The notes under the pieces are model-generated. The model did not search any database. It was not told where the DNA came from and saw only the letters and a program-made list of their open reading frames with translations. Below, one piece after another: positions 1 to 64,000 of a DNA stretch of 64,000 nt. The position numbers and the translations under genes were made by a program. The stretch spans positions 2,232,001 through 2,296,000 of the forward strand of contig NZ_CP035632.1 of NCBI RefSeq assembly GCF_008807075.1. Reading direction: 5' to 3'. Every line of letters begins with the position of its first letter. Position 1 is the stretch's first letter. This stretch comes from Synechococcus sp. RSCCF101 (lineage in GTDB: Bacteria; Cyanobacteriota; Cyanobacteriia; PCC-6307; Cyanobiaceae).

Positions 1-1191
<1,191 letters not shown>

Positions 1192-1279
1192 GAAGGGTCC
1201 TGCCCGGCGAGGCATGCTCCCCTCCGGTCTAGGGCCGCCGGCGGCCACGGTCAGCTGCCCGGCCGGCGGCGGCTGAGGG

Positions 1280-3100
1280 TCATTCCGGCGGCGTCCAGGT
1301 GCTGGCCACATGCAGCTCCTCGAGCTGGCCGTCGCTGACGGCGGCGGGCGCCTGGGTCATCAGGCAGCGGGCCTGCTGGGTCTTGGGGAAGGCGATCGTG
1401 TCGCGGATCGACTCCTCTCCCGCCAGCAGCATGACCAGACGGTCGAGCCCGAAGGCCAGGCCTCCGTGGGGCGGGGCGCCGGTGGCCAGGGCGTCGATCA
1501 GGAAGCCGAACTGGCTGCGGGCCTCCTCCGCCGAGAGGCCCACGGTCTCCAGCACCTGCTGCTGCAGGGCGCTGTCGTGGATGCGCAGCGAGCCGCCGCC
1601 CAGCTCGAGGCCGTTGAGCACCAGGTCGTAGGCCTGGGCCCGGGCGGTGGGAAGGGTCTCGGACCAGCGCTGCGGGTCGCTGCCGAGATCCTCCGGGTTG
1701 GGGGCGCAGAAGGGGTGGTGCAGGGCCTCGAGGCGGTTCTCGTCGCTGTTGAGCTCGAACATCGGGAAGTCCACCACCCAGAGGAAGTGCCAGAGGTCGT
1801 TGTCCCGGTCGGCCGGGACCAGCCCCAGCTGGCGCGCCAGGAACTGACGCACCCGGTCGAGCGCCTTGTTCACCGTGGCGGTGTCGCCCGCCCCGAACAG
1901 CAGCAGGGTGCCGGGCTCGGCGCCGCTGCGCTCCAGCAGCTCGGCGCGGCGCTCGCCGGTGAGGGAGTCGCGGATGGCGCCGATCGTGTCGATCTCACCG
2001 CCTTCGCGCACGCGGATGAAGGCCAGGCCACCGGCGCCGGCGGCCTGGGCCTCGGCGAACACATCGCCGCCGGGCTTGATCCGCACGTTGCTGATGGCGT
2101 CGTTGCCGCCGGGCACGGCGATGCACTTCACCGCGCCACCGGCGGCCACGGCGCCGCTGAACACCTTGAAGCCGATGTCGCGCACGAGATCGCTCACGTC
2201 GGTGAGCTCCATGCCGTAGCGGGTGTCGGGCCGGTCGGTGCCGTAGCGGTCCATCGCCTCCTGCCAGGTCAGCCTCGGGAAGGGATCGGGCAGCTCAACC
2301 CCCTTCACGGCCCTCCACACGGCACGGATCAGGCCCTCGTTCAGGGCGAGGATCTCCTCCTGGTCCATGAAGCTCATCTCCATGTCCAGCTGGGTGAACT
2401 CCGGCTGCCGGTCGGCCCGCAGGTCCTCGTCGCGGAAGCAGCGGGCCACCTGGTAGTAGCGCTCCACCCCGCCCACCATCAGCAGCTGCTTGAACAGCTG
2501 GGGGGACTGGGGCAGGGCGAACCACTCACCACCGCAGACGCGCGAGGGAACGATGTAGTCGCGGGCTCCCTCCGGCGTGGAGCGGGTGAGCACCGGGGTC
2601 TCCACCTCGATGAAGCCGGCGTCCTCCAGGTAGCGGCGGCAGGTCTGCACCGTGGTGTGGCGCAGGCGCAGGTTGCGGGCCATGCGCTCGCGGCGCAGAT
2701 CCAGGAAGCGGTGGCGCAGGCGCAGCTCCTCGCGCACCGTCTCCTCGTCGTGCACCGAGACGCTGAAGGGCAGGGTGCCGCTGACGGCGTTGAGCACGGT
2801 GAGGCCGGCGGCCAGCACCTCGATCTGGCCGGTGGCGATGCGGGGGTTGATCGCCTCCTCCGGACGGCTCCGCACCCGGCCGCTCACCTGCAGCACCGTC
2901 TCCTGGCGCAGGTGCTCGGCGGTGGCGAACAGCTCGGCGCCCTGGTCCGGGTCCACGGTGATCTGCACGGTGCCGCTGCGGTCGCGCAGATCGATGAAGA
3001 TCACCCCGCCGTGGTCGCGGCGGCGATCCACCCAGCCGCAGAGACTCACCTCCTGATCGATGGCGGCTGGGCGCAGATCGCCGCATCCGTGGCTGCGCAT
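1280..3100 (-). CDS. aspS: Aspartyl-tRNA synthetase
   Basis: Charges tRNA-Asp (possibly also tRNA-Asn, as in most cyanobacteria that lack a dedicated AsnRS for part of the supply; that last point is inference). 606 residues from the ATG at 3100 ([11 protein letters not shown]), which fits the family start; an upstream ATG at 3136 would add 12 unrelated residues. Domains in order: N-terminal OB-fold anticodon-binding domain (about 15-110), class II catalytic core with motif 2 ([20 protein letters not shown]) around residues 215-235, the bacterial GAD insertion domain (about 300-420), and motif 3 ([13 protein letters not shown]) near the C-terminus. Gene and length are typical. Confidence 0.97.
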
Positions 3101-3142
3101 CGTGGGGGGCTCGGGGACAGGAAGGGAGTGTCCCACAGCGAT

Positions 3143-4308
3143 TTACCGCCGCAGGAAGGGGCGGCGCACCACCCGCGCCGGCTGGGGTGTGCCGCGGATC
3201 TCCACCGCCAGCTCCGTGCCGGGCCGCGCCAGGGCGGGGGGCACGTAGGCCATGGCGATGCCGCACTGCAGGGTGGGAGACCAGCTACCGCTGGTGACCC
3301 GGCCCACAACGGCATCGTCGCTGCCGCAGCCGGCCCGCACGCTGTAGCCGGCCCGGGGGATGGCGCGCCCCTCCAGGCTCAGGCCCACCAGCCGCCGCTC
3401 AAGCCCCTCGGCCGTCTGCCGTTCCAGCACGTCGCGTCCGACGAAGGCTTCGGGCATCTCCAGGTGCACCAGCCAGCCGAGCGAGGCCTCCAGGGGGCTG
3501 GTGGAGCGGTCCATGTCGGAGCCGTAGAGGTGCAGGCCCGCCTCCAGACGCAGCGTGTCGCGTGCGCCCAGACCGCAGGGCTCGACGCCGGATTCGGTGA
3601 GCCGCTGCCAGAGGGCGGTGCCCGCCTCGCCCGAGGGCAGCAGCAGCTCGAAGCCGTCCTCGCCGGTGTAGCCCGTGCGGGCCACCAGCACCTCGGCCCC
3701 GGCGGCCGGCCCCTCGCCGATGCCCTCCAGCCGCAGCTGGCGGTGGCCGAAGCGGGGCAGGGCAGCCAGGGGTGTGCCATCGGGCCCGGCCATGGCCGCG
3801 GCGGTGCTCTCCCCCAGCAGCGGTGCCAGACGGGCGGCGGCCTGCGGGCCCTGCAGGGCCAGCAGCACCCCATCCCCCTTGGCATCGGTGATCATGACGC
3901 CGTGCGGTGCCAGCTGCTCCTGCAGCCAGGCGGTGTCGGCCTCGGCGCAGGCGGCGTTGATCACCAGGAGCAGTTCGCTCTGCCCGTCCCGCAGGCCGCA
4001 GTCGTAGGCGATCAGGTCGTCGAGGATGCCGCCGTCGGCCTGCATCAGCACCGTGTAGCAGGCCTCGCCGGGGCCGATGCGGTGCAGGTCCGAGGGCACC
4101 AGGCGCTGCAGGTGATCGCTGCAGGTTTCGCCCGTGAGCCGCAGCACCCCCATGTGGGAGATGTCGAAGAGGCCGCAGCCGCTGCGCACCGCCTGGTGCT
4201 CCTTCACCACCCCGGCGAACTGCAGCGGCATCTCCCAGCCGGCGAAGGGCACCAGGCGGGCGCCGCTGGCCTGAATCACGGCGTGCAGGGGGTGTGGCGC
4301 AGTCCCAT
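3143..4308 (-). CDS. gcvT: Glycine cleavage system T protein (aminomethyltransferase), probable 5' frameshift
   Basis: T protein of the glycine cleavage complex: moves the aminomethyl group from H protein to tetrahydrofolate, releasing ammonia; important for photorespiratory glycine in cyanobacteria. The main frame gives VIQASGARLVPFAGWEMPLQ and later VTSGSWSPTLQCGIAMAYV, both conserved in GcvT. In that frame the only start is a GTG at 4279, which loses the usual first residues. In the neighbouring frame an ATG at 4308 reads MGLRHTP; adding one base to the G run at 4288-4292 joins it to LHAVIQASGARL, restoring the family-typical RxTPLH start and a 388-residue protein. I therefore annotate from 4308 with a frameshift. 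It lies 42 bp upstream of aspS on the same strand. Confidence 0.93.
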
Positions 4309-4456
4309 GCCGTGATCCGGTCGCTCGGCGGGAATCCTATGGATGCCGGTCTCCTACCGATTCTGTTCGGGTTGCCGAAGAGAAGGAGGAGGTTTCCGCC
4401 GATCGGGTGTTGCTGGCGGCGTGCATCCCTTACCTTTTCGGCACCCGAGTTGTCCA

Positions 4457-4699
4457 GTGCCTCAGATTCCCTGCTGCCGAAGCTGCCGCCATTGCACCCT
4501 GGCGCGTTCACCGGAGCCGGGCTTCTGCAACCTGCGCCAGCTGCCCATCCATGCCGAGGTGGCCGGGGACGTGTCGTGCCACCACTGGACGCCCCGTGGC
4601 CCCAGGCTGCCCATGCTTCCCGATCGCGAGGCCCTGAGCCAGGCCCTGCCGCTCGCTCCTCTGCAGCTGGATCTGGAATCGGCGTTCGCAAGCACCTGA
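4457..4699 (+). CDS. Cys-rich small protein of unknown function
   Basis: An 80-residue protein starting at a GTG (4457) with the sequence VPQIPCCRSCRHC, then GFCNLRQLPIH and a late SCHHW. The spacing CCxxCxxC followed by two further Cys and paired His suggests a metal or iron-sulphur binding site; this is inference from residue pattern. The frame is open upstream to 4343 but that part has no protein-like character, while the Cys-rich segment reads like a conserved cyanobacterial mini-protein. No close family is recognised. It is divergent from gcvT, and a set of palindromes separates it from the next gene. Confidence 0.6.
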   Translation: MPQIPCCRSCRHCTLARSPEPGFCNLRQLPIHAEVAGDVSCHHWTPRGPRLPMLPDREALSQALPLAPLQLDLESAFAST

Positions 4700-4731
4700 T
4701 CCCCGGAACCGTGGTCGCCTGTTTCAGGTGT

Positions 4732-4768
4732 GCATCAGCTGATGCGCATCACAGAGCACTGAGTGCTC
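4732..4768. promoter_or_regulatory. Three overlapping or adjacent palindromes before the cyclic-nucleotide-fold gene
   Basis: Within 37 bp there are GCATCAGCTGATGC (4732-4745, perfect), TGATGCGCATCA (4740-4751, perfect, overlapping the first) and the 7-bp arms GAGCACT/AGTGCTC around one base (4754-4768). They lie about 43 bp before the start of the 4811 gene. They could be operator sites or a rho-independent-like hairpin for the preceding gene, though no T tract follows. Confidence 0.5.
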
Positions 4769-4810
4769 CAATGAGACAGGGGTAGACAACCCCTCTGTTC
4801 GTCCCTGCCC

Positions 4811-5209
4811 GTGACTTCCTCCCCGGCTCTGGCAACGGCGGCTGAGCTGATGCTCAACCGGGCAGCCGGTGAGCGGGTCGCCTTTCCCACCGGAACGCCG
4901 ATCTTCCGCCAGGGCGCTGACGTGCGCTCCATCTACGCCATCTGCCGGGGCGTGGTGGATGTGGAGGAACGGGATCAGCAGCGCATGCGCTACGGCGCCG
5001 GCGATCTCTTCTCGTATCAGGACATCCTGCTGCCCAACGCCGTTCACACCAACTCGGCCGTGGCCGCCACGCCGGTGGAGCTGGTGCGGGTGGAGCGGCT
5101 CAACTTCCTCAACCTGGTGCACCTGCATCCCACCCTGGTGATCCAGCTGCTGGCCCAGCAGCACCGCCGCCTGCGGGAGCAGCGGGCCAACGGCAGCTGC
5201 TGGTTCTGA
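4811..5209 (+). CDS. Cyclic-nucleotide-binding-fold (Crp-like sensor) protein without DNA-binding domain
   Basis: 132 residues matching a single cNMP-binding beta-roll: PTGTPIFRQGADVRSIYAIC, RYGAGDLFSYQDILLP and a closing alpha-helix (LVIQLLAQQHRRLREQ). The Crp/Fnr helix-turn-helix that normally follows is absent, and the Arg-containing phosphate-binding cassette of true cAMP binders is not evident, so ligand binding is uncertain. Start is the GTG at 4811. The gene ends 4 bp before the 3' end of the convergent speE-speB frame. It may be a stand-alone sensor or a regulatory subunit; partner unknown. Confidence 0.75.
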   Translation: MTSSPALATAAELMLNRAAGERVAFPTGTPIFRQGADVRSIYAICRGVVDVEERDQQRMRYGAGDLFSYQDILLPNAVHTNSAVAATPVELVRVERLNFLNLVHLHPTLVIQLLAQQHRRLREQRANGSCWF

Positions 5210-5212
5210 GGC

Positions 5213-7003
5213 TCAGTCCGAGGGCGGGCTCAGCAGCAGCAGCAGCGAACGCACCACCTTGGCCGCCAGCACGGCGCTCTGGCCGCTGCCATCGAGCTGG
5301 GGCGCCAGTTCCACCACGTCGGCCCCCAGCCAGCGCCGACCCTTCAGCACCTCCACCAGCGCGGCGAAGTGGCTCCAGCGGAAGCCGCCGGGCTCCGGCG
5401 TGCCGGTGCCGGGCATCACGGAGGGATCGAACCAGTCCAGGTCCACCGTGAGGTAGAGGGGCCGGTCGGCATGGGGCGCCAGGGCCTGCTCGAGCGCCTC
5501 GCCGGCGCGCTGGGGCGCGTCCGCCGGTGAGGCCGGCACCAGGCGGCCGCTGCGGTGCAGCTCGCGGAACTCCGGCCGGGTGCCGCTGCGGATGCCCACC
5601 TGCAGCAACCGATCCGCCGGCAACACGTCGAGGCAGCGGCGCATGGCGCAGGCGTGGCTGTGGCGGGCTCCCAGCCAGCTGTCGCGCAGATCGGCGTGGG
5701 CATCGAGCTGCACCACCACCAGATCCGGGTGACGCCGCACCGCCGCGGCCACCGCACCGGCGGTGATCGAGTGCTCGCCGCCGAGCATCAGAGGCGTGAG
5801 GCCAGCGTCCAGCAGGGAGCCGGTGGCGGCCTCCACGGCGGCCACCACCGGCTCGGGTGCCCCAAACGGAATCGGCAGGGCGCCGAGATCGGCGTAGGCG
5901 CAGTCCTCCAGGTCGCGGTCCAGCTGGGGGCAGTAGGTCTCCAGCCCCTGGCTCACCTCCCGCACGGCCGCCGGCCCGAAGCGAGCGCCGGGCCGGAAGG
6001 AGGTGGTGCCGTCGTAGGGCACCCCGAACAGGGCCACCCCGCAGCCACGCGGGTCGCGCCGGGCGCCCATGTACACCGCCCCCTCCGGATCGAAGCCGGG
6101 CAGCGTTGTGGCCGGAGGAGGGGCTGTACCGGGCTCCTCGGCGGCCAGCTCCCGCTCGATCGCCGCCGGCATCGCCTCGAACGCGCCCCGCTGCCAGCGG
6201 GGGCTCCAGATGTGGCAGCCCGCCGCCACCGCCGCGGCCCGCTCCGGCTGCGGGCTGCGGTAGCGGGGACCGTCGCAGGCGGCGAAGGTCCAGCTCCACC
6301 AGCCGCTGGGATACATCGGCACCCAGCCGTACAGCGGATCGGCGTGGCCGTAGAGCTCCCGCAGCAGCCGCACCATGGCCAGGTGCACCTCGCGGAAGGC
6401 TTCGGGGGACTCGCTCTGGCTGGCGAAGACGCCGCCGGGCCGCAGCAGCCGGCGGCAGTGGCTGAGGAAGGCGCGGTTGAACAGCCCCTCCGCCGGTCCG
6501 GCCGGATCGGAGCCATCCACGATCACCACGTCGTAGGAGGCCTCCGCCCCCTCGGCCACCCAGGCGATGCCATCGGCGATGTGCACATGCAGGCGCTCGT
6601 CGCTCCAGGCCTCGCCGCCGATGGCGGGCAGGTGCTCGCGGCTGAGGGCCACCACGCGGCCATCGATCTCCACCAGGTCCAGGTGCTTCACCTCGCGGTG
6701 GCGCAGGCATTCACGGGCGGTGCCGCCATCGCCGCCGCCGATCACCAGCACCCGCTCGATCGAGGCGGCGCCGCAGAGGGCCGGATGCACGATCGCCTCG
6801 TGGTAGTGGCGCTCCTGCTGTTCGGCGGTCATCCAGCGGCCGTCCAGCAGCAGACCCCGGCCGTAGCGGGCGCTCTCGATCACGCTGATCCGCTGGAACG
6901 GGCTGGTCTCCTCCACCAGCACCCGCCCGGCCAGGCCGTAGCGGACGCCGTCGTGGATCTCATCGACCCAGCCGTGGCTGGCGGAGGCGGAGGGGAGGCT
7001 CAC
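5213..7003 (-). CDS. speE-speB: Spermidine synthase fused in frame to an agmatinase/arginase-family ureohydrolase
   Basis: One uninterrupted frame encodes two polyamine enzymes (596 residues from the GTG at 7003). Residues about 1-290 are spermidine synthase: [24 protein letters not shown] (decarboxylated-SAM site) and [18 protein letters not shown]. After a linker rich in Ala, Pro and Thr (about 291-303) comes a ureohydrolase from [20 protein letters not shown] onward, with every manganese ligand motif: GGEHSI, DAHADLR and DLDWFDP. There is no stop and no standard start codon at the junction (the first internal start codons are the GTG at 6076 and ATG at 6070, inside the conserved domain). 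Related picocyanobacteria, as I remember them, have these as two adjacent genes. The fusion is real in this sequence, but this assembly has indels elsewhere, so it could be artefactual. Confidence 0.9.
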
Positions 7004-7056
7004 GGAGGCCGGACCGGTGGGGGAGAGGGACCTCTCCAGTGAAGCCGGCCGCGGCG

Positions 7057-7965
7057 TCAGCTCCCGCCAGCGCCGGTGTCCGGCCCGGCTGTGCCGCCGC
7101 CCTCCGAGCGGATCGCCTGCTTGGCCTGCTGCCACAGGCCCTCGAGCTCCTGGAGAGAGCGTCCCTGCAGGTCGCCCGCCAGGGCCGCCTCCACGCGGGA
7201 GAAGCGATCGAGGAAGCGCCGGTTCGTGCCCGCCAGGCCCTCCTCGGGGTTGAGCCCGCACCAGCGAGCCACGTTCACCAGGGTGAACAGCACATCGCCC
7301 AGCTCGCTTTCGGCGTGGGCACGGTCGCCGCTGCTCACGGCCTCCTCCAGCTCCGCCATTTCCTCCCGCACCTTGCCCCACACCCCGGCCATGTCGTCCC
7401 ACTCGAAGCCGGCCGCGGCGGCCTTGCGGGAGATGGTCATGGCCGCGGCCAGGGCGGGCTGGCCCCGCACCTTGCGGCCCAGGGCGTCGCTGAGCGGGCT
7501 GCGGCGTTCGGGGTCGCCGCTCGCTGCAGCGTCGCCGCTGGCCGCCTGCCGCTCGGCCGCCTTGATCGCCTCCCAGCTGCGCCGCACCGCCTCGGCATCG
7601 CCGCGGTGTCCGCGATTGCCCGCCCCGTCGTCGCCCGCGGGCGCGAACACATGCGGATGACGGCGCACCAGCTTGTCGCGCAGGCCCAGCGCCACATCGG
7701 CCAGATCGAACCGGCCTTCCTCCGAGGCGATCTGGCTGTGGAGCAGCACCTGCAGCAGCAGATCCCCCAGCTCCTCGCGCAGATGGGCGTCGTCGCCGTG
7801 GCGGATGGCGTCGGCCAGTTCATGGGCCTCCTCCAGGGCGTAGGGCACCAGGGAGGCGTGGGTCTGCTTCAGGTCCCAGGGGCAGCCGTGCTCCGGGTCC
7901 CGCAGGCGGGCTACCACCGCCGCCAGCTCGGCCATGGCCTGCTGCGGGGGCACCTCAGGAGCCAT
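7057..7965 (-). CDS. mazG: Nucleoside triphosphate pyrophosphohydrolase MazG
   Basis: House-cleaning enzyme that hydrolyses (d)NTPs to monophosphate and pyrophosphate. Two MazG repeats are visible: the first with [20 protein letters not shown] and [20 protein letters not shown], the second with [20 protein letters not shown] and [17 protein letters not shown], each carrying the ExxE and ExxD magnesium-binding acidic residues. I choose the ATG at 7965 ([19 protein letters not shown], 302 residues); a start at 8034 is possible but would overlap the neighbouring DUF2227 frame and is not family-like. It sits directly upstream of speE-speB with a 53-bp gap, probably one transcript. Confidence 0.95.
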
Positions 7966-7999
7966 GGATGCTCGCTCGCGATCGTTGCCGGCCAGCCTC

Positions 8000-8484
8000 T
8001 CACCGTTGGCGCCGCGGCCAATCGGGGTCGCCATCGAGCAGCAGGTGCAGCCAGGCGCTGAGCTCCAGGCTCAGCAGCGCGCAGAGCAGCCAGACGCGGC
8101 GCTCGTCGCCCAGGCGGGCGGCCCATCCGGCCAGCCGGGCCATCAGACCCGGGGCCAGGCCCAGCCCCTCGAGCAGGGCGGCGGCGGCTCCGCACCAGAC
8201 GATCAGCAGCAGCAGGCGGCCGGCGGTGCCCAGCAGGGGCGCGTGCGAGATGGGTGAGCGGTGCGGCAGCAGCCTGCGGTAGGGCCACCAGATCCAGCCC
8301 AGAGGGCCCCAGCGCCGCAGGGCCCGGGAGCGGGTGTCGAGATCGGGGGAGAGCCAGAGCCCCCCGCCAGGAAGCAGGCCGCGGCCAGGGCGGCTCCCGC
8401 CGGGCCGAGCCATGGCCACCAGGTGAGGCCGTAGGGCCCGGCCAGCCAGCAGGTGGCCCGGTCGTGGACACGACCGGAGGCCAT
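8000..8484 (-). pseudogene. DUF2227 (putative metal-binding, membrane) protein, interrupted by a one-base frameshift
   Basis: The 5' part (ATG at 8484) reads MASGRVHDRATCWLAG, the typical opening of DUF2227 proteins, up to AACFLAGG; the 3' part in the next frame continues LWLSPDLDTRSRALRRWGPL, then LPHRSPISHAPLLGT and a hydrophobic tail. DUF2227 members carry the PDLD and HRS..H motifs seen here. The break falls in a run of six C at 8360-8365 (plus strand); one more base restores 161 continuous residues. So the gene is either freshly inactivated or, more likely, mis-sequenced. Function of the family is not established; several hydrophobic stretches suggest a membrane protein. Confidence 0.8.
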
Positions 8485-8500
8485 GACCTGAGTGCAGGGA

Positions 8501-10141
8501 TCAGAAGGCGAAGGTGGTGCGCACCAGGCCTCCCAGCTGGTTGAAGCTCTCACCGGTGGTGAACTGTCCCAGCGGGCGGCTCAGATAGAAGAGCGCCGGC
8601 GTAACGGTGATGTTGTCCGTCACCTGGAACTTGTACCACCACTCCCACACATAGTTGCCGTCCTTGGCCGTGATGTCATCACCTTCCAGCGCAGTGGCGA
8701 AGGTGGGCTGACCCACCGCCATGCCGAAGGCATTGCCCTTGATGAACACGTCGTCCCACTCCAGGCCCACTGACCAGGACTGGGATTCGGTCACGGCACC
8801 GTCGGGGGTGCCACCGTCGTAGCTGTGGCTGTTGATGCCCCAGCCCACGCTGATGGAGGGGACCCAGCCGCTGTCGGCCGGCTGCCAGTAGGCGCTGAGG
8901 CCGAAGGCGTTGGTGCCCTGCGCATCGAAGAACTCCAGGCTCTCCTGCAGGAAGCTGGTGCCGTGGGGGATCAGGGTTCCCTTGGAGAGATAGGAGTAGA
9001 TCGCGGCGATCGCCCACTGCTCGCCCTGGTAGCCGATCTGAACCGTGCCGGTTCCCTCGGCGCCATCGGTGGCGATGCCCCCTTCATTGGGGTTGCCATT
9101 GTCGGCGTTGGCGGAGACGTAGTTGGCGTGAACCGCGAAGCCGCCGCTCTCCCAGGTGAGGCCGGCGCCGGCCCCGAGGTTCTTGTTGTAGGCACCCACC
9201 GCGCCGGGAAGGGTGGTCACATCCAGCACGGTGGAGGTGATGTCACTGGCGTAGGCGGTGGGCCAGATGGGCAGCATGTCCTCCTGACCGATGCGGCCGC
9301 CGAGCCACACCGTCCAGTTGTCCCCCATGGGGAAGGTGTACATCAGGCGGTCGATGCCGACCACATCGAGGCCCGCGTCCTCCTGGAAGGCCACCTCCAG
9401 GGTGGAGAGGCTCGAGGGACCGGCGCCGCCGAAGCTGGAGTCGGCGAAGTTGCCGGCCCGCAGGATCGTGATCAGAGCATCCTTGCCGGTGAAGCTGGTG
9501 GTGAGCGCCAGCTGCACGTCGTAGCTGAAGGTGGTGGCGCCGAACTCCTCGGCGGCCCGATCGCTGCGTTTGTCGCCGCGCTCGATGCGGATCACCCCGC
9601 CGTCGTCATCGACGATCGTCACCACCTCGCGGGCATCGCCGCCGAAGCTGTTGGCGCCGATCACGAAGCTGGCCTGACCCTCGAGGGTGGTGGTGGTGGA
9701 GAACTGCGTGGCCTCCAGCTCACCCACGCGGGCCTCAAGGCCATCGACGCGGCCCCTGAGGATGGCGAGTTCCTTCTCGAACTCCTTCATCAGGCGCTTG
9801 AGTTCGTCGGTCACCTCGGTGATCCGATCCAGGCAGGCGTTCAGCAGTGCCGCCGCCTCGAAGCGGGTCATGGCACGGCCGCCGCGGTAGGTGCCGTCCG
9901 GATAGCCGGCCACGCAGCCGTAGCGCTCGATCAGGTTCGAGAGCGCCTGGTAGGCCCAGTCGGTCGGGTAGACGTCCGAGAACTGGGAGATGCTGGTGAC
10001 CTGCTCACGGGAGCTGGAGTAGTCGCCGACGCCATCCAGGTTCAGCTCGGAGGCGTTGGCGCTGCCGGCCACACCGGCGGCCACAGGAGCCAGAAGGCCC
10101 AGGGCCGCGGGTGCCACCAGCAGTCGCTGGACGAGTTTCAT
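8501..10141 (-). CDS. Cyanobacterial iron-uptake-type porin (SLH domain plus OprB-like barrel)
   Basis: Outer-membrane channel of the SomA/OprB type, the major porin class of cyanobacteria, often implicated in uptake of inorganic ions including iron. 546 residues: a Sec signal peptide (1 to about 30, ending SANAS), an SLH domain (about 50-115: FSDVYPTDWAYQALSNLIER, YPDGTYRGGRAMTRFEAAAL) that anchors to peptidoglycan, a coiled coil (about 115-145), then a beta-barrel rich in aromatic and Gly residues, ending in Phe (TTFAF) as outer-membrane proteins do. Start ATG at 10141. A Fur-like palindrome lies about 35 bp upstream. Confidence 0.93.
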   Translation of the reverse strand: MKLVQRLLVAPAALGLLAPVAAGVAGSANASELNLDGVGDYSSSREQVTSISQFSDVYPTDWAYQALSNLIERYGCVAGYPDGTYRGGRAMTRFEAAALLNACLDRITEVTDELKRLMKEFEKELAILRGRVDGLEARVGELEATQFSTTTTLEGQASFVIGANSFGGDAREVVTIVDDDGGVIRIERGDKRSDRAAEEFGATTFSYDVQLALTTSFTGKDALITILRAGNFADSSFGGAGPSSLSTLEVAFQEDAGLDVVGIDRLMYTFPMGDNWTVWLGGRIGQEDMLPIWPTAYASDITSTVLDVTTLPGAVGAYNKNLGAGAGLTWESGGFAVHANYVSANADNGNPNEGGIATDGAEGTGTVQIGYQGEQWAIAAIYSYLSKGTLIPHGTSFLQESLEFFDAQGTNAFGLSAYWQPADSGWVPSISVGWGINSHSYDGGTPDGAVTESQSWSVGLEWDDVFIKGNAFGMAVGQPTFATALEGDDITAKDGNYVWEWWYKFQVTDNITVTPALFYLSRPLGQFTTGESFNQLGGLVRTTFAF

Positions 10142-10173
10142 GGGGTCCTCACACGGTTGGAGCCTAGGGAGTC

Positions 10174-10197
10174 ATTGAGAATGAATCCCGTTCTCAT
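10174..10197. promoter_or_regulatory. Fur-box-like inverted repeat upstream of the porin
   Basis: The arms ATTGAGAA and TTCTCAT flank a 9-base centre, about 35 bp upstream of the porin ATG. The arms resemble half-sites recognised by Fur-type iron regulators. The match is partial and the spacer is longer than the classic 19-bp box, so this is suggestive only; the gene product (an iron-type porin) makes it plausible. Confidence 0.4.
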
Positions 10198-10509
10198 GCC
10201 GAGACCCCCGCGTCGACATCGTCGGACGTGAGGGAGGCGAGGCCCTCATCTTGCGGAGAGGTCGCTGCCGGTGCTTGTCCTGTGCGGGTGATGCAGGCCC
10301 GGCCGATGGATCGGGCTCCGCACGCCTCCTGCGCGAATGATGAGCTAATCGTTGCCTCCTCATCAGCTCTGTCGATCAGCCGAGTGTGAATCTGAAGAAA
10401 CTGTGACTGATGTCTGACTCGTCTGTGAACAGACGCCATCTCAGCTCCAGGCAGGTCAGTCGAGCAGGACGATCGACTACAACCTGGCTCATCGCAGTCC
10501 TTCCTTCCG
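10198..10509. other. Intergenic region between divergent porin and RTX genes
   Basis: I see no convincing gene here. It should contain the porin and RTX-gene promoters. The one clear structure is a short perfect hairpin CGTCTG-tgaa-CAGACG at 10420-10435, in front of the 10510 gene; role unknown. Confidence 0.5.
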
Positions 10510-11334
10510 GTGACAACAGCTGCCTCGCAGATCAACACCTTCCTGCTCGCGGACGATGGTGTGGTCAACTTCTCTGATTTGGCCGACAGCATCGATCTTG
10601 AGGCCTTCCCCGACCTTCTCGGCCAGCCGATCCGGCTGTTGAGCGGCAACGACAGGGTGACCGGAGCCGACGTGAACGTGGCTGGCTACGCCAACCGCGT
10701 CAACGGCAACCTTGGCTCAGACGATCTGTTCGGCTCTGTCTTCCGGGATTTTTACCGAGGTGGCAAGGAGGAGGATGAGCTCTTCCTGCGTGCGGAGGCT
10801 GACTTCGGCAACGGCAACAACGGTGACGATGATGTCTACGGCGAAGCCGGCAACGACCTGATCCGCGGTGGCAGGGGTGACGATGAGCTCTATGGAGGAG
10901 AGGGCTCTGACATCCTTATCGGTGATTTCGGCCAGGATGAGCTTGTCGGTGGCGGTGGCGCGGATCGGTTTGTGATCCGAACCGACTCACGCCTCGTTGA
11001 TGGCGTCACGCTCTCGAACCTGTCGGCCAACCCGGGTGAGGTGGATGAGATCGAGGATTTTGACGTCGCCTCCGGCGATCGCATCGTGATGCCCGGCGTC
11101 AGCAGTCGCGATCAGCTCACCATCGCGGCCTTCGAGGACGACAGCGCCATCATCAGCGTCGATTTCGTCAGCGGTTCTCTCTTCGCCGCCGTCGTCGACG
11201 ACGTGAATGCCGCCGACCTCCAGAGCGTTGCCGGCAGCGCCATCCTCATCGGCGCCACAGCGGACAGCTTCCTGAGCCAGACCAACCCGGACGCCTTTCT
11301 CGCCAATCCCGACCTGTTCGCCGCGATCGGCTGA
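10510..11334 (+). CDS. RTX-type calcium-binding repeat protein (short)
   Basis: 274 residues from a GTG at 10510, with no Sec signal. The centre (about 90-160) holds glycine-aspartate nonapeptide repeats of the haemolysin type: NGDDDVYGEAGNDLIRGG, GDDELYGGEGSDILIGD, which bind calcium in a beta-roll. The rest is a globular acidic C-terminal domain (VDEIEDFDVASGDRIVMPG, then LIGATADSFL). Such proteins are typically exported by a type I system; no transporter genes lie nearby. A second, larger RTX protein lies at 15006. The GTG start has no obvious ribosome site; a shorter start is possible. Confidence 0.85.
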   Translation: MTTAASQINTFLLADDGVVNFSDLADSIDLEAFPDLLGQPIRLLSGNDRVTGADVNVAGYANRVNGNLGSDDLFGSVFRDFYRGGKEEDELFLRAEADFGNGNNGDDDVYGEAGNDLIRGGRGDDELYGGEGSDILIGDFGQDELVGGGGADRFVIRTDSRLVDGVTLSNLSANPGEVDEIEDFDVASGDRIVMPGVSSRDQLTIAAFEDDSAIISVDFVSGSLFAAVVDDVNAADLQSVAGSAILIGATADSFLSQTNPDAFLANPDLFAAIG

Positions 11335-11388
11335 CTCGGCGCCATCAGCCGTTAGACCGGTCGAGACGCACCGACTTCCGTTCAGACC

Positions 11389-12015
11389 GTGCCGCTGTTC
11401 GCCCTGTTGCTGGCGCTGGTTCCCGCTGGGCTTGTTGCTCCAACGGGGCTGGAGCCGCTTCGGGGCCGCGCCGCGCGGTTGCTGACGCCATCGTGGCCGT
11501 TCGCGGCCGCATCCCGGCCCGAGCGCTCGGATGCCGAGCGGGCCAGAGAGATCGCCAGGCGCTACGGGCTGTTCCGCCGGCTGCGCTTCGCCGCCGTTCC
11601 CGATCTCACCCCGCAGGCGCTCGGTCAACGCCTGGCCGCCTCCGGCAGCGGCACGTCCGGGGAGTCTCTGCTGCTGGTGGACGTGCGGGAGCCGGCCGAG
11701 CAGGCGGTGTCGATGCTGCCGGGGGCGGTGAGCGCCGAGCAGTTCGAGCGCCACCGGGAGCGTTACCGCGACCGCACGGTGGTGGCCTACTGCACCATCG
11801 GCCTGCGCAGCGGCCTCAAGGCCCAGCAGTGGCGGCAGCAGGGGATCGAGGCGGTGAACCTCGCCGGGGGCGTGCTGGCCTGGGCCCACGCGGATCAGCC
11901 CTTCGTCTCGCCCGCGGGGCCGACCCGGCGGGTGCACGTCTACGCACCCTCCTGGAACCTGCTGCCCGCCAGCCACAGCGCGGTGGTGGAGCGGCCGGAC
12001 CAACCGTCCGCATGA
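11389..12015 (+). CDS. Rhodanese-like sulphurtransferase
   Basis: 208 residues from a GTG at 11389: a short hydrophobic N-terminus (LFALLLALVPAGLV) that may be a signal or anchor, then a linker and one rhodanese domain with LLLVDVREPAEQAVSMLPGA and the catalytic loop YCTIGLRSG, where the Cys of YCTIGLRS is the persulphide carrier. Its tail overlaps the start of nth by 4 bp (ATGA), so the two are likely co-translated. Substrate unknown. Confidence 0.88.
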   Translation: MPLFALLLALVPAGLVAPTGLEPLRGRAARLLTPSWPFAAASRPERSDAERAREIARRYGLFRRLRFAAVPDLTPQALGQRLAASGSGTSGESLLLVDVREPAEQAVSMLPGAVSAEQFERHRERYRDRTVVAYCTIGLRSGLKAQQWRQQGIEAVNLAGGVLAWAHADQPFVSPAGPTRRVHVYAPSWNLLPASHSAVVERPDQPSA

Positions 12016-12665
12016 GACGAAAGGAACGGGCGGAGCTGGTTCTTGAGCGCCTGGCGGAGCTCTATCCCGAGCCGCCCGTGCCGCTGGATCACAGCGATCC
12101 CTTCACCCTGCTGATCGCTGTGCTGCTCAGCGCCCAGTGCACCGACAGGAAGGTGAACGAGGTGACCCCGGCCCTGTTTGCCGCCGGCCCCACGCCCGCC
12201 GCCATGGCGGAGCTGGGTGAGGAGGCGATCCTGGGCCACATCCGCCAGCTGGGGCTGGCCCGCACCAAGGCGCGCAACGTGGCGAAGCTGGCCGCCCTGC
12301 TGCTGGAGCGGCACGACGGCCAGGTGCCGCGCAGTTTCGAGGCCCTGGAGGCCCTGCCCGGGGTGGGCCACAAGACCGCAAGCGTGGTGATGGCCCAGGC
12401 CTTCGGCGTGCCGGCCTTCCCGGTGGACACCCACATCCATCGCCTGGCCCAGCGCTGGGGCCTGAGCAGCGGCGAGAGCGTCAGCCGCACGGAAGCGGAT
12501 CTCAAGGCCCTGTTCCCGCGCGAGGCCTGGAACCGGCTGCACCTGCAGATCATTTTCTACGGGCGGGAGCACTGCACGGCCCGCGGCTGCAACGGGCTGA
12601 TCTGCCCGATGTGCCGCGAGCTCTACCCGCGCCGGCGCCGGCCGGTGCTCTGCCGCAAGCCCTGA
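12012..12665 (+). CDS. nth: Endonuclease III (base-excision DNA glycosylase/AP lyase)
   Basis: Removes oxidised pyrimidines and cleaves the abasic site. 217 residues from the ATG at 12012, overlapping the rhodanese stop. Clear HhH-GPD features: LLIAVLLSAQCTDRKVNEVT, the helix-hairpin-helix LPGVGHKTASVVM with the catalytic Lys in GHKTA, and PVDTHIHRLAQRWGL carrying the catalytic Asp. The C-terminal iron-sulphur cluster region is odd: it reads CTARGCNGLICPMC, with a spacing unlike the usual C-x6-C-x2-C-x5-C, and another Cys 13 residues later. This variant cysteine arrangement, as I remember, occurs in other cyanobacterial Nth proteins. Confidence 0.95.
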   Translation: MRRKERAELVLERLAELYPEPPVPLDHSDPFTLLIAVLLSAQCTDRKVNEVTPALFAAGPTPAAMAELGEEAILGHIRQLGLARTKARNVAKLAALLLERHDGQVPRSFEALEALPGVGHKTASVVMAQAFGVPAFPVDTHIHRLAQRWGLSSGESVSRTEADLKALFPREAWNRLHLQIIFYGREHCTARGCNGLICPMCRELYPRRRRPVLCRKP

Positions 12666-12754
12666 GCTCCGCTGCCTCCGCCTTGGACCGGCTGGTGGCG
12701 AGAGCTACCACGTCCGGTCCGGATCCGCGTAGGTTTTAAGAAAAGTGACACTTC

Positions 12755-13702
12755 ATGGAGATCGATCTGTCGGGCCTGTATCAGCGCATGCAGAGCGCCC
12801 CCCGTCCGGTTCTGCCCTCCGGGCTGCATCGCGGCATCGTCGGTTGCGGCTATGTCGGCCGTGCGGTGGCCGCCTCCTGGCGCGGTGCCGGCCACCGGAT
12901 CACGGCCACCGCCACGCGTGAGGAGAGCCTGGCCTCCCTGAAGCCGCTCGTTGATCAGGCCGTCCGCTTCCGTTCCGACGAACCGGACAATGCCCTGGCT
13001 GAACTGGCCGGCTGCGACGGCCTGCTGATCAGCCTTGCCCCCGGCGGCAGCCGCCAGGCCGGAGAGGACGCCTACCGCTCGGTGTTCCTCGACGGATTGC
13101 AGCAGATCAGGGCCGCCCTGGCCTCGCGGCCAGCCTCCCAGCCGTTGCAGCTGGTGTATCTCAGCAGCAGTGCGGTCTACGGCGACCGCCGCGGCCAGAG
13201 CACCGATGAACACGCCCCGCTCGACTGGACCCACCCCCTCAATGCCGTGCTGGCGGCCGCGGAGCAGAGCGTGCGCTCGCTGCGCAGCGAGGCGGTGCGG
13301 GTGTGCGTGCTCCGGCTCGGTGCCATCTACGGCCCCGGTCGTGACGTGCCCGGCCAGATCCGGGGCGCGGCTGGCCAGGTGGTGCTGCGCAACGGCGATG
13401 CGGTGGGCGGCTGGATCCACCGCGACGACATCGTGCAGGCAGTGGATCTGGCCTTCGATCGCGGCCTCGACGGCGTGTTCAACCTGGTGGACGACCTGGA
13501 GCTGAGCGGCCGCGATCTCGCGGACGCCATCTGCGATCAGGCCGGCCTGCCGCCGGTGATCTTTCAGGCGCCGTCCCGCTCCTCGGGGGAACGGGTGCTC
13601 AATGCCCGCATCCGCAATGCCCGGATCAAGGGTCAGGGCCTCGTGCTGCAGCACCCCTCGATGCTGGCCTGGAGCCGCAGCGTGTCCGGGTCCCTCGCCT
13701 GA
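12755..13702 (+). CDS. NAD(P)-dependent epimerase/reductase-like (extended SDR) protein
   Basis: 315 residues with an atypical Rossmann start (RGIVGCGYVGRAVAASW, a GxGxxG motif), VYLSSSAVYGDRRG as in extended SDRs, and LRLGAIYGPGRDV. The catalytic YxxxK is not in its usual place: after SSSAVYG the sequence reads PLNAVLAAAEQSV, with no Tyr and no Lys, so a standard dehydrogenase activity is doubtful. Such proteins are often annotated as NAD-dependent epimerases or dehydratases. ATG start at 12755. Substrate unknown. Confidence 0.8.
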   Translation: MEIDLSGLYQRMQSAPRPVLPSGLHRGIVGCGYVGRAVAASWRGAGHRITATATREESLASLKPLVDQAVRFRSDEPDNALAELAGCDGLLISLAPGGSRQAGEDAYRSVFLDGLQQIRAALASRPASQPLQLVYLSSSAVYGDRRGQSTDEHAPLDWTHPLNAVLAAAEQSVRSLRSEAVRVCVLRLGAIYGPGRDVPGQIRGAAGQVVLRNGDAVGGWIHRDDIVQAVDLAFDRGLDGVFNLVDDLELSGRDLADAICDQAGLPPVIFQAPSRSSGERVLNARIRNARIKGQGLVLQHPSMLAWSRSVSGSLA

Positions 13703-13736
13703 AGGCTGCGCCGGCTCCAGAGTGGACGCCCCCGTG

Positions 13737-14081
13737 ATGCGGTTCATGCGCTCCTCCCCAGGTCCGGCCACGCTGCTCGCCCTCTCCCTGCTCTGGGCCG
13801 GTGCTCTCGGCCCGGCCGCCCGGGCCGAGGGCTGGAAGTCCTGCACCTACAACGATCAGCCGATCGGCTGCCGCGACAGCCAGCAGGGTGACGGCAGCGT
13901 GATGATCCGCTGGCGGGACGGCAAGGCCATGACCTACCGGCTGGTGCAGGAGGGCTATCCCACGTCCGTGCTGCGCGATTCGCTCGGAGGCATCTGGGAG
14001 CGTGAGCTCTACCCCCAGGGCAACGTGGTGTACACCAACCCCGACAACGGCAACCGCATCTTTGTGCCGCTGCGCTACTGA
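13737..14081 (+). CDS. Small secreted protein of unknown function
   Basis: 114 residues starting at ATG 13737 (an ATG 9 bases later also fits) with a clear signal peptide (LLALSLLWAGALGPAARA), then a compact domain with EGWKSCTYNDQPIGCRD (two Cys, possibly one disulphide) and GGIWERELYPQGNVVYTNP. Probably periplasmic. No family recognised. It follows the SDR gene in the same direction and converges on the 14089 gene. Confidence 0.7.
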   Translation: MRFMRSSPGPATLLALSLLWAGALGPAARAEGWKSCTYNDQPIGCRDSQQGDGSVMIRWRDGKAMTYRLVQEGYPTSVLRDSLGGIWERELYPQGNVVYTNPDNGNRIFVPLRY

Positions 14082-14088
14082 GCAGCGC

Positions 14089-14400
14089 TCAGCCGGCGGG
14101 CTCCTCGGCGCTGGCCCGGACCCGGCGCACCGAGAGGCCGGCCTCCACCGCCGTGACCAGGGCCAGGGCCACCAGACCCAGCAGTCCGATGCGCTGGTTC
14201 ACCACCTCGCTGGCCGCATCGGCCTCCTGAGCCAGAACAGCGCCGGCGATGAACCAGGCGCTGGAGAGCGAGGCCGTGATCCAGTAGGCCCGCCAGCGGC
14301 GCTGGTACAGGTAGCCCGTTCCCAGCCCGGGCATCACGTTCAGCAGCACGGCCACCCAGCCGGCGGAGGCCGCCAGGATCTGGTCACGGCTGGGAGTCAT
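14089..14400 (-). CDS. Small two-to-three-helix membrane protein
   Basis: 103 residues from ATG 14400 (MTPSRDQILAASAGWVAVL). Hydrophobic segments at about 10-30, 40-60 and 75-95; the motif PGLGTGYLYQRRWRAYW resembles small TM2-like membrane proteins. Function unknown. An upstream start at 14475 would add residues without protein-like character. Confidence 0.65.
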   Translation of the reverse strand: MTPSRDQILAASAGWVAVLLNVMPGLGTGYLYQRRWRAYWITASLSSAWFIAGAVLAQEADAASEVVNQRIGLLGLVALALVTAVEAGLSVRRVRASAEEPAG

Positions 14401-14555
14401 GCGCAGGCCTTCAGGGGTCAGCGCGCACTTTGCCGCGGACGGGTGGCCTGTGTTGGTTCCACGTCCGCGCTGCACCGATGGGCCGTGCAGTCACCTTTGA
14501 TACGTTGATTGACCCTCTGCCCAACCGGTTGGTTGTGGTCGCCTGATCGCGTCCG

Positions 14556-14717
14556 ATGGCTGTGCCACGCCCCACGAGCCGCATCGCGCTGGTGCGTTTT
14601 CTTGAACAGCAGGGGCAGCGCGTCCCCCCTCAGCTGCGCCGGGCTGCAGAACTCGAACGGGCCCAGAGGGAGCGGGAGGGCCTGCCGATTCCGGACGCCG
14701 CCGATCTGAGCCTCTGA
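14556..14717 (+). CDS. 53-residue small protein, paralogue of the one at 24501
   Basis: Open frame from ATG 14556 to TGA 14717. Its core RIALVRFLEQQGQRVPPQLR matches the core RVQLLAWLERRGAAVPPQLR of the 50-residue protein encoded at 24501-24653, so both probably belong to one small family; the N-terminus (MAVPRPTS) and acidic C-terminus differ. A short amphipathic helix followed by PPQLRR suggests a small regulatory or binding peptide. No known family recognised, and no obvious ribosome site. Confidence 0.55.
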   Translation: MAVPRPTSRIALVRFLEQQGQRVPPQLRRAAELERAQREREGLPIPDAADLSL

Positions 14718-15005
14718 TCCCTGCCCGGGGTTCCCGCATGGCCTGGCTTGGTTGCGCTTGTTGATGCGGACGGGATCCGTGCCTGAGGCCTGAATGACAC
14801 TCAGGTCGGACCAGACTCTGACTGAATGATGACTGTCGGGCGATATCTGCGCAGAGGTGCGGCATCCCGACCCGACATCTGAAGGGTCTCTGGAGTCTGT
14901 CCTTCAGATGAAGGATGTGCGGCACAGCGTGGCGCCTGAGCATGAAGCCATCGGAGGGAGATCCATCCCTCTCTGCTCCCGTTCTCCGTTCTGAAGGCAT
15001 CTCTC

Positions 15006-17909
15006 ATGAACCCGATTGATCCCATCACCGGCGCTGTCGCGTCCCAGGCATCCGTGCCGTCCTCAGCATCCGAATCGCTTCCCAATCTGTTCGTGCCTGA
15101 AGATCCCTCAGATCCTTCGATCGAGCCTCCGGAGCCATGGAGCCCTGTTCAACCACCGCTGCCACAGGCCCACGAGAGTGTACCGGAGGAACTCAGCCTG
15201 ATGCCGACCAGCTCACCGGCCCCCTGGGGCCATGAGTATGAGCGCCACTATCAAAGCGCCAGCGGGGGAAACTATGCCTGGTACAGCTTTGCCCGATCCA
15301 GCGGCACGATCAACAATGTGGGTGACTTCACCAACAACTGGACATATCAGCAGGAGAATCCAACCTGGGACTGGCCCGTGGGTTACAAAACCTGGTGGGT
15401 GCACTCACAGGTGTCGGGCAATGGCGGCGACAACGTGATCATCGGGGCCGGCAAGGTGCCCTCTCCCAACCTCTCCTATGTCCACAACGACCGACTTTTC
15501 GGCAATGGTGGTAATGATGTGCTGTATGGCCTCGATGGCAACGACCTGCTCGATGGCGGGGCGGATCAGGACCGCCTCTATGCCGGCCTGGGCTCGGACA
15601 CCCTCCGGGGCGGCTCGGGTGACGACTGGCTGATCGTGGATCAGCGCCGCGATTCCGATCGCAACGTGCTGAATGGTGGCGCCGGCTTCGACACCTTCGT
15701 GCTGGCGCCGATGAGCGGCAACGGCTGGGTGGAGCTGGATCCCGGCAGCAGCGGCGAGTCCTACGGCGCCGATGTGTCCACCGGGCTGGATGTGACGGGT
15801 GCTGTGCTCAAGGCCACGCCGATCAAGCCGCTGGGCTACGCCCTGCAGGCGGCGGGCAAGCTGGTGGATCTGTTCAATCCGAGCCAGAGCACACCTCCGA
15901 GCCTCACGCTCGACTGGCCCCAGGCGGATGTGGTTCAGGACTTCAATCCGTTCGAGGATTCCCTGATCCTCAACTTCGATCCGCGCCGCACACGGGTGGA
16001 GGTGATCCAGAAGCAACCCTCCGGTGATGGCTTTCTCGTGCGCCAGGAGGTGAACGGTCTCTGGTCAACGCTGGCGGACGTGAGCTTTGACGTGGCCGCC
16101 ATGAGCAGCCGGCTGTCGGAGCCCGGCATGGAATCGCTCAACCAGCGCGACCTGCTCGATCTGGCCTATCGCACGGTGGCCAACACCATGGTGGCGGTGG
16201 ATGGCAGCAGCGGCTCCGTCAGCCTCGGGCAATCGGATCTGAACAGTGGTGGTGATGTGACCGGGCTCGGCTCCAACGGCGTGATGCTGCTGGGCGCCTA
16301 CGGCAGCCAGGCGATCACGCGCACGATCGAGAAGGAATCCCAGTTCGTCGGCAGCGATTTCGGTGATCTGTTCGTGGCCTTCAATCAGGCCAACCCCATG
16401 AATCCCGATCTCGATGGTGTGGAGGTCTGGGGATTCGGCGGCGACGACCTTTTCATGACCGGCGGTGGCTCCAATTACATCTACGGCGGTGCCGGCTCCG
16501 ACTGGATCTCCTACGACTACGAGACCAATGGCGCCACCCGGGGCATCGAGGCCGACCTGAGCCTCGGCTTCATCAACAACGGCCTGCGCCGCCACGACCG
16601 GCCCGATCTCGGCGACCCCACGGCGGACCGCGACTATGTGGACAGCGTGGAGAACGTGGTGGGCAGCCGCCTGGATGATGTGATCCGCGGCGACGCCAAC
16701 GCCAACACGCTGGTCAGCGGCGAGGGCGACGACATCCTCGCCGGCCGCGGCGGTGCCGACACCTTCGTGCTCAACGGCGGCACCAACACCATCGAGGATG
16801 CCAGCGCCGGCGACAGCATCGAGATCCTCGCTGATGCCTACAGCTTTGCCGAAGGCATGCCGGCCCTTCTGATCTCGGATGTGGATCCTGAAGGGAACCG
16901 CATGGTCACCTCCAGCGGTGGGGATCTGATCGCGATTCTCAATGACCAGGCTGGCAGCTCCTTCGATCCCCTCACGGGGATCCGTGTCATTGATGCCGAT
17001 GGCACCCCCATCGACGGTGATGTTGTTGTCGGTGATGTCAAGATCGGTACGGATGGGGATGATGTGCTTCTGGCCCAGTCGGCCACTGGCAGCGTCTATG
17101 GCCTGGCCGGTGATGATGTGCTGATCGGTCGAGGGTCCCGCAATCAGCTCGTCGGTGGTGACGGGCGAGACATCCTCCAGGGCGGTTCAGCCTCAACCAC
17201 CCACGATATCCTTGTTGGAGGTGGTAGGGCTGATGCGTTCGTCCTGGCTCCTGGAATCGCCAGGGTTGAGGATTTCAGCATTGCCGACGGTGACACGCTG
17301 GTGATGGATCGATCCGACATCTTCAGCTTCTCTGTTGAGCCTCTTGTTGGCGAGCCCAACACCCTGAGAGTGTCCGTCATCGGCCGCGATGGAATGCGTG
17401 GCGTTGATCTGGTGGGTGTCACCAAAGACGAGTTTCTGGCCTACTCGGGTGGCATCACTGACATGGCGGGATTCGATCCTCTCGTGGAGGATCCCTGGTC
17501 ACAGCTCACAGCGGCACCAGTATCAGCCGCCCAGGATCTCATCACAGGTGAGTCTCCTGCCGATCCTGAAGTGGGTGATCCACTGCTCCCGGGCGATGAT
17601 CTCAATCCCAGCGCTCCCGTCCTGCCGGAGGATGGCCTGGCACCGGTCGATCCGATCACAGGCACTGCAGGCGACGATGTGCTGGTGGGGACCGAAGCCG
17701 CCGACACCTTCCTCTGGTCCGGTGGAAACGACATCGTCTCCGGCTTCAGCCTGGCGCATGGCGATGTCTTCCACATCACCGCCGACACCAGCTATACGAT
17801 CCTCCAGTCCGGAGCCGATGCCCAGCTGGTGACCGACTTCGGCACCACCACCTTCACCGGGGTGTCCGTGGATGAGCTCTCCGGGGGGCAATCTGTGCTG
17901 ATCGTCTGA
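15006..17909 (+). CDS. Large RTX-type calcium-binding repeat protein
   Basis: 967 residues from ATG 15006, with a GAAGG ribosome site at 14992-14996. After a Pro/Ser-rich N-terminus (1 to about 75) and an aromatic-rich stretch (YQSASGGNYAWYSFARSS), it carries several blocks of GGxGxDxLY-type repeats: around 160-215, 480-500, 560-590, 695-740 and 890-910 (for example FGNGGNDVLYGLDGNDLLDG, and GTAGDDVLVGTEAADTFLWS). Between them are VxDF segments (VVQDFNPFEDSLIL, VEDFSIADGDTLVM) typical of the folds that follow RTX blocks. Probably an exported surface protein; strongly acidic. The type I exporter is not in the window. Confidence 0.9.
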   Translation: MNPIDPITGAVASQASVPSSASESLPNLFVPEDPSDPSIEPPEPWSPVQPPLPQAHESVPEELSLMPTSSPAPWGHEYERHYQSASGGNYAWYSFARSSGTINNVGDFTNNWTYQQENPTWDWPVGYKTWWVHSQVSGNGGDNVIIGAGKVPSPNLSYVHNDRLFGNGGNDVLYGLDGNDLLDGGADQDRLYAGLGSDTLRGGSGDDWLIVDQRRDSDRNVLNGGAGFDTFVLAPMSGNGWVELDPGSSGESYGADVSTGLDVTGAVLKATPIKPLGYALQAAGKLVDLFNPSQSTPPSLTLDWPQADVVQDFNPFEDSLILNFDPRRTRVEVIQKQPSGDGFLVRQEVNGLWSTLADVSFDVAAMSSRLSEPGMESLNQRDLLDLAYRTVANTMVAVDGSSGSVSLGQSDLNSGGDVTGLGSNGVMLLGAYGSQAITRTIEKESQFVGSDFGDLFVAFNQANPMNPDLDGVEVWGFGGDDLFMTGGGSNYIYGGAGSDWISYDYETNGATRGIEADLSLGFINNGLRRHDRPDLGDPTADRDYVDSVENVVGSRLDDVIRGDANANTLVSGEGDDILAGRGGADTFVLNGGTNTIEDASAGDSIEILADAYSFAEGMPALLISDVDPEGNRMVTSSGGDLIAILNDQAGSSFDPLTGIRVIDADGTPIDGDVVVGDVKIGTDGDDVLLAQSATGSVYGLAGDDVLIGRGSRNQLVGGDGRDILQGGSASTTHDILVGGGRADAFVLAPGIARVEDFSIADGDTLVMDRSDIFSFSVEPLVGEPNTLRVSVIGRDGMRGVDLVGVTKDEFLAYSGGITDMAGFDPLVEDPWSQLTAAPVSAAQDLITGESPADPEVGDPLLPGDDLNPSAPVLPEDGLAPVDPITGTAGDDVLVGTEAADTFLWSGGNDIVSGFSLAHGDVFHITADTSYTILQSGADAQLVTDFGTTTFTGVSVDELSGGQSVLIV

Positions 17910-17925
17910 TCAGCCGGGGGGTTGG

Positions 17926-18090
17926 TCAGTGATGGTCCATCTGATGGACGAGCCAGTTGTTGAGGCTCTGCTGCAGTTCGTTTCCATAGGGAGACTGCAA
18001 GGCATCGGGATCATCGACCAGTCGCTCGAACAGCATCTGGGCGAGAACAAAGGTGCGCACATCCACAGCGCCCGCTGGTTGTGAAGTCAT
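17926..18090 (-). CDS. Small hypothetical protein (54 residues)
   Basis: ATG at 18090 is six bases after an AAGGA ribosome site, which decides the start over the ATG at 18096. The product (MTSQPAGAVDVRTFVLAQ, then LFERLVDDPDALQSPYGNEL) is a helical acidic mini-protein. No family recognised. It ends 17 bp from the 3' end of the large RTX gene, convergent with it. Confidence 0.5.
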   Translation of the reverse strand: MTSQPAGAVDVRTFVLAQMLFERLVDDPDALQSPYGNELQQSLNNWLVHQMDHH

Positions 18091-18292
18091 CGCCATTCCT
18101 TGCCAGCGATGTTGTAGCCAGCGGCTCTGGCAGCCGATGGTCTCTCTGGACTGTTGCACCGGTGTCTGTCCGGCCTTGTGCCGCTCTCGCCGGCAGCGTG
18201 ATCCGCCAGTGCCGCGATTGTGGGCTGCATCGGCCAGGGCGGCCACTGCAATACCGGGAACGAGAATCAATCTCTCTGCGGTTGGCGGGCCT

Positions 18293-19183
18293 TCATTCGC
18301 GCTGCGGCTCCAGCCGATACGCCCGCCTCGCCGTGCCGGAGAACACGTCCTGTTGCTCGGTCTCGCTGAGCTGGCTCGTCAGTTCCGCCACCGCCCTGAG
18401 CACATCTCCGTAGGACGTGCTGAGACCTTCGAGCGGCATGTTGCTGCCGAACATGCAGCGTGAGGGGCCGAAGGCCTCAAGCACCTCGTTCACGAACGGG
18501 GCGATGTCGGTTGCCCCCCATGGGTTGAGCACCTGCGAGAAGCCGGAGAGCTTGATGAAGGTGTTCGGGCAGCTGGCAAGTGCGCGAAGTCCCCGGCGCC
18601 AGACCGTGAAGGCCTCGCCCTGCTCCGGAGTGGGGGAGCCCAGATGGTCCACGATCAGGGTTGTTTCGGGGCAGTGCTGCAGCACCCTGGCGAAGGGTTC
18701 GAGCTGCCAGTGCCAGCAGGTGAGATCGAAGCTCAGATCCAGCGGCTGGAGCAGGGAGAAGCTCCGTTGCCAGGCCGGGTCTGCGATCAGGTCGCGACTG
18801 AGGATGTCGGCCCGTGGTGAGGGGGTCTGCCACCAGAGCTCCTGGCGGATGCCGCGGCTGATCGGATGGGCCCGGTGACGCTCAAGCACGGCCTCCACCC
18901 CTTCGCTGGCCAGATCGGCGTAGGCCACGAAGCCGCCGATCACGGCGCCGCTTCCCGGTTCCTCGGAGAGCTGCTGCACCCATGCGGTTTCCAGCAGGGG
19001 ATCGGCCGCATGGTCCATCTCGGCCTGCACCACCACGGCCTGCGCGATGGTCTGGTGGCTGTCGCGCGTCAGGTCCTCGGGCAGATAACGCGCCGGCAGG
19101 GCGGCGAAGGCACCGGACTGGAACCAGGGGTAGGTGAACCGCTCGCTGTCCCAGAGGTGCACGTGGGCATCGATCCGATCCAT
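18293..19183 (-). CDS. Amidohydrolase-2 family metal-dependent hydrolase
   Basis: 296-residue TIM-barrel hydrolase of the COG3618 (lactonase-like) type. Opens with MDRIDAHVHLWD, the HxH metal pair, and carries VVVQAEMDH, the Leu-rich QPLDLSFDLTCWHWQ, TLIVDHLGSPTP (metal His) and RCMFGSNMPLEGL near the end; in relatives this last segment holds the catalytic Asp as GSDWP, here GSNMP, so Asn replaces the Asp. Whether that residue is essential in this member is uncertain. Substrate unknown; sugar lactones and aromatic acids are used by relatives. Divergent from the LexA-box gene. Confidence 0.85.
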   Translation of the reverse strand: MDRIDAHVHLWDSERFTYPWFQSGAFAALPARYLPEDLTRDSHQTIAQAVVVQAEMDHAADPLLETAWVQQLSEEPGSGAVIGGFVAYADLASEGVEAVLERHRAHPISRGIRQELWWQTPSPRADILSRDLIADPAWQRSFSLLQPLDLSFDLTCWHWQLEPFARVLQHCPETTLIVDHLGSPTPEQGEAFTVWRRGLRALASCPNTFIKLSGFSQVLNPWGATDIAPFVNEVLEAFGPSRCMFGSNMPLEGLSTSYGDVLRAVAELTSQLSETEQQDVFSGTARRAYRLEPQRE

Positions 19184-19265
19184 CCCTGCCCGATGCCAAC
19201 GGCGTCGCCGGGCTGCTCCCCAGCCGGCTTGAGCCTATGCGGAGGCCACCAGAGACAGCAGGGCA

Positions 19266-19296
19266 TTGACAGCACGCCCCAGTACGGGTGTACTAG
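19266..19296 (+). promoter_or_regulatory. Probable LexA (SOS) operator over a sigma-70-type promoter
   Basis: AGTACGGGTGTACT at 19281-19294 matches the cyanobacterial LexA-box consensus RGTACNNNDGTWCB at every defined position. A TTGACA (19266-19271) precedes it and a TACTAG (19291-19296, 19-base spacer) overlaps its right arm as a candidate -10 box. The operator begins 38 bp before the start of the 19319 gene and would block this promoter when LexA is bound. The consensus is published knowledge; the match is seen directly. Confidence 0.75.
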
Positions 19297-19318
19297 CGCC
19301 ATCGATCCCCATCGCCCC

Positions 19319-19774
19319 ATGGCCTCCGATGCCCCGACCGTTCATCTCTCCGTGCGGGAGCTCCAGCAGCGCTGGGGCTTCAGCCGCAGCGGCCTGAAGG
19401 CGCGCCCGCGCTCCCATCCCCTGAGCCCCGAGCGCTGCAGCACGGCCATCACCACCCGGCCGGTGATGGTTCCGGAGCGTGTGGAGAGACCCTCCAGCCC
19501 GGTGGCGCCGCCTCATCTGGAGCCGCTGCCGGACCCGCTTCGCACCGCCAGGCTGCTGGCGGAGGCGGCTGATCTCGCGGTTCCGCTGAGTGGGGCGGAG
19601 CTGGCCGGAGTGCTGGGACTCTCCGCCAGCACGATCAGTCGCTGGGGCAATGGTCATTGCCTGCGGCCGGGCATGACGCTGCAGCGCGAGGGGCGGGCCG
19701 GCCGGGTCTGGTGGACCCTCAGGCGCGACGGCTGCAACCGCCACCGGCGCCCACTCTCGCTGCCGCCTCTGTGA
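19319..19774 (+). CDS. Putative LexA-controlled helix-turn-helix protein
   Basis: 151 residues from ATG 19319. Two possible DNA-recognition elements: LSVRELQQRWGFSRSGLKAR near the N-terminus and LSGAELAGVLGLSASTISRW in the C-terminal half (about 93-112), which has the length and residue pattern of a helix-turn-helix. Between them is a Pro/Arg-rich linker. The tail is Arg-rich and basic. No known family recognised. The LexA-type box just upstream suggests induction by DNA damage; target genes unknown. Confidence 0.65.
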   Translation: MASDAPTVHLSVRELQQRWGFSRSGLKARPRSHPLSPERCSTAITTRPVMVPERVERPSSPVAPPHLEPLPDPLRTARLLAEAADLAVPLSGAELAGVLGLSASTISRWGNGHCLRPGMTLQREGRAGRVWWTLRRDGCNRHRRPLSLPPL

Positions 19775-19919
19775 TCCGGGCCGTTCCGAAGACCGGTGCT
19801 ACCTTCAGATTGTCTAAAGAGTTGCCACCGGGACCTCTGGCACAGGCACAAGCCTGTTGCCGGTCCCGGCGTGGGCCTGAGGGGTGAGGACACCCTCGCC
19901 AACCCCGACTGCATCAGCC

Positions 19920-20126
19920 ATGCCGCAGGCTGCCCACGATTCCATCCCTGTCGAACGTCGGGTCTACCGGGGTTTCCAGATCCTGCTCTGCCGAGGCGCA
20001 TCCGAGCCGGTCGGGTTGATCACCTCACCACCGCACCAGCACCTGCACTGCCCGATCATCAGCAGTGAGACGGAGGAGGCGGTGTTGATGGATGCGCATG
20101 CCTGGATCGATCAGCAGCTGAGCTGA
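19920..20126 (+). CDS. Small hypothetical protein (68 residues)
   Basis: ATG at 19920, product MPQAAHDSIPVERRVYRGFQ, then ILLCRGASEPVGLITSPPHQ and a C-terminal HAWIDQQLS. Reads like a conserved small globular protein with a beta-rich core and terminal helix. No function recognised. Confidence 0.55.
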   Translation: MPQAAHDSIPVERRVYRGFQILLCRGASEPVGLITSPPHQHLHCPIISSETEEAVLMDAHAWIDQQLS

Positions 20127-20289
20127 GCAGGTCTCTGAAGTGACGTCTGGATCCTTGGAGGCCTGAAGCAGCCTGTGCTGGAAGGCTGCGCCTCGGATCG
20201 GTGGATCGATCGGTCCTATGTTGGCCTGTGATGCCCGGGGTTGAATAGGCGGCCGCGACGTGCGTATTTCTTCTTAGTGCTGCAAGGGG

Positions 20290-22727
20290 GTGGTGGTGAT
20301 TCGCGGCTCCGATGGCTGGGTTGATCTGGTTGCCGAATCCATCTCGGATCCCATTGCCTATGTGGATGCCGACTTCGTCTATCGTTTCGCCAACAGCGCC
20401 TACCTGCGGTTCTGGAAGAAGACGGCCGACCAGTTGCTGGGCACAACTGTCGCATCGAATGTCGGTCAGGACCTCTTCTCTCGCATGCGTCCCGAGCTGG
20501 AGCGCTGCCTGAGGGGCGAGCACGTTCACTGGCCGCTGGATGCCGAGCTGAAGGGAACGAGTTGCTGTTTTGACATCACTCTGACGCCGTTCATCAATGA
20601 CTCCGATCAAGTGGACGGCATCCTGATGATGGCGCGGGACATCAGTGATGTTCGTGCCCTTCAGCTCGCTCAGGCCGCAACGCTGCAGGAGTTGCAGCTG
20701 GCTCTGGACACGGCCCATCTCGGGGTCTGGCGGCAGAACATGGTCACGGGTCGCATGGATTGGAGCGATGAGCTGTTCCGGATCTATGGAGTGGACAAGG
20801 CCAGCTTTCGACATGTAGTGGAAGATTGGCGGCAGCGCGTCCACCCCGATGACCTGGAGGCCGTGGAGGCGAGGTTCAGCGAGATGGCCAGCCAGCCCGT
20901 CTACGACGTCTGCTTTCGCATTGTCCGGCCTGACGGCGCCGTTCGCCATGTGAGCACGTCGGGGTTGGCCCTTCGCGCCAGCGACGGTTCCATCACCGAG
21001 TTCATCGGCGTCAATCAGGACATCACCGAACGGAAGCAGCAGGAGGAGAGCCTGCGTCAGGCTGCAGCGATTTTCTCCTCCACGTCAGAGGCTGTTGTGG
21101 TCACGAACCTGGAGGGGCGCATCACGGATGTCAATCCGGCCTTCTGCTCCATCACCGGCTTCAGCAGGCGTGAGGCGCTCGGGCGCAAGTCGAACCTGCT
21201 CAAGTCAGGCCGGCATGACGCAGCCCTTATCAGGCCATGTGGGCATCCATCAGGGAGTCTGGTGAGTGGAGGGGTGAGATCTGGAACCGCAAGAAGAGCG
21301 GAGAGCTCTATCCGCAGTTGCTCACCATCAGCACCGTCCTGGATGAGAGCAGCGAGCCGTCTGGCTATGTGGGTGTCTTCGCTGATATTTCCGAGCTGAA
21401 GCGGAATGAAGAGCAGCTGCGGCGAGTGGCCCACTACGACCCGCTCACGGATCTTCCCAATCGTCTTCTGTTCGGCGAGGCACTGGAGAAGTGCATCGTG
21501 CGCTGCCAGCGGCAGCCGCGCGAGTTTGCCCTTCTCGCTCTGAATCTTGATGGGTTCAAGGCCATCAACGACACCCTTGGCCACACCTGCGGTGACCTGC
21601 TGCTGCATGATGTCGCCGAACGTCTTCTGTCAGCCACCCGGGCGGTCGATACCGTCGGCCGGCTGAGTGGCGATGAGTTTCTTGTGCTGCTCGAGGAAAC
21701 AACGGGGCCTCAGAGTGTCGTGCCGGTGATTGAGAAGTTGCTGGATGTGTTTCGCAGGCCTTTCAATCTCGCCGACCAGGAGATCTTTGTCACCGCCAGC
21801 ATCGGTGTCTGCTTCTATCCCCACGATGGCGACGGGATCACTGATCTGCTGCAGCACGCCGATGCGGCATTGGTTGCGGCCAAGCGCGAGGGCAAGAACA
21901 CGTACACCTTCTTTTCACAGAAGCACTCTCAGTCATCAACCCTGCAGCTGTTCATTCAGAACGTCGTCCGCACCGGACAGATCGACGACTACTTCTGTCT
22001 GGTCTATCAACCTCAGGTGGACATGCAGACCGGCGCCATCATCGGCACCGAAGCCCTGATCCGCTTTCGCGAGCGGGCCGGCTTCGCCATGGCGCCGGAC
22101 GAGTTCATCCCGGTCATCGAGCAGTCGAGTGTGATCCGTGACATCGGCTGCTGGGTTCTGAACACCGCCTGTGCCCAGCTGAGGTCCTGGCAGCAGTCGG
22201 GTCTGGAGCCCGGCTGCATGGCGGTGAATGTGGCCGCCAACCACCTGCGCCATCCCTCCTTCATGGATGCGGTGACTCGGGCCATTGACCAATCTGGGAT
22301 CGATCCCGGACAACTGGAGCTGGAGATCACCGAACGCATCGCCTCGGAGCCGTCTCAGGATGTGCTGGACACGCTCTGCGAGCTGCGGACGATGGGCGTG
22401 TCAATTTCAATTGACGACTTCGGCACCGGCTACTCGTCTCTCAGCTACCTGCATCGGCTCCCGATCGACCGCATCAAGATTGACCGGGCCTTCGTTTCGG
22501 GCCTGCCGGACAGTCGCGACAACGTGTCGGTGACCACAGCCATCATCGCCGTGGCCAACAGCCTGGAGCTTGCTGTGATCGCCGAGGGGATCGAGACCGA
22601 GGAGCAGGAACGCTTTCTCCTCTATCTCCGCTGCCGCTACGCCCAGGGCTTTCTCTACGGCAAGCCGCAGGCGGCTGCGGATCTCGCCCAGGTTCTGCAG
22701 CGCTCCTCCAGCGGCGTGCCGGCCTGA
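20290..22727 (+). CDS. PAS-PAS-PAS-GGDEF-EAL cyclic-di-GMP protein, one-base frameshift
   Basis: About 812 residues from GTG 20290 (preceded by AAGGGGG) once one base is restored near TT 21227-21228: the first frame ends ...KSGRHDAAL and the second continues YQAMWASIRESGEWRGEIWN, an exact PAS continuation. Domains: three PAS sensors (about 10-120, 135-255, 260-370), GGDEF (about 380-545) with active site SGDEF and an RxxD inhibitory site (RAVD) five residues before it, and EAL (about 560-800) with GTEALIRF, VNVAANHLRHPSF and DDFGTGYSSLSYL. Both synthesis and breakdown of c-di-GMP are possible; which dominates cannot be told. No membrane segment, so it is cytosolic. Confidence 0.88.
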
Positions 22728-22793
22728 GTCCGCCGGGGCTGCTCGCGTGTTGCGCTTTGCAACGCTACGGTTGACACAGTCACTGAGGCGCCT

Positions 22794-23003
22794 GTGGAAG
22801 CTTTGTTTGTCTTCGCCTATGGGATCTGCTTCGCGGCCGTTGCCGGCGGTGCCTTTGCCCTGATGACGCGCAATCTGCGCACCGCATCGCTGCCGCGCGA
22901 GAAGCGTGCCGTTCACCCCGAAGCGCCGAAGGCAGGCGACGAGCTGCTGTATGTGGATCTCAGCCGCGAACGGCTGGAAAAGCTCTACGAACAGGGGGTC
23001 TGA
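22794..23003 (+). CDS. Small single-helix membrane protein, DUF2973-like
   Basis: 69 residues from GTG 22794 (GAGG seven bases upstream). N-terminal hydrophobic helix (LFVFAYGICFAAVAGGAFAL) followed by a basic then acidic tail with HPEAPKAGDELLYVDL. The layout, with the PE then DxxLL motif after a single TM helix, resembles the cyanobacterial DUF2973 family, which often sits next to cell-envelope or photosystem genes. Family match is by eye. Function unknown. Confidence 0.6.
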   Translation: MEALFVFAYGICFAAVAGGAFALMTRNLRTASLPREKRAVHPEAPKAGDELLYVDLSRERLEKLYEQGV

Positions 23004-23031
23004 TCCCCTCGGCAAACGGCCCCCATCACGC

Positions 23032-23063
23032 TGAGCCGTCTTCAGGAACCAGAAGGCGGCTCA
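23032..23063. terminator. Hairpin between convergent small genes
   Basis: TGAGCCGTCTTC-aggaacca-GAAGGCGGCTCA: 12-bp arms with one mismatch, between the 3' ends of the 22794 and 23086 genes. Position suits a bidirectional terminator; there is no T tract. Confidence 0.5.
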
Positions 23064-23085
23064 ATGAATCCACTGCGTTGACCGA

Positions 23086-23268
23086 TCAGCGCGAGCGCAC
23101 AACCACTGGTTGCATCAGGCCGCCGTCCCCGCCGAAGCCGGAGTCGTCGTCGTCGCTGCGGTCGGGCCGCTGAAGCAGGGCGGCCGCCGCCAGCACGGCG
23201 GCCCAGGCGAGAGCCGCGAGCAGCTGCGGCGGCAGACCGGTGCTGGTCGTCGTCATGAACTCGCCCAT
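23086..23268 (-). CDS. Small membrane protein (60 residues)
   Basis: From ATG 23268, which follows an AGGC site and a perfect palindrome. One hydrophobic helix (PPQLLAALAWAAVLAAAALL) flanked by a short N-terminus and an Asp/Gly-rich tail (DRSDDDDSGFGGDGG). No family recognised; a second start ATG at 23256 is possible. Confidence 0.5.
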   Translation of the reverse strand: MGEFMTTTSTGLPPQLLAALAWAAVLAAAALLQRPDRSDDDDSGFGGDGGLMQPVVVRSR

Positions 23269-23280
23269 GCCTGCCTCAGC

Positions 23281-23303
23281 TGTTGTTACGGACTGTAACA
23301 ACA
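23281..23303. promoter_or_regulatory. Perfect 9-bp inverted repeat upstream of the 23086 gene
   Basis: TGTTGTTAC-ggact-GTAACAACA: both nine-base arms match perfectly with a five-base loop, 13-35 bp before the start codon of the small membrane-protein gene. It is either an operator for an unknown dimeric regulator or a 5'-UTR hairpin. It does not match the NtcA site (GTA-N8-TAC). Confidence 0.6.
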
Positions 23304-23430
23304 GCTCTCATTTCCCGCAACATTGGCAGCCCGTGCCGGCTCCTGGGCCCGCCGATGCCGTGGTGCGGCTTGCCGCATCGCGCTCCTCAGCCGTGCGAGA
23401 CAGCGTGAGACAAGCAATAAAACGAGACAG

Positions 23431-23604
23431 ATGACGGTCTCTCAGCTTCAGGAGCAGTCCATGTCCACCGGCGTGATCACCTGCGAGGAGATGCACTGGC
23501 TGGCCGAGCATCGCGACAGCTTCGGGCCCGGCGAACGCCAGGTGGTGATCCGGCTGGTGCGTGCCTTTCAGCAGGGCGTGCTCCATCTCGGCTGCCGCCT
23601 CTGA
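23431..23604 (+). CDS. Small hypothetical protein (57 residues)
   Basis: ATG at 23431. Product has ITCEEMHWLAEHRDSFGPGE and RLVRAFQQGVLHLGCRL; two Cys, mostly helical. Just before the start are three GAGACA copies within about 30 bases. Likely real by its even amino-acid mix, but no family is recognised. Confidence 0.45.
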   Translation: MTVSQLQEQSMSTGVITCEEMHWLAEHRDSFGPGERQVVIRLVRAFQQGVLHLGCRL

Positions 23605-23611
23605 GGCGGCA

Positions 23612-24154
23612 TCATGTCTGCCGGCTGAGCTCGAAGACGAAGGGCTGATTCATCCCCTTCATGTCCATCACCCCCAGCACGCGGTTGGCATCCAGCCGCC
23701 GGAACACATCGTTGATCGGGGCATGGTCGTAGATCATCGTGGCGCTGTCCCTGCCGCGATAGCGGGTGATTCTCAGCCGGGCGCCTGAGCGATCCGTGCT
23801 CATCAGCGGCATCAAGGCCCGGAACAGAGCCACCATCAGCGGGGATCGCTCACCGGGGAGTGTCCCCAGCCAGTTCAGGCCCGGCGTCAGCAGGCCGGGC
23901 CGCAGCTGACGCCTGACTCCCCCCGGCGCCCGGAACACCAGGGGATGCACCTCCTCGCTGCTGCAGAAGCGCTTGCCGTGCCAGTGGTACAACTCAAGCA
24001 ACCCATCAAGGGGGTGGCCGGTGCTGACGCTGCAGCCCTGCCAGTCACCCAGCATGAACTCGATGTCGACCGGTTCGAGTTGATCAAACCGGGCCAGGGC
24101 TGCATCGGTGCTGAGCGGTGGCAGGGTTGAGCTCAGGCGTCGTAGTCGCGACAA
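23612..24154 (-). CDS. GXWXG/DUF4334 domain protein
   Basis: 180 residues from a TTG at 24154, overlapping the end of the 24133 gene by 22 bp. N-terminal GXWXG-type segment (IEFMLGDWQGCSVSTGHPLD) and C-terminal DUF4334 segment (LRITRYRGRDSATMIYDHAP, NDVFRRLDANRVLGVMDMKG), the order usual for this family. Function of the family is not established. The TTG start is the only start codon that keeps the whole first domain. Confidence 0.82.
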   Translation of the reverse strand: MSRLRRLSSTLPPLSTDAALARFDQLEPVDIEFMLGDWQGCSVSTGHPLDGLLELYHWHGKRFCSSEEVHPLVFRAPGGVRRQLRPGLLTPGLNWLGTLPGERSPLMVALFRALMPLMSTDRSGARLRITRYRGRDSATMIYDHAPINDVFRRLDANRVLGVMDMKGMNQPFVFELSRQT

Positions 24155-24297
24155 CTCAGGCGTTCCGGATGGGCATCACATTCTCTGGCCCAGTAGGTGT
24201 CGTGGGGCTCATCCTTCAGCATGTGCTGGGCTCTGCCTCGTGGTGCATCGTGAGGAAGCGGGGTCGCCGTGCGGGGCGTGGGGGCGGGAGTCTGCAT
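24133..24297 (-). CDS. Small protein with a CP12-like C-terminal motif
   Basis: 54 residues from ATG 24297 (MQTPAPTPRT), ending YWARECDAHPERLSCRDYDA. The pattern C-D-x-x-P-E-x4-C-R-x-Y-D resembles the C-terminal GAPDH-binding end of CP12, the redox switch that holds GAPDH and phosphoribulokinase in the dark (for example CDENPETDECRTYD). The N-terminal Cys pair and the AWD-VEEL core of full CP12 are missing, so it would be a CP12-tail-only variant; this is inference from the motif. Overlaps the DUF4334 start. Confidence 0.5.
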   Translation of the reverse strand: MQTPAPTPRTATPLPHDAPRGRAQHMLKDEPHDTYWARECDAHPERLSCRDYDA

Positions 24298-24500
24298 CGT
24301 TCGGCTCGCATCTGCTTCCGCTGTAGCACCACATTTCCGGCAGTTGGTGGAGGCAAACCCCACAGCACATGTACTCAGATCAGGTGCACAACCCTCCTGC
24401 AGGCAGGGCTTTGATCGCTGCTTTAAGGACTCACTTTCGCGGGATTCTTCATGGAATCAGGCAGCAGCCTGTCGCTTCGCGATGAGGTGACTGCGGGTCT

Positions 24501-24653
24501 TCAGCCCAGCGCTGCATCACCGTCGTCCTCTGCGCCCTGGCGCAGGCGCGCGTCCAGGGCCACCACTCGCCTCAGCTGCGGGGGCACCGCTGCGCCGCGG
24601 CGCTCGAGCCAGGCCAGCAGTTGAACGCGATCGCGGGGAATCGGATGGGTCAT
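24501..24653 (-). CDS. 50-residue small protein, paralogue of the one at 14556
   Basis: ATG at 24653 preceded by CAGGAGAG, a strong ribosome site nine bases upstream, which supports real translation. Core RVQLLAWLERRGAAVPPQLR is shared with the 14556 protein. The tail is acidic (GAEDDGDAALG). No family recognised. Confidence 0.6.
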   Translation of the reverse strand: MTHPIPRDRVQLLAWLERRGAAVPPQLRRVVALDARLRQGAEDDGDAALG

Positions 24654-24893
24654 CGGCAGGTCTCTCCTGAACTGTGTCCAGCCAACTCCGCCTGATCCGG
24701 CGGCACATCCCCCCATTTGGACGGGATGCGCCGCCGATCTGTGACAGGCTCTGACTGGCGGCGACAGGATTCCCCGCACCGGCCACCGTTCCCGCTCATG
24801 GCTCGCGCGAGGGCGGCTGGCTAAGAGTGAGGCCTGGGCCGGCGCGTCCAACGACGCTCTCAGCCCGGTTGCTCCAGGCCCCCGGCGGAGCCG

Positions 24894-27080
24894 ATGCGCG
24901 TCTCAATCAAGAAGGCTGTTGTCACGCTGTGGGCCCTCGTTGTGGCGGGGCAGTCGCTGCTGGCGCTGACGCTCGTTTCGGTGAACCGCGAGCAACGGCT
25001 GAGCAGGGAGCGCGTGACGCTGACCCACGAACGGATCACCCGGGCCACGGCCCTGATCGGTCATCTCAAGGACCTGGAAACCGGGCAGCGCGGGTTCCTG
25101 CTCACCGGCCGTGACTACTACCTGGAGCCCTACAGCGCTGCCCTGCAGGTGATACGCCAGGACCTGGATCAACTGGCCGCCCTCATTGAGGACTTCAGCC
25201 TGACCCAGGCGCTTCGACTTCGCCGGATCGCGGAGCTGAGCGAGCAGAAGATCGCTGAGCTGGACGAAACCATCGACCTGGTGCAAGCCGGCGATCAGGC
25301 GGCGGCGCTGGCGATCGTCAACAGTGATCGCGGCAAACTGATCATGGATCGGATCCGCGATCAGACCCGCTATCTCATCGCCTGGGAGCGGGCTCGGCTG
25401 AGGGAGCGGGACGCGCAGCTGGCCGCAGTGGAACAGCGGGCTCTGCTCCTGGCGCTGGGCCTGATGGCGCTGAATGCTGCGCTCATCGGCGCCTTTCTTC
25501 TGCTCATGAGCCGTGTGGTGGCCGGGCCGATCACGGAGCTCGAGCGGGCCATGCAACGGTTCCGCCAGACCGGCCAGGCGGCCCGGCCGAAGCCTGCGGT
25601 GCATGGCATCACGGAAGTGCAAGCCCTCACCACGTCCTTCTACGCCATGTGCGTGACGATCGGTGAGCAGGCCTCTGGGCTCGTTCGGGCGAATCGCTCC
25701 CTGGAAGCGACCGTGGCAGATCGGACCCGCGACCTCGCCAAGCGCAACAGTGATCTTGCCCAGCGCAGCCAGCAACTCCAGCAGACGCTGGCGGACACCG
25801 ATGCCGGCATCTGGTCGCTCGACATCCCCACCTCCCAGGTGCACGGCGACGCCACGACGCAGCGTCTGATCGGCATGGCGGCCGGTGCCGAGCACCTGGA
25901 GCACTGGCGCACGATCGTCCACCCCGATGATCAGAAGGAGCTTGAGTCCGCCGTTCAGCAGGCCCTGATCAGCCAGGCCTCGCTGTTGACGACCGCCTTC
26001 CGTGTGGTGTCAGACAGGGGCGTCCGCACGCTCAAGCTGGATGCCCATCTCCTGCATGGCGATGGCATGCTCACGCAGGTTCAGGGCCTGATCCAGGACA
26101 TCACGGACTACGCCCTGTCGCGGGAGCGACTGCTGCGGGCGCGCGAGCGCTATCAGCGTTTGATTGAGAACCTGGGTGGACAGTATCTGGTGTTCAGCGA
26201 GGAGCCCGAGTCGGGCCGGTTGCTGTATGTGAGCGCGGGATCCGAATCCTTCTTCGGCTGCTCCCTTGGTTCAGCGGATCCGGTCGATCTCACCGAAGCA
26301 GTGGACTGGCGGTCGGGTGCAGCTGAGCAGATGCGGCAGGTGCGCAGGACTCTGCTGGAGGAGAGTGCGTCTGAGGAGACGCATGAGTATGCCTTTGCTC
26401 ACCCCGACTCCGGTGAGCGGTTTGTGCGCGTGACCAGCCACCTGTCCCGGGATGATCAGGCCTTTCCCTTGATTGAGGGGGTGATTGAGGACATCACGTC
26501 CTCAAAACAGGAGGCGCAGGCGTTGCAGTATGTCGCCAGACACGATGGTCTGACGGACCTGTTCAACCGCGCGGCCATTTCTGCTCTGCTGGAGCAGGAG
26601 TTCGCCCGCGCGCGCCGTTACGGCCGCTACCTGGCCCTGCTCATGCTCGACCTCGATCATTTCAAGCGCATCAATGATGGCCATGGCCATCCGGTGGGTG
26701 ATGCCGTGCTGATCCGCTTCGCCCGCGAAGTGCTCCGCAGCATCCGCGCCACCGATCAGGCCGGCCGCTATGGCGGTGAGGAGTTTCTGGTGCTCCTTCC
26801 CGAGGCAGGCCCCGGTGAGGCCGAACGGTTCGCTGAGCGCATCCGGGCCGCCATTGAGGCGATGGTGGTGCGACCGGAGGCCGAGGCGATCCGCGTCACG
26901 GTCAGCGTCGGCTACTCGGTGCTGTCGGCGTCGGTGCGCTCCCCCGAGGAGCTGCTCTCACAGGCCGATCAGGCCCTGTACAGCGCAAAAGCCACGGGAC
27001 GGAACCGGGTCTGCGGTTGGGGGACGCGGTCAGCAGGAGGGGCTCGTGGTGGGGATGGTGGCCCGCCGCTGTCAGGCTGA
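24894..27080 (+). CDS. CHASE3-HAMP-PAS-PAS-GGDEF diguanylate cyclase
   Basis: 728 residues from ATG 24894. Membrane receptor: TM helix 1 (about 8-28), periplasmic CHASE3 domain (about 35-175, LETGQRGFLLTGRDYYLEPY), TM helix 2 (LLLALGLMALNAALIGAFLL), HAMP, two PAS domains (about 290-400, 415-535), then GGDEF with active-site GGEEF, preceded by the RxxD inhibitory site (RATD) at the right distance. Expected to make c-di-GMP in response to an external cue read by CHASE3; the signal is unknown. The tail past 710 is Gly-rich and unstructured. Confidence 0.92.
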   Translation: MRVSIKKAVVTLWALVVAGQSLLALTLVSVNREQRLSRERVTLTHERITRATALIGHLKDLETGQRGFLLTGRDYYLEPYSAALQVIRQDLDQLAALIEDFSLTQALRLRRIAELSEQKIAELDETIDLVQAGDQAAALAIVNSDRGKLIMDRIRDQTRYLIAWERARLRERDAQLAAVEQRALLLALGLMALNAALIGAFLLLMSRVVAGPITELERAMQRFRQTGQAARPKPAVHGITEVQALTTSFYAMCVTIGEQASGLVRANRSLEATVADRTRDLAKRNSDLAQRSQQLQQTLADTDAGIWSLDIPTSQVHGDATTQRLIGMAAGAEHLEHWRTIVHPDDQKELESAVQQALISQASLLTTAFRVVSDRGVRTLKLDAHLLHGDGMLTQVQGLIQDITDYALSRERLLRARERYQRLIENLGGQYLVFSEEPESGRLLYVSAGSESFFGCSLGSADPVDLTEAVDWRSGAAEQMRQVRRTLLEESASEETHEYAFAHPDSGERFVRVTSHLSRDDQAFPLIEGVIEDITSSKQEAQALQYVARHDGLTDLFNRAAISALLEQEFARARRYGRYLALLMLDLDHFKRINDGHGHPVGDAVLIRFAREVLRSIRATDQAGRYGGEEFLVLLPEAGPGEAERFAERIRAAIEAMVVRPEAEAIRVTVSVGYSVLSASVRSPEELLSQADQALYSAKATGRNRVCGWGTRSAGGARGGDGGPPLSG

Positions 27081-27548
27081 CACCATTGCGGCACCAGACA
27101 CAATCCCTATGGCACGGGCATGACAAGGGTGCGTACGGAGTGTCTTTAGTCGTGCAGCAACAACCACCGCCAAGCTGATTGTTTGCTTCTGTGGAGCATT
27201 GCTTCCCTGCCTCCTCTCGTGATAGCTCTGGGGCCTTTCTCGAGGCTCCAAAAGTGACCACCATCCTTCCTTGCTCGTGAGGTTGCTGACATTGAGATTC
27301 GACATCATGGCTATTTCTGGCACTCGTCGAATGATCTGGGCATTCGCCGTGGGCATCGAAGCCTCTGACACAACTGGGTGAGTGACTGATGCATCCCCCA
27401 AGGTCTCCGATGCGTCTGCTTTCTTCCAGATTCCTGCAGACAACCCATTCCTTGACCCTGGCCTAAGGTGAAATGAGATCGTCCGTCGTCACCACGACGC
27501 CTGGTTGTTCTGTCGCGCGATGTCCCAGCGTCTGCCTCCTGCACTGGA
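27081..27548. other. Intergenic region before the MscS cluster
   Basis: Base composition looks less GC-rich than the genes around it. A minus-strand frame at 27072-27443 exists but does not read like a protein. I find no gene, tRNA or repeat here; the promoter of the 27549 gene is presumably inside. Confidence 0.4.
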
Positions 27549-29159
27549 TTGCTTCGCTCCTGGCGCGGTTTCAGACACTGGCTGCTGGTCGCACTGTCTG
27601 TCACGTTGCTGATTGGACCTCCGGCCGCCGGCTGGAGCAGCGTCTGGAGGGATTCCGGTTCTCCGGCTGCTTCAGCAGTGGTCACCTCCCATGCCGACGA
27701 TGTCGTGCTCGACGGGCGCCGGTTGTTCCAGGTCTGGGGAAGCACTCCAGAGATCGCCGAACGCCGGGCGGAGTCTGTGCGCTCCCGGCTGCTGCAGGCG
27801 GCGCAGGCCCCGGATCAGCCCCCGATCTCCATCCGCACCATCAATGGTCTGCCCGTGCTGCAGACGAACGGTTCCACCCTGGTCACGGTGACGGAGCGGG
27901 ATGTTCCTGCCGGCCTCGAGGCCATGGAGCAGGCCAAGCTCTGGAGCGGCACCATCGCTCAGGCCTTCGCTCGCTATCGCCTGGAGCGAACACGGCCGTA
28001 CATCCTGAGCAGGCTTCCTCTCGCTGCGGCTGCACTGCTTGCTGCCCTGCTGGCGCAGATCGCTCTGGGACGGATCTACCGAGCGGTGCATCGATCCGAT
28101 TCCACCAATGCGGCCAGCGGCGCACTTCGCCACCCATTGAGGCGTCTGGCGAGTCTGGTGCTTCTGCGGCTCCTGCAGTTGGCGGCCTGGACTGTGTCCC
28201 TGGCCTGGATCGCTGATCTCTTCCCGCAGACGCGATCACTGAAACGCACCTTCACGAGTGAAGCCGGAGGCTTCCTCGCCGATCCGCTGCTGCCGTTCGG
28301 CCAGAACTCCTACTCACTGCTCGATGTTCTGATCCTGGCCGGCCTGTTCGCCCTCGTGGTGCATTCCGCGAACCTGCTGCAGCGCTGGATCCGCCGCAAC
28401 GTGCTCGGTCTCACGGGCATGAGTGTGGGTTCTCAGGAAGCGGTTGCTTTCCTCATCCGTTACGGAATCCTGACCCTTGCTGCCATCATTCTGCTGCAGC
28501 TCTGGGGTCTGGATCTCACCTCGCTCACGTTGTTCGCCAGCGTGCTGGGTGTTGGCTTCGGCCTGGGCCTGCAGGGGATCAGCCGCAACTTCCTCAGCGG
28601 CATCGTGATCATCTTCGAGCGACCGATCCAGGTGGGAGATTTCGTGGAAGTGGATGATCTGCAGGGCACGGTGAGGCGGCTTCGCCTGCGCAGCACGGAG
28701 ATCGTGACGCTGGATGGCATCAGCATCATCGTTCCCAATTCGGAGTTTCTTGACACCCGTGTGGTGAACTGGAGCCACGGCAGCCCCACATCGCGGCTCC
28801 AGATCCCTGTGGGCGTGGCCTACGGCTCAGACACAGCCCTGGTTCGCGACACTCTGATTCGGGCCTGCGAGCAGGAAAGCAGGGTTCTGAACCAGCCATG
28901 TCCCCAGGTGTTCTTCAGCCGGTTCGGGGATAGTGCCCTGGAGTTCACGCTTCTCGTGTGGACGGAGCGACCCATGCAGCAATACGAGATCATCAGCTCG
29001 CTCAACTACAACATCGATCGCCTCTTCCGTGCCAATGGGATCACGGTTCCCTTCCCCCAGCGTGACCTGCACCTGGCCAGCTCCGAGACCCTGCTGAGGT
29101 TGGCCGCGTCCCTTGAACAGCTGCCCGATGCACTGCGCGGCCGTGGCGGCGACGCCTGA
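27549..29159 (+). CDS. MscS-family mechanosensitive channel (type A, 536 residues)
   Basis: Membrane channel opened by tension, which releases solutes on hypo-osmotic shock. TTG start at 27549, then a signal-like helix (WLLVALSVTLLIGPPAAGW), a periplasmic part with VVLDGRRLFQVWGSTPEIAE, several TM helices, and the MscS pore segment LGVGFGLGLQGISRNFLSGI followed by the beta-domain (GDFVEVDDLQGTVRRLRLRS, VPNSEFLDTRVVNWSHGSP). C-terminal alpha/beta domain ends at FPQRDLHLAS. First of five MscS-type genes in this region; converges with the next, 15 bp away. Confidence 0.93.
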   Translation: MLRSWRGFRHWLLVALSVTLLIGPPAAGWSSVWRDSGSPAASAVVTSHADDVVLDGRRLFQVWGSTPEIAERRAESVRSRLLQAAQAPDQPPISIRTINGLPVLQTNGSTLVTVTERDVPAGLEAMEQAKLWSGTIAQAFARYRLERTRPYILSRLPLAAAALLAALLAQIALGRIYRAVHRSDSTNAASGALRHPLRRLASLVLLRLLQLAAWTVSLAWIADLFPQTRSLKRTFTSEAGGFLADPLLPFGQNSYSLLDVLILAGLFALVVHSANLLQRWIRRNVLGLTGMSVGSQEAVAFLIRYGILTLAAIILLQLWGLDLTSLTLFASVLGVGFGLGLQGISRNFLSGIVIIFERPIQVGDFVEVDDLQGTVRRLRLRSTEIVTLDGISIIVPNSEFLDTRVVNWSHGSPTSRLQIPVGVAYGSDTALVRDTLIRACEQESRVLNQPCPQVFFSRFGDSALEFTLLVWTERPMQQYEIISSLNYNIDRLFRANGITVPFPQRDLHLASSETLLRLAASLEQLPDALRGRGGDA

Positions 29160-29174
29160 ATCAGATCCCCTGAA

Positions 29175-31026
29175 TCAGGACGCCTGTTGCGTGATGCGCC
29201 CCCGTTCCAGCAACTCCCTGATCTGGTGGCCGGAGGCATCGACCTGCTGTTCCCGGTGGGCCGCGAAGGCAATGCCATGGTGGCGATAACAGCGCAACAG
29301 ACGCAGGCGAAACTCGCGCGCCACTTCCCAGTGCGCTCCAGGCTTCATCTTGATCCACATCATCAGCGTGTAGCCGTTGACCCCGATCCGTTCCACGCCA
29401 AGAATCTCCGGCTCCGCGATGATGCGGGGCCGCCATGCGGGATCCCGGGCCAGGGCATCAGCCGTCTCTCGGGCCAGCAGGATGGCCTGATCCGGGTCCG
29501 AGGCAAAGTCGATCTCAAGCTCAAGATGAACTCTTGACCAGAGACGGGTCAGATTCTTGACCGCTCCGATGCTGCTGTTGGGGATGGAGATGTATTCCCC
29601 TGCCAGACTGCGCAGCTGGGTGACCCTGAGGCCGAAGTTCTCAACCACGCCAAACTTGTCATCGATTTCGATCACGTCACCCACGGCATACTGATCTTCC
29701 GCGAGGATGGTGAAGCCGTTCACGATGTCTCGCACCAGGCTCTGCGAGCCGAAGGACAGCGCCAGGCCGGCCAGGCCTCCAATCGCGACCACCGAGGCCG
29801 TGGGAACCCCGAGATACCCCAGACCGATCAGAAGACAGATCGAGACAACCAGCAACGCGATGAATCCCTTCAGCGCCTGTGTGATCGTGTGGCGGCGCAG
29901 CACCTGCCGTTCGGACCGGTCCCGGTTGCTGACACTGCTCTGGATGACACTCATGCGCGCCAGGTCGTCGTAGAGCCGATCGACCACAAACCACAGCACG
30001 CGGATCGACAGGCTGCCGCCAAACCAGAGCAGCAGCAGCTTCAGCGGGATCCCCATCACGACGCGCCGGAACTCCGCCAGAGCCGGAAAGCTCACCATCA
30101 GCAGAAGCACGCCCAGATAGGCGCTGGCCAGCGTCAGGCACAGCAGCAGCCACTGCCCGAGTCGCAGCCTGACCACGCGGCGGTCAGTGATCCATGCACT
30201 CTGAGACCCGGGTTGCAGCGCCTGCTTGAAGGGTGTCTTGCCAGCGCTCAGCGCCTTGAGGAGCATGGGTCTGGTGGATGCAGGCCTGCCAGCTTGTGCG
30301 CCGTCAGCCTCCTGAGCGGCGCCCGTTGCTGTCAATGCGTCCTGCTCCTTCAGGATGCGGTCTTCACGCGCTCGAAGCCTGCGATTGGCGGCCACATAGA
30401 TGGAGCCACTTCCCAGGATCAGCGCCATCCCATCAAGAATCTGGCCCGCCCTTCTGACCCGGTTCTCCTGGCTGAAGACGCTCCGGCCACGGCGGATGTC
30501 GGCATCGATGATGGCGCTCCATTCATCAGCCAGCTCCGTCTTGCTGAGGCCGAGAACCGCGCTGTCGTCGTCGGTCACCGTTGCGATGACCAGTGGCCTG
30601 GATCGCTGCTGATCCGTTGCCACCACAACGGTTTCCCCGTTGAGAATGGCCTCCCCGACATACAGTGAGCTGAGATCGGTGTTGCGTCGCAGGGCCATCA
30701 GGCCGATGCGCGACTCAATCCTGTTGGCCCTCTCCTCGAGGGCCCTGCGGGGCGGTGCCTCGTTCGAGCTGGCGCGCGATGGAACCACATCCTGGGCAAT
30801 CCGAAACAGCCGCGAGCCCGAGACGGGCGAAATGACCCAGCCCGTTTCCAGGCCTGCCTCGTTCTGCAGCTCCACCACCCTGTCTCCCGAGGGTGCAGCC
30901 CCGGGAAACAGCGGATTGCCGCTGACTGTGGACGGGCTGCTGAGCGCAACAAGCCGCCACACTGACTGCAGCCAGTGCAATCAGTAACAGCCGGCGTTGT
31001 TGACGATACCAGTTTCTGACCGACAT
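29175..31026 (-). CDS. MscS-family mechanosensitive channel (type B), probable N-terminal frameshift
   Basis: The pore and beta-domain are clear: IGGLAGLALSFGSQSLVRDI, YAVGDVIEIDDKFGVVENFG, EYISIPNSSIGAVKNLTRLW. A long periplasmic N-terminal region precedes several TM helices. The main frame has no good start (TTG at 30980), while the next frame has ATG 31026 with a strong GAGGAG site and a signal peptide (RRLLLIALAAVSVAACCA). To join the two, one base must be skipped somewhere between about 30905 and 30965, the opposite direction to the other frameshifts here. I annotate from 31026; restored length about 616. A close sister of the 40148 gene. Confidence 0.85.
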
Positions 31027-31150
31027 ATTCTCCTCTCTGTCCGCCGCATCGTACAGATGGCCTCCTGCTCAGGCAAGGGAGTGCTCGCTTTGTTCTTCAT
31101 GACCACAAGCGATTGTGTTGCTCATCTCTCTGCTTAGCCGTCTCACATGA

Positions 31151-32110
31151 TCAAGCAGATCTCGTTGTCTCTCCGTTCTTCTCTGCAGGCTCCACCTGAT
31201 CCGGTCTGCCGATCTGCTGGGCCAGAGTGATGAAGTTCTGAATGTAAGCGATTTCACGATCCGCCTCGCGAATGCCAAGATGAATCTGTTTGGCGATGCC
31301 CGCTTCGCCAAGGCCCACCACCGACAGTCTCAGCCGGCGGGCATAGTCCTCGGCCAGCCAACGCGGCAGTGCGGTGACGCCGCGACCGCTCGCCACCATC
31401 TGGAGCATCATGTCCGTGGTTTCGATCGCCTTGTGCCGGGCGGGTGTGACGCCCGCCGGCAGCAGGAAGCGGTTGTAGATGTCCAGTCGGTCCAGGCTCA
31501 CTGGATAGGCGATCAGCGTCTCTGCGATCAGATCGGCCGGGGCGATCCACTCCCGGCCAGCCAGGGGGTGGCTGGCGCCCACAACCAGAACCTGCTCATA
31601 GTCGAACACCGCTTCAAAATGAAGCCCGGGCTTGAACAGCGGATCCGGTGTGACCAGCAGATCAATCTCGTAGCGGAACAACGCGCCGATGCCGCCGAAC
31701 TGGAATTTCTGCACCACATCCATGTCGACATCCGGATGGCTCTCCAGGTAGGGCGCAACGATGCGAAGCAGCCACTGGTAACAGGGATGGCACTCCATCC
31801 CAACCCGCAGCGTGCCCCGCACGCCCGAGGCCACCTTCTGCAGTTGCTGTTCCGTGAGACGCAGCTGCGGCAGCACCCGCTCGGCCAACGCGCGCAGCTG
31901 ACGGCCGGCCTCGGTGAGATGCAGCCGACGTCCATCGCGGACCCACACATCCGTTCCCAGCTGCTTCTCCAGTTTCTTGATCGAGTGGCTCAGTGCCGAT
32001 TGGGTGAGGCAGAGTGTTTCGGCTGCAGCAGTGAGTGATCCCTGTCGCTCCACTTCCTCGATGATCTGCAGGTGCAGCCTCTGAAGAACGTCCACGTGAG
32101 CGTGATTCAT
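31151..32110 (-). CDS. LysR-family transcription factor, MetR-like
   Basis: 319 residues from ATG 32110 (an ATG at 32131 would add 7). N-terminal helix-turn-helix (GSLTAAAETLCLTQSALSHS), then an effector domain that follows MetR closely: VGMECHPCYQWLLRIVAPYL, LHFEAVFDYEQVLVVGASHP, AETLIAYPVSLDRLDIYNRF, TDMMLQMVASGRGVTALPRW. MetR controls methionine and one-carbon genes with homocysteine as coinducer in enterobacteria; whether this protein does so here is inference, since no met genes lie nearby. Divergent from the 32200 gene with a palindrome between. Confidence 0.85.
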   Translation of the reverse strand: MNHAHVDVLQRLHLQIIEEVERQGSLTAAAETLCLTQSALSHSIKKLEKQLGTDVWVRDGRRLHLTEAGRQLRALAERVLPQLRLTEQQLQKVASGVRGTLRVGMECHPCYQWLLRIVAPYLESHPDVDMDVVQKFQFGGIGALFRYEIDLLVTPDPLFKPGLHFEAVFDYEQVLVVGASHPLAGREWIAPADLIAETLIAYPVSLDRLDIYNRFLLPAGVTPARHKAIETTDMMLQMVASGRGVTALPRWLAEDYARRLRLSVVGLGEAGIAKQIHLGIREADREIAYIQNFITLAQQIGRPDQVEPAEKNGETTRSA

Positions 32111-32138
32111 GGATGGATGAGCGCTGATCATTTTACGT

Positions 32139-32149
32139 CGTGAATCACG
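32139..32149. promoter_or_regulatory. Palindrome in the LysR divergent region
   Basis: CGTGAATCACG, a perfect 11-base palindrome about 30 bp upstream of the regulator's start and 50 bp before the 32200 gene. Its place suits a LysR-type operator. Binding is not shown. Confidence 0.4.
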
Positions 32150-32199
32150 TCGCTTAGTGTCACTGTCGCTGGGCGCTTGTTCAGCTTACCCATCTCTTC

Positions 32200-32652
32200 A
32201 TGTCAGTCAGAGTGCATCGAATCCCGGATCGGATCGCTTCGTGGTGTGAGCTCGAACGCTCTGAGAGTCTCCTGCAGAGCCACCATCTGCTCCAGATTGC
32301 GGCCTGTGCCTGGGCTGGCTATCGCCGCTCCGGGCGTGGCCTGGTGCTGGGCCGGGTCAGCAATCGGCGCGGTCCGTGCGGTCTTCCCGGAATCGACCCT
32401 GTCGCTGTTGACTGCGCCTTCACGCCTGCCTGTGAGGCCGGCCGCCTGCTGGCCGGTGTTCCGGACCGTGCCGCCCGCGACCGCGTGGCTGCCCTGCTCC
32501 GCACCTACGCGCCAGGCGCCGAGGTGATCCTGTTCCTCTCGATCGATTCCAGGCCGGTGCTGCTGCAGTTGCGCCGGATGGCCACCACCCCGCGGCAGGC
32601 GTACGAGCAGCTGAGGCGCCGCCAGTGCGAATTCACCGGTCAGCTGTCGTGA
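32200..32652 (+). CDS. Hypothetical protein coupled to the desaturase
   Basis: 150 residues from ATG 32200. A compact alpha/beta protein with RGLVLGRVSNRRGPCGLPGI, AGRLLAGVPDRAARDRVAAL and a final EFTGQLS. The stop codon overlaps the desaturase GTG (GTGA at 32649-32652), so translation of the two is coupled and they probably act together. No family recognised. Confidence 0.65.
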   Translation: MSVRVHRIPDRIASWCELERSESLLQSHHLLQIAACAWAGYRRSGRGLVLGRVSNRRGPCGLPGIDPVAVDCAFTPACEAGRLLAGVPDRAARDRVAALLRTYAPGAEVILFLSIDSRPVLLQLRRMATTPRQAYEQLRRRQCEFTGQLS

Positions 32653-33677
32653 GCAGCAGACCTCCAGCGCTCCGGAGATCGGATTTCGATCTCAGGCCGT
32701 TCATGGTGCGCTCCGATCGCCGCGCCTGGTTCCAGATCATCACGACGCTGGTTCCCTATGCCCTGCTCTGGTGGCTCACCCTCCGTGCCGCCGCGCTCGC
32801 CATCTGGTTTGTTGTGCCACCCCTCGTGGTTCTGCTCAGCCTGTTCTCGCTGCGCTGCTTCTCTCTGATGCATGACTGCGGCCACGATTCGCTGTTCCGC
32901 TCCCGCCGGCTCAACAGGCTGTTCGGCTTTGTGCTCGGCCTGATCAATGCCATGCCCCAGATGGCCTGGTCGCGCGATCATGCCTTCCACCACACCACCA
33001 ATGGCGACTGGCAGCGCTACCGCGGCGTGGCTGATTTCCTCAGTGTTGATGAATACCGAGCCCTCAGCCCCATGCAGCAGCGGTTCTACGCTCTGCTGCG
33101 CCACCCTCTCATGGCCTTCCCGGGCGGGTTCTTCTACCTGGCCATCAAGCCCAGGCTGGATCTGCTGCTCGGACCGTTTCTGCCTCCGCATCAACGCGCC
33201 TGGGCCAACCGAGCGGAGTGGGTCGACATGGTGCTGAACAATCTGTGCATCGCCGGCATCCTCTGGGCACTCGCCCGTTGGCAGGACCCCGGTCCGGTGC
33301 TGACGATCGGCGCCTGTGTGCTCGCCCTCTCGGCGACGGCGTTCATCAACATCTTCTTTGTGCAGCACATCTTCGAGGCCAGCTACGCCAGCACCACAGC
33401 CCACTGGTCGGCCATCGACGGCGTGCTGCATGGCACCAGCTTTCTGCAGCTGCCACCTCTCCTCAACTGGTTCACCGCCGACATCGGCTATCACAATGTG
33501 CATCACCTCTCCTGCCGGATTCCCAACTACCAGCTCAGGGCCTGTCACCAGCGCAATGCCCACCTGCTCAGCGGCGTGCCGACGCTGACGCTTTCCACCA
33601 TGCTCGGCTGTTCCCGCTTTCTGCTGTGGGACCCGAAGCAGCGCACCCTCGTCACCATCCCTACTGTCGGGAGCTGA
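32649..33677 (+). CDS. Membrane fatty-acid desaturase (DesA/omega-6 type)
   Basis: 342 residues from GTG 32649. All three histidine boxes of membrane desaturases are present: HDCGH (around residues 76-80), HAFHH (around 115) and HNVHH (around 285), which bind the di-iron centre. TM helices at about 35-55, 55-75, 200-220 and 225-245. The boxes and LINAMPQMAWSRDHAFHHTT point to the DesA/omega-6 branch. Introduces a double bond in membrane lipids and so affects fluidity, which fits its place among tension-gated channels. Confidence 0.9.
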   Translation: MSSRPPALRRSDFDLRPFMVRSDRRAWFQIITTLVPYALLWWLTLRAAALAIWFVVPPLVVLLSLFSLRCFSLMHDCGHDSLFRSRRLNRLFGFVLGLINAMPQMAWSRDHAFHHTTNGDWQRYRGVADFLSVDEYRALSPMQQRFYALLRHPLMAFPGGFFYLAIKPRLDLLLGPFLPPHQRAWANRAEWVDMVLNNLCIAGILWALARWQDPGPVLTIGACVLALSATAFINIFFVQHIFEASYASTTAHWSAIDGVLHGTSFLQLPPLLNWFTADIGYHNVHHLSCRIPNYQLRACHQRNAHLLSGVPTLTLSTMLGCSRFLLWDPKQRTLVTIPTVGS

Positions 33678-33698
33678 GCTTGCTGTCTGCCTCCTGCC

Positions 33699-35422
33699 AT
33701 GCGAGCGGTGCTGCGCCATGTCCTGCTGGGGTGCCTCGCCCTCGTGGTCGCTCTGGCGATCCATGCCACGTGGTTCGCTCCCGGCATGGCGACTCCGCGT
33801 GCCCTGCTCGTTTCCGCCCCAGCCGTCGCCCAGGTGGCGCCGCCTGCCCCAGCACCAAGCGACGACGCTGAGGAGAGTGCGGTTCGGTTCAACGGCACCG
33901 TTCTCTTTCGCATCGCCTCGGAGGCCGGGGGTGTCCCCCCGATCAGCGGGCCCGGCAGGCGAGTCGCCGCATCCGCCGCTTTGCCCGCAGCACCTCCCAG
34001 CCTCTCGATTCACTGGTTCTCACCCGTCAGGAGGGCCTGAGGCTGGTTGCATCGGAGCAGGCCGTGCTGTTCCGGGTTCTGGAGGCCGATGCCACGGCTG
34101 CCGGCACGGACCTCGACGCGCTGGCGCAGCAGCGTTTCGATGCGGTGCAGAGTGCGGTGCGGCAGTACCGGGAGCAGCTCAGCGAGCGCACACCGGCCAA
34201 GCGGGCGGGGCTTGCGGCTGTGGAGCTGGCCCTTGCCCTGGGGCTGATCGCTGTGCTGCGAGCGGTGCACCGGCGCCTCAGGCGCAGCATCTCCGAGTCG
34301 GAGCTGCGATGGCTCAGCTCGTGGCGCATTCAGGGGCTCGAGCTGCTCTCGCGCGAGCAGCAGAGGACGCTTCTGCGAGGGGTGGTTCAGGTGGCGTACG
34401 GCCTGGCTGTTCTCGTGGTGGCGAGCATCTTTGCCGTGGCGCTGGCAAGCCACTTCCCCCAGGTTGATCAGCTCCGGGAGGCGGCCACCTCGCAGGTCGC
34501 CGCTGCTGTGCAGACAGTCGGCCAGGCGATCATCGGCTATCTGCCCAACCTGCTGATCGTCAGCCTGGCGGCGGCGTTCGCCACTCTGGTGATCCGGTTT
34601 TCGCAGCTGTTCTTCGGCGCGATCGATGAGGGCCGCATCGCTTTCCAGGGCTTTGATCAGGACTGGGCGATGCCCACCCACCGCATCCTGTTTCTGCTGG
34701 TGATCGCGCTGGCCTTCACGCTGGTGTTCCCCTACCTGCCAGGCTCTCAGGCGCCCGCCTTCCGGGGCGTGTCGATTCTCTTCGGTGCCCTGGTCACGCT
34801 CGGGGGCGCCAGCGCGGTGTCCAACATCATCGGCGGTGTGATCATCATCTACACCCGCGCCTTCCGCATCGGAGACTTCATCGAGCTCGGCGGTTACAAG
34901 GGCACGGTCTACGAGAAGACCATCCTCTCCACGCGGCTGCGAACGCTGAACAACGAGATGGTCACGATTCCGAACGCCACGATGCTGTCCGGGCCGATCA
35001 CCAATTTCAACTCCACCCTGCGCGAGCTGGAGGAGCCCGTGGTGCTGCAGGCCGCCATCACCCTTGGCTACGACGTGCCCTGGCGGCAGGCGGAGGCTGT
35101 TCTCTGTGCCGCCGCCAACCGAGTGGAGCGGATCCTGGAGTCACCCGCTTCGTTCGTGCGCATCACCAGCCTCGATGATTTCTACGTGAGCTATGAGCTG
35201 AAGGCGTTCACCGATGACATGGCGCTGGTTCCGAGCCTCTCCACCCAGTTGCACCAGGCCATCCTGGATGGCTGCAATGAGGCCGGCATCGAAATCCTGT
35301 CGCCCCACTACGCCGCCGTGCGGGATGGCAACCAGATCACCATCCCTGCCTCCCATCTGCCGGGCGATGTCCGCATTCCAGGCTTTCAGGTTGACATCCG
35401 CAAGCCGCCGCCATCCAGCTGA
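33699..35422 (+). CDS. MscS-family mechanosensitive channel (type C), one-base frameshift
   Basis: The 5' part (ATG 33699) gives a signal peptide and VRFNGTVLFRIASEAGGVPP; the rest lies in another frame (DQRARQASRRIRRFARSTSQ, then QEGLRLVASEQAVLFRVLEA). Adding one base to the run of six C at 33935-33940 joins them into about 574 residues with TM helices and the MscS core (TLGGASAVSNIIGGVIIIYT, GDFIELGGYKGTVYEKTILS, MVTIPNATMLSGPITNFNST). Without the repair the signal peptide is lost. Third of the five MscS genes; lies 21 bp after the desaturase on the same strand. Confidence 0.88.
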
Positions 35423-35427
35423 GCCGC

Positions 35428-36237
35428 TCAGGCCTTGGAGACGATGTGCACGTCCTGCTGTGGGAAGGGAATGCTGATCCCTTCCGCATCGAGCCGGTTC
35501 TTCACGCTCTGCTGGAAGTCGAAGAACACACCCCAGTAGTCCTCGGTCTTCACCCAGGGACGCACGGCGAAGTTGAGGCTGCTGTCCGCCATCTCGGCCA
35601 GGCCAACGGTGGGGGCAGGCTCCTGCAGCAGGCGCGCTTCCTTGCTGATCTCGTCGAGCAGCACCGTCTTCACCGTCTCGATGTCGGCTCCGTACTCCAC
35701 GCCGATCACCAGATCAAGGCGCCGCTTGTCGAGCAGGTTGAAGTTGATGATGTTGCTCGATTGAACGCTGCCATTGGGAACGATGATCACCTTGTTGTCC
35801 GGTGACTGGAGCGTCGTCGACAGCAGGGTGATGTCGGTGACGGTGCCCATCGCGCCGCCGGCTTCAATGAAGTCGCCGATCTGGAACGGCTTCTGCAGGA
35901 TCAGGATCACGCCGGAGGCCACGTTGCTCAGGGAGCTCTGCAGCGCCAGGCCCAGGGCCAGGCCGGCGCCACCGATCACCGCCACGATCGAGGCCGTCTG
36001 GATGCCGAGCCGGCTCAGGGCCGCGATCACCACGAACAGCAGAATCGCCACATAAACCACACGCGCGGCGAAGCCCACCAGGGTCTGCTCCACCTGGTTG
36101 CGCACCAGCAGATGCCGGGCGAAGCCGGAGAGGAGCCGCGCCAGCCACGCACCGATCAGCAGGATCGCTACGGCGGCCAGCACGTTCAGACCGAAGGTCG
36201 TGAGCGCCTGGGTGGAGAGGCTTGTGAAATCGGGCAT
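35428..36237 (-). CDS. MscS-family mechanosensitive channel (type D, classic short form)
   Basis: 269 residues, nearly the size of E. coli MscS (286). TM1-TM2 (FGLNVLAAVAILLIGAWLAR; VVYVAILLFVVIAALSRLGI), the pore-lining helix GGAGLALGLALQSSLSNVAS, then GDFIEAGGAMGTVTDITLLS and VPNGSVQSSNIINFN. Closest of the five to the classic tension-gated channel. Ends 6 bp from the 3' end of the type C gene, convergent. Confidence 0.95.
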   Translation of the reverse strand: MPDFTSLSTQALTTFGLNVLAAVAILLIGAWLARLLSGFARHLLVRNQVEQTLVGFAARVVYVAILLFVVIAALSRLGIQTASIVAVIGGAGLALGLALQSSLSNVASGVILILQKPFQIGDFIEAGGAMGTVTDITLLSTTLQSPDNKVIIVPNGSVQSSNIINFNLLDKRRLDLVIGVEYGADIETVKTVLLDEISKEARLLQEPAPTVGLAEMADSSLNFAVRPWVKTEDYWGVFFDFQQSVKNRLDAEGISIPFPQQDVHIVSKA

Positions 36238-36336
36238 GGTCTCCCTGCTGGGGCCAAGAGAATCGACCCCTTTTACAGCAGCGGCCTCGAGCCTGGCGAT
36301 CCGTGTGATGGCCCCGTCAATCGCGCTCTCTCCGGA

Positions 36337-37943
36337 TCAGGGGTTCTGTTGCTGCAACAGTGCTTCCAGCTCGGGCAGGATCTCTGAGCCGGCGAGATAG
36401 AGATCAAACGGCGACTGGCTGATCTGCCGTGCATAGGTGCCGTGCAGAAACGGCTCCATCGACGGATCGTTGGTGAGGAAGCGCCCGAAGAACGACAGCG
36501 CCAGGGCCTTGTCGTAGTTGACCAGCGCCGTGGGGGCCGGGCTGACGAGGCTCGAGATGAGGGCCTGCACCCCGCCGCCCTGAGGCTCTCCCACCACATG
36601 GGTCACGTCTTCGGCCATGGCCAGGTAGCGATGCTCGCTGCCGACCCAGGTGAACGATTGCACCTGCTCCAGCAGGGCCGGCGTCACGATGTCGTCGACG
36701 CTGGCGGCCAGCAGCACCGGCACCGTCACCGTGCTCATCCCCCGGGGCCGAACAGGCTGCTGTTGACGGGATTGATCGTGAGCACCGCGCCGACGCGTTC
36801 CTCGCGCAACGAACGATCGGGGTCGCCCAGCAGCAGGGCCCGGCACTGCAGCAGCAGCGACACATTGATCGAGTCCCGGTTGGCATCGCAGTCCCTGCGC
36901 AGGTTTCGGGTGTCGATCTCGGCCCCGGCGAGCGCCAGTGCCGTGTAGCCCCCGAAGGAATTGCCGAACACACCCACATCGTTCAGCCGCAGTGCCTGAT
37001 TCAGCGTTGTGTCGTTCAGATCGGTGAGGTGGTCGAGAACGTGGCTGACATCCAGCGGCCGGTCGATGAACTCGGACACATCGAACACGCTGCGGTGCGT
37101 GCCTTTGACCAGTCCCAGCAGGCGAGAGGCATCACTGCCCGGATGCTGCACCGCCACCACCGCGTAGCCATGGGAGGCCATGTGTTCGGCCACATAGCCG
37201 TAGTACTGCTTCGTGGACCCGAGGCCGTGTGAGATCGCGATCACCGGGATGCTCGCCGGTGCCGCATCCGCGTGTTCCGGTAGGTACAGGTCGGCCTGAA
37301 GCGTTCTGCCACGAGCCGCGTCGCGCAGGTTCAGGGCCTGCACGGTCACCGCGTGGGGGCCCTCGCGGCGCGGGTCCCGGTTCCGGTTCTGATCGCTGAT
37401 CGCCGCACCGGACACCGCCATGGCCTGAACGACCTGCCGCGTCTGCTGCTCGAGCGTCAGGAGCCTGAGCAGGGCCGCCAGAGCGCGGTCGAGATCGATG
37501 TGGATCTCGCGGCTGGGAAAGGCGGCGATCAGGTCCGGCACTGTGAGTGGTTCCCCCTGGTCGGCGGCGTTCAGCAGCGCCTGCTGCAGTGCTGCGGCTC
37601 CATTCCCACCGCTGCCTGGGCGCAGCTTCGAGCCCAGCCAGCCCAGCAGGTCCTGCAGCATCGGTGCCGCCAGCACGTTGCGGAGTTCAGCGGCATCCAG
37701 CTGGTACGGGCTGGAGAGCAGCGAGCGCAGCTGCTCCTCCCCCCGCTCTCCCAGCAGGCTGAGGGCCTGCAGCAGCGGGTTGCTCACCGGTCGGCCGGAG
37801 GCGTAGGCCTCGATCTCAGCCAGGCGGACCCGGAACTCGCGTGGCTCCAGGCGGAACACCAGCACCTCGGCCGCACTGGCCCCGGCCGGCCCCAGCGCCA
37901 GCGAGGCCAGCAGCGCGGTGACCATCCGGACCAGCCGCGGCAT
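36337..37943 (-). CDS. DUF1400 alpha/beta hydrolase, one-base frameshift
   Basis: Signal peptide (MVTALLASLALGPAGASA), then a DUF1400 region (LRNVLAAPMLQDLLGWLG and around) and an alpha/beta-hydrolase domain with the nucleophile elbow GNSFGG and VIAISHGLGSTKQYYGY. The first frame stops after SLFGPGG; the next frame continues GMSTVTVPVLLAAS, with a later conserved His (DVTHVVGE). One extra base in the G run at 36744-36747 restores about 535 residues. Its ATG at 37943 overlaps the HxlR stop codon, so the two are co-translated. Substrate unknown; relatives are called dienelactone-hydrolase-like. Confidence 0.85.
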
Positions 37944-38296
37944 CAGATGCCCTGCTCTTCTGCCCATTGCCTCAATCGATCGAGAACGTCCAGAGCGGAG
38001 GAGCCCAGCGGGGTGATCGCGTAGCTCACGGCCACCGGCCGGGTTGCTTCCACCCTCCGGGTCACGAGTCCCTCGCGCTCCATGTCGCGCAGGCGCTGGG
38101 CCACCATCTTCTTGCTGGCCCCGCCGAGCTGCCTGGCCAGGCTGTTGAAGCGCATCGGCCCGGACTGCAGATGCCAGAGGATCGACCCCTTCCACTTGCC
38201 GCCGATCAGGCGCATGCCGCGTTCGATCGGGCAGGGCTCCTGGCAGCTGGCCGCGGGGGCTGGCGGCTCAGGGGCGGGAGAAGCACGGTCGGCCAT
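37943..38296 (-). CDS. HxlR-family redox-type transcription regulator
   Basis: 117 residues from ATG 38296. Winged-helix domain with GGKWKGSILWHLQSGPMRFN, GGASKKMVAQRLRDMEREGL and VSYAITPLGSSALDVLDRL, the HxlR signature. The N-terminal SCQEPCPIERGM holds the conserved Cys (CPIE) that in YodB/HypR-type members senses quinones, diamide or hypochlorite. It is divergent from mdaB, a quinone-reductase gene, which supports a repressor of that gene. Overlaps the DUF1400 hydrolase. Confidence 0.88.
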   Translation of the reverse strand: MADRASPAPEPPAPAASCQEPCPIERGMRLIGGKWKGSILWHLQSGPMRFNSLARQLGGASKKMVAQRLRDMEREGLVTRRVEATRPVAVSYAITPLGSSALDVLDRLRQWAEEQGI

Positions 38297-38319
38297 CAGC
38301 CCGAAGGCGGCGTCGAAGC

Positions 38320-38346
38320 AGGTTACCAAAAGGAAACTGATTGACA
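38320..38346 (+). promoter_or_regulatory. Candidate HxlR operator and mdaB promoter
   Basis: GGTTACC (38320-38326; a six-base palindrome GGTACC-like with central A/T) sits 24 bp before the HxlR start, followed by TTGACA (38341-38346) as a candidate -35 box for mdaB; no good -10 box is visible. The 95-bp divergent gap is where HxlR proteins bind in known pairs. Binding is inference. Confidence 0.35.
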
Positions 38347-38391
38347 GTGCTCACCTGCCTGCCAAGCATGGCGGTTCCTCGCCCCTCCTCC

Positions 38392-38975
38392 ATGCCGACC
38401 GCGTTGTTGATCAACGCCCATGAGCCCAGCCCCATCTCGCCGGGACGCCTCAACGCCAGCGTGCTGGAGCGCATTGCGTCCCACCTGGAGGGCGGGGGCA
38501 TGCGCTGCTGCGCACCACCGTGGCGGAGGGCTGGGACACCGCCGAGGAGCTGAACAAACACCAACGCAGTGAGCTTGTGATCCTGCAGATGCCGGTGAAC
38601 TGGATGGGGGTGCCCTGGCGGTTCAAGCAGTACATGGATGAGGTGTATTCCGCCGGGATGGGCGGCGAGCTCTGCAGCGGCGATGGCCGTACCCGTTCGG
38701 ACCCGAGCCGTCAGTACGGCAGCGGCGGCACCCTCACCGGCAGCCGCTACATGCTCTCGCTCACCTTCAACGCCCCGGCTGACGCCTTTGATGATCCGGA
38801 GCAAGTCCTGTTTCAGGGCCGCGGTGTGGATGATCTGCTGGTTCCGCAGCACATGAACTTCCGATTCTTCGGCATGACGGCCCTGCCGACCTTCGCCTGC
38901 TTCGACGTGATGAAGAACCCCGCGATCGAAGCCGATTTCCAACGGCTCGAGGCTCACCTGAGCGCTCATCTCTGA
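38392..38975 (+). CDS. mdaB: MdaB-type NADPH:quinone reductase, one-base frameshift
   Basis: Two-electron quinone reductase (flavodoxin fold, FAD). The first frame reads [20 protein letters not shown] and breaks after SHLEGGG; the second continues [18 protein letters not shown], then [20 protein letters not shown] and [16 protein letters not shown]. Adding one base in the G run 38494-38498 gives 194 residues (E. coli MdaB has 193), with [17 protein letters not shown] at the join. Divergent from HxlR, whose quinone-sensing Cys suggests shared control. Confidence 0.88.
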
Positions 38976-39011
38976 GCCCGGGAGGGACCCCGCGCCGGGA
39001 GTGAACGAAGC

Positions 39012-39035
39012 AGGGCAGGACGCACGCCCTGCCCT
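39012..39035. terminator. Hairpin after mdaB
   Basis: AGGGCAGG-acgcacgc-CCTGCCCT, perfect 8-bp GC-rich stem 37 bp after the mdaB stop. Terminator-like but with no T tract. Confidence 0.45.
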
Positions 39036-39203
39036 CGCCTCACTCATGACCACCTGCTCAGCAGGCTTGAAACCGGTCTAAGCACTTCCACTCAGCGGAG
39101 GTTGGCGGATGACCGTCTCCTGCGTGGTCTTCGCAACAACGAGAGGGGCCTGCAGCCCGCTGGCTGATCCCCCGGCCAGGCTGGTGCGGGCGATTCCTGA
39201 ACC

Positions 39204-39557
39204 ATGGCCCTGTTGCAATCGTGCGCCCTGGCGGCATCGGCCCTGCTGGCGACTGGAGTCCCGATTGAGCTGCCGCCCCACACGGCAACGGAGGAACCGC
39301 TGCAGCCGTCGGGGCGTCGCATCGTGGTGCGTGTCGATCGAACCGAGATCTCACGCGAGCAGTGCAGGGCCCTCATCGCCGCGGTGCGGCACCGCGCCGG
39401 GGCGGATGGTCAGGTGATCGTGCAGAAGCCGAGCCGTGCGATCCAGCGGATGCACCCCGATGCCCCCACTCCGGACACCGTGGTGCCCTGGTGCGTCGAC
39501 AACCTCGACGGCGACGGGGTGGTCTTCACCGACACCAACCTGTTCTGGAAGCACTGA
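39204..39557 (+). CDS. Small secreted hypothetical protein
   Basis: 117 residues from ATG 39204: a signal-like N-terminus (LLQSCALAASALLATG), then a globular domain with RRIVVRVDRTEISREQCRAL and VVPWCVDNLDGDGVVFTDTN. Two Cys outside the signal. No family recognised. Confidence 0.6.
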   Translation: MALLQSCALAASALLATGVPIELPPHTATEEPLQPSGRRIVVRVDRTEISREQCRALIAAVRHRAGADGQVIVQKPSRAIQRMHPDAPTPDTVVPWCVDNLDGDGVVFTDTNLFWKH

Positions 39558-39584
39558 GCGTTTCCATGGGCCCTTTGGAGGGGG

Positions 39585-40118
39585 TCAGGGCTGGAGCCGG
39601 GCTGCACCGAAGGTGGCGTTGAAGCGGCGGCACCAGACGGCCACGGACGGGAAGTCGTCGGGATTCAGATCAGCGGGCAGCGTGTAGCTCTGCTCGCCGG
39701 TGGTGCGCTTCAGAGGCGCAACCACCACGACATCGCCGTCGTTGATCGGGAAGGCCGGCGGAACGGTGGAACCGATCACGTCCTCCGAGCGATGCAGCAC
39801 CACCACCAGATCGGGCCCGGAGGATGAGGTGCTGAAGGCCTCATCGAACGTGAGCACGGCATCACCGTTCTCCTGCAGCAGCCGGGCGGTGCCGCTGGTG
39901 GGGTGCTCCCCGCTCACGAAGGCCCCCTCGCGGGTGGCCGCGGTTCCTGCGGGCGGGGTGGGCGGTGCCGTCTGCTCTGCGGTGGGTGCGTCAGCGGCGG
40001 GTGGCGACGATTCCTGAGCGGTGCAGCCCAGTGTGAGGGTGGCGGCCAGGCTCAGGCCGGCCGCTGCTGTGGCGGCTGGCGCGAGCAGGCTGCGCTGGAG
40101 GGAGCGCTGTGCAGCCAT
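39585..40118 (-). CDS. DM13-domain lipoprotein
   Basis: 177 residues: signal peptide with lipobox (LTLGC; the Cys is the likely lipid anchor at about residue 32), a Pro/Ala/Thr linker, and a DM13 domain (GAFVSGEHPTSGTARLLQEN, DEAFSTSSSGPDLVVVLHRS, SVAVWCRRFNATFGAARL) with its conserved Cys in VWCRRFN. DM13 domains are proposed to take part in electron transfer. Anchored in a membrane on the periplasmic side. Confidence 0.88.
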   Translation of the reverse strand: MAAQRSLQRSLLAPAATAAAGLSLAATLTLGCTAQESSPPAADAPTAEQTAPPTPPAGTAATREGAFVSGEHPTSGTARLLQENGDAVLTFDEAFSTSSSGPDLVVVLHRSEDVIGSTVPPAFPINDGDVVVVAPLKRTTGEQSYTLPADLNPDDFPSVAVWCRRFNATFGAARLQP

Positions 40119-40147
40119 GACACCCCACGCGTCGTCGTGGGGGCAAG

Positions 40148-41995
40148 TTACAGCCGTTGCTCCTGGCGCAGCTCCAGGCGGGGCGTGCCGATGTCGAGCC
40201 CGGCTTCATCGAGGGCCCGTTTGAGCCGGCGGCGATACTCCCTGGCCACATCCCATTGCATCAGGGGTTGCGTCTTGATCAGCAGACGCACGGTGAAGCC
40301 CTTGTGGGAGAGCTCGTCGACGCCAAGCAGAACCGGTGGCTCAAGAATGAGCGGGCGCCAGGACTCGGCTTCGAAGAGCTCGGCCGCAACAGCGGTGATC
40401 ACCTCGATCGAGCGGTCGATGTCGCAGGCGTAGTTGAGATCGATGGCGAAGTTGACCCGCGACCAGCTGCTCGACAGATTCCGCACGGCTCCGATCTGGC
40501 CATTGGGAATCGAGATGAGCTCGCCGTCGAGATTGCGCAGTTGCGTGATGCGCAGATGGATCGCCTCCACCATGCCGATGTAGTCGTCAATGGAGATCAC
40601 ATCGCCAACAACGTACTGGTCCTCCCAGAGGATCAGCAGGCCATTGATCAGATCCCGGATGAGGTTCTGTGAGGCCAGCGACAGTGCCAGGCTGAGGAAG
40701 CCGAAGAGGATGGTGAGCGGCTGGCTGAAGGCACCCCAGCCATGCAGGCGGCTGACGATGATCGAGGCCAGCAGAAGAATCACACCGACCCGAATCCAGC
40801 CCTTCAACGTGACACGAATGATGGGTGCCCGTGATTGGATGCGTTGATCCGTGTGTTCCGCCGCCCAGCGCCTGATGCCGTAATCCACCGCGACGCCAGC
40901 CACGCGCAGCAGCAGAAAGGTGGAGGCCAGCAGGAGGAACACCAGCAGGGGAAAGCCCAGCGTGGCCTGCTGGCCGAAGCTGAGGGCCCAGTCGATCGGT
41001 GGCCAGCCATCCAGGAGCGTGCTGGATGTCGACCCGCGCACGCTCACGCCCAGGATCCAGTTCCTCAGGGGCCGGGAGAAGAAGAACTGATTGGCCACAG
41101 AGGCGATGCCCAGCACCCAGGCCAGAACCACGCTCCAGAGCAGCAGCGCCTTCTGGAGCTGCAGGGCGCTCGCTTCGAGCTGGTGGTTGAGTCCGGGTAA
41201 CGCAGGCGACTGGGACTCCAGCTTGGAGGGCTCCGCTCTGCTCTCGGCAGACCTCGGCGTCTGCACCAGGAGGAGGCGACGCTTGAGAACACTGCGGATG
41301 CGGCGCGTGATCAGCGTGAGCACAATCAGCGCGGCCAGGATCGCTGTGGCGCGCAGGACTCCCTTCAGGAGGGCTGGACGCTGGCGATCCAGCCAGGCAC
41401 CCACCAGGGTCTGACGGGCGGTGTTGAGCGCCCGGAGGCCCATCGCATCGCGATCGCTGGGCGCGAAGCGAATGGCGAGGAGGTCCGCGTCCTGAAAGGT
41501 GTAGAGCGGCTCGGGTTTGCTGTCTGCCGGGAAGGCGATGGAGATGTAGGGCGTCCCGGCATCGGTCACGAAGGTCAGGCGGAGCTGGTCTTCGATCGCC
41601 TGCTGCTGCGTGGCGAGATCCGTAACACCCCGGGGGCGGAGCACGGTCTGCACGTAGAGCTCAATGGCGGAGAGGTACTTCCGCAGACGGCTGGAGATGA
41701 GAAAAGACCGGACCCGCGAGTTGGTTGCTGTGTCGGCCTCAGCCAGTCCGAGCGATCTGGCCTGGCTCTTGCGACTGTGCACAAGCCCGACCATCGACCC
41801 GTCCAGAAAAACGGGCGACACATCCAGATTGCCAAGGGAGAAGACGGGGATCGTCTGTTCCGGTGCCGCATCCATCACTGCTGCCGGCAGCTGCGGAAGC
41901 GGCACGGCCATGAGCGACTGCATGGGCAGCAGCAGAGCCAGCATCAAACCGATGAGGCCAGGCAGCAGCCAACGGCGTGCCGGGGATGATGGCAA
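40148..41995 (-). CDS. MscS-family mechanosensitive channel (type E, long form)
   Basis: 615 residues: signal peptide, long periplasmic N-terminal region (about 40-210), several TM helices, then the pore segment FGFLSLALSLASQNLIRDLI and beta-domain (YVVGDVISIDDYIGMVEAIH, LISIPNGQIGAVRNLSSSW). The SLASQ-IRDLINGLLIL and IGAVRNLSSSWSRV segments match the 29175 gene closely, so these two are paralogues. Fifth of the MscS cluster. Confidence 0.93.
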   Translation of the reverse strand: MPSSPARRWLLPGLIGLMLALLLPMQSLMAVPLPQLPAAVMDAAPEQTIPVFSLGNLDVSPVFLDGSMVGLVHSRKSQARSLGLAEADTATNSRVRSFLISSRLRKYLSAIELYVQTVLRPRGVTDLATQQQAIEDQLRLTFVTDAGTPYISIAFPADSKPEPLYTFQDADLLAIRFAPSDRDAMGLRALNTARQTLVGAWLDRQRPALLKGVLRATAILAALIVLTLITRRIRSVLKRRLLLVQTPRSAESRAEPSKLESQSPALPGLNHQLEASALQLQKALLLWSVVLAWVLGIASVANQFFFSRPLRNWILGVSVRGSTSSTLLDGWPPIDWALSFGQQATLGFPLLVFLLLASTFLLLRVAGVAVDYGIRRWAAEHTDQRIQSRAPIIRVTLKGWIRVGVILLLASIIVSRLHGWGAFSQPLTILFGFLSLALSLASQNLIRDLINGLLILWEDQYVVGDVISIDDYIGMVEAIHLRITQLRNLDGELISIPNGQIGAVRNLSSSWSRVNFAIDLNYACDIDRSIEVITAVAAELFEAESWRPLILEPPVLLGVDELSHKGFTVRLLIKTQPLMQWDVAREYRRRLKRALDEAGLDIGTPRLELRQEQRL

Positions 41996-42209
41996 AACGG
42001 ACAGAAGTTTCAGTTCACTATATCGAGATCATTCCGCGCTCAGCAATCGGGGTCGAGTGCTGAGGATCAATGGCGGATCTACAGGATGTGAAGGGGGCTG
42101 AATCGGCCGGAAGACACCAAAACGACTCACGCCTCGCCAAGTTTGAGGAGACGATGCACCTGGGGACCAGTCGAGGGGACCAACAGATGTCTGCTTGTCC
42201 CAATCGCCG

Positions 42210-44978
42210 TCACCTCGGGATGTCTCTCGCAACCCAGTTCACTGGCCACCGGTTTGCATAAAGGGCCAGGATGATCATTGGAGACGCAAGCCCCAGGCAT
42301 GTCAACCACTGATTGGCCAGCATGGGGGTTGTGTCGAAAAGGAGGTTCATGATCTTCCACTGACTGAACACAACTTGCAACAGGATAGTTGCGACAATGC
42401 CAAAGCCAATTCGTGAGAGCCGGCCAAGTGGTACGTCTTTGCCTTGGAGTCTGGCCACCAGAGACGACCAAAACTGACTGAGGCTGAAGAGATAGATGAC
42501 CAAGCCAGTGACAAGTGTCTGGATGGCCATTGTCCTTGCTAGGCCAAGATCTCCTGTCGACTCTCGAATCCAGGCAAACACCCCAAAGATAAAGACCAGA
42601 TTCGTGGCAGAGATCAGTGCGATTCGCCTCAGCAGCGGTTTGGAGAGCAGTGGCTGTCTCGGTGAGCGTGGTGGTGCGTCCATTAGATCGTAGGGTTTAG
42701 GTTCAAATGCAATCGGTATCGTCATCGTGATGGAGATCACCATATTGATCCACAGCACTTGCAAAGGTTCAATGGGGAGCATGGCGCCTCGTCCAGCCAC
42801 AACACTGAGGAAGACACTCGCGGACAAGCCGCCATTGACAGGTAGGAGGAAGGCCAGAGTCTTCATGAGATTCTGAAATACATTCCGGCCTTCCTCGACA
42901 GCAGCTTCGATTGAAGCAAAATTATCATCCGTGAGCACCATATCGGCGGCTTCCTTGGCGACCTCCGTGCCTGTGATGCCCATCGCAATACCGATATCCG
43001 CCTGCTTGAGGGCCGGTGCATCGTTGACTCCATCTCCTGTCATCGCGGCAATGTGACCTTGGGCCTGAAGCGCTTCCACCAGCCGTAGCTTTTGCTCTGG
43101 CACGACACGCGCGAAGACACTGCCTGTGGATACTGCATTGGCCAGCTGCTCCTGATTGAGTTCCGCTAATTCACTACCGCTGAACGCTCTCAGGGAGGCA
43201 TGTGGACTAAGATTCATTCGATCAGCAATCGCCTCCGCTGTCACCTTGTGATCTCCCGTGATCATCTTGACTCCCACGCCAGCCTGGTAGAGAGCTCGAA
43301 TCGAATCAATCGCTTCTCTCCTCGGTGGATCGATCATCCCCTGGAGCCCGACAAACGTCAGTCCACCCTTCAGGTCGAGATGATCCACTTGCTCTGCATC
43401 AAGAGTTCTGGTTGCAAATGCCAAAACGCGCAGACCCTTCTGCGCCATCCGCTGGGCCTGAAGAAGAAGATCCTCTTTGTTAATGGGGTGAGGCTGTCCT
43501 GCTTGATCAATGGTATGGCTGCACCGCTGAATCAGAGCTTCAACTGATCCTTTCATCCAGACCTGTGGTGCTGCCTCTGGTTCTGCACGATTCAGTGTGG
43601 CCATATACTGGTATTCCGATTCGAATGGGATGCTGTCAATTCTCGGAAATTGGCCTGACAGAGACGCTTTATTCAGCCCTACCTTCTCTCCCGCAACAAT
43701 CAAGGCCCCTTCTGTCGGATCTCCGACGATACTCCACACGGAGTCCTTACTTGATAGTTCGGAGTCGTTGCACAGGACTCCGGCCAGAAGGCAGTCACGC
43801 AACGGTGGCACCATTGACTCAGCTTCGATCGGCACATCCTCCGAATCCAGCAGGAGGCCCTGAGGCTGATATCCGTCACCCGTTAGCTGGTAGTGTCGTC
43901 CACCGGCAAACAAGGCCTGCACTGTCATTTGGTTTTCGGTGAGCGTGCCTGTTTTATCGGAGCAGACCACCGTGGTACTCCCCAGCGTCTCGACAGCTGG
44001 AAGGTTCCTCACGATGGCGTTACGCTCTGCCATTCGAGAAACTCCGATGGCCAGAGTAATTGTGACAACAGCTGGTAGACCTTCCGGGATGGCACTCACC
44101 GCGAGAGCAACCGCGGCTTGAAACATGTCGAAAGCAGAATTGCCCCACGCGATTCCAATCAGAAAGGTGATGACCGCCAGCACTAGGATGAGTCTGAGCA
44201 GAGTATTGCTGAGCTTTTCAAACTTTCTTGTCAACGGAGTCGCTGCACCCTTGCTTTCGTCCATCAGCTGTGATATCCGGCCGGTTTCAGTCGCGTTGCC
44301 CGTGGCAATCACAACTCCCTCGCCCTGGCCAAACGTCACGAAGCTGCCTGCGTAGGCCATGTTGCTTCGATCAGCAAGAGCGATGTCCTGATGCATGAGC
44401 CTTTCAGCGGCATTCTTCTCTACCGCAACAGACTCTCCTGTAAGGCCGGACTCGTTGATCTGTAGACTTTTACTCTTGATCAGGCGAAGATCTGCCGGGA
44501 CCTTGTCGCCTGAAACGAGAAGGACAATATCTCCGGGGACAAGTTCAGTAGACGGCAGCTGAACAGTTTTCCCGCTTCTCCGTGTCATGGTGTCCGTCGT
44601 TACGGAGGACGCCAACGCCTTGATGGCTGATTCTGCTTTGGATTCCTGGGCGAAGGCGATCAGCGCGTTCAGGCAAGCAACGCCAATGATCACACCAGCT
44701 TCAATCCAGGAACCCAGTACAGCCTTCACAACACCAGCGATGAGCAGGATGTAAAGCAGCGGGTTCCTAAACTGAGAGAGGAAGACAATAATGAGAGGTA
44801 TTCCTTTGCGTGCTGCGAGTTCATTGGCGCCAAATTGTGCAAGGCGTTCGCAAGCTTGCCCATCAGACAGCCCATGGACAGCTTCCACGGCTGCCACCTC
44901 AAGTGCATCATCAATGCTCAACGCATGCCAAGTTGTTGACTCCAGCTGCTCTTGGCTTGGGACGTGTTGTGCTGCCAT
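42210..44978 (-). CDS. P-type cation-transporting ATPase (type II-like), probably transferred in
   Basis: 922 residues with every core motif: DKTGT phosphorylation site (CSDKTGTLTENQMTVQ), TGES, the M4 site AVSAIPEGLPAVVT, KGSVE in the nucleotide domain, and TGDGVNDAPALKQADIGIAM. N-terminal cation-ATPase domain and about ten TM helices. In M5 the segment PVNGGLSAS keeps the Asn but lacks the Glu of the calcium site; in M6 WINMVISITM keeps the Asn but lacks the Thr-Asp pair. So calcium binding as in SERCA is unlikely and the ion is unknown. Composition is visibly less GC-rich than the neighbours, and it abuts the IS elements. Confidence 0.92.
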   Translation of the reverse strand: MAAQHVPSQEQLESTTWHALSIDDALEVAAVEAVHGLSDGQACERLAQFGANELAARKGIPLIIVFLSQFRNPLLYILLIAGVVKAVLGSWIEAGVIIGVACLNALIAFAQESKAESAIKALASSVTTDTMTRRSGKTVQLPSTELVPGDIVLLVSGDKVPADLRLIKSKSLQINESGLTGESVAVEKNAAERLMHQDIALADRSNMAYAGSFVTFGQGEGVVIATGNATETGRISQLMDESKGAATPLTRKFEKLSNTLLRLILVLAVITFLIGIAWGNSAFDMFQAAVALAVSAIPEGLPAVVTITLAIGVSRMAERNAIVRNLPAVETLGSTTVVCSDKTGTLTENQMTVQALFAGGRHYQLTGDGYQPQGLLLDSEDVPIEAESMVPPLRDCLLAGVLCNDSELSSKDSVWSIVGDPTEGALIVAGEKVGLNKASLSGQFPRIDSIPFESEYQYMATLNRAEPEAAPQVWMKGSVEALIQRCSHTIDQAGQPHPINKEDLLLQAQRMAQKGLRVLAFATRTLDAEQVDHLDLKGGLTFVGLQGMIDPPRREAIDSIRALYQAGVGVKMITGDHKVTAEAIADRMNLSPHASLRAFSGSELAELNQEQLANAVSTGSVFARVVPEQKLRLVEALQAQGHIAAMTGDGVNDAPALKQADIGIAMGITGTEVAKEAADMVLTDDNFASIEAAVEEGRNVFQNLMKTLAFLLPVNGGLSASVFLSVVAGRGAMLPIEPLQVLWINMVISITMTIPIAFEPKPYDLMDAPPRSPRQPLLSKPLLRRIALISATNLVFIFGVFAWIRESTGDLGLARTMAIQTLVTGLVIYLFSLSQFWSSLVARLQGKDVPLGRLSRIGFGIVATILLQVVFSQWKIMNLLFDTTPMLANQWLTCLGLASPMIILALYANRWPVNWVARDIPR

Positions 44979-45126
44979 CTGGTTTGCGAGGCGTTCTGAT
45001 TACTGCCTGGATCTGATCGTAAGGCGCCAAGCCTGTTGGCTCAAGCAGCCAGTGGTTATGGTTGTGTTAGGAGGCTGCTGAAAAACCCTGCCAGCCGCGG
45101 GACAATGAGCCAACTGCACCAGGCGA

Positions 45127-46269
45127 ATGCGCGGACAGCAGGAGCGGACCGGCCCTCTGTTCTCCTATGTCTCCACTGAGGATCGGATTGCGGCGTCGCA
45201 TCCCCTGCGGCAGGTCCGGCGGCTAGCGGATCACGCCCTTGACCGGCTGAATCCCACCTTCTGCAGGCTCTATCCCGAGGGTGGTCGTCCCTCCATCCCA
45301 CCGGAACAGCTGCTGCTGGCCCTGTTGTTGCAGGCGATCTATGGCATCCGCTCGGAGCGAATGCTGATCGAGCAGCTGGACTACAACCTGCTGTTCAGGT
45401 GGTTCGTCGGCCTCAATCCAGACGATCCCGTCTGGCATCCCACAACCTTCACCAAGAACCGGGATCGGTTGCTCAATGAGGACCTCATGGCCCGATTCCT
45501 CGAACTCCTGCTGGCCTCACCCGAGGTCAAACCGCTGCTGAGTTCCGAGCACTTCTCGGTCGATGGCACCCTGCTGCGGGCCTGGGCATCCCACAGCTCT
45601 CTCGAGCGTCTGGACGGAGTGGATGACGGTGACGGTCCAGCACCGCCCAGTGGTGGCCATGGATTTGGTGGGGCTCCCGCGAAAGGCCGCAAACGGGCCA
45701 GAGATGATTTCAGGGGGCTGCTGCTCTCCAACCAAACCCATCGCTCCGGCAGTGACGCCGATGCGCGGTTGTTCCGCAAGTCCAGTGGCACTGGGGCGTT
45801 TCTCAGCTATCTGGGCCATTGCCTGATGGAGAACCGCCACGGCCTGGTGGTGGCCAGTGAAGTGACCCGGGCGAATGGCCATGGGGAACGAACCGCTGCG
45901 CTGCGGATGGCAAAGGCTCTGCCGGGTACTCACCAGAAGACTCTCGCCGCGGACAAGGGCTACGACACCAGGGATTTCGTGGCAGGTGTTCGCTTTGCCG
46001 GCGTCACGCCGCATGTCGCCCAGAACAGCGGCCCGCGTCGCCGCTCCGCCATTGATGGCCGTACCGTCCGCCATGCGGGCTACGGCCAATCGATCAATGC
46101 CAGGAAGCGGATCGAGCAGGTGTTTGGTTGGATCAAACAGGCCGCCGGCTTGCGTCAGCTCAAGGCCAGAGGCCGCTCCAGGGTGGGCGCGGTGTTCCGG
46201 CTGCATGTGGCGGCCTACAACCTGATCCGTCTGGCCAACCTGCTCAGCCCGGGGAGGGCGCTGGCATGA
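45127..46269 (+). CDS. IS5-family transposase (intact)
   Basis: 380 residues with the N-terminal DUF772-type domain (GRPSIPPEQLLLALLLQAIY, IEQLDYNLLFRWFVGLNPDD) and a DDE catalytic core: FSVDGTLLRAWAS (first Asp), ADKGYDTRDFV (second Asp), and the C-terminal NARKRIEQVFGWIKQAAGL (Glu in a Y-x2-R-x2-E-like setting). Reads full length with no break, so it may be active. The ISAs1 insertion lies after its stop codon. Confidence 0.93.
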   Translation: MRGQQERTGPLFSYVSTEDRIAASHPLRQVRRLADHALDRLNPTFCRLYPEGGRPSIPPEQLLLALLLQAIYGIRSERMLIEQLDYNLLFRWFVGLNPDDPVWHPTTFTKNRDRLLNEDLMARFLELLLASPEVKPLLSSEHFSVDGTLLRAWASHSSLERLDGVDDGDGPAPPSGGHGFGGAPAKGRKRARDDFRGLLLSNQTHRSGSDADARLFRKSSGTGAFLSYLGHCLMENRHGLVVASEVTRANGHGERTAALRMAKALPGTHQKTLAADKGYDTRDFVAGVRFAGVTPHVAQNSGPRRRSAIDGRTVRHAGYGQSINARKRIEQVFGWIKQAAGLRQLKARGRSRVGAVFRLHVAAYNLIRLANLLSPGRALA

Positions 46270-46390
46270 AACGCAGGCAACTGGGTGGTCCGATGCGGAT
46301 CAGTGTCTTCTCCGCCGATGTGCCGGCCGGCGGCTGCGTCAAAACCGTCACTGAGGCGACTCGGGAATCGCTGCCACAAGCACCGAGGTG

Positions 46391-46400
46391 GGAAACAGCA
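46391..46400 (+). repeat. Left copy of the ISAs1 target duplication
   Basis: GGAAACAGCA, identical to 47643-47652 on the other side of the element; 10 bp, within the 8-10 bp expected for ISAs1. Confidence 0.9.
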
Positions 46401-47642
46401 CAGGGCTGATTCAAAGTCTCATGGCATCGCTGCTCCCGGTGTCTGCCGGACCATCGCCAGCAGCGTGGTGATGTCGTGCATCACGGCCTGGAGTCCCTCG
46501 CGGACGGAGCGGAATCCAGCCAGTCGCAGGAGGTTGAGTGCCGCGGTGCGCAGGGTGGCCATCACCCCGGCGCCATTGCCGCCGTAGCGGTGGTTGTCTT
46601 CTCTGAGCTGGGTGTCCCGGATCCAGTGCCAGCTTTCCAGGCTCCAGCGGTCACGGACCAGTTGCAGCAGGGCTTTTGGAGGGGTGCGCAGACTGGTGAT
46701 GAACCGGTGGGTGGCCTGAAACGGCTTGCCCTGGCGGGAGCCGGTGGCGCTCACCTCCACGATCCAGGCACTGCCGGGCCAGTTCTCCTTGATGTGAGCG
46801 GGTGCCTCTTTCGCCCGGATGCTCCAGGTGATGTCACGGCCATGGCCAAGCTCGTGATCCGTTGCGGTGAAAGGGATCCGGCGCTTCCCCTGGAATTGGC
46901 TGCGGATCTGACGATGCAGCGTCCGCTGGTTGGCTTTGACCGTCAGCAGGAAGTCGGCTCCCTGCTCCTGGAGCTGCCGAAAAACGGTTTCTGCGTGTGG
47001 AGTGCGTCGGCCTGAACCAGCACACCGCCGAGGTCGAGCTCTCCAAGCAGCCTCCTGAGGACAGCCCGCTCGTGGTCCTCGCCTGTGGCGGTGCAGGTCT
47101 GAGCAATCGCCACGCCCAGGGCCGCGGAGTAGAGCGTCACCTGGGCAATGAAGGCCGAGCCACCGCCAGCGGTGGGCTCTGCCGAGCCCCGCAACGTCTT
47201 GCCGTCACACACCAGCTGATCGAGATCGGCCGCACCATCAGGGATCTGAGCGATCGTCCAGTCGCGAATGGCATCGCAGACGGCCGTGACATCCACCTGC
47301 AGGAAGAAGTAGCGGAAGGCGGAATCAGACGGTGGGCGCCGCAGTTCGATCCCAAGCGCCTCGATGAGAACAGCGTGATGGCGCCGGGCAAAGCGCTCCA
47401 GATCCCGGAGGCTCTCGCAACGGCTCAGGATTCCGAGAACCGCAACCAGGAGCAGGTACCAGGCCGGGATGCGAACGCCCCGGCGCATGCGGGCATCAGG
47501 AATAGCCCGGAGGTAGGTGATCAGGTCGAGATCAGTTGCGGCAGAGGCGATCTGGGGCACGGAGACGGAGCGATCCCGCTGACCTCAGCCCATGCTGGCA
47601 GCCGTGGCAAGGATTGCTGTGCCGAACTTTGAATCAGCCCTG
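46401..47642 (-). mobile_element. ISAs1-family insertion sequence nested in the IS5 element
   Basis: Perfect 17-bp terminal inverted repeats CAGGGCTGATTCAAAGT (46401-46417) and ACTTTGAATCAGCCCTG (47626-47642), flanked by the 10-bp direct repeat GGAAACAGCA. Length 1,242 bp, encoding one transposase on the minus strand. Clean ends and duplication indicate a recent insertion into the 3' end of the IS5 element. Confidence 0.93.
46419..47560 (-). CDS. ISAs1-family transposase, one-base frameshift
   Basis: N-terminal part (start 47560) has IPDARMRRGVRIPAWYLLLV, CDGKTLRGSAEPTAGG (catalytic Asp) and VQADALHTQKPFF; it then breaks. The next frame continues RQLQEQGADFLLTVKANQRT, then RDRWSLESWHWIRDTQLRED (the Glu and flanking residues) and DNHRYGGNGAGVMATLRTAAL. 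One extra base in the A run at 46980-46984 restores 380 residues, the usual size. The element is otherwise intact, so this is more likely a sequencing slip than decay. Confidence 0.88.
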
Positions 47643-47652
47643 GGAAACAGCA
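47643..47652 (+). repeat. Right copy of the ISAs1 target duplication
   Basis: GGAAACAGCA, identical to 46391-46400. Confidence 0.9.
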
Positions 47653-47751
47653 GGGCCAGCTCCTGTCTCGACTGCAATTTCAGCAGCCTCCTAGGGCCGT
47701 TCTTGGTGAGATGACCTCAGCGGTCTATTGTCTTTGTCTTCCGGCTCGCTG

Positions 47752-49038
47752 TCAGCACCTTGGCTTGCCTTGCTGACCAGCCAGACTTATCACCGGTACC
47801 AAGGTTGCGGCGACAAGTCCAGCCGCGAAGCCATTGTTGTAGAGATTGAGACCGGCGTGATTGAATCCCACGGTTCGAACCGCCGACGAATGAATGAACC
47901 CGGCCACCACGCCCCAGACCCATCCGAACTGGCCCGCGATGGGTGCCAGTGAGGTGCCGAACAGGCTGGCCAGCACCGTGGACGGATCGGTGAGGCTCCA
48001 GGGCTTGGCGATGGACCCCAGGGCAACGCCCAGAATGATGGGCGTGATGTTCAGCGGATGTTTGCCATAGGCAGCAAAGCCAACGACGGTGAACAGGCCG
48101 CCCAGGGTCGGCCCATTGAGGTCGGCATGAATCAGCAGGAGATACGCCAGGGCCACCAGACCGCTCAACCCCATGTTCACCAACGTGGGCCCGATTCCGT
48201 AGATCGCCACGAAGTCACTGGGGGCCCGTCCGGGTGACTGAACCAGCGACCGAAGCGAGCGGAGAGCACAAGAGTCGAGCAGGCAGCCTGTGAGCACCAA
48301 TCCGCCCAGGAAAGGCAGAGAAAAGGCCAGCAGAAGAGCATTGTTTCCCGTGGTCCAGATCATCACGGGATCCGGAACAAAGCCGTAGGACTTGTAGAGC
48401 GCCACCACCAGCGTCCCGACGATGCCGGCGGTGAAGCCGAGGTTGTAGAGATTGAAGCCGTCGTGAGCACGGAACAACTGGGTTGCCGCGCTCGGCACCA
48501 CAAAGCCCAGCAGAAGGCCTGTGATCAGGGAGAGGGGAATGCTGACAGCGAGCCCAATGCTGGTGCTGAACAGAATTTCGGTGACGATGGGAGCCAGCGC
48601 ACAGCTGAACAGGGCCACGGGGAGCTGGCTGCCAAAGTCCGCACGCCTGATTCTGGCCGAGAGCCACACCCCAGCGATGATCGGCCAGATGTTGAGTAGA
48701 TTCTTGCCAAACAGCCCGAATCCGATCAGCAGAAACAGACAGGCCATGGCTCCTCCTGACACGGCTGTTCGATACCGGTAGAACAGGCCGCAGGCCACCA
48801 ATCCCAGCAGGCCGGCGTTCACTGATGCGGCACCGATTCCTCCGACGCCCATGTAATCGGTGATCAGAGAGTCCCGTGTGAGAAGGATGGCCACCAGGCC
48901 CTGCAGGATCTCGGGTATGGGATCCACCATCAGTCCGAAGACAATGAAGGCGATGGAGCACGCCACCACAACACGCAGCAGTGTGCGAGACGCTGCATCC
49001 GCTGCGTCTGGCTTGATGCTGAGGCGATCCTGTGCCAC
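47752..49038 (-). CDS. DUF1576 multi-pass membrane protein
   Basis: 428 residues, about ten hydrophobic helices, with two similar halves: YMGVGGIGAASVNAGLLGL and FVAIYGIGPTLVNMGLSGLV, and the matching FGLFGKNLLNIWPIIAGVW and GFAAYGKHPLNITPIILGV. This internal repeat is typical of DUF1576 proteins, which are otherwise uncharacterised and probably transporters. Ends 57 bp from the IS5 edge. Confidence 0.9.
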   Translation of the reverse strand: MAQDRLSIKPDAADAASRTLLRVVVACSIAFIVFGLMVDPIPEILQGLVAILLTRDSLITDYMGVGGIGAASVNAGLLGLVACGLFYRYRTAVSGGAMACLFLLIGFGLFGKNLLNIWPIIAGVWLSARIRRADFGSQLPVALFSCALAPIVTEILFSTSIGLAVSIPLSLITGLLLGFVVPSAATQLFRAHDGFNLYNLGFTAGIVGTLVVALYKSYGFVPDPVMIWTTGNNALLLAFSLPFLGGLVLTGCLLDSCALRSLRSLVQSPGRAPSDFVAIYGIGPTLVNMGLSGLVALAYLLLIHADLNGPTLGGLFTVVGFAAYGKHPLNITPIILGVALGSIAKPWSLTDPSTVLASLFGTSLAPIAGQFGWVWGVVAGFIHSSAVRTVGFNHAGLNLYNNGFAAGLVAATLVPVISLAGQQGKPRC

Positions 49039-49150
49039 TGCTGATCCTCATGCCTGCCGATCCTATGGTCCGATGCTGATGTCAGTTCCTGTTCACCGTT
49101 CTCCTGTCTCCCCCCTACCCTGACGCCACGATCGAACCCCCACTGCCGTC

Positions 49151-50209
49151 ATGGCTCTTCCCAGGGACTTGAGTCCCATCCTCGTGCGAGGCCTTGCCTT
49201 CCCTCTGGTGGCTCTGAACCTGTGGGTGTTCAGCTCGCTGTACCGAGCCTTTGAGGGGATCTTCACCGTTTTTGTTCTCGCCGGTGTCTTCGCCCTGATC
49301 CTGAATCTCCCTGTCAGGCTGCTGCAGCGGCGGCTGCGGTTGCGTCGCAGCATGGCGATCGGTGCTGTGGTGGCCTTCTTCCTTGTGGTTGTTCTGTTGG
49401 TCACCTTGTTGCTTGCCCCATTCCTCCTGGCCAGGTTGGTGGCCCTGAGTGCCGCTCTTCCAGACTGGATCGATGCAGCCTCACTGCGGCTGGATCAGTT
49501 CGACAGCAGTGTGGGTGCCCTTGGCCTGTCCTTGGATACGGATCTGATTCTTGACGAGAAAATCGCCACCATCAAGGGTCAGGTCTCGTCTCTGCTTCTC
49601 AGTATCCCATCGCGTGTTCTTGGATCCGTCGGCAGCTTTCTCAGTCTGTTCTTCCTGATTGTTCTGACGGTCTTCTTCCTGATTTACGGTGGCGAGCTTG
49701 TTCGCAACTGCCTTGTCTCATGGTTGCCTGAGGAACGCGGTGTTGCGGTTCTGCAGGTGCTACGCCGCAACTTCAACAGCTTCATCTTCAATCAGTTGAT
49801 TCTCGCGGTCGTCCTGGCTGTTGCCCTCGCCGCATCTCTGTTCGTGGTCGGTGCTCCCTTCCCCGTCCTGGCCGGTACGGTGGTTGGGCTGATGGGCTTC
49901 ATCCCTTTCGGTGCGATCGTTGGTGTTCTTGGCGTGAGCCTGCTGTTCATGCTCAAGAGCCTTCAGCTGGGCCTCACGGCCTTTGCGGTGCTGATCGTTG
50001 TGGACCAGCTGATTGAGAACATCCTGCCTCCACGTCTGCTGGGCAAGCTGACTGGCCTGAACCCGATTGTCATTCTGTTCTCGGTCATGGTCGGTGCCAC
50101 CATCGCCAACTTCATCGGCATCATCACGGCGGTTCCCATCGCAGCAACGATCAAGGAGCTCCTTCTGGTTCCTCAACCGGTCAGGCCGCAGCTCGAGGAG
50201 GCGTCCTAG
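49151..50209 (+). CDS. AI-2E family transporter (PerM-like permease)
   Basis: 352 residues with about eight TM helices and the conserved C-terminal core: FNSFIFNQLILAVVLAVALA, PVLAGTVVGLMGFIPFGAIV, VDQLIENILPPRLLGKLTGL, LNPIVILFSVMVGATIANFI. Named for AI-2 export in some bacteria, but several relatives are Na+(Li+)/H+ antiporters; specificity here cannot be told. Divergent from the DUF1576 gene. Confidence 0.9.
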   Translation: MALPRDLSPILVRGLAFPLVALNLWVFSSLYRAFEGIFTVFVLAGVFALILNLPVRLLQRRLRLRRSMAIGAVVAFFLVVVLLVTLLLAPFLLARLVALSAALPDWIDAASLRLDQFDSSVGALGLSLDTDLILDEKIATIKGQVSSLLLSIPSRVLGSVGSFLSLFFLIVLTVFFLIYGGELVRNCLVSWLPEERGVAVLQVLRRNFNSFIFNQLILAVVLAVALAASLFVVGAPFPVLAGTVVGLMGFIPFGAIVGVLGVSLLFMLKSLQLGLTAFAVLIVVDQLIENILPPRLLGKLTGLNPIVILFSVMVGATIANFIGIITAVPIAATIKELLLVPQPVRPQLEEAS

Positions 50210-50241
50210 TTGGGGTCGCTGCGATGTCGGATCTGCCGATC

Positions 50242-51567
50242 TCAGGGGCTGAAGCTGAAGCGAAGGCCCGTTGAGAAGATGGCGTTCACATTGGGGTTGC
50301 TCTCCACCACCGTCTTGCTGCGGTAGCGCAGCACTGCGCGCGTATCCCAGGCCAGGCGCTGCGTGATCGGGATCCTGAGCGATGTGTCCAGCAACAGATA
50401 GGTGTCCGTGATGTCGCTGATGTCTGAGGCCACGCCCAGAAGTGGTGACAGCCTGGCGGCTCCCACGGGCACATCACGCCCCACCAGAAGCAGCGCCAGT
50501 GACGGCTTCACGTCGTTCTGCAGCTCCTCAAAGTTGATGGAGTCATAGTCGTAGCGCGGACCGACCCCGAGCTGCAGATCGATAAAGCTGGACGGATCAT
50601 CGCCACGCCAGAGATTGCGCCCGATTCCCGCCACGGTCTGCGTGACCAGGGTCAGATCGTCATCATCGTCTTGCGCGGCAAAGGTGGAGGAGTTCAGCGC
50701 CGTGAGATTTCCTGCCATCAGGTGCCATCCTGGATTCAGATGGTACCGATAGATGAGGATCGATTCGGCGAATGGCTGTATTCGCTTCACGTCCCGATCA
50801 CTGTCATACCCCCCTCCGTAGATCCCCGTCAGGTAGAGGTCCTGCCTTGGCCACTGCTTGTAGCCATCTAGGCTCACGGTCAGGGTGGCTGATGTGTCGA
50901 TGAACGAGCTGCCGCTCAATCCCGCTCCAACCGCCAGGTCCAGCGGTTGCTCCGCGAAGGGAAAGGCCTCCGTGGTGTCCTGATGCAGCAACGCCTGGCT
51001 TGTGGCGAGCTGCTCTGAGCCGACCTCGCTCTCACCGATGGCCTGATTGGCCAGGCTCAGTTCCAGCAGCAGCTGGGCCTGCTCCTCCCGGCTGATGGCT
51101 CTGGCGCCGCTGGCGCTCTTCTCGACCTCTGATGCTGCAGCCTGCAGATCCTCTTGCGCCTGCCCATCGTTGCCAAGCCGGTGCTCGGCCCGTGCCAGCG
51201 CGATCCGTAGCCGCACGTTGGCTGCCAGATCATCCCCATTCTTCAGGCCCTGCCTCACCTGCTCCAGGGGGCCATCCAGGCTCAGGGAACACGATCGTTC
51301 GATGCAGGCATCAACCAACGCCAGGATCAGCCGGGTCCTTTCCTCCGAGGCCTCCATGCCCTGGATGATCTGAAGGCTCACCTGCAGATCAGCTTCCGCG
51401 GCGTGGGGCGCGCTGCTCGCCGGTCCAGGACCAAGACCGATCAGCACCGAGGCGGACAGGACGCTCAGCACAGCCCCCTGTCGAGCTCGTGGCCTGTCCT
51501 GGCGGTGATGCCTGGTCACGGCCCCGTGCCGAGCGAGAGGGCGCAGGTTACACAGCAGTAGCCCCAC
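50242..51567 (-). CDS. DUF481-like outer-membrane barrel protein with helical N-terminal domain
   Basis: 441 residues from ATG 51567 (a GTG at 51471 is an alternative and gives a tighter signal peptide, VLSVLSASVLIGLGPGPASSA). A helical, TPR-like segment follows (about 65-185, LRIALARAEHRLGNDGQAQE), then a beta-barrel domain (about 210-441) with DLYLTGIYGGGYDSDRDVKR, GPRYDYDSINFEELQNDV and a last strand ending STGLRFSFSP. Domain resembles DUF481 (salt-induced outer-membrane proteins). The fusion with a TPR-like region is unusual. Confidence 0.8.
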   Translation of the reverse strand: MGLLLCNLRPLARHGAVTRHHRQDRPRARQGAVLSVLSASVLIGLGPGPASSAPHAAEADLQVSLQIIQGMEASEERTRLILALVDACIERSCSLSLDGPLEQVRQGLKNGDDLAANVRLRIALARAEHRLGNDGQAQEDLQAAASEVEKSASGARAISREEQAQLLLELSLANQAIGESEVGSEQLATSQALLHQDTTEAFPFAEQPLDLAVGAGLSGSSFIDTSATLTVSLDGYKQWPRQDLYLTGIYGGGYDSDRDVKRIQPFAESILIYRYHLNPGWHLMAGNLTALNSSTFAAQDDDDDLTLVTQTVAGIGRNLWRGDDPSSFIDLQLGVGPRYDYDSINFEELQNDVKPSLALLLVGRDVPVGAARLSPLLGVASDISDITDTYLLLDTSLRIPITQRLAWDTRAVLRYRSKTVVESNPNVNAIFSTGLRFSFSP

Positions 51568-51705
51568 TCAAGCTCTGGCGCGCACCGGATCACCGCTGAG
51601 CCGGCATGCGTTGCCGGTCCGGTTTGGACAACCCAGACTCTGCCGGGATCCCTTCGGCTGATCCGCGTCTGAGCCGTCATCCCAAGACATTCGCTCCGAA
51701 GCCTG

Positions 51706-52434
51706 ATGCCTCCTGCTGCGCAGTCGACGACCCTCCCCACGGCACACCGCCTCTACGGCTGGCTGATGCTGGCCTCTCTGCTCACACTGATCGCGTTTGC
51801 GCTGCCCCCGCCGCTCGATCGCATCGATAAGGTCGGCTTCACCGTTGTGGTTCTGCTCCAGATCCAGCTCCTCGGAGGGATGAGCCCGAGGCAGAGCCGC
51901 AACCGCAGCTTCCGGCTCCTGGGCTGGTTGTCGGCGGTGAGTCTGTGGCTCTGGCTGCTGACACCCGTGGATCTCAGAGGCTCCGGGATTCCCGTTCTGG
52001 TGATCTGGATTCTGTTTCAGGCGTATGCGTACTGGCGTCTGATCACCCGCCTCGGGCAGGAGCCAAAGGTCACCGCCTCGGTTCTCCTCGGTGCGATCTC
52101 GGGCTATGTGCTGCTCGGGCTCACGGCGAGCCTGCTGATGTGCGTGATCGAATCGATCAACCCCGGTAGTTTCAGCGGTTTGCCGGCATCGCCGCTTGCG
52201 GATCCCCGCCCTGAGGCCACCAGCCTCACAGTCACCCAGGTCAATTTCGTTCACCTGGCCTACTTCGCCTTCGTGACCATGACCACCCTTGGCTACGGAG
52301 ACGTTCTGCCTGTCACACCCGTGGCGCAGATCGCCGTGATCCTGTTCAGCATCCTTGGCCCTGTGTACCTGGCCGTCATGCTGGGTCTGTTGATCGGTCG
52401 CTACCTCCAGCAGGAGAGCGATGCCGTGTCCTGA
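51706..52434 (+). CDS. Two-pore-helix-type potassium channel
   Basis: 242 residues with four N-terminal hydrophobic helices and a C-terminal pore domain: TMTTLGYGDVLPVTPVAQI, carrying the K+ selectivity filter LGYGD, followed by the inner helix IAVILFSILGPVYLAVMLGL. Ion_trans_2 type, with no cytosolic ligand-binding (RCK) domain. Probably involved in K+ balance; precedes GH57 by 24 bp on the same strand. Confidence 0.92.
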   Translation: MPPAAQSTTLPTAHRLYGWLMLASLLTLIAFALPPPLDRIDKVGFTVVVLLQIQLLGGMSPRQSRNRSFRLLGWLSAVSLWLWLLTPVDLRGSGIPVLVIWILFQAYAYWRLITRLGQEPKVTASVLLGAISGYVLLGLTASLLMCVIESINPGSFSGLPASPLADPRPEATSLTVTQVNFVHLAYFAFVTMTTLGYGDVLPVTPVAQIAVILFSILGPVYLAVMLGLLIGRYLQQESDAVS

Positions 52435-52458
52435 TCTCCTCCATCGCGCTCGCGCTGC

Positions 52459-53946
52459 ATGACCGCCTCACCCTTGCCCCCGATCTCCGGTCGTGAAGCC
52501 GACCTGCTGAGGCTGGTTCAGGCGCCCGGGCCATCCAGCCCGCCTCCGCCGAATCGGCGTCTGGGCGACATCCAATCGTGCTTCGCCTGCGCCCTGCACA
52601 TGCATCAGCCCACCATTCCTGCCGGAGCGGAGGGTGAGCTGATCTCCCATCTGCAGTTCATGGTCGACCACCCGGATGAGGGTGACAATCACAACGCCGC
52701 CGCCTTCGCCGATTGCTATCGCCGCATGGCGGAGATCATCCCCGAGCTCATCGCCGCGGGACACCATCCGCGCATCATGCTCGATTACTCCGGCACCCTG
52801 CTCTGGGGGCTGGAGCAGATGGGGCGATCCGACATTCTCGATGCCCTCCGCAGCCTCACCTGCGACCCACAGTGTCAGGACCATGTGGAGTGGCTGGGCA
52901 CGTTCTGGGGCCATGCGGTGGCACCCTCCACCCCCATCCCGGATCTCAGGCTTCAGATTCAGGCCTGGCAGCATCAGTTCGCCGCCCTGTTCGGTGATCA
53001 GGCGCTGCAGCGGGTGAGGGGCTTCTCGCTGCCGGAGATGCATCTGCCCAATCATCCCGACACGCTCCATGCTCTGGTTGGCGCCCTGAAGGACTGCGGC
53101 TATCGCTGGCTGATGGTTCAGGAGCACAGCGTGGAGACTCTTGATGGCTCCCCTCTGCCGCAGAGCCAGAAGTACTCCCCCAATCGGCTGCTGGCGCGCA
53201 GCTCCAGCGGTGCGGAGGCCTCCATCCTGGCCCTGATCAAGACCCAGGGCTCGGACACGAAACTCGTGGGCCAGATGCAGCCCTGTTATGAAGCGCTGGG
53301 ACTGTCCCGGCAGCTGCTCGGCGACATCACGATCCCTGCCATCGTCTGCCAGATCGCCGATGGTGAGAACGGCGGCGTGATGATGAACGAATTCCCCGGT
53401 TCGTTCCAGCAGGCGTATCAGCGTCTGGCTTCCGAGCCGGGGGATGGCCCGGCAACCGTGGCGATCAACGGCAGCGAGTATCTGGCGCTCCTGGAGGCCG
53501 GGGGCATCGACCCTGCGGCCTACCCAGTGATCCAGGCCGTGCAGCAGCACACGCTCTGGTCGCGTGCCGGCGATCCGCCCAATCCGGAGTCGGTGGCTGC
53601 AGCGATCCGTGAGCTCAAGGCTGCGGGTGGCTCCTTCTCAATGGATGGCGCCTCCTGGACGAACAGCATCAGCTGGGTGAGCGGCTACGAGAACGTTCTC
53701 GAGCCGATGCAGGCGCTCAGCGCCCGCTTTCACGAGCTGTTTGACCCCTGGCTGGTCGAGGACCCTTCCCTCACCAGCACACCCCACTATCAGGACGCTC
53801 TGCTGCATCTGCTGCTGCTGCAGACCAGCTGCTTCCGCTACTGGGGCCAGGGCACCTGGACCGACCACGCCCGCGAGATCCATCGCCGCGGCCTGGCTGC
53901 GCTTGAGCGGGCGCAGCAGGTCCGGGAGCTGGTGCCAGCCTCCTGA
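52459..53946 (+). CDS. Glycoside hydrolase family 57 protein
   Basis: 495 residues from ATG 52459. GH57 motifs: HMHQP near the N-terminus, LDYSGTLLWGLEQMG, the nucleophile region GFSLPEMHLP (Glu), and ADGENGGVMMNEFPGSF (acid/base-side motif). GH57 enzymes act on alpha-glucans (amylase, branching or amylopullulanase types); this member lacks features that would pick one. Cyanobacterial copies of this size are common. Probably cytosolic, in glycogen metabolism. Confidence 0.9.
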   Translation: MTASPLPPISGREADLLRLVQAPGPSSPPPPNRRLGDIQSCFACALHMHQPTIPAGAEGELISHLQFMVDHPDEGDNHNAAAFADCYRRMAEIIPELIAAGHHPRIMLDYSGTLLWGLEQMGRSDILDALRSLTCDPQCQDHVEWLGTFWGHAVAPSTPIPDLRLQIQAWQHQFAALFGDQALQRVRGFSLPEMHLPNHPDTLHALVGALKDCGYRWLMVQEHSVETLDGSPLPQSQKYSPNRLLARSSSGAEASILALIKTQGSDTKLVGQMQPCYEALGLSRQLLGDITIPAIVCQIADGENGGVMMNEFPGSFQQAYQRLASEPGDGPATVAINGSEYLALLEAGGIDPAAYPVIQAVQQHTLWSRAGDPPNPESVAAAIRELKAAGGSFSMDGASWTNSISWVSGYENVLEPMQALSARFHELFDPWLVEDPSLTSTPHYQDALLHLLLLQTSCFRYWGQGTWTDHAREIHRRGLAALERAQQVRELVPAS

Positions 53947-53970
53947 GCCATCCGGGCGGGTGGCCCCGGC

Positions 53971-54783
53971 CTATGGCGGTGCGGTGGCGTGGAGTTCCAG
54001 CACGGTGGGTCCCACCCAGTAGCTGCCCGGCATGGATCGTGCAGCCTGCATCTCCTCCTCAGCCTGGCTGGCCTGCTCCGCGCTCCAGTGTCCCTGGCGG
54101 ATGAGCTCCCTCCCGTAGATCCGCACGAACCGTTCCAGCCACCGCGCCCAGGGATCTCCGCCGCGGCCGAGCACGGGCAGCGGCCGGAGCTCGTCGATCC
54201 GGAAGCCGCGTTCCGCCAGGCGATCGGGCAGGCGCCGGTTCACATTCGGGTCGCCCCCCGAGGCCCGGAAACTGGCCATGGATGCCGCACCGAAGGCGGC
54301 GATCGCCTCGCCGTGGGGATGCAGAGCGAAGCTGGCCCAGTGCACGTATTCATGGGCCACGAACCGGCCCCCCGGGCGAAGACTCCTGCCGAGCAGATCG
54401 AGCAACGGCTCCAGACGCGGCAGAAACATCGCCACCCAGCGGCTCCAGGCCAGGTCAAATCCCGCCGGCACGGGCGCATCGATCGCCAGGTCGTGCTGAC
54501 GGACCTCCAGCCAGGGCGCGTGTCGCGCCGCGACGGCCTGGGCTTCCTGCACGTAGGCGGCACTCTTCTCCAGGGCCAGCACATGGCCGGAGGGCCCCAC
54601 CGCACGGGCCAGCTCGAGGCTGCAGTCGCCGGCGCCGGCTCCCAGATCGAGAACCCGGCAGCCCTCTTTCAGCCCTGCCCGGTGCCAGGCGGCCTGGGCG
54701 GATGGCAGCCACAGCTCGCTCTGTTGCCTGAGCCGCTCCCGCTCTTCCGCATGGGTGCCCAGGACGTAGGTGTCGTTGCCCAT
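53971..54783 (-). CDS. SAM-dependent class I methyltransferase
   Basis: 270 residues with the glycine-rich motif I (VLDLGAGAGDCSLELARAVG), motif II (HVLALEKSAAYVQEAQAVAA) and post-motif (LRPGGRFVAHEYVHWASF). Substrate unknown. Ends 25 bp from the 3' end of GH57, convergent. The upstream SDR gene ends 3 bp before its start, so the two are likely one operon. Confidence 0.85.
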   Translation of the reverse strand: MGNDTYVLGTHAEERERLRQQSELWLPSAQAAWHRAGLKEGCRVLDLGAGAGDCSLELARAVGPSGHVLALEKSAAYVQEAQAVAARHAPWLEVRQHDLAIDAPVPAGFDLAWSRWVAMFLPRLEPLLDLLGRSLRPGGRFVAHEYVHWASFALHPHGEAIAAFGAASMASFRASGGDPNVNRRLPDRLAERGFRIDELRPLPVLGRGGDPWARWLERFVRIYGRELIRQGHWSAEQASQAEEEMQAARSMPGSYWVGPTVLELHATAPP

Positions 54784-54786
54784 GGC

Positions 54787-55770
54787 TCAGAAGCGGGGCG
54801 ACATCCTCGCGGCCAGCAGCAGCAGCCACCAGGGCGCCCGCAGGTCGGGGATCCAGCCTGTGCGTGTCGCCAGGGAGGGCAGTGCGAACGGCAGCACCGC
54901 CCGCAGTGAGCGCAGCGAGACCGGGCGCCGGCCTTCCGCGTCCACCACCCCATATCGGGCGGCCAGCTCGGCCACGATGCCCACCCTCCCGGTTCGCCGG
55001 AGCACGTTGGGGTCGGCCGCCAGGGCGGCGATCACCCGACCGGTGAGCAGCGGCGTTTCCCAGTTGGTCTGACTGGCCAGGGAGCGCAGCAGCGGGTCGC
55101 TCGAGTTGGCGTCACGGCTCTCCTCCGCCAGCTCGCGGATGTGCTCGGTGCCCACCACACCAGGCCAGAGGGAGAGGGAGGTCACCCCGCTGGGTTTGAG
55201 CTCGGCAGCCATCTCGGCCGCGAGGCGGTCGCAGGCCGCCTTGCCCACGCCATAGGCGACACCGAACAGGGGCAGCAGACCGCCCCATGAGGAGATGGTG
55301 CAGATCAGGCCGCTGCGCCGGGGCACCATCAGCCGCGCCGCCTGAACCGAGGCGATGTAGTGGCTGCGCAGACCGGCGTTGTTGCAGGCATCCCACGCGC
55401 CCGGATCGCTCTCCCAGAAGCTCTTGCCGATCGACTGCCGCAGCGCGCGCACACCGCCGTAGACGTTGTTGACCAGCACGTCCAGCCGGCCGTTGCTCTC
55501 CCGCTCGATCCGGGCGAACAGCGCCTCCACCTGGGCGTCATCGGCATGGTCCACCGCCACGGGAATGCAGCGCCCACCGGCGGCCTCCACCTCCTGGCAG
55601 GTCTCCGCGAGCGCGCCGCCCACGGCATCACTGCTGGCGCCGCTCTCCAGGCTGCGTGCCGTCACGAATACCGTGGCACCGGCCTCTGCCAGGCCCACCG
55701 CGATGCCTCGGCCGATGCCCCGGCTGGCTCCCGTCACCAGTGCCACCGTGCCGACCAACTCCCTGGGCAT
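54787..55770 (-). CDS. Short-chain dehydrogenase/reductase, DHRS1-like
   Basis: 327 residues: TGASRGIGRGIAVGLAEAG (NAD(P) site), NNVYGG, the catalytic Ser (ICTISSWGG) and YGVGKAACDRLAAEMAAEL (Tyr-x3-Lys). The C-terminal extension past about 260 carries RAPWWLLLLAARMSPRF, slightly hydrophobic. DHRS1-like by the long C-terminus; substrate unknown. Adjacent to the methyltransferase (3-bp gap). Confidence 0.88.
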   Translation of the reverse strand: MPRELVGTVALVTGASRGIGRGIAVGLAEAGATVFVTARSLESGASSDAVGGALAETCQEVEAAGGRCIPVAVDHADDAQVEALFARIERESNGRLDVLVNNVYGGVRALRQSIGKSFWESDPGAWDACNNAGLRSHYIASVQAARLMVPRRSGLICTISSWGGLLPLFGVAYGVGKAACDRLAAEMAAELKPSGVTSLSLWPGVVGTEHIRELAEESRDANSSDPLLRSLASQTNWETPLLTGRVIAALAADPNVLRRTGRVGIVAELAARYGVVDAEGRRPVSLRSLRAVLPFALPSLATRTGWIPDLRAPWWLLLLAARMSPRF

Positions 55771-55821
55771 CGATGGCGTCCCGCACTTGTCTCAGTGTGG
55801 TGCCGGGACGGTCGGTGCGAC

Positions 55822-56175
55822 TCAGTATTCGAGGCGAATCAGCTGATCGACGCGAAATGCCGGACCGCTCTCTTCCGGTGGGTCGAGCTCCTCATCCAGT
55901 TGGATGCCGGTCGCTTCGATGTCGTAGCCGGTGAGTTGAGGATCGCACCCCTGTGATCGGAGCAATCGGCGGTGATCCTCCATCATCGGCTCAATGGGGC
56001 TGGAGGCGGCTTCCAGTTCCGCGAGGAGTTCCTGTGTGGTGTCGCTGCAGGCCTGCGACTGGGCTCTGGACAGTCCCGCTGTCGAGACGACGGCCAGGAG
56101 AGCCACGACCATCACAACGCCGCATCGTCCCGGGCGCTGAACCATGGGCCATGTCTGCTGCGCGAGGTGATCCAT
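55822..56175 (-). CDS. Small secreted hypothetical protein
   Basis: 117 residues from ATG 56175: signal peptide (CGVVMVVALLAVVSTAGLSRA), then QSQACSDTTQELLAELEAAS and a Cys in SQGCDPQLTGYD, likely one disulphide. Acidic C-terminus. No family recognised. The upstream ATG at 56247 would add 24 polar residues before the signal and is less likely. Confidence 0.6.
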   Translation of the reverse strand: MDHLAQQTWPMVQRPGRCGVVMVVALLAVVSTAGLSRAQSQACSDTTQELLAELEAASSPIEPMMEDHRRLLRSQGCDPQLTGYDIEATGIQLDEELDPPEESGPAFRVDQLIRLEY

Positions 56176-56207
56176 GTCCTGAGCCGATGACTGTTGTGTG
56201 GATGTCG

Positions 56208-56513
56208 TCAGTGAAGGAATCGATGCTTGCCGATGTGGGCTTCCCACTCCACAATCCGCGCTGATTCGGCCAGCATCCCATCCTGTGAGCGGGGGCTGGA
56301 GCCAACAATGCGTTGCGCTTCCGCCAGGCTGCTGGCCTCAAGGATCCAGAGACCCGTTCCATCGTGAGGGGCGAACGGGCCGCAGGCCAGCAGTGTGCCC
56401 GCCTCCTCCTGTTGCTTGAACCAGGTGAGCTGGTTCTGGTCGTGCTCAGGATGGGCTCGTTTGTAGTCGTAATAGTCGGCTCTTGTTGCCACGATCACGG
56501 CATAGAGAGTCAC
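56208..56513 (-). CDS. YciI-like protein
   Basis: 101 residues: MTLYAVIVATRADYYDYKRA, HPEHDQNQLTWFKQQEEAGT, LLACGPFAPHDGTGLWILEA, VEWEAHIGKHRFL. The pattern matches the YCII superfamily (ferredoxin-like fold) with its conserved His and Asp. Biochemical role of the family is unclear; some act on chlorinated or aldehyde substrates. Confidence 0.85.
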   Translation of the reverse strand: MTLYAVIVATRADYYDYKRAHPEHDQNQLTWFKQQEEAGTLLACGPFAPHDGTGLWILEASSLAEAQRIVGSSPRSQDGMLAESARIVEWEAHIGKHRFLH

Positions 56514-56651
56514 GATGGCGTCCAGGAAGGCAGGAGGGGGGTGATCTTTGAATCCTATGCGCGATCGTCCAGATCAGCTGCAGATGCTCCCTTGGCGGCA
56601 TGGCAGGATCGCCTTGGCTTCCCGAGCCTGGAGACGGCAGCACACCTGCTC

Positions 56652-57617
56652 TTATCCCCGGATGCTGATCACAACCTTGCCACGGGCGCGCTTGGTGGCG
56701 ACGTAGTCAATGGCTTCGATCACGTCGTCCAACGCATAGGTTCGATCCAGCACTGGCTCGATCTGGTGCGTCACGACGCAATCGATCAGCTGTTGCAGGC
56801 GTGATGCGCTCTTCTCCAGCTCAACGATCAGCTCGACAGCATCATCCTTCTGGCTGACCAGCATCGCCCGGAGAAAGCCCCAGCCATCCGCGGCACTCGC
56901 TAGAACGAGTTTCCCGTTCTCCGACAGGAGCCGCTTCATCCGGCTCGGGCGATGCTGGCCGATCAGATCGAACACCAGGTCAAAGGTCTCGCTCAGCTCA
57001 GTGATGTCCTCGCGCTGATAGTCGATCACCCGGTCGGCTCCGAGAGCCCGCACGAGGTCGTGATTGCGGCCGCTGCAGACGGCCGTGACATGGGCACCCA
57101 GCGCTTTGGCCATGGGAATCGCGAAGGTTCCGATGCCGCCGGAGGCGCCGTTGATCATGACGCGATCACCATGCTGGATTGCCCTGTAGTCGTGGATGCC
57201 CTGGTAGGCGGTGAGGCCGGCGACGCCGAGCGCGCAGGCCTGCTGGTGCGTGAGTGAGGCCGGCTTGTGCACCAGGCACTCCGTGCTCACCAGTGCAAAC
57301 TCCGCGAACGAGCCGACCAGGTCGGGCGCCATCAGCCCGCAGACCGCATCGCCAGCTGCAAAGCCGGGCACATCATCGGCCACAGCTTCCACCACGCCCG
57401 AGAAATCGGCACCCAGGCCGGTGTGTTTCGGCTTGAGCAACCCCAGCGACAATCGCACCAGGAAGGGCTCGGCCTTCATCAGGCGCCAGTCCAGAGGATT
57501 GACCGACGCCGCGTGAACCTGAACCAGCACCCGCCCCGGCTGCAGTTCCGGCTTGGCGACATCTCTGAGGGACAGGACCTCCGAATTGCCGTAGCGGTCG
57601 AAATACAGCGATCTCAC
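56652..57617 (-). CDS. MDR-family NAD(P)-dependent quinone/alcohol reductase
   Basis: 321 residues from GTG 57617 (VRSLYFDRYGNSEVLSLR), which is where the family usually starts; an ATG at 57743 would add 42 uncommon residues. Features: GADFSGVVEAVADDVPGFAA, the cofactor site GASGGIGTFAIPMAKALGAH, and ERVIDYQRED-type segment ADRVIDYQREDITELSETFD. No zinc-binding Cys cluster, so quinone-oxidoreductase-like. Substrate unknown. Confidence 0.88.
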   Translation of the reverse strand: MRSLYFDRYGNSEVLSLRDVAKPELQPGRVLVQVHAASVNPLDWRLMKAEPFLVRLSLGLLKPKHTGLGADFSGVVEAVADDVPGFAAGDAVCGLMAPDLVGSFAEFALVSTECLVHKPASLTHQQACALGVAGLTAYQGIHDYRAIQHGDRVMINGASGGIGTFAIPMAKALGAHVTAVCSGRNHDLVRALGADRVIDYQREDITELSETFDLVFDLIGQHRPSRMKRLLSENGKLVLASAADGWGFLRAMLVSQKDDAVELIVELEKSASRLQQLIDCVVTHQIEPVLDRTYALDDVIEAIDYVATKRARGKVVISIRG

Positions 57618-57779
57618 TGAGGTCGTTTCCTGTGTGGTGAGGCTATCCCTGGTGACGCGTGCGGCCGTCGTGATCAGCACTCCCTGATCATTGATAGGGC
57701 TCAGGTTCCGGCCCTCTGCAGACCGTTGCCGTTCAGCTGCCACCGCATGACCCGGCCGGTTGCTGCTTTATGACGCTGA

Positions 57780-57851
<72 letters not shown>

Positions 57852-57941
57852 GTCGGGTCATCCTCCCACCGGCGTGTGACGCTCTGCAATGGACTGCTGG
57901 TCTCAGGCTGAGATCCCATAGCGTGCGGCCTCAGTTCCGGG

Positions 57942-58703
57942 TTGGTTGTGCCTCAGGCGACAGAGCAGGGCGTGGTGCGCGCCCCTGTTGCTCCCTCTCA
58001 TCAGGCCCCGGCGCGGCTGTCGGCAAGGCGCCTGAAGACCGGCGTCCAGGTGCTGGTGGCCGTGCTGCTGCTCGGGCTGGCCGCCACTCTGCTGCAGGCC
58101 TACGGAGTGGGCCCACTGCGGGCGCAGGTGGAGCAGATGGGCCTCTGGGCGCCGCTGCTGCTGGTGGCCCTGCGCATCACCAGCGTGGTGATCCCGGCGC
58201 TGCCCGGCACGGCCTATTCGATTCTGGCCGGGGCACTGTTCGGGTTCCGCCAGGGCCTGGTGCTGATCTGCCTGGCGGATCTGATCTCCTGCTCCCTCAG
58301 CTTTCACCTCTCACGCCGCTACGGGCGCGGGCTGGTGACCCGCCTGGTGGGGGCCCGCTTCATGGGCCGGGTGGACGGCCTCAGCCGCCAGCACCTGGAA
58401 GGAAACGTGGTGTTGATGACCGCGTTCCTGATGAGCGGATTCTTTGATTTCGTCTGCTATGGCGTGGGCCTGACCCGCACGGCCTGGCGCCGCTTCCTGC
58501 CGGCTCTGATCGTGAGCATCCTGCTCTCCAATCCACCGATCGTGGCCCTCGGCGCCGGGGTGCTCGATGGCGGCAAGCGCCTGCTGGGCTTCGCCCTGCT
58601 GGGCACCTTCGCCCTCGCCCTGCTGACCGGGTGGATCAGAGGCCGCCGGTCACCGCCCAGCGCAGCAGCAGCAGCACCTGGCCTCCCGGGCCCCGGCCGC
58701 TGA
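57942..58703 (+). CDS. TVP38/TMEM64 (DedA-like) membrane protein
   Basis: 253 residues from TTG 57942 (a GTG at 57948 is also possible). TM helices at about 38-60, 75-95, 100-125, 175-200 and 210-230; VIPALPGTAYSILAGALFGF and SFHLSRRYGRGLVTRLVGAR match the SNARE-associated/VTT-like domain of DedA and TVP38 proteins, proposed lipid scramblases. Its 3' end overlaps the end of the convergent Hli gene by 68 bp. Confidence 0.88.
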   Translation: MVVPQATEQGVVRAPVAPSHQAPARLSARRLKTGVQVLVAVLLLGLAATLLQAYGVGPLRAQVEQMGLWAPLLLVALRITSVVIPALPGTAYSILAGALFGFRQGLVLICLADLISCSLSFHLSRRYGRGLVTRLVGARFMGRVDGLSRQHLEGNVVLMTAFLMSGFFDFVCYGVGLTRTAWRRFLPALIVSILLSNPPIVALGAGVLDGGKRLLGFALLGTFALALLTGWIRGRRSPPSAAAAAPGLPGPGR

Positions 58704-58869
58704 TCAGCTCGCCGATCAGGGCCGCCGCGAAGCCGAGCATCGCCACCCGGCCGTTCAGGAGTTCCACCCCGGCCAGGGCCTGCACATTCCAGGGTCGCGG
58801 CGTCGTCATGCTGCGGCCGAACGGCTCCACCGGCTCATACACGAAGGACTCCTGGCTGGGCTCGCTCAT
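58636..58869 (-). CDS. High-light-inducible (Hli) chlorophyll-binding protein
   Basis: 77 residues with one TM helix holding the Hli signature (VELLNGRVAMLGFAAALIGE: Glu-x2-Asn-Gly-Arg-x-Ala-Met). Binds chlorophyll and carotenoid and protects photosystem II assembly under high light; clearest cyanobacterial marker in the window. N-terminus polar. Overlaps the TVP38 3' end by 68 bp, tail to tail. Confidence 0.93.
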   Translation of the reverse strand: MSEPSQESFVYEPVEPFGRSMTTPRPWNVQALAGVELLNGRVAMLGFAAALIGELISGRGPGGQVLLLLRWAVTGGL

Positions 58870-58960
58870 CCGGCTGGGCGTTCACAAGGCCCGAATCCTG
58901 GCAGGGTTGCGGCGGGCCTGACGTCTCAGCGCGCCTCACGGACGAGCCAGCGCTCCTCGA

Positions 58961-60820
58961 TCAGTAGTCCGCCCCCTGCATGGCCATGCTCTCGGCGAAG
59001 CGCACCACCTGGTTGCGGCCCGATTCCTTGGCACGGTACAGGGCCAGATCGGCGCTCTTGATCACTTTCCAGAAGGAGCTGGCGTCTTCAGGAAACAGGC
59101 TCACGCCCACGCTCACGGTCTTGCTGAAGCGCTCCTTGCCGGCCGTGAACACCTTCTTCTCGAAGGCCTCGCGGATCTTTTCGCCCACCATCATCGCGCC
59201 GTTCTCATCGGAGTTGTAGAGGAGCACGATGAACTCCTCGCCACCGAAGCGGATCGGGATGTCCGCTTCGCGGATGCACTCGTTCATGGTCTCGGTGAGG
59301 CCCCGGATCACCACATCGCCGATGTCGTGACCGTAGGTGTCGTTCACCATCTTGAAGAAATCGATGTCGAGCATCAGCACGCCCAGGCTGGTCTTGGCGC
59401 GCATCGCCTGGGGCAGGGCCTTGTCGATGTATTCCTCCAGGTATTTGCGGTTGTAGAGACCGGTGAGCGGATCGCGGCGCGACTGCTCGGTGAGCAGCGC
59501 GGTGAGCAGCTGGCTCTCGATCACCGGCTTGGCGGCATCGAGGTAGCTGAGGATCGTGGGCACCACCCGCCGGATCCGCGTGACTTCACCCGCCTCGGCC
59601 GGCCGGATGGCGATCAGCAGCCCCACCTCCTTGTTGATCGAAAACGGCACGCACACATAGGCCGCATCGCTGCTCTGGGTGCAGTTGTCGCAGACGTGGT
59701 TGAAGTCGTCGGAGTAGATCACCGTCTGCGTGCGGTAGGCCCGGCATTCGTTGATGTCGGCATCCACGGCCGCTGAATGCCACATGCCCGGGTCGCTGGC
59801 GTGGACCAGGGCACGCGTCTTGCGTTCGGAGCTGGTCTCGTAGATAGCGAAGTGCTGGATCGCCAGCTTGTCGTGAATCACGTAGGCGATGCGGTTGTAG
59901 ACCTCGTGCTTGGAGCGGTCGAATTCGATCGTGCGTTTGAACTTGTAGATGTCCGCCAGCTCGCTGATGATCTCCTTCGAGCGGATCAGGGGATTCTTGT
60001 TGTAGAGGCTGCTGTCCTGTGTGAGCAGGGTGGTGATCTTCTCGTCGATATCAGTGATGGTGCCCTGCATCTTCGAGTAGAGCTCGTTCTGCCGTTTCGC
60101 CACCTCGCCGCCCTCGTCGGTGAGGGAGGTCTGGACCAGGCCGGAGAAATCACCGTCGCTGGCTTTCCCGATCGAGGTCTGGAGGGAGCTGAACAGCTCC
60201 AGGTAGGGATGGATAAAGTGATTGGTCACCAGGATCGCGATCGCCAGGAACAGCAGCGAGGCTCCCGCGATCGGCAGGATGGTGATGATGCCGGTGTTGC
60301 GGGCGTCGCTGATGTTGAACACCATCGAGAGGGCGCCCAGCACGTCGCCCTCACTGGCGGTGTGGCATTGCAGGCAGTTGGGCGTCCCGAAGGCCGAGGC
60401 CACGTAGGGAATGGTCACGCGCAGGCTGGCCTCCTGCGGGCTTTCATCCAGCACCTCCGCCCGTTCGCCGGTGTTGAGCACCTGCACGTCGACATCGTCG
60501 CGCGGCACTTCGTTGTACATGCTGGGGCCCATCTCATCGATCACGCTCTGGGAGCGCACCAGCCAGAGGTCGCGGATGTTCTGGGTCTGGCTGATCTGAA
60601 CCAGATAGAACTGGATCTGATCCTCCGTCCAGCCGTTCACCATGTGTGAGGTGAGGGCATCGCGCACCAGCTCGGCGGTGAGGCTCGATTTCTGCTTGGC
60701 GCTCTCGATGCCGTAGCTGCGGAAGTTGAGCGCCACCACCGTGGTGATGATCAGCATCAGCACGGTCAGCGTGACCCCGATCGCCGTGAGGATCTTCCGC
60801 TTGGCGTTCATGGCGGCCAC
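58961..60820 (-). CDS. Membrane diguanylate cyclase with a periplasmic c-type haem motif (sensor-HAMP-GAF-GGDEF)
   Basis: 619 residues. TM helix 1 (about 12-32); periplasmic domain (about 35-180) with the haem-attachment motif CLQCH (CxxCH) in FGTPNCLQCHTASEGDVLGA, DUF3365-like; TM helix 2 (ILPIAGASLLFLAIAILVTN); HAMP; a GAF-like domain (about 300-430) with extra Cys (ECRAYRT, HVCDNCTQSS); then GGDEF with GGEEF and an RxxD inhibitory site (READ). The single haem motif suggests sensing of redox, oxygen or NO by a bound haem c; synthesis of c-di-GMP would follow. The ligand is inference. Confidence 0.9.
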   Translation of the reverse strand: MAAMNAKRKILTAIGVTLTVLMLIITTVVALNFRSYGIESAKQKSSLTAELVRDALTSHMVNGWTEDQIQFYLVQISQTQNIRDLWLVRSQSVIDEMGPSMYNEVPRDDVDVQVLNTGERAEVLDESPQEASLRVTIPYVASAFGTPNCLQCHTASEGDVLGALSMVFNISDARNTGIITILPIAGASLLFLAIAILVTNHFIHPYLELFSSLQTSIGKASDGDFSGLVQTSLTDEGGEVAKRQNELYSKMQGTITDIDEKITTLLTQDSSLYNKNPLIRSKEIISELADIYKFKRTIEFDRSKHEVYNRIAYVIHDKLAIQHFAIYETSSERKTRALVHASDPGMWHSAAVDADINECRAYRTQTVIYSDDFNHVCDNCTQSSDAAYVCVPFSINKEVGLLIAIRPAEAGEVTRIRRVVPTILSYLDAAKPVIESQLLTALLTEQSRRDPLTGLYNRKYLEEYIDKALPQAMRAKTSLGVLMLDIDFFKMVNDTYGHDIGDVVIRGLTETMNECIREADIPIRFGGEEFIVLLYNSDENGAMMVGEKIREAFEKKVFTAGKERFSKTVSVGVSLFPEDASSFWKVIKSADLALYRAKESGRNQVVRFAESMAMQGADY

Positions 60821-60932
60821 GGGCCCGGTTGCGGCTCCTGCTCAACTGTGGCCAGCGCCCGGGCCGCTGTCTGCCCCTGTCAGGGCCAGGCGAAAGACAA
60901 CGCAATGCCCGGCCGCAGCCGGGCGGCGCGGT

Positions 60933-61889
60933 TCAGGAATGGACCCAGTCCACCCGGATCGACTTGCGGCTGTTGAGGTAGCGGTCGATCGCCATGGCGG
61001 CAATGCAGCCGTCGGAGGCGGCCACCACGGCCTGCTTGAAGGGGGTGTTGCGGATGTCGCCGATGGCCCAGACCCCGTCCACCGAGGTGGCCATGCAGTC
61101 GTCGACCTTCACGCCGCCGTCCTCGTTCACCTCCACCTGGCCGCCGACGAAGTCGGTGATCGGCTTGGAGCCGGCCATGTACACGAAGACCCCATCCACG
61201 GCCAGATGCGTGGGCTCCTCCTCCTGGCGGGCCTTCACCTCCACCCCGGTCACACCGCTGTCGTCGCCGCCGATCTCCAGCAGCCGGGCCCGGTTCCAGT
61301 GGCGCACGTTGGAGGTGGCGAGCAGGTCCTGGGCGTGGTGGTCGTCCGCCGCCGGTTCCTTGTTGGTGATCCAGTGCACGGTGGAGGCGAACTTGGTCAG
61401 CACCTGGGCCTCCTCCACCGCTTCGCGGTTCACACCCACCACCGCCACCTCGCGGTTGCGGTAGAAGGCGCCGTCGCAGGTGGCGCAGTAGCTCACGCCC
61501 CGACCGAGGAACTCGGCCTCGCCCTTGAAGGAGGCGGGGCGGCCCATGGCCCCGCTGGCCAGCACCAGGGCGCGGGCCTTGAAGGTGCCGTCGGGGGTGT
61601 AGACGGTCTTCATCTCGCCGCCCACATCGACGCCGAACACCTGGGCGCGGCGGTAGTCGGTGCCGTAGGTCACGGCCTGATCGCGCATCAGGGTGAGCAG
61701 ATCCTCGCCGCTGATGTCGGTGGGCACGCCGGGATAGTTGGCGATCTGGTGGGTGATCGCCAGAGCCCCCACCGAGGGGTTCTTGTCGAGGATCACCGTC
61801 TTGAGATCGGCCCTGGAGGTGTAGAGCGCGCAGGAGCAGCCGGCAGGGCCGCCGCCCACGATCACGACATCCGATTCAATGGTCTCCAA
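60933..61889 (-). CDS. Thioredoxin-reductase-like flavoprotein lacking the usual NADPH site
   Basis: 318 residues. FAD-binding start VVIVGGGPAGCSCALYTSRA and C-terminal VDGVWAIGDIRNTPFKQAVV are as in TrxB; the redox pair is CATCDG (CxxC). The NADPH-domain marker GGGDSA is replaced by VVGVNREAVEEA and no HRRxxxR is present (WITNKEPAADDHH instead). Such changes occur in ferredoxin- or flavin-dependent variants (DTR, DDOR) described in cyanobacteria. So the electron donor is probably not NADPH. Substrate unknown; thioredoxin or another disulphide is likely. Confidence 0.85.
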   Translation of the reverse strand: METIESDVVIVGGGPAGCSCALYTSRADLKTVILDKNPSVGALAITHQIANYPGVPTDISGEDLLTLMRDQAVTYGTDYRRAQVFGVDVGGEMKTVYTPDGTFKARALVLASGAMGRPASFKGEAEFLGRGVSYCATCDGAFYRNREVAVVGVNREAVEEAQVLTKFASTVHWITNKEPAADDHHAQDLLATSNVRHWNRARLLEIGGDDSGVTGVEVKARQEEEPTHLAVDGVFVYMAGSKPITDFVGGQVEVNEDGGVKVDDCMATSVDGVWAIGDIRNTPFKQAVVAASDGCIAAMAIDRYLNSRKSIRVDWVHS

Positions 61890-62066
61890 GGGGCGAGCTC
61901 TCCGGCTGGGTGGACGATCGCGTGACGCTCGGGGAGGGCAGGCGCTCCGGCGACGACGGCGATGGAAGGCTACTCACCCCGGCTGGAGACGGACCTGCCG
62001 GCTTCCTCTCCACGCTCCGCAGCTGCCCCTGGCGAGGATGGAGAGCCCTTGCCACCCAATGTTTTG

Positions 62067-62756
62067 ATGCCGGGCCCCAGCACCGAGCACGACCCGGCAG
62101 CGATGCGCCGCAGCTACATGGCGGCAGGCCTGCGCCGGCGCGACCTGGCGGCGGATCCGATCGAGCAGTTCCGCCTCTGGTTCGGCCAGGCCACCGCGGC
62201 CGAGCTGCTGGAGCCCAATGCGATGGTGCTCTCCACCAGCGACGGTCGCCGCCCCAGCAGCCGCACCGTGCTGCTCAAGGCCTACGACAGTCGTGGTTTC
62301 GTGTTCTTCACCAACCACGGCAGCCGCAAGGCCGGCGAGATCGCCGCCTGCCCGATGGTGAGCCTGCTGTTCCCCTGGTACGCGCTGGAGCGGCAGGTGG
62401 CCGTGATCGGCCGGGCCGAACGCATCAGCACCGCCGAATCGCTCGCCTACTTCACCTCCCGGCCGCGCGGCAGCCGCGTGGGGGCCTGGGTGTCGCAGCA
62501 GAGCACGGTGATCGGCTCCCGCACCCTGCTGGATCAGGCCTGGCACCAGATGAGCGAACGCTTCGCCCGCGGCGAGGTGCCGCTGCCCTCCTTCTGGGGC
62601 GGCTACCGGGTGGAGCCGGAGGAGATCGAGTTCTGGCAGGGCCGGGAGAACCGCCTGCACGATCGCTTCCGCTACCGGCGATCGGAAGGGCTTGCAGCAG
62701 GCGATGCAGCGGCGCAGCCCGAGCGGCTCTGGACGATCGACCGCCTAGCGCCCTGA
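62067..62756 (+). CDS. pdxH: Pyridoxamine 5'-phosphate oxidase
   Basis: Oxidises pyridoxine/pyridoxamine 5'-phosphate to PLP using FMN. 229 residues from ATG 62067; an ATG at 61962 would add a Pro-rich extension. Signature segments: [92 protein letters not shown] and the end WTIDRLAP as in E. coli. Very clear match. Confidence 0.96.
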
Positions 62757-62840
62757 CTGGAGCAGGCGGATCGGCTCGCTCCCGGACCGCGGCCGCCGGA
62801 TCGGTCCGTTGCCAGGCTTCAGCCAGCCGCACCCGCTGCT

Positions 62841-63101
62841 GTGGGCCCCACTCCGCTCCACCTGCCAGCCGGAACCCACCACCTCTGCCGCTGTGGTCGC
62901 AGCCGCCACGGCTGGTTGTGCGATGGAGCCCATCTCGGCACCGGGCTGGTGTCCTACGACCTCACCACATCCGAGGACGGGGTGGTGCTGATGTGTGGTT
63001 GCCACAGGTCCCGCTGCTACCCGCTCTGCGATGGCCGCCATGAGCGGCCGCCCCGACAGACGCGCTGGTGGCGCCTGTGGCCGCTTCGATCCGGGTCCTG
63101 A
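62841..63101 (+). CDS. Double CDGSH iron-sulphur protein
   Basis: 86 residues from GTG 62841, with two CDGSH motifs: CRCGRSRHGWLCDGAH (about 16-31) and CGCHRSRCYPLCDGRH (about 52-67), each with three Cys and one His that bind a [2Fe-2S] cluster as in mitoNEET. The N-terminus may start earlier in another frame. The last 140 bp overlap the convergent 62962 gene. Likely cytosolic electron or cluster carrier. Confidence 0.88.
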   Translation: MGPTPLHLPAGTHHLCRCGRSRHGWLCDGAHLGTGLVSYDLTTSEDGVVLMCGCHRSRCYPLCDGRHERPPRQTRWWRLWPLRSGS

Positions 63102-63426
63102 TCAGCTCTGGCTGCGCGCCCACCACAGCCGGGGCGAAGGGCTCCGGCACATCGGTGATCCAGGTGCGCCCCACTGTGTAGAGGAGGATCTGGCTCAGGG
63201 CCGCGGCAACGAAGGTGGGCAGGGCCATCCACCAGTCCGCAATGAAACCGATCGCCACCACACCATCCATGCCCAGGTCGGCCACATCGAGAACCCGCCA
63301 TTTCAGAGGCGACTCCAGCCAGGACGATCCGGACAGCCCGGCGATGTTGGCGATGTGAACCACGGCTCCAGCGCCGTAGAGAAGAGCCACGATCCAGACG
63401 ACCGCTTTCACACCAGCCGAGGTCAT
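62962..63426 (-). CDS. Small membrane protein, C-terminus overlapping the CDGSH gene
   Basis: 154 residues from ATG 63426 with hydrophobic helices (VKAVVWIVALLYGAGAVVHI, DGVVAIGFIADWWMALPTFV, LPTFVAAALSQILLYTVG). The first 100 residues read as a real protein; the last about 50, antisense to the CDGSH gene, are Gly/Arg/Pro-rich and may be non-native, so the true stop might lie earlier if a frameshift is present. No family recognised. Confidence 0.55.
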   Translation of the reverse strand: MTSAGVKAVVWIVALLYGAGAVVHIANIAGLSGSSWLESPLKWRVLDVADLGMDGVVAIGFIADWWMALPTFVAAALSQILLYTVGRTWITDVPEPFAPAVVGAQPELIRTRIEAATGATSASVGAAAHGGHRRAGSSGTCGNHTSAPPRPRMW

Positions 63427-63512
63427 GCGGATCGCTGCGCGACTGGATGGTTGGACCGTTGGCGCAACCTAGCTTTCATTGAATCGTGCCGCCCGGGACT
63501 CGGGAATCAGCC

Positions 63513-63992
63513 ATGCCCGCACGAATGCACCTGTGGTTCGGTCTGGCCTTGTGGGTGGTGCTCCTGTGCCCCGCCGTGGCCATCGCGGAACCCCGGTTGA
63601 AGGATCTGCTGGCCGCGCCGGAACAGCTGCCGCTCGCCGGCGGAACGCTGCGGCTTGAGGTGGATCTGTGGCGCGACTTCATGCCCATCGCACCAGCCGA
63701 TGGCCGCCCCCTGATGGCATCGATCACGCTCAAGCCGATGCGTGGGGCGGTGCTGCCGGACGCGCTTGCGGTGGAGAGCGTCTGGGTGGTCAATGGCCAG
63801 CAGCTCTGGATGGCCGAGCCCGGGGAGGTGCGCCTCTCGGATGGTGCATCGCCGTCGCTGGTGGTGGTGGTTCGCGATGGCCCGAAATGGGGCCCGGGGA
63901 TCGACGTGGATGTGGTGGTGCGGATCCGCACGGCCACTGGTGAGTCGCGCCTGCTCCGGGCTGCCGGCCAGCGCATCGAGCGGACCGACTGA
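63513..63992 (+). CDS. Secreted hypothetical protein
   Basis: 159 residues from ATG 63513 (GTG at 63486 is an alternative): a signal peptide (FGLALWVVLLCPAVAIAEPR), then an all-beta domain (LAGGTLRLEVDLWRDFMPIA, GIDVDVVVRIRTATGESRLL). Probably periplasmic. No family recognised. Confidence 0.65.
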   Translation: MPARMHLWFGLALWVVLLCPAVAIAEPRLKDLLAAPEQLPLAGGTLRLEVDLWRDFMPIAPADGRPLMASITLKPMRGAVLPDALAVESVWVVNGQQLWMAEPGEVRLSDGASPSLVVVVRDGPKWGPGIDVDVVVRIRTATGESRLLRAAGQRIERTD

Positions 63993-64000
63993 GAGGCGCC

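Follow-up and report, generated by a model that had tools for sequence, protein, structure and literature searches.

The experimentally known haem inputs to diguanylate cyclases are b-haem domains in the cytoplasm (globin, PAS, and H-NOX), according to part of a 2022 census of c-di-GMP inputs, and the tables in that part of the census contain no haem c enzyme (PMC8846402). One 2026 preprint describes fusions of haem c sensors to signalling outputs, including GGDEF domains, as the sCache_heme family, in which its authors also place GSU0582 and GSU0935 of Geobacter sulfurreducens (PMC12889525). A member from Pseudomonas azotoformans, which has transmembrane helices and a HAMP domain, is a tight NO binder (koff 6.25e-4 per s) that does not form a stable oxy complex (PMC12889525). 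The haem of GSU0935 is visible in crystals, with Met60 as its sixth ligand in one protomer; Met60 also ligates the reduced haem and gives way to CO or NO (PMC8396549). In both Geobacter proteins reduction favors ligation by Met, and they are thought to signal through a redox-linked gain or loss of this ligand (PMC8396549).

The window analyzed here, a stretch of 64,000 nucleotides from Synechococcus sp. RSCCF101, contains a gene for a membrane enzyme, P0001, which we interpret as a haem c-sensor diguanylate cyclase. The gene lies on the minus strand, as do all of its features given below, and occupies 58961..60811 (ATG at 60811, stop at 58961), encoding 616 amino acids. The open frame extends to a GTG at 60820 (58961-60820, 619 amino acids), but the ATG is the likelier start, since homologs begin in the same alignment column (MNLKxKT). 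Hydropathy places a first transmembrane span at about residues 7-29 (60725..60793) and a second at about residues 172-198 (60218..60298). Between them lies a predicted extracytoplasmic Cache/PAS-like haem c sensor domain (about residues 30-171; 60299..60724), with the CLQCH haem c attachment motif at residues 146-150 (60362..60376), so that the motif should face the periplasm or lumen. A CxxCH arises by chance in 0.15% of shuffles of P0001. The second span is followed by a degenerate HAMP linker (about residues 199-255; 60047..60217), a GAF-like domain with several Cys residues (about residues 290-430; 59522..59944), and a GGDEF catalytic domain (residues 446-601; 59009..59476).

The GGDEF domain (PF00990) is the sole Pfam domain recognized in P0001, at 153.6 bits against a curated cut-off of 23.8 (E=4.9e-45). 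It carries a GGEEF active-site motif (residues 523-527; 59231..59245), and an RxxD product-inhibition site (residues 514-517; 59261..59272) sits five residues ahead of it, the normal I-site spacing. The intact GGEEF with RxxD and the CLQCH between the two spans, both proposed in the preliminary description, are borne out. Its HAMP and GAF-like assignments stood in part: both HAMP (PF00672) and GAF fall under Pfam detection in P0001 itself, but among 13 aligned members Pfam recognizes HAMP in 12, over the same columns, and gives a weak GAF match in two. The linker retains P202, GDF at 220-222, and DE at 232-233. A single-sequence AlphaFold model of P0001 was poor (pLDDT 36), and assignment of a PAS/Cache-like, swapped-dimer fold like that of GSU0935 therefore rests on sequence comparison.

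The sensor domain has no counterpart among Pfam or NCBIfam models, and a search of NCBIfam yielded no gene-family name for it. P0001 alone as a query gave no matches among genome and viral contigs, and alignment-based viral scans returned either no matches or only unrelated GGDEF domains. Clear relatives first came in the form of an Azospirillum chemoreceptor and of an Aeromonas protein having the order TM-CxxCH-TM-HAMP. The former, the sole match of a second genome-contig scan, served as the center for a search of Pseudomonadota, in which a sensor-domain profile built from three sequences matched 91 of 329 genomes. The matches that were opened were of two sorts: chemoreceptors of about 530-550 amino acids, and proteins of about 620-650 amino acids that align with P0001 over their whole length. 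The haem c domain of P0001 also occurs in proteobacterial chemoreceptor-length proteins (L040, L045, L046, L049, L054, and L063), and this domain, which lacks a Pfam model, could be made the basis of a new family. Two kinds of match were set aside: the flagged paralog L012 (281-601) is a different protein that matches mainly in GGDEF, and weak cyanobacterial matches to the first profile proved to be DUF3365-HAMP proteins or HAMP regions and not orthologs.

Identity between P0001 and the 12 full-length proteobacterial homologs is 32-34%. Invariant among these are R31, E47, R50, Met57 (60641..60643), TIP at 133-135, N145, C146, C149, H150, G155, V157, and G159, as well as the RxxD and GGEEF motifs. 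Conservation of the CxxCH in orthologs, on which the preliminary description had let its haem reading depend, was therefore found throughout, and Met57, C146, C149, and H150 remain invariant once chemoreceptor homologs join the alignment. This invariance is to be read with the selection in mind, as the seeds of the ranking profile already had both CxxCH and Met and the best-scoring matches were those inspected.

The only solved structure matched by the profile over the whole domain was 3b42, the sensor of GSU0935, with an E-value of 0.16 using three sequences and 0.03 using ten. A direct comparison of the sensor-domain profile with GSU0935 by hhalign aligned 103 columns at about 20% identity (E 1.9e-6). 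Its score of 39.7 exceeded those of all 100 shuffled controls (best 29.6), in which the CxxCH segment was kept and the sequence outside it shuffled. In this alignment, Met57 of P0001 falls on residue 26 of the 3b42 chain, which is Met60 (Cys140 being chain residue 106). GSU0582 itself was not matched in the profile comparison. PDB matches to cytochromes c3 and c555 were not taken as homology, since they cover mainly the CxxCH segment.

The relation to the wider family is looser. PF11845 (Tll0287-like/sCache_heme) matched neither P0001 nor the 12 GGDEF homologs at E-values up to 1, although one chemoreceptor relative matches it at E 0.0019. Against cyanobacterial DUF3365-HAMP and stand-alone Tll0287 proteins the profile aligned only locally, over the CxxCH and the next strand (47 columns, probability 79%). 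Judged by these alignments, the sensor domain belongs with that of GSU0935, and any place it has in the sCache_heme family is a remote one.

The c-haem reading of P0001 is well supported at the sequence level by the invariant CxxCH and candidate Met, by the kinship with GSU0935, and by the presence in the genome of ResB, part of the cytochrome c maturation machinery. We propose, with good though not complete confidence, that P0001 is a membrane-anchored diguanylate cyclase driven by a Met/His-switched, Cache-type haem c sensor that responds to external redox state or NO. The enzyme would be dimeric, with one covalent haem c in its extracytoplasmic domain, attached through thioethers to Cys146 and Cys149, with His150 as the predicted fifth ligand and Met57 as an exchangeable sixth (axial) ligand. 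When the iron is reduced, Met57 would be bound and the haem low-spin; when the iron is oxidized, or when NO or CO binds, Met57 would be released. The resulting shift of N-terminal helices may pass through the second transmembrane span, the degenerate HAMP, and the GAF-like domain to alter GGDEF dimerization, so that c-di-GMP synthesis would track external redox state or NO, in whichever direction, while the RxxD site would confer product inhibition. P0001 thus probably uses a covalent extracytoplasmic haem to set the c-di-GMP level. Counting against this explanation are the low identity to the sampled relatives, the HAMP that falls under detection in P0001, the poor structure model, the choice of homologs by a profile that favors CxxCH and Met, and, as regards origin, the native GC3 and the failure to find a proteobacterial donor.

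The preliminary description had named redox state, oxygen, or NO as the signal. By analogy with the published relatives, P0001 should read the first or the last of these via the predicted ligand Met57. The oxygen option appears to be the weakest, since the published relatives bind NO and CO or respond to redox, and the one linked to signalling forms no stable oxy complex (PMC12889525, PMC8396549); on this analysis, redox state or NO rather than O2 is the best reading.

A narrower version in which redox state alone is the signal is credible, if short of probable. Here, the domain would sense electron transfer from the periplasmic or thylakoid-lumen side, reporting the state of the electron-transport chain and binding no gas in vivo. 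Its host, an oxygenic phototroph, has lumenal electron carriers, and the invariant Met is a candidate sixth ligand. The same Met switch is linked to redox in GSU0582 and GSU0935, which have potentials of -156 and -251 mV, respectively (PMC8396549). At potentials so low, however, the haem would be mostly oxidized in an oxygenic phototroph.

That NO alone is the signal, with redox merely setting the ferrous state needed for NO binding, is possible but somewhat doubtful. The domain would then be a gas sensor like the sCache_heme domain of P. azotoformans, whose tight NO binding and lack of a stable oxy complex fit such a role (PMC12889525), and GSU0582 and GSU0935 take up NO in both redox states (PMC8396549). 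Yet the P. azotoformans protein is distant from P0001, given that PF11845 does not match the domain and the DUF3365 profile matches only the segment from CxxCH to the next strand, while the two Geobacter proteins are themselves thought to be redox sensors (PMC8396549).

A second input could lie on the cytoplasmic side. Four Cys residues are invariant in the GAF-like region of the 12 homologs. P0001 has three of these (Cys356, Cys374, and Cys387), with His345 in place of the first and an extra Cys377; His345 and Cys377 are peculiar to P0001. A putative metal or Fe-S site in this Cys-rich domain is possible. It is unlikely, however, that P0001 integrates redox from two sides, with haem c reading the periplasm or lumen, the GAF-like Fe-S or metal site reading the cytoplasm, and both gating one cyclase.

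It is very unlikely that P0001 is degenerate or unregulated, left over from a horizontal transfer and lacking a working input. The long branch that separates P0001 from all homologs, the HAMP under detection, and the His in place of the first GAF Cys would fit such a relic, but the frame is open over its full length, all catalytic and haem-site residues are retained, and GC3 is 0.90, like that of neighboring genes. Least probable of all is a CxxCH that forms a regulatory disulfide and holds no haem, as in thiol-switch phosphodiesterases, E. coli PdeC (CSS motif) being one: periplasmic disulfide switches do control c-di-GMP enzymes, as that part of the 2022 census describes (PMC8846402), but the His of the CxxCH and the distant Met are as invariant as both Cys residues, and the domain is related to that of GSU0935, with its crystallographically visible haem (PMC8396549).

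The combination of domains had been suspected to be uncommon in picocyanobacteria, and the survey agrees. With a single-sequence search, the sensor was found in one of the 300 family genomes, and among 386 genomes of the phylum Synechococcus sp. RSCCF101 was the only convincing match. The ten-sequence profile likewise found it in 1 of 300 family genomes and in 1 of 252 genomes of the class, again only Synechococcus sp. RSCCF101. Contamination is an unlikely source of the gene: the genome is a single contig, 98.1% complete and 0.77% contaminated, and the reductase encoded upstream shares 76-81% identity with its counterparts in those family members that carry one. As the type is common in Pseudomonadota and occurs in one sampled cyanobacterium, acquisition from a source other than cyanobacteria is the most likely origin of the gene. 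Its GC3, however, is native. In a tree, P0001 falls outside all sampled homologs on a branch whose length does not allow a donor to be named, and no proteobacterial donor was found among these sampled homologs.

The reductase is a thioredoxin-reductase-like FAD protein (60933-61889, minus strand), encoded 121 bp upstream of the cyclase gene and in the same orientation. The reductase gene of two relatives that were examined adjoins genes that we take, by recognition, to be sbtB-like and sbtA-like; neither was seen beside the reductase gene in RSCCF101. Directly downstream of the cyclase gene is a small chlorophyll a/b-binding-like (HLIP-type) gene (58636-58869, minus strand). The genome, of a picocyanobacterial family, has 25 GGDEF matches in total in 2.98 Mb. 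It also encodes a separate, stand-alone Tll0287-like haem protein (L001, at genome position about 702333-702803), which matches PDB 5B82 at E 2.9e-52.

The sensor domain, which occurs in about a quarter of the sampled Pseudomonadota while being dark to Pfam, makes it possible to ask directly if c-di-GMP responds to redox state or NO outside the cytoplasm. Through the copy in RSCCF101, such control of c-di-GMP would extend to an oxygenic phototroph.

Set beside known systems, P0001 is a new member of a kind already known, unusual in its host and in its want of a domain model. Among the closest are the proteobacterial GGDEF proteins of about 620-650 amino acids (e.g., L048, L056, and L066), which share its TM - haem c - TM - HAMP - GAF - GGDEF architecture from end to end along with the invariant motifs, but have a fourth GAF Cys where P0001 has His345, and a detectable HAMP. 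The sCache_heme/DUF3365/PF11845 proteins likewise carry an extracytoplasmic Cache-type CxxCH domain on signalling outputs that include GGDEF (PMC12889525), but PF11845 does match that family, its GGDEF/EAL fusions included, unlike P0001. Stand-alone Tll0287 of Thermosynechococcus (PDB 5B82) resembles the predicted domain in its single c-type haem and Cache/PAS-like fold; it differs in its Cys/His ligation (PMC12889525), in its strong match to PF11845, and in having neither a second transmembrane span nor a signalling output. GSU0935 (PDB 3B42) and GSU0582 (PDB 3B47) share with P0001 a single periplasmic CxxCH domain between a first transmembrane span and a TM2-HAMP unit, and GSU0935 also a Met in the N-terminal helical part, the axial Met60 corresponding to the candidate ligand Met57. 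Where these two Geobacter proteins feed an MCP signalling domain, P0001 has a GAF-GGDEF output.
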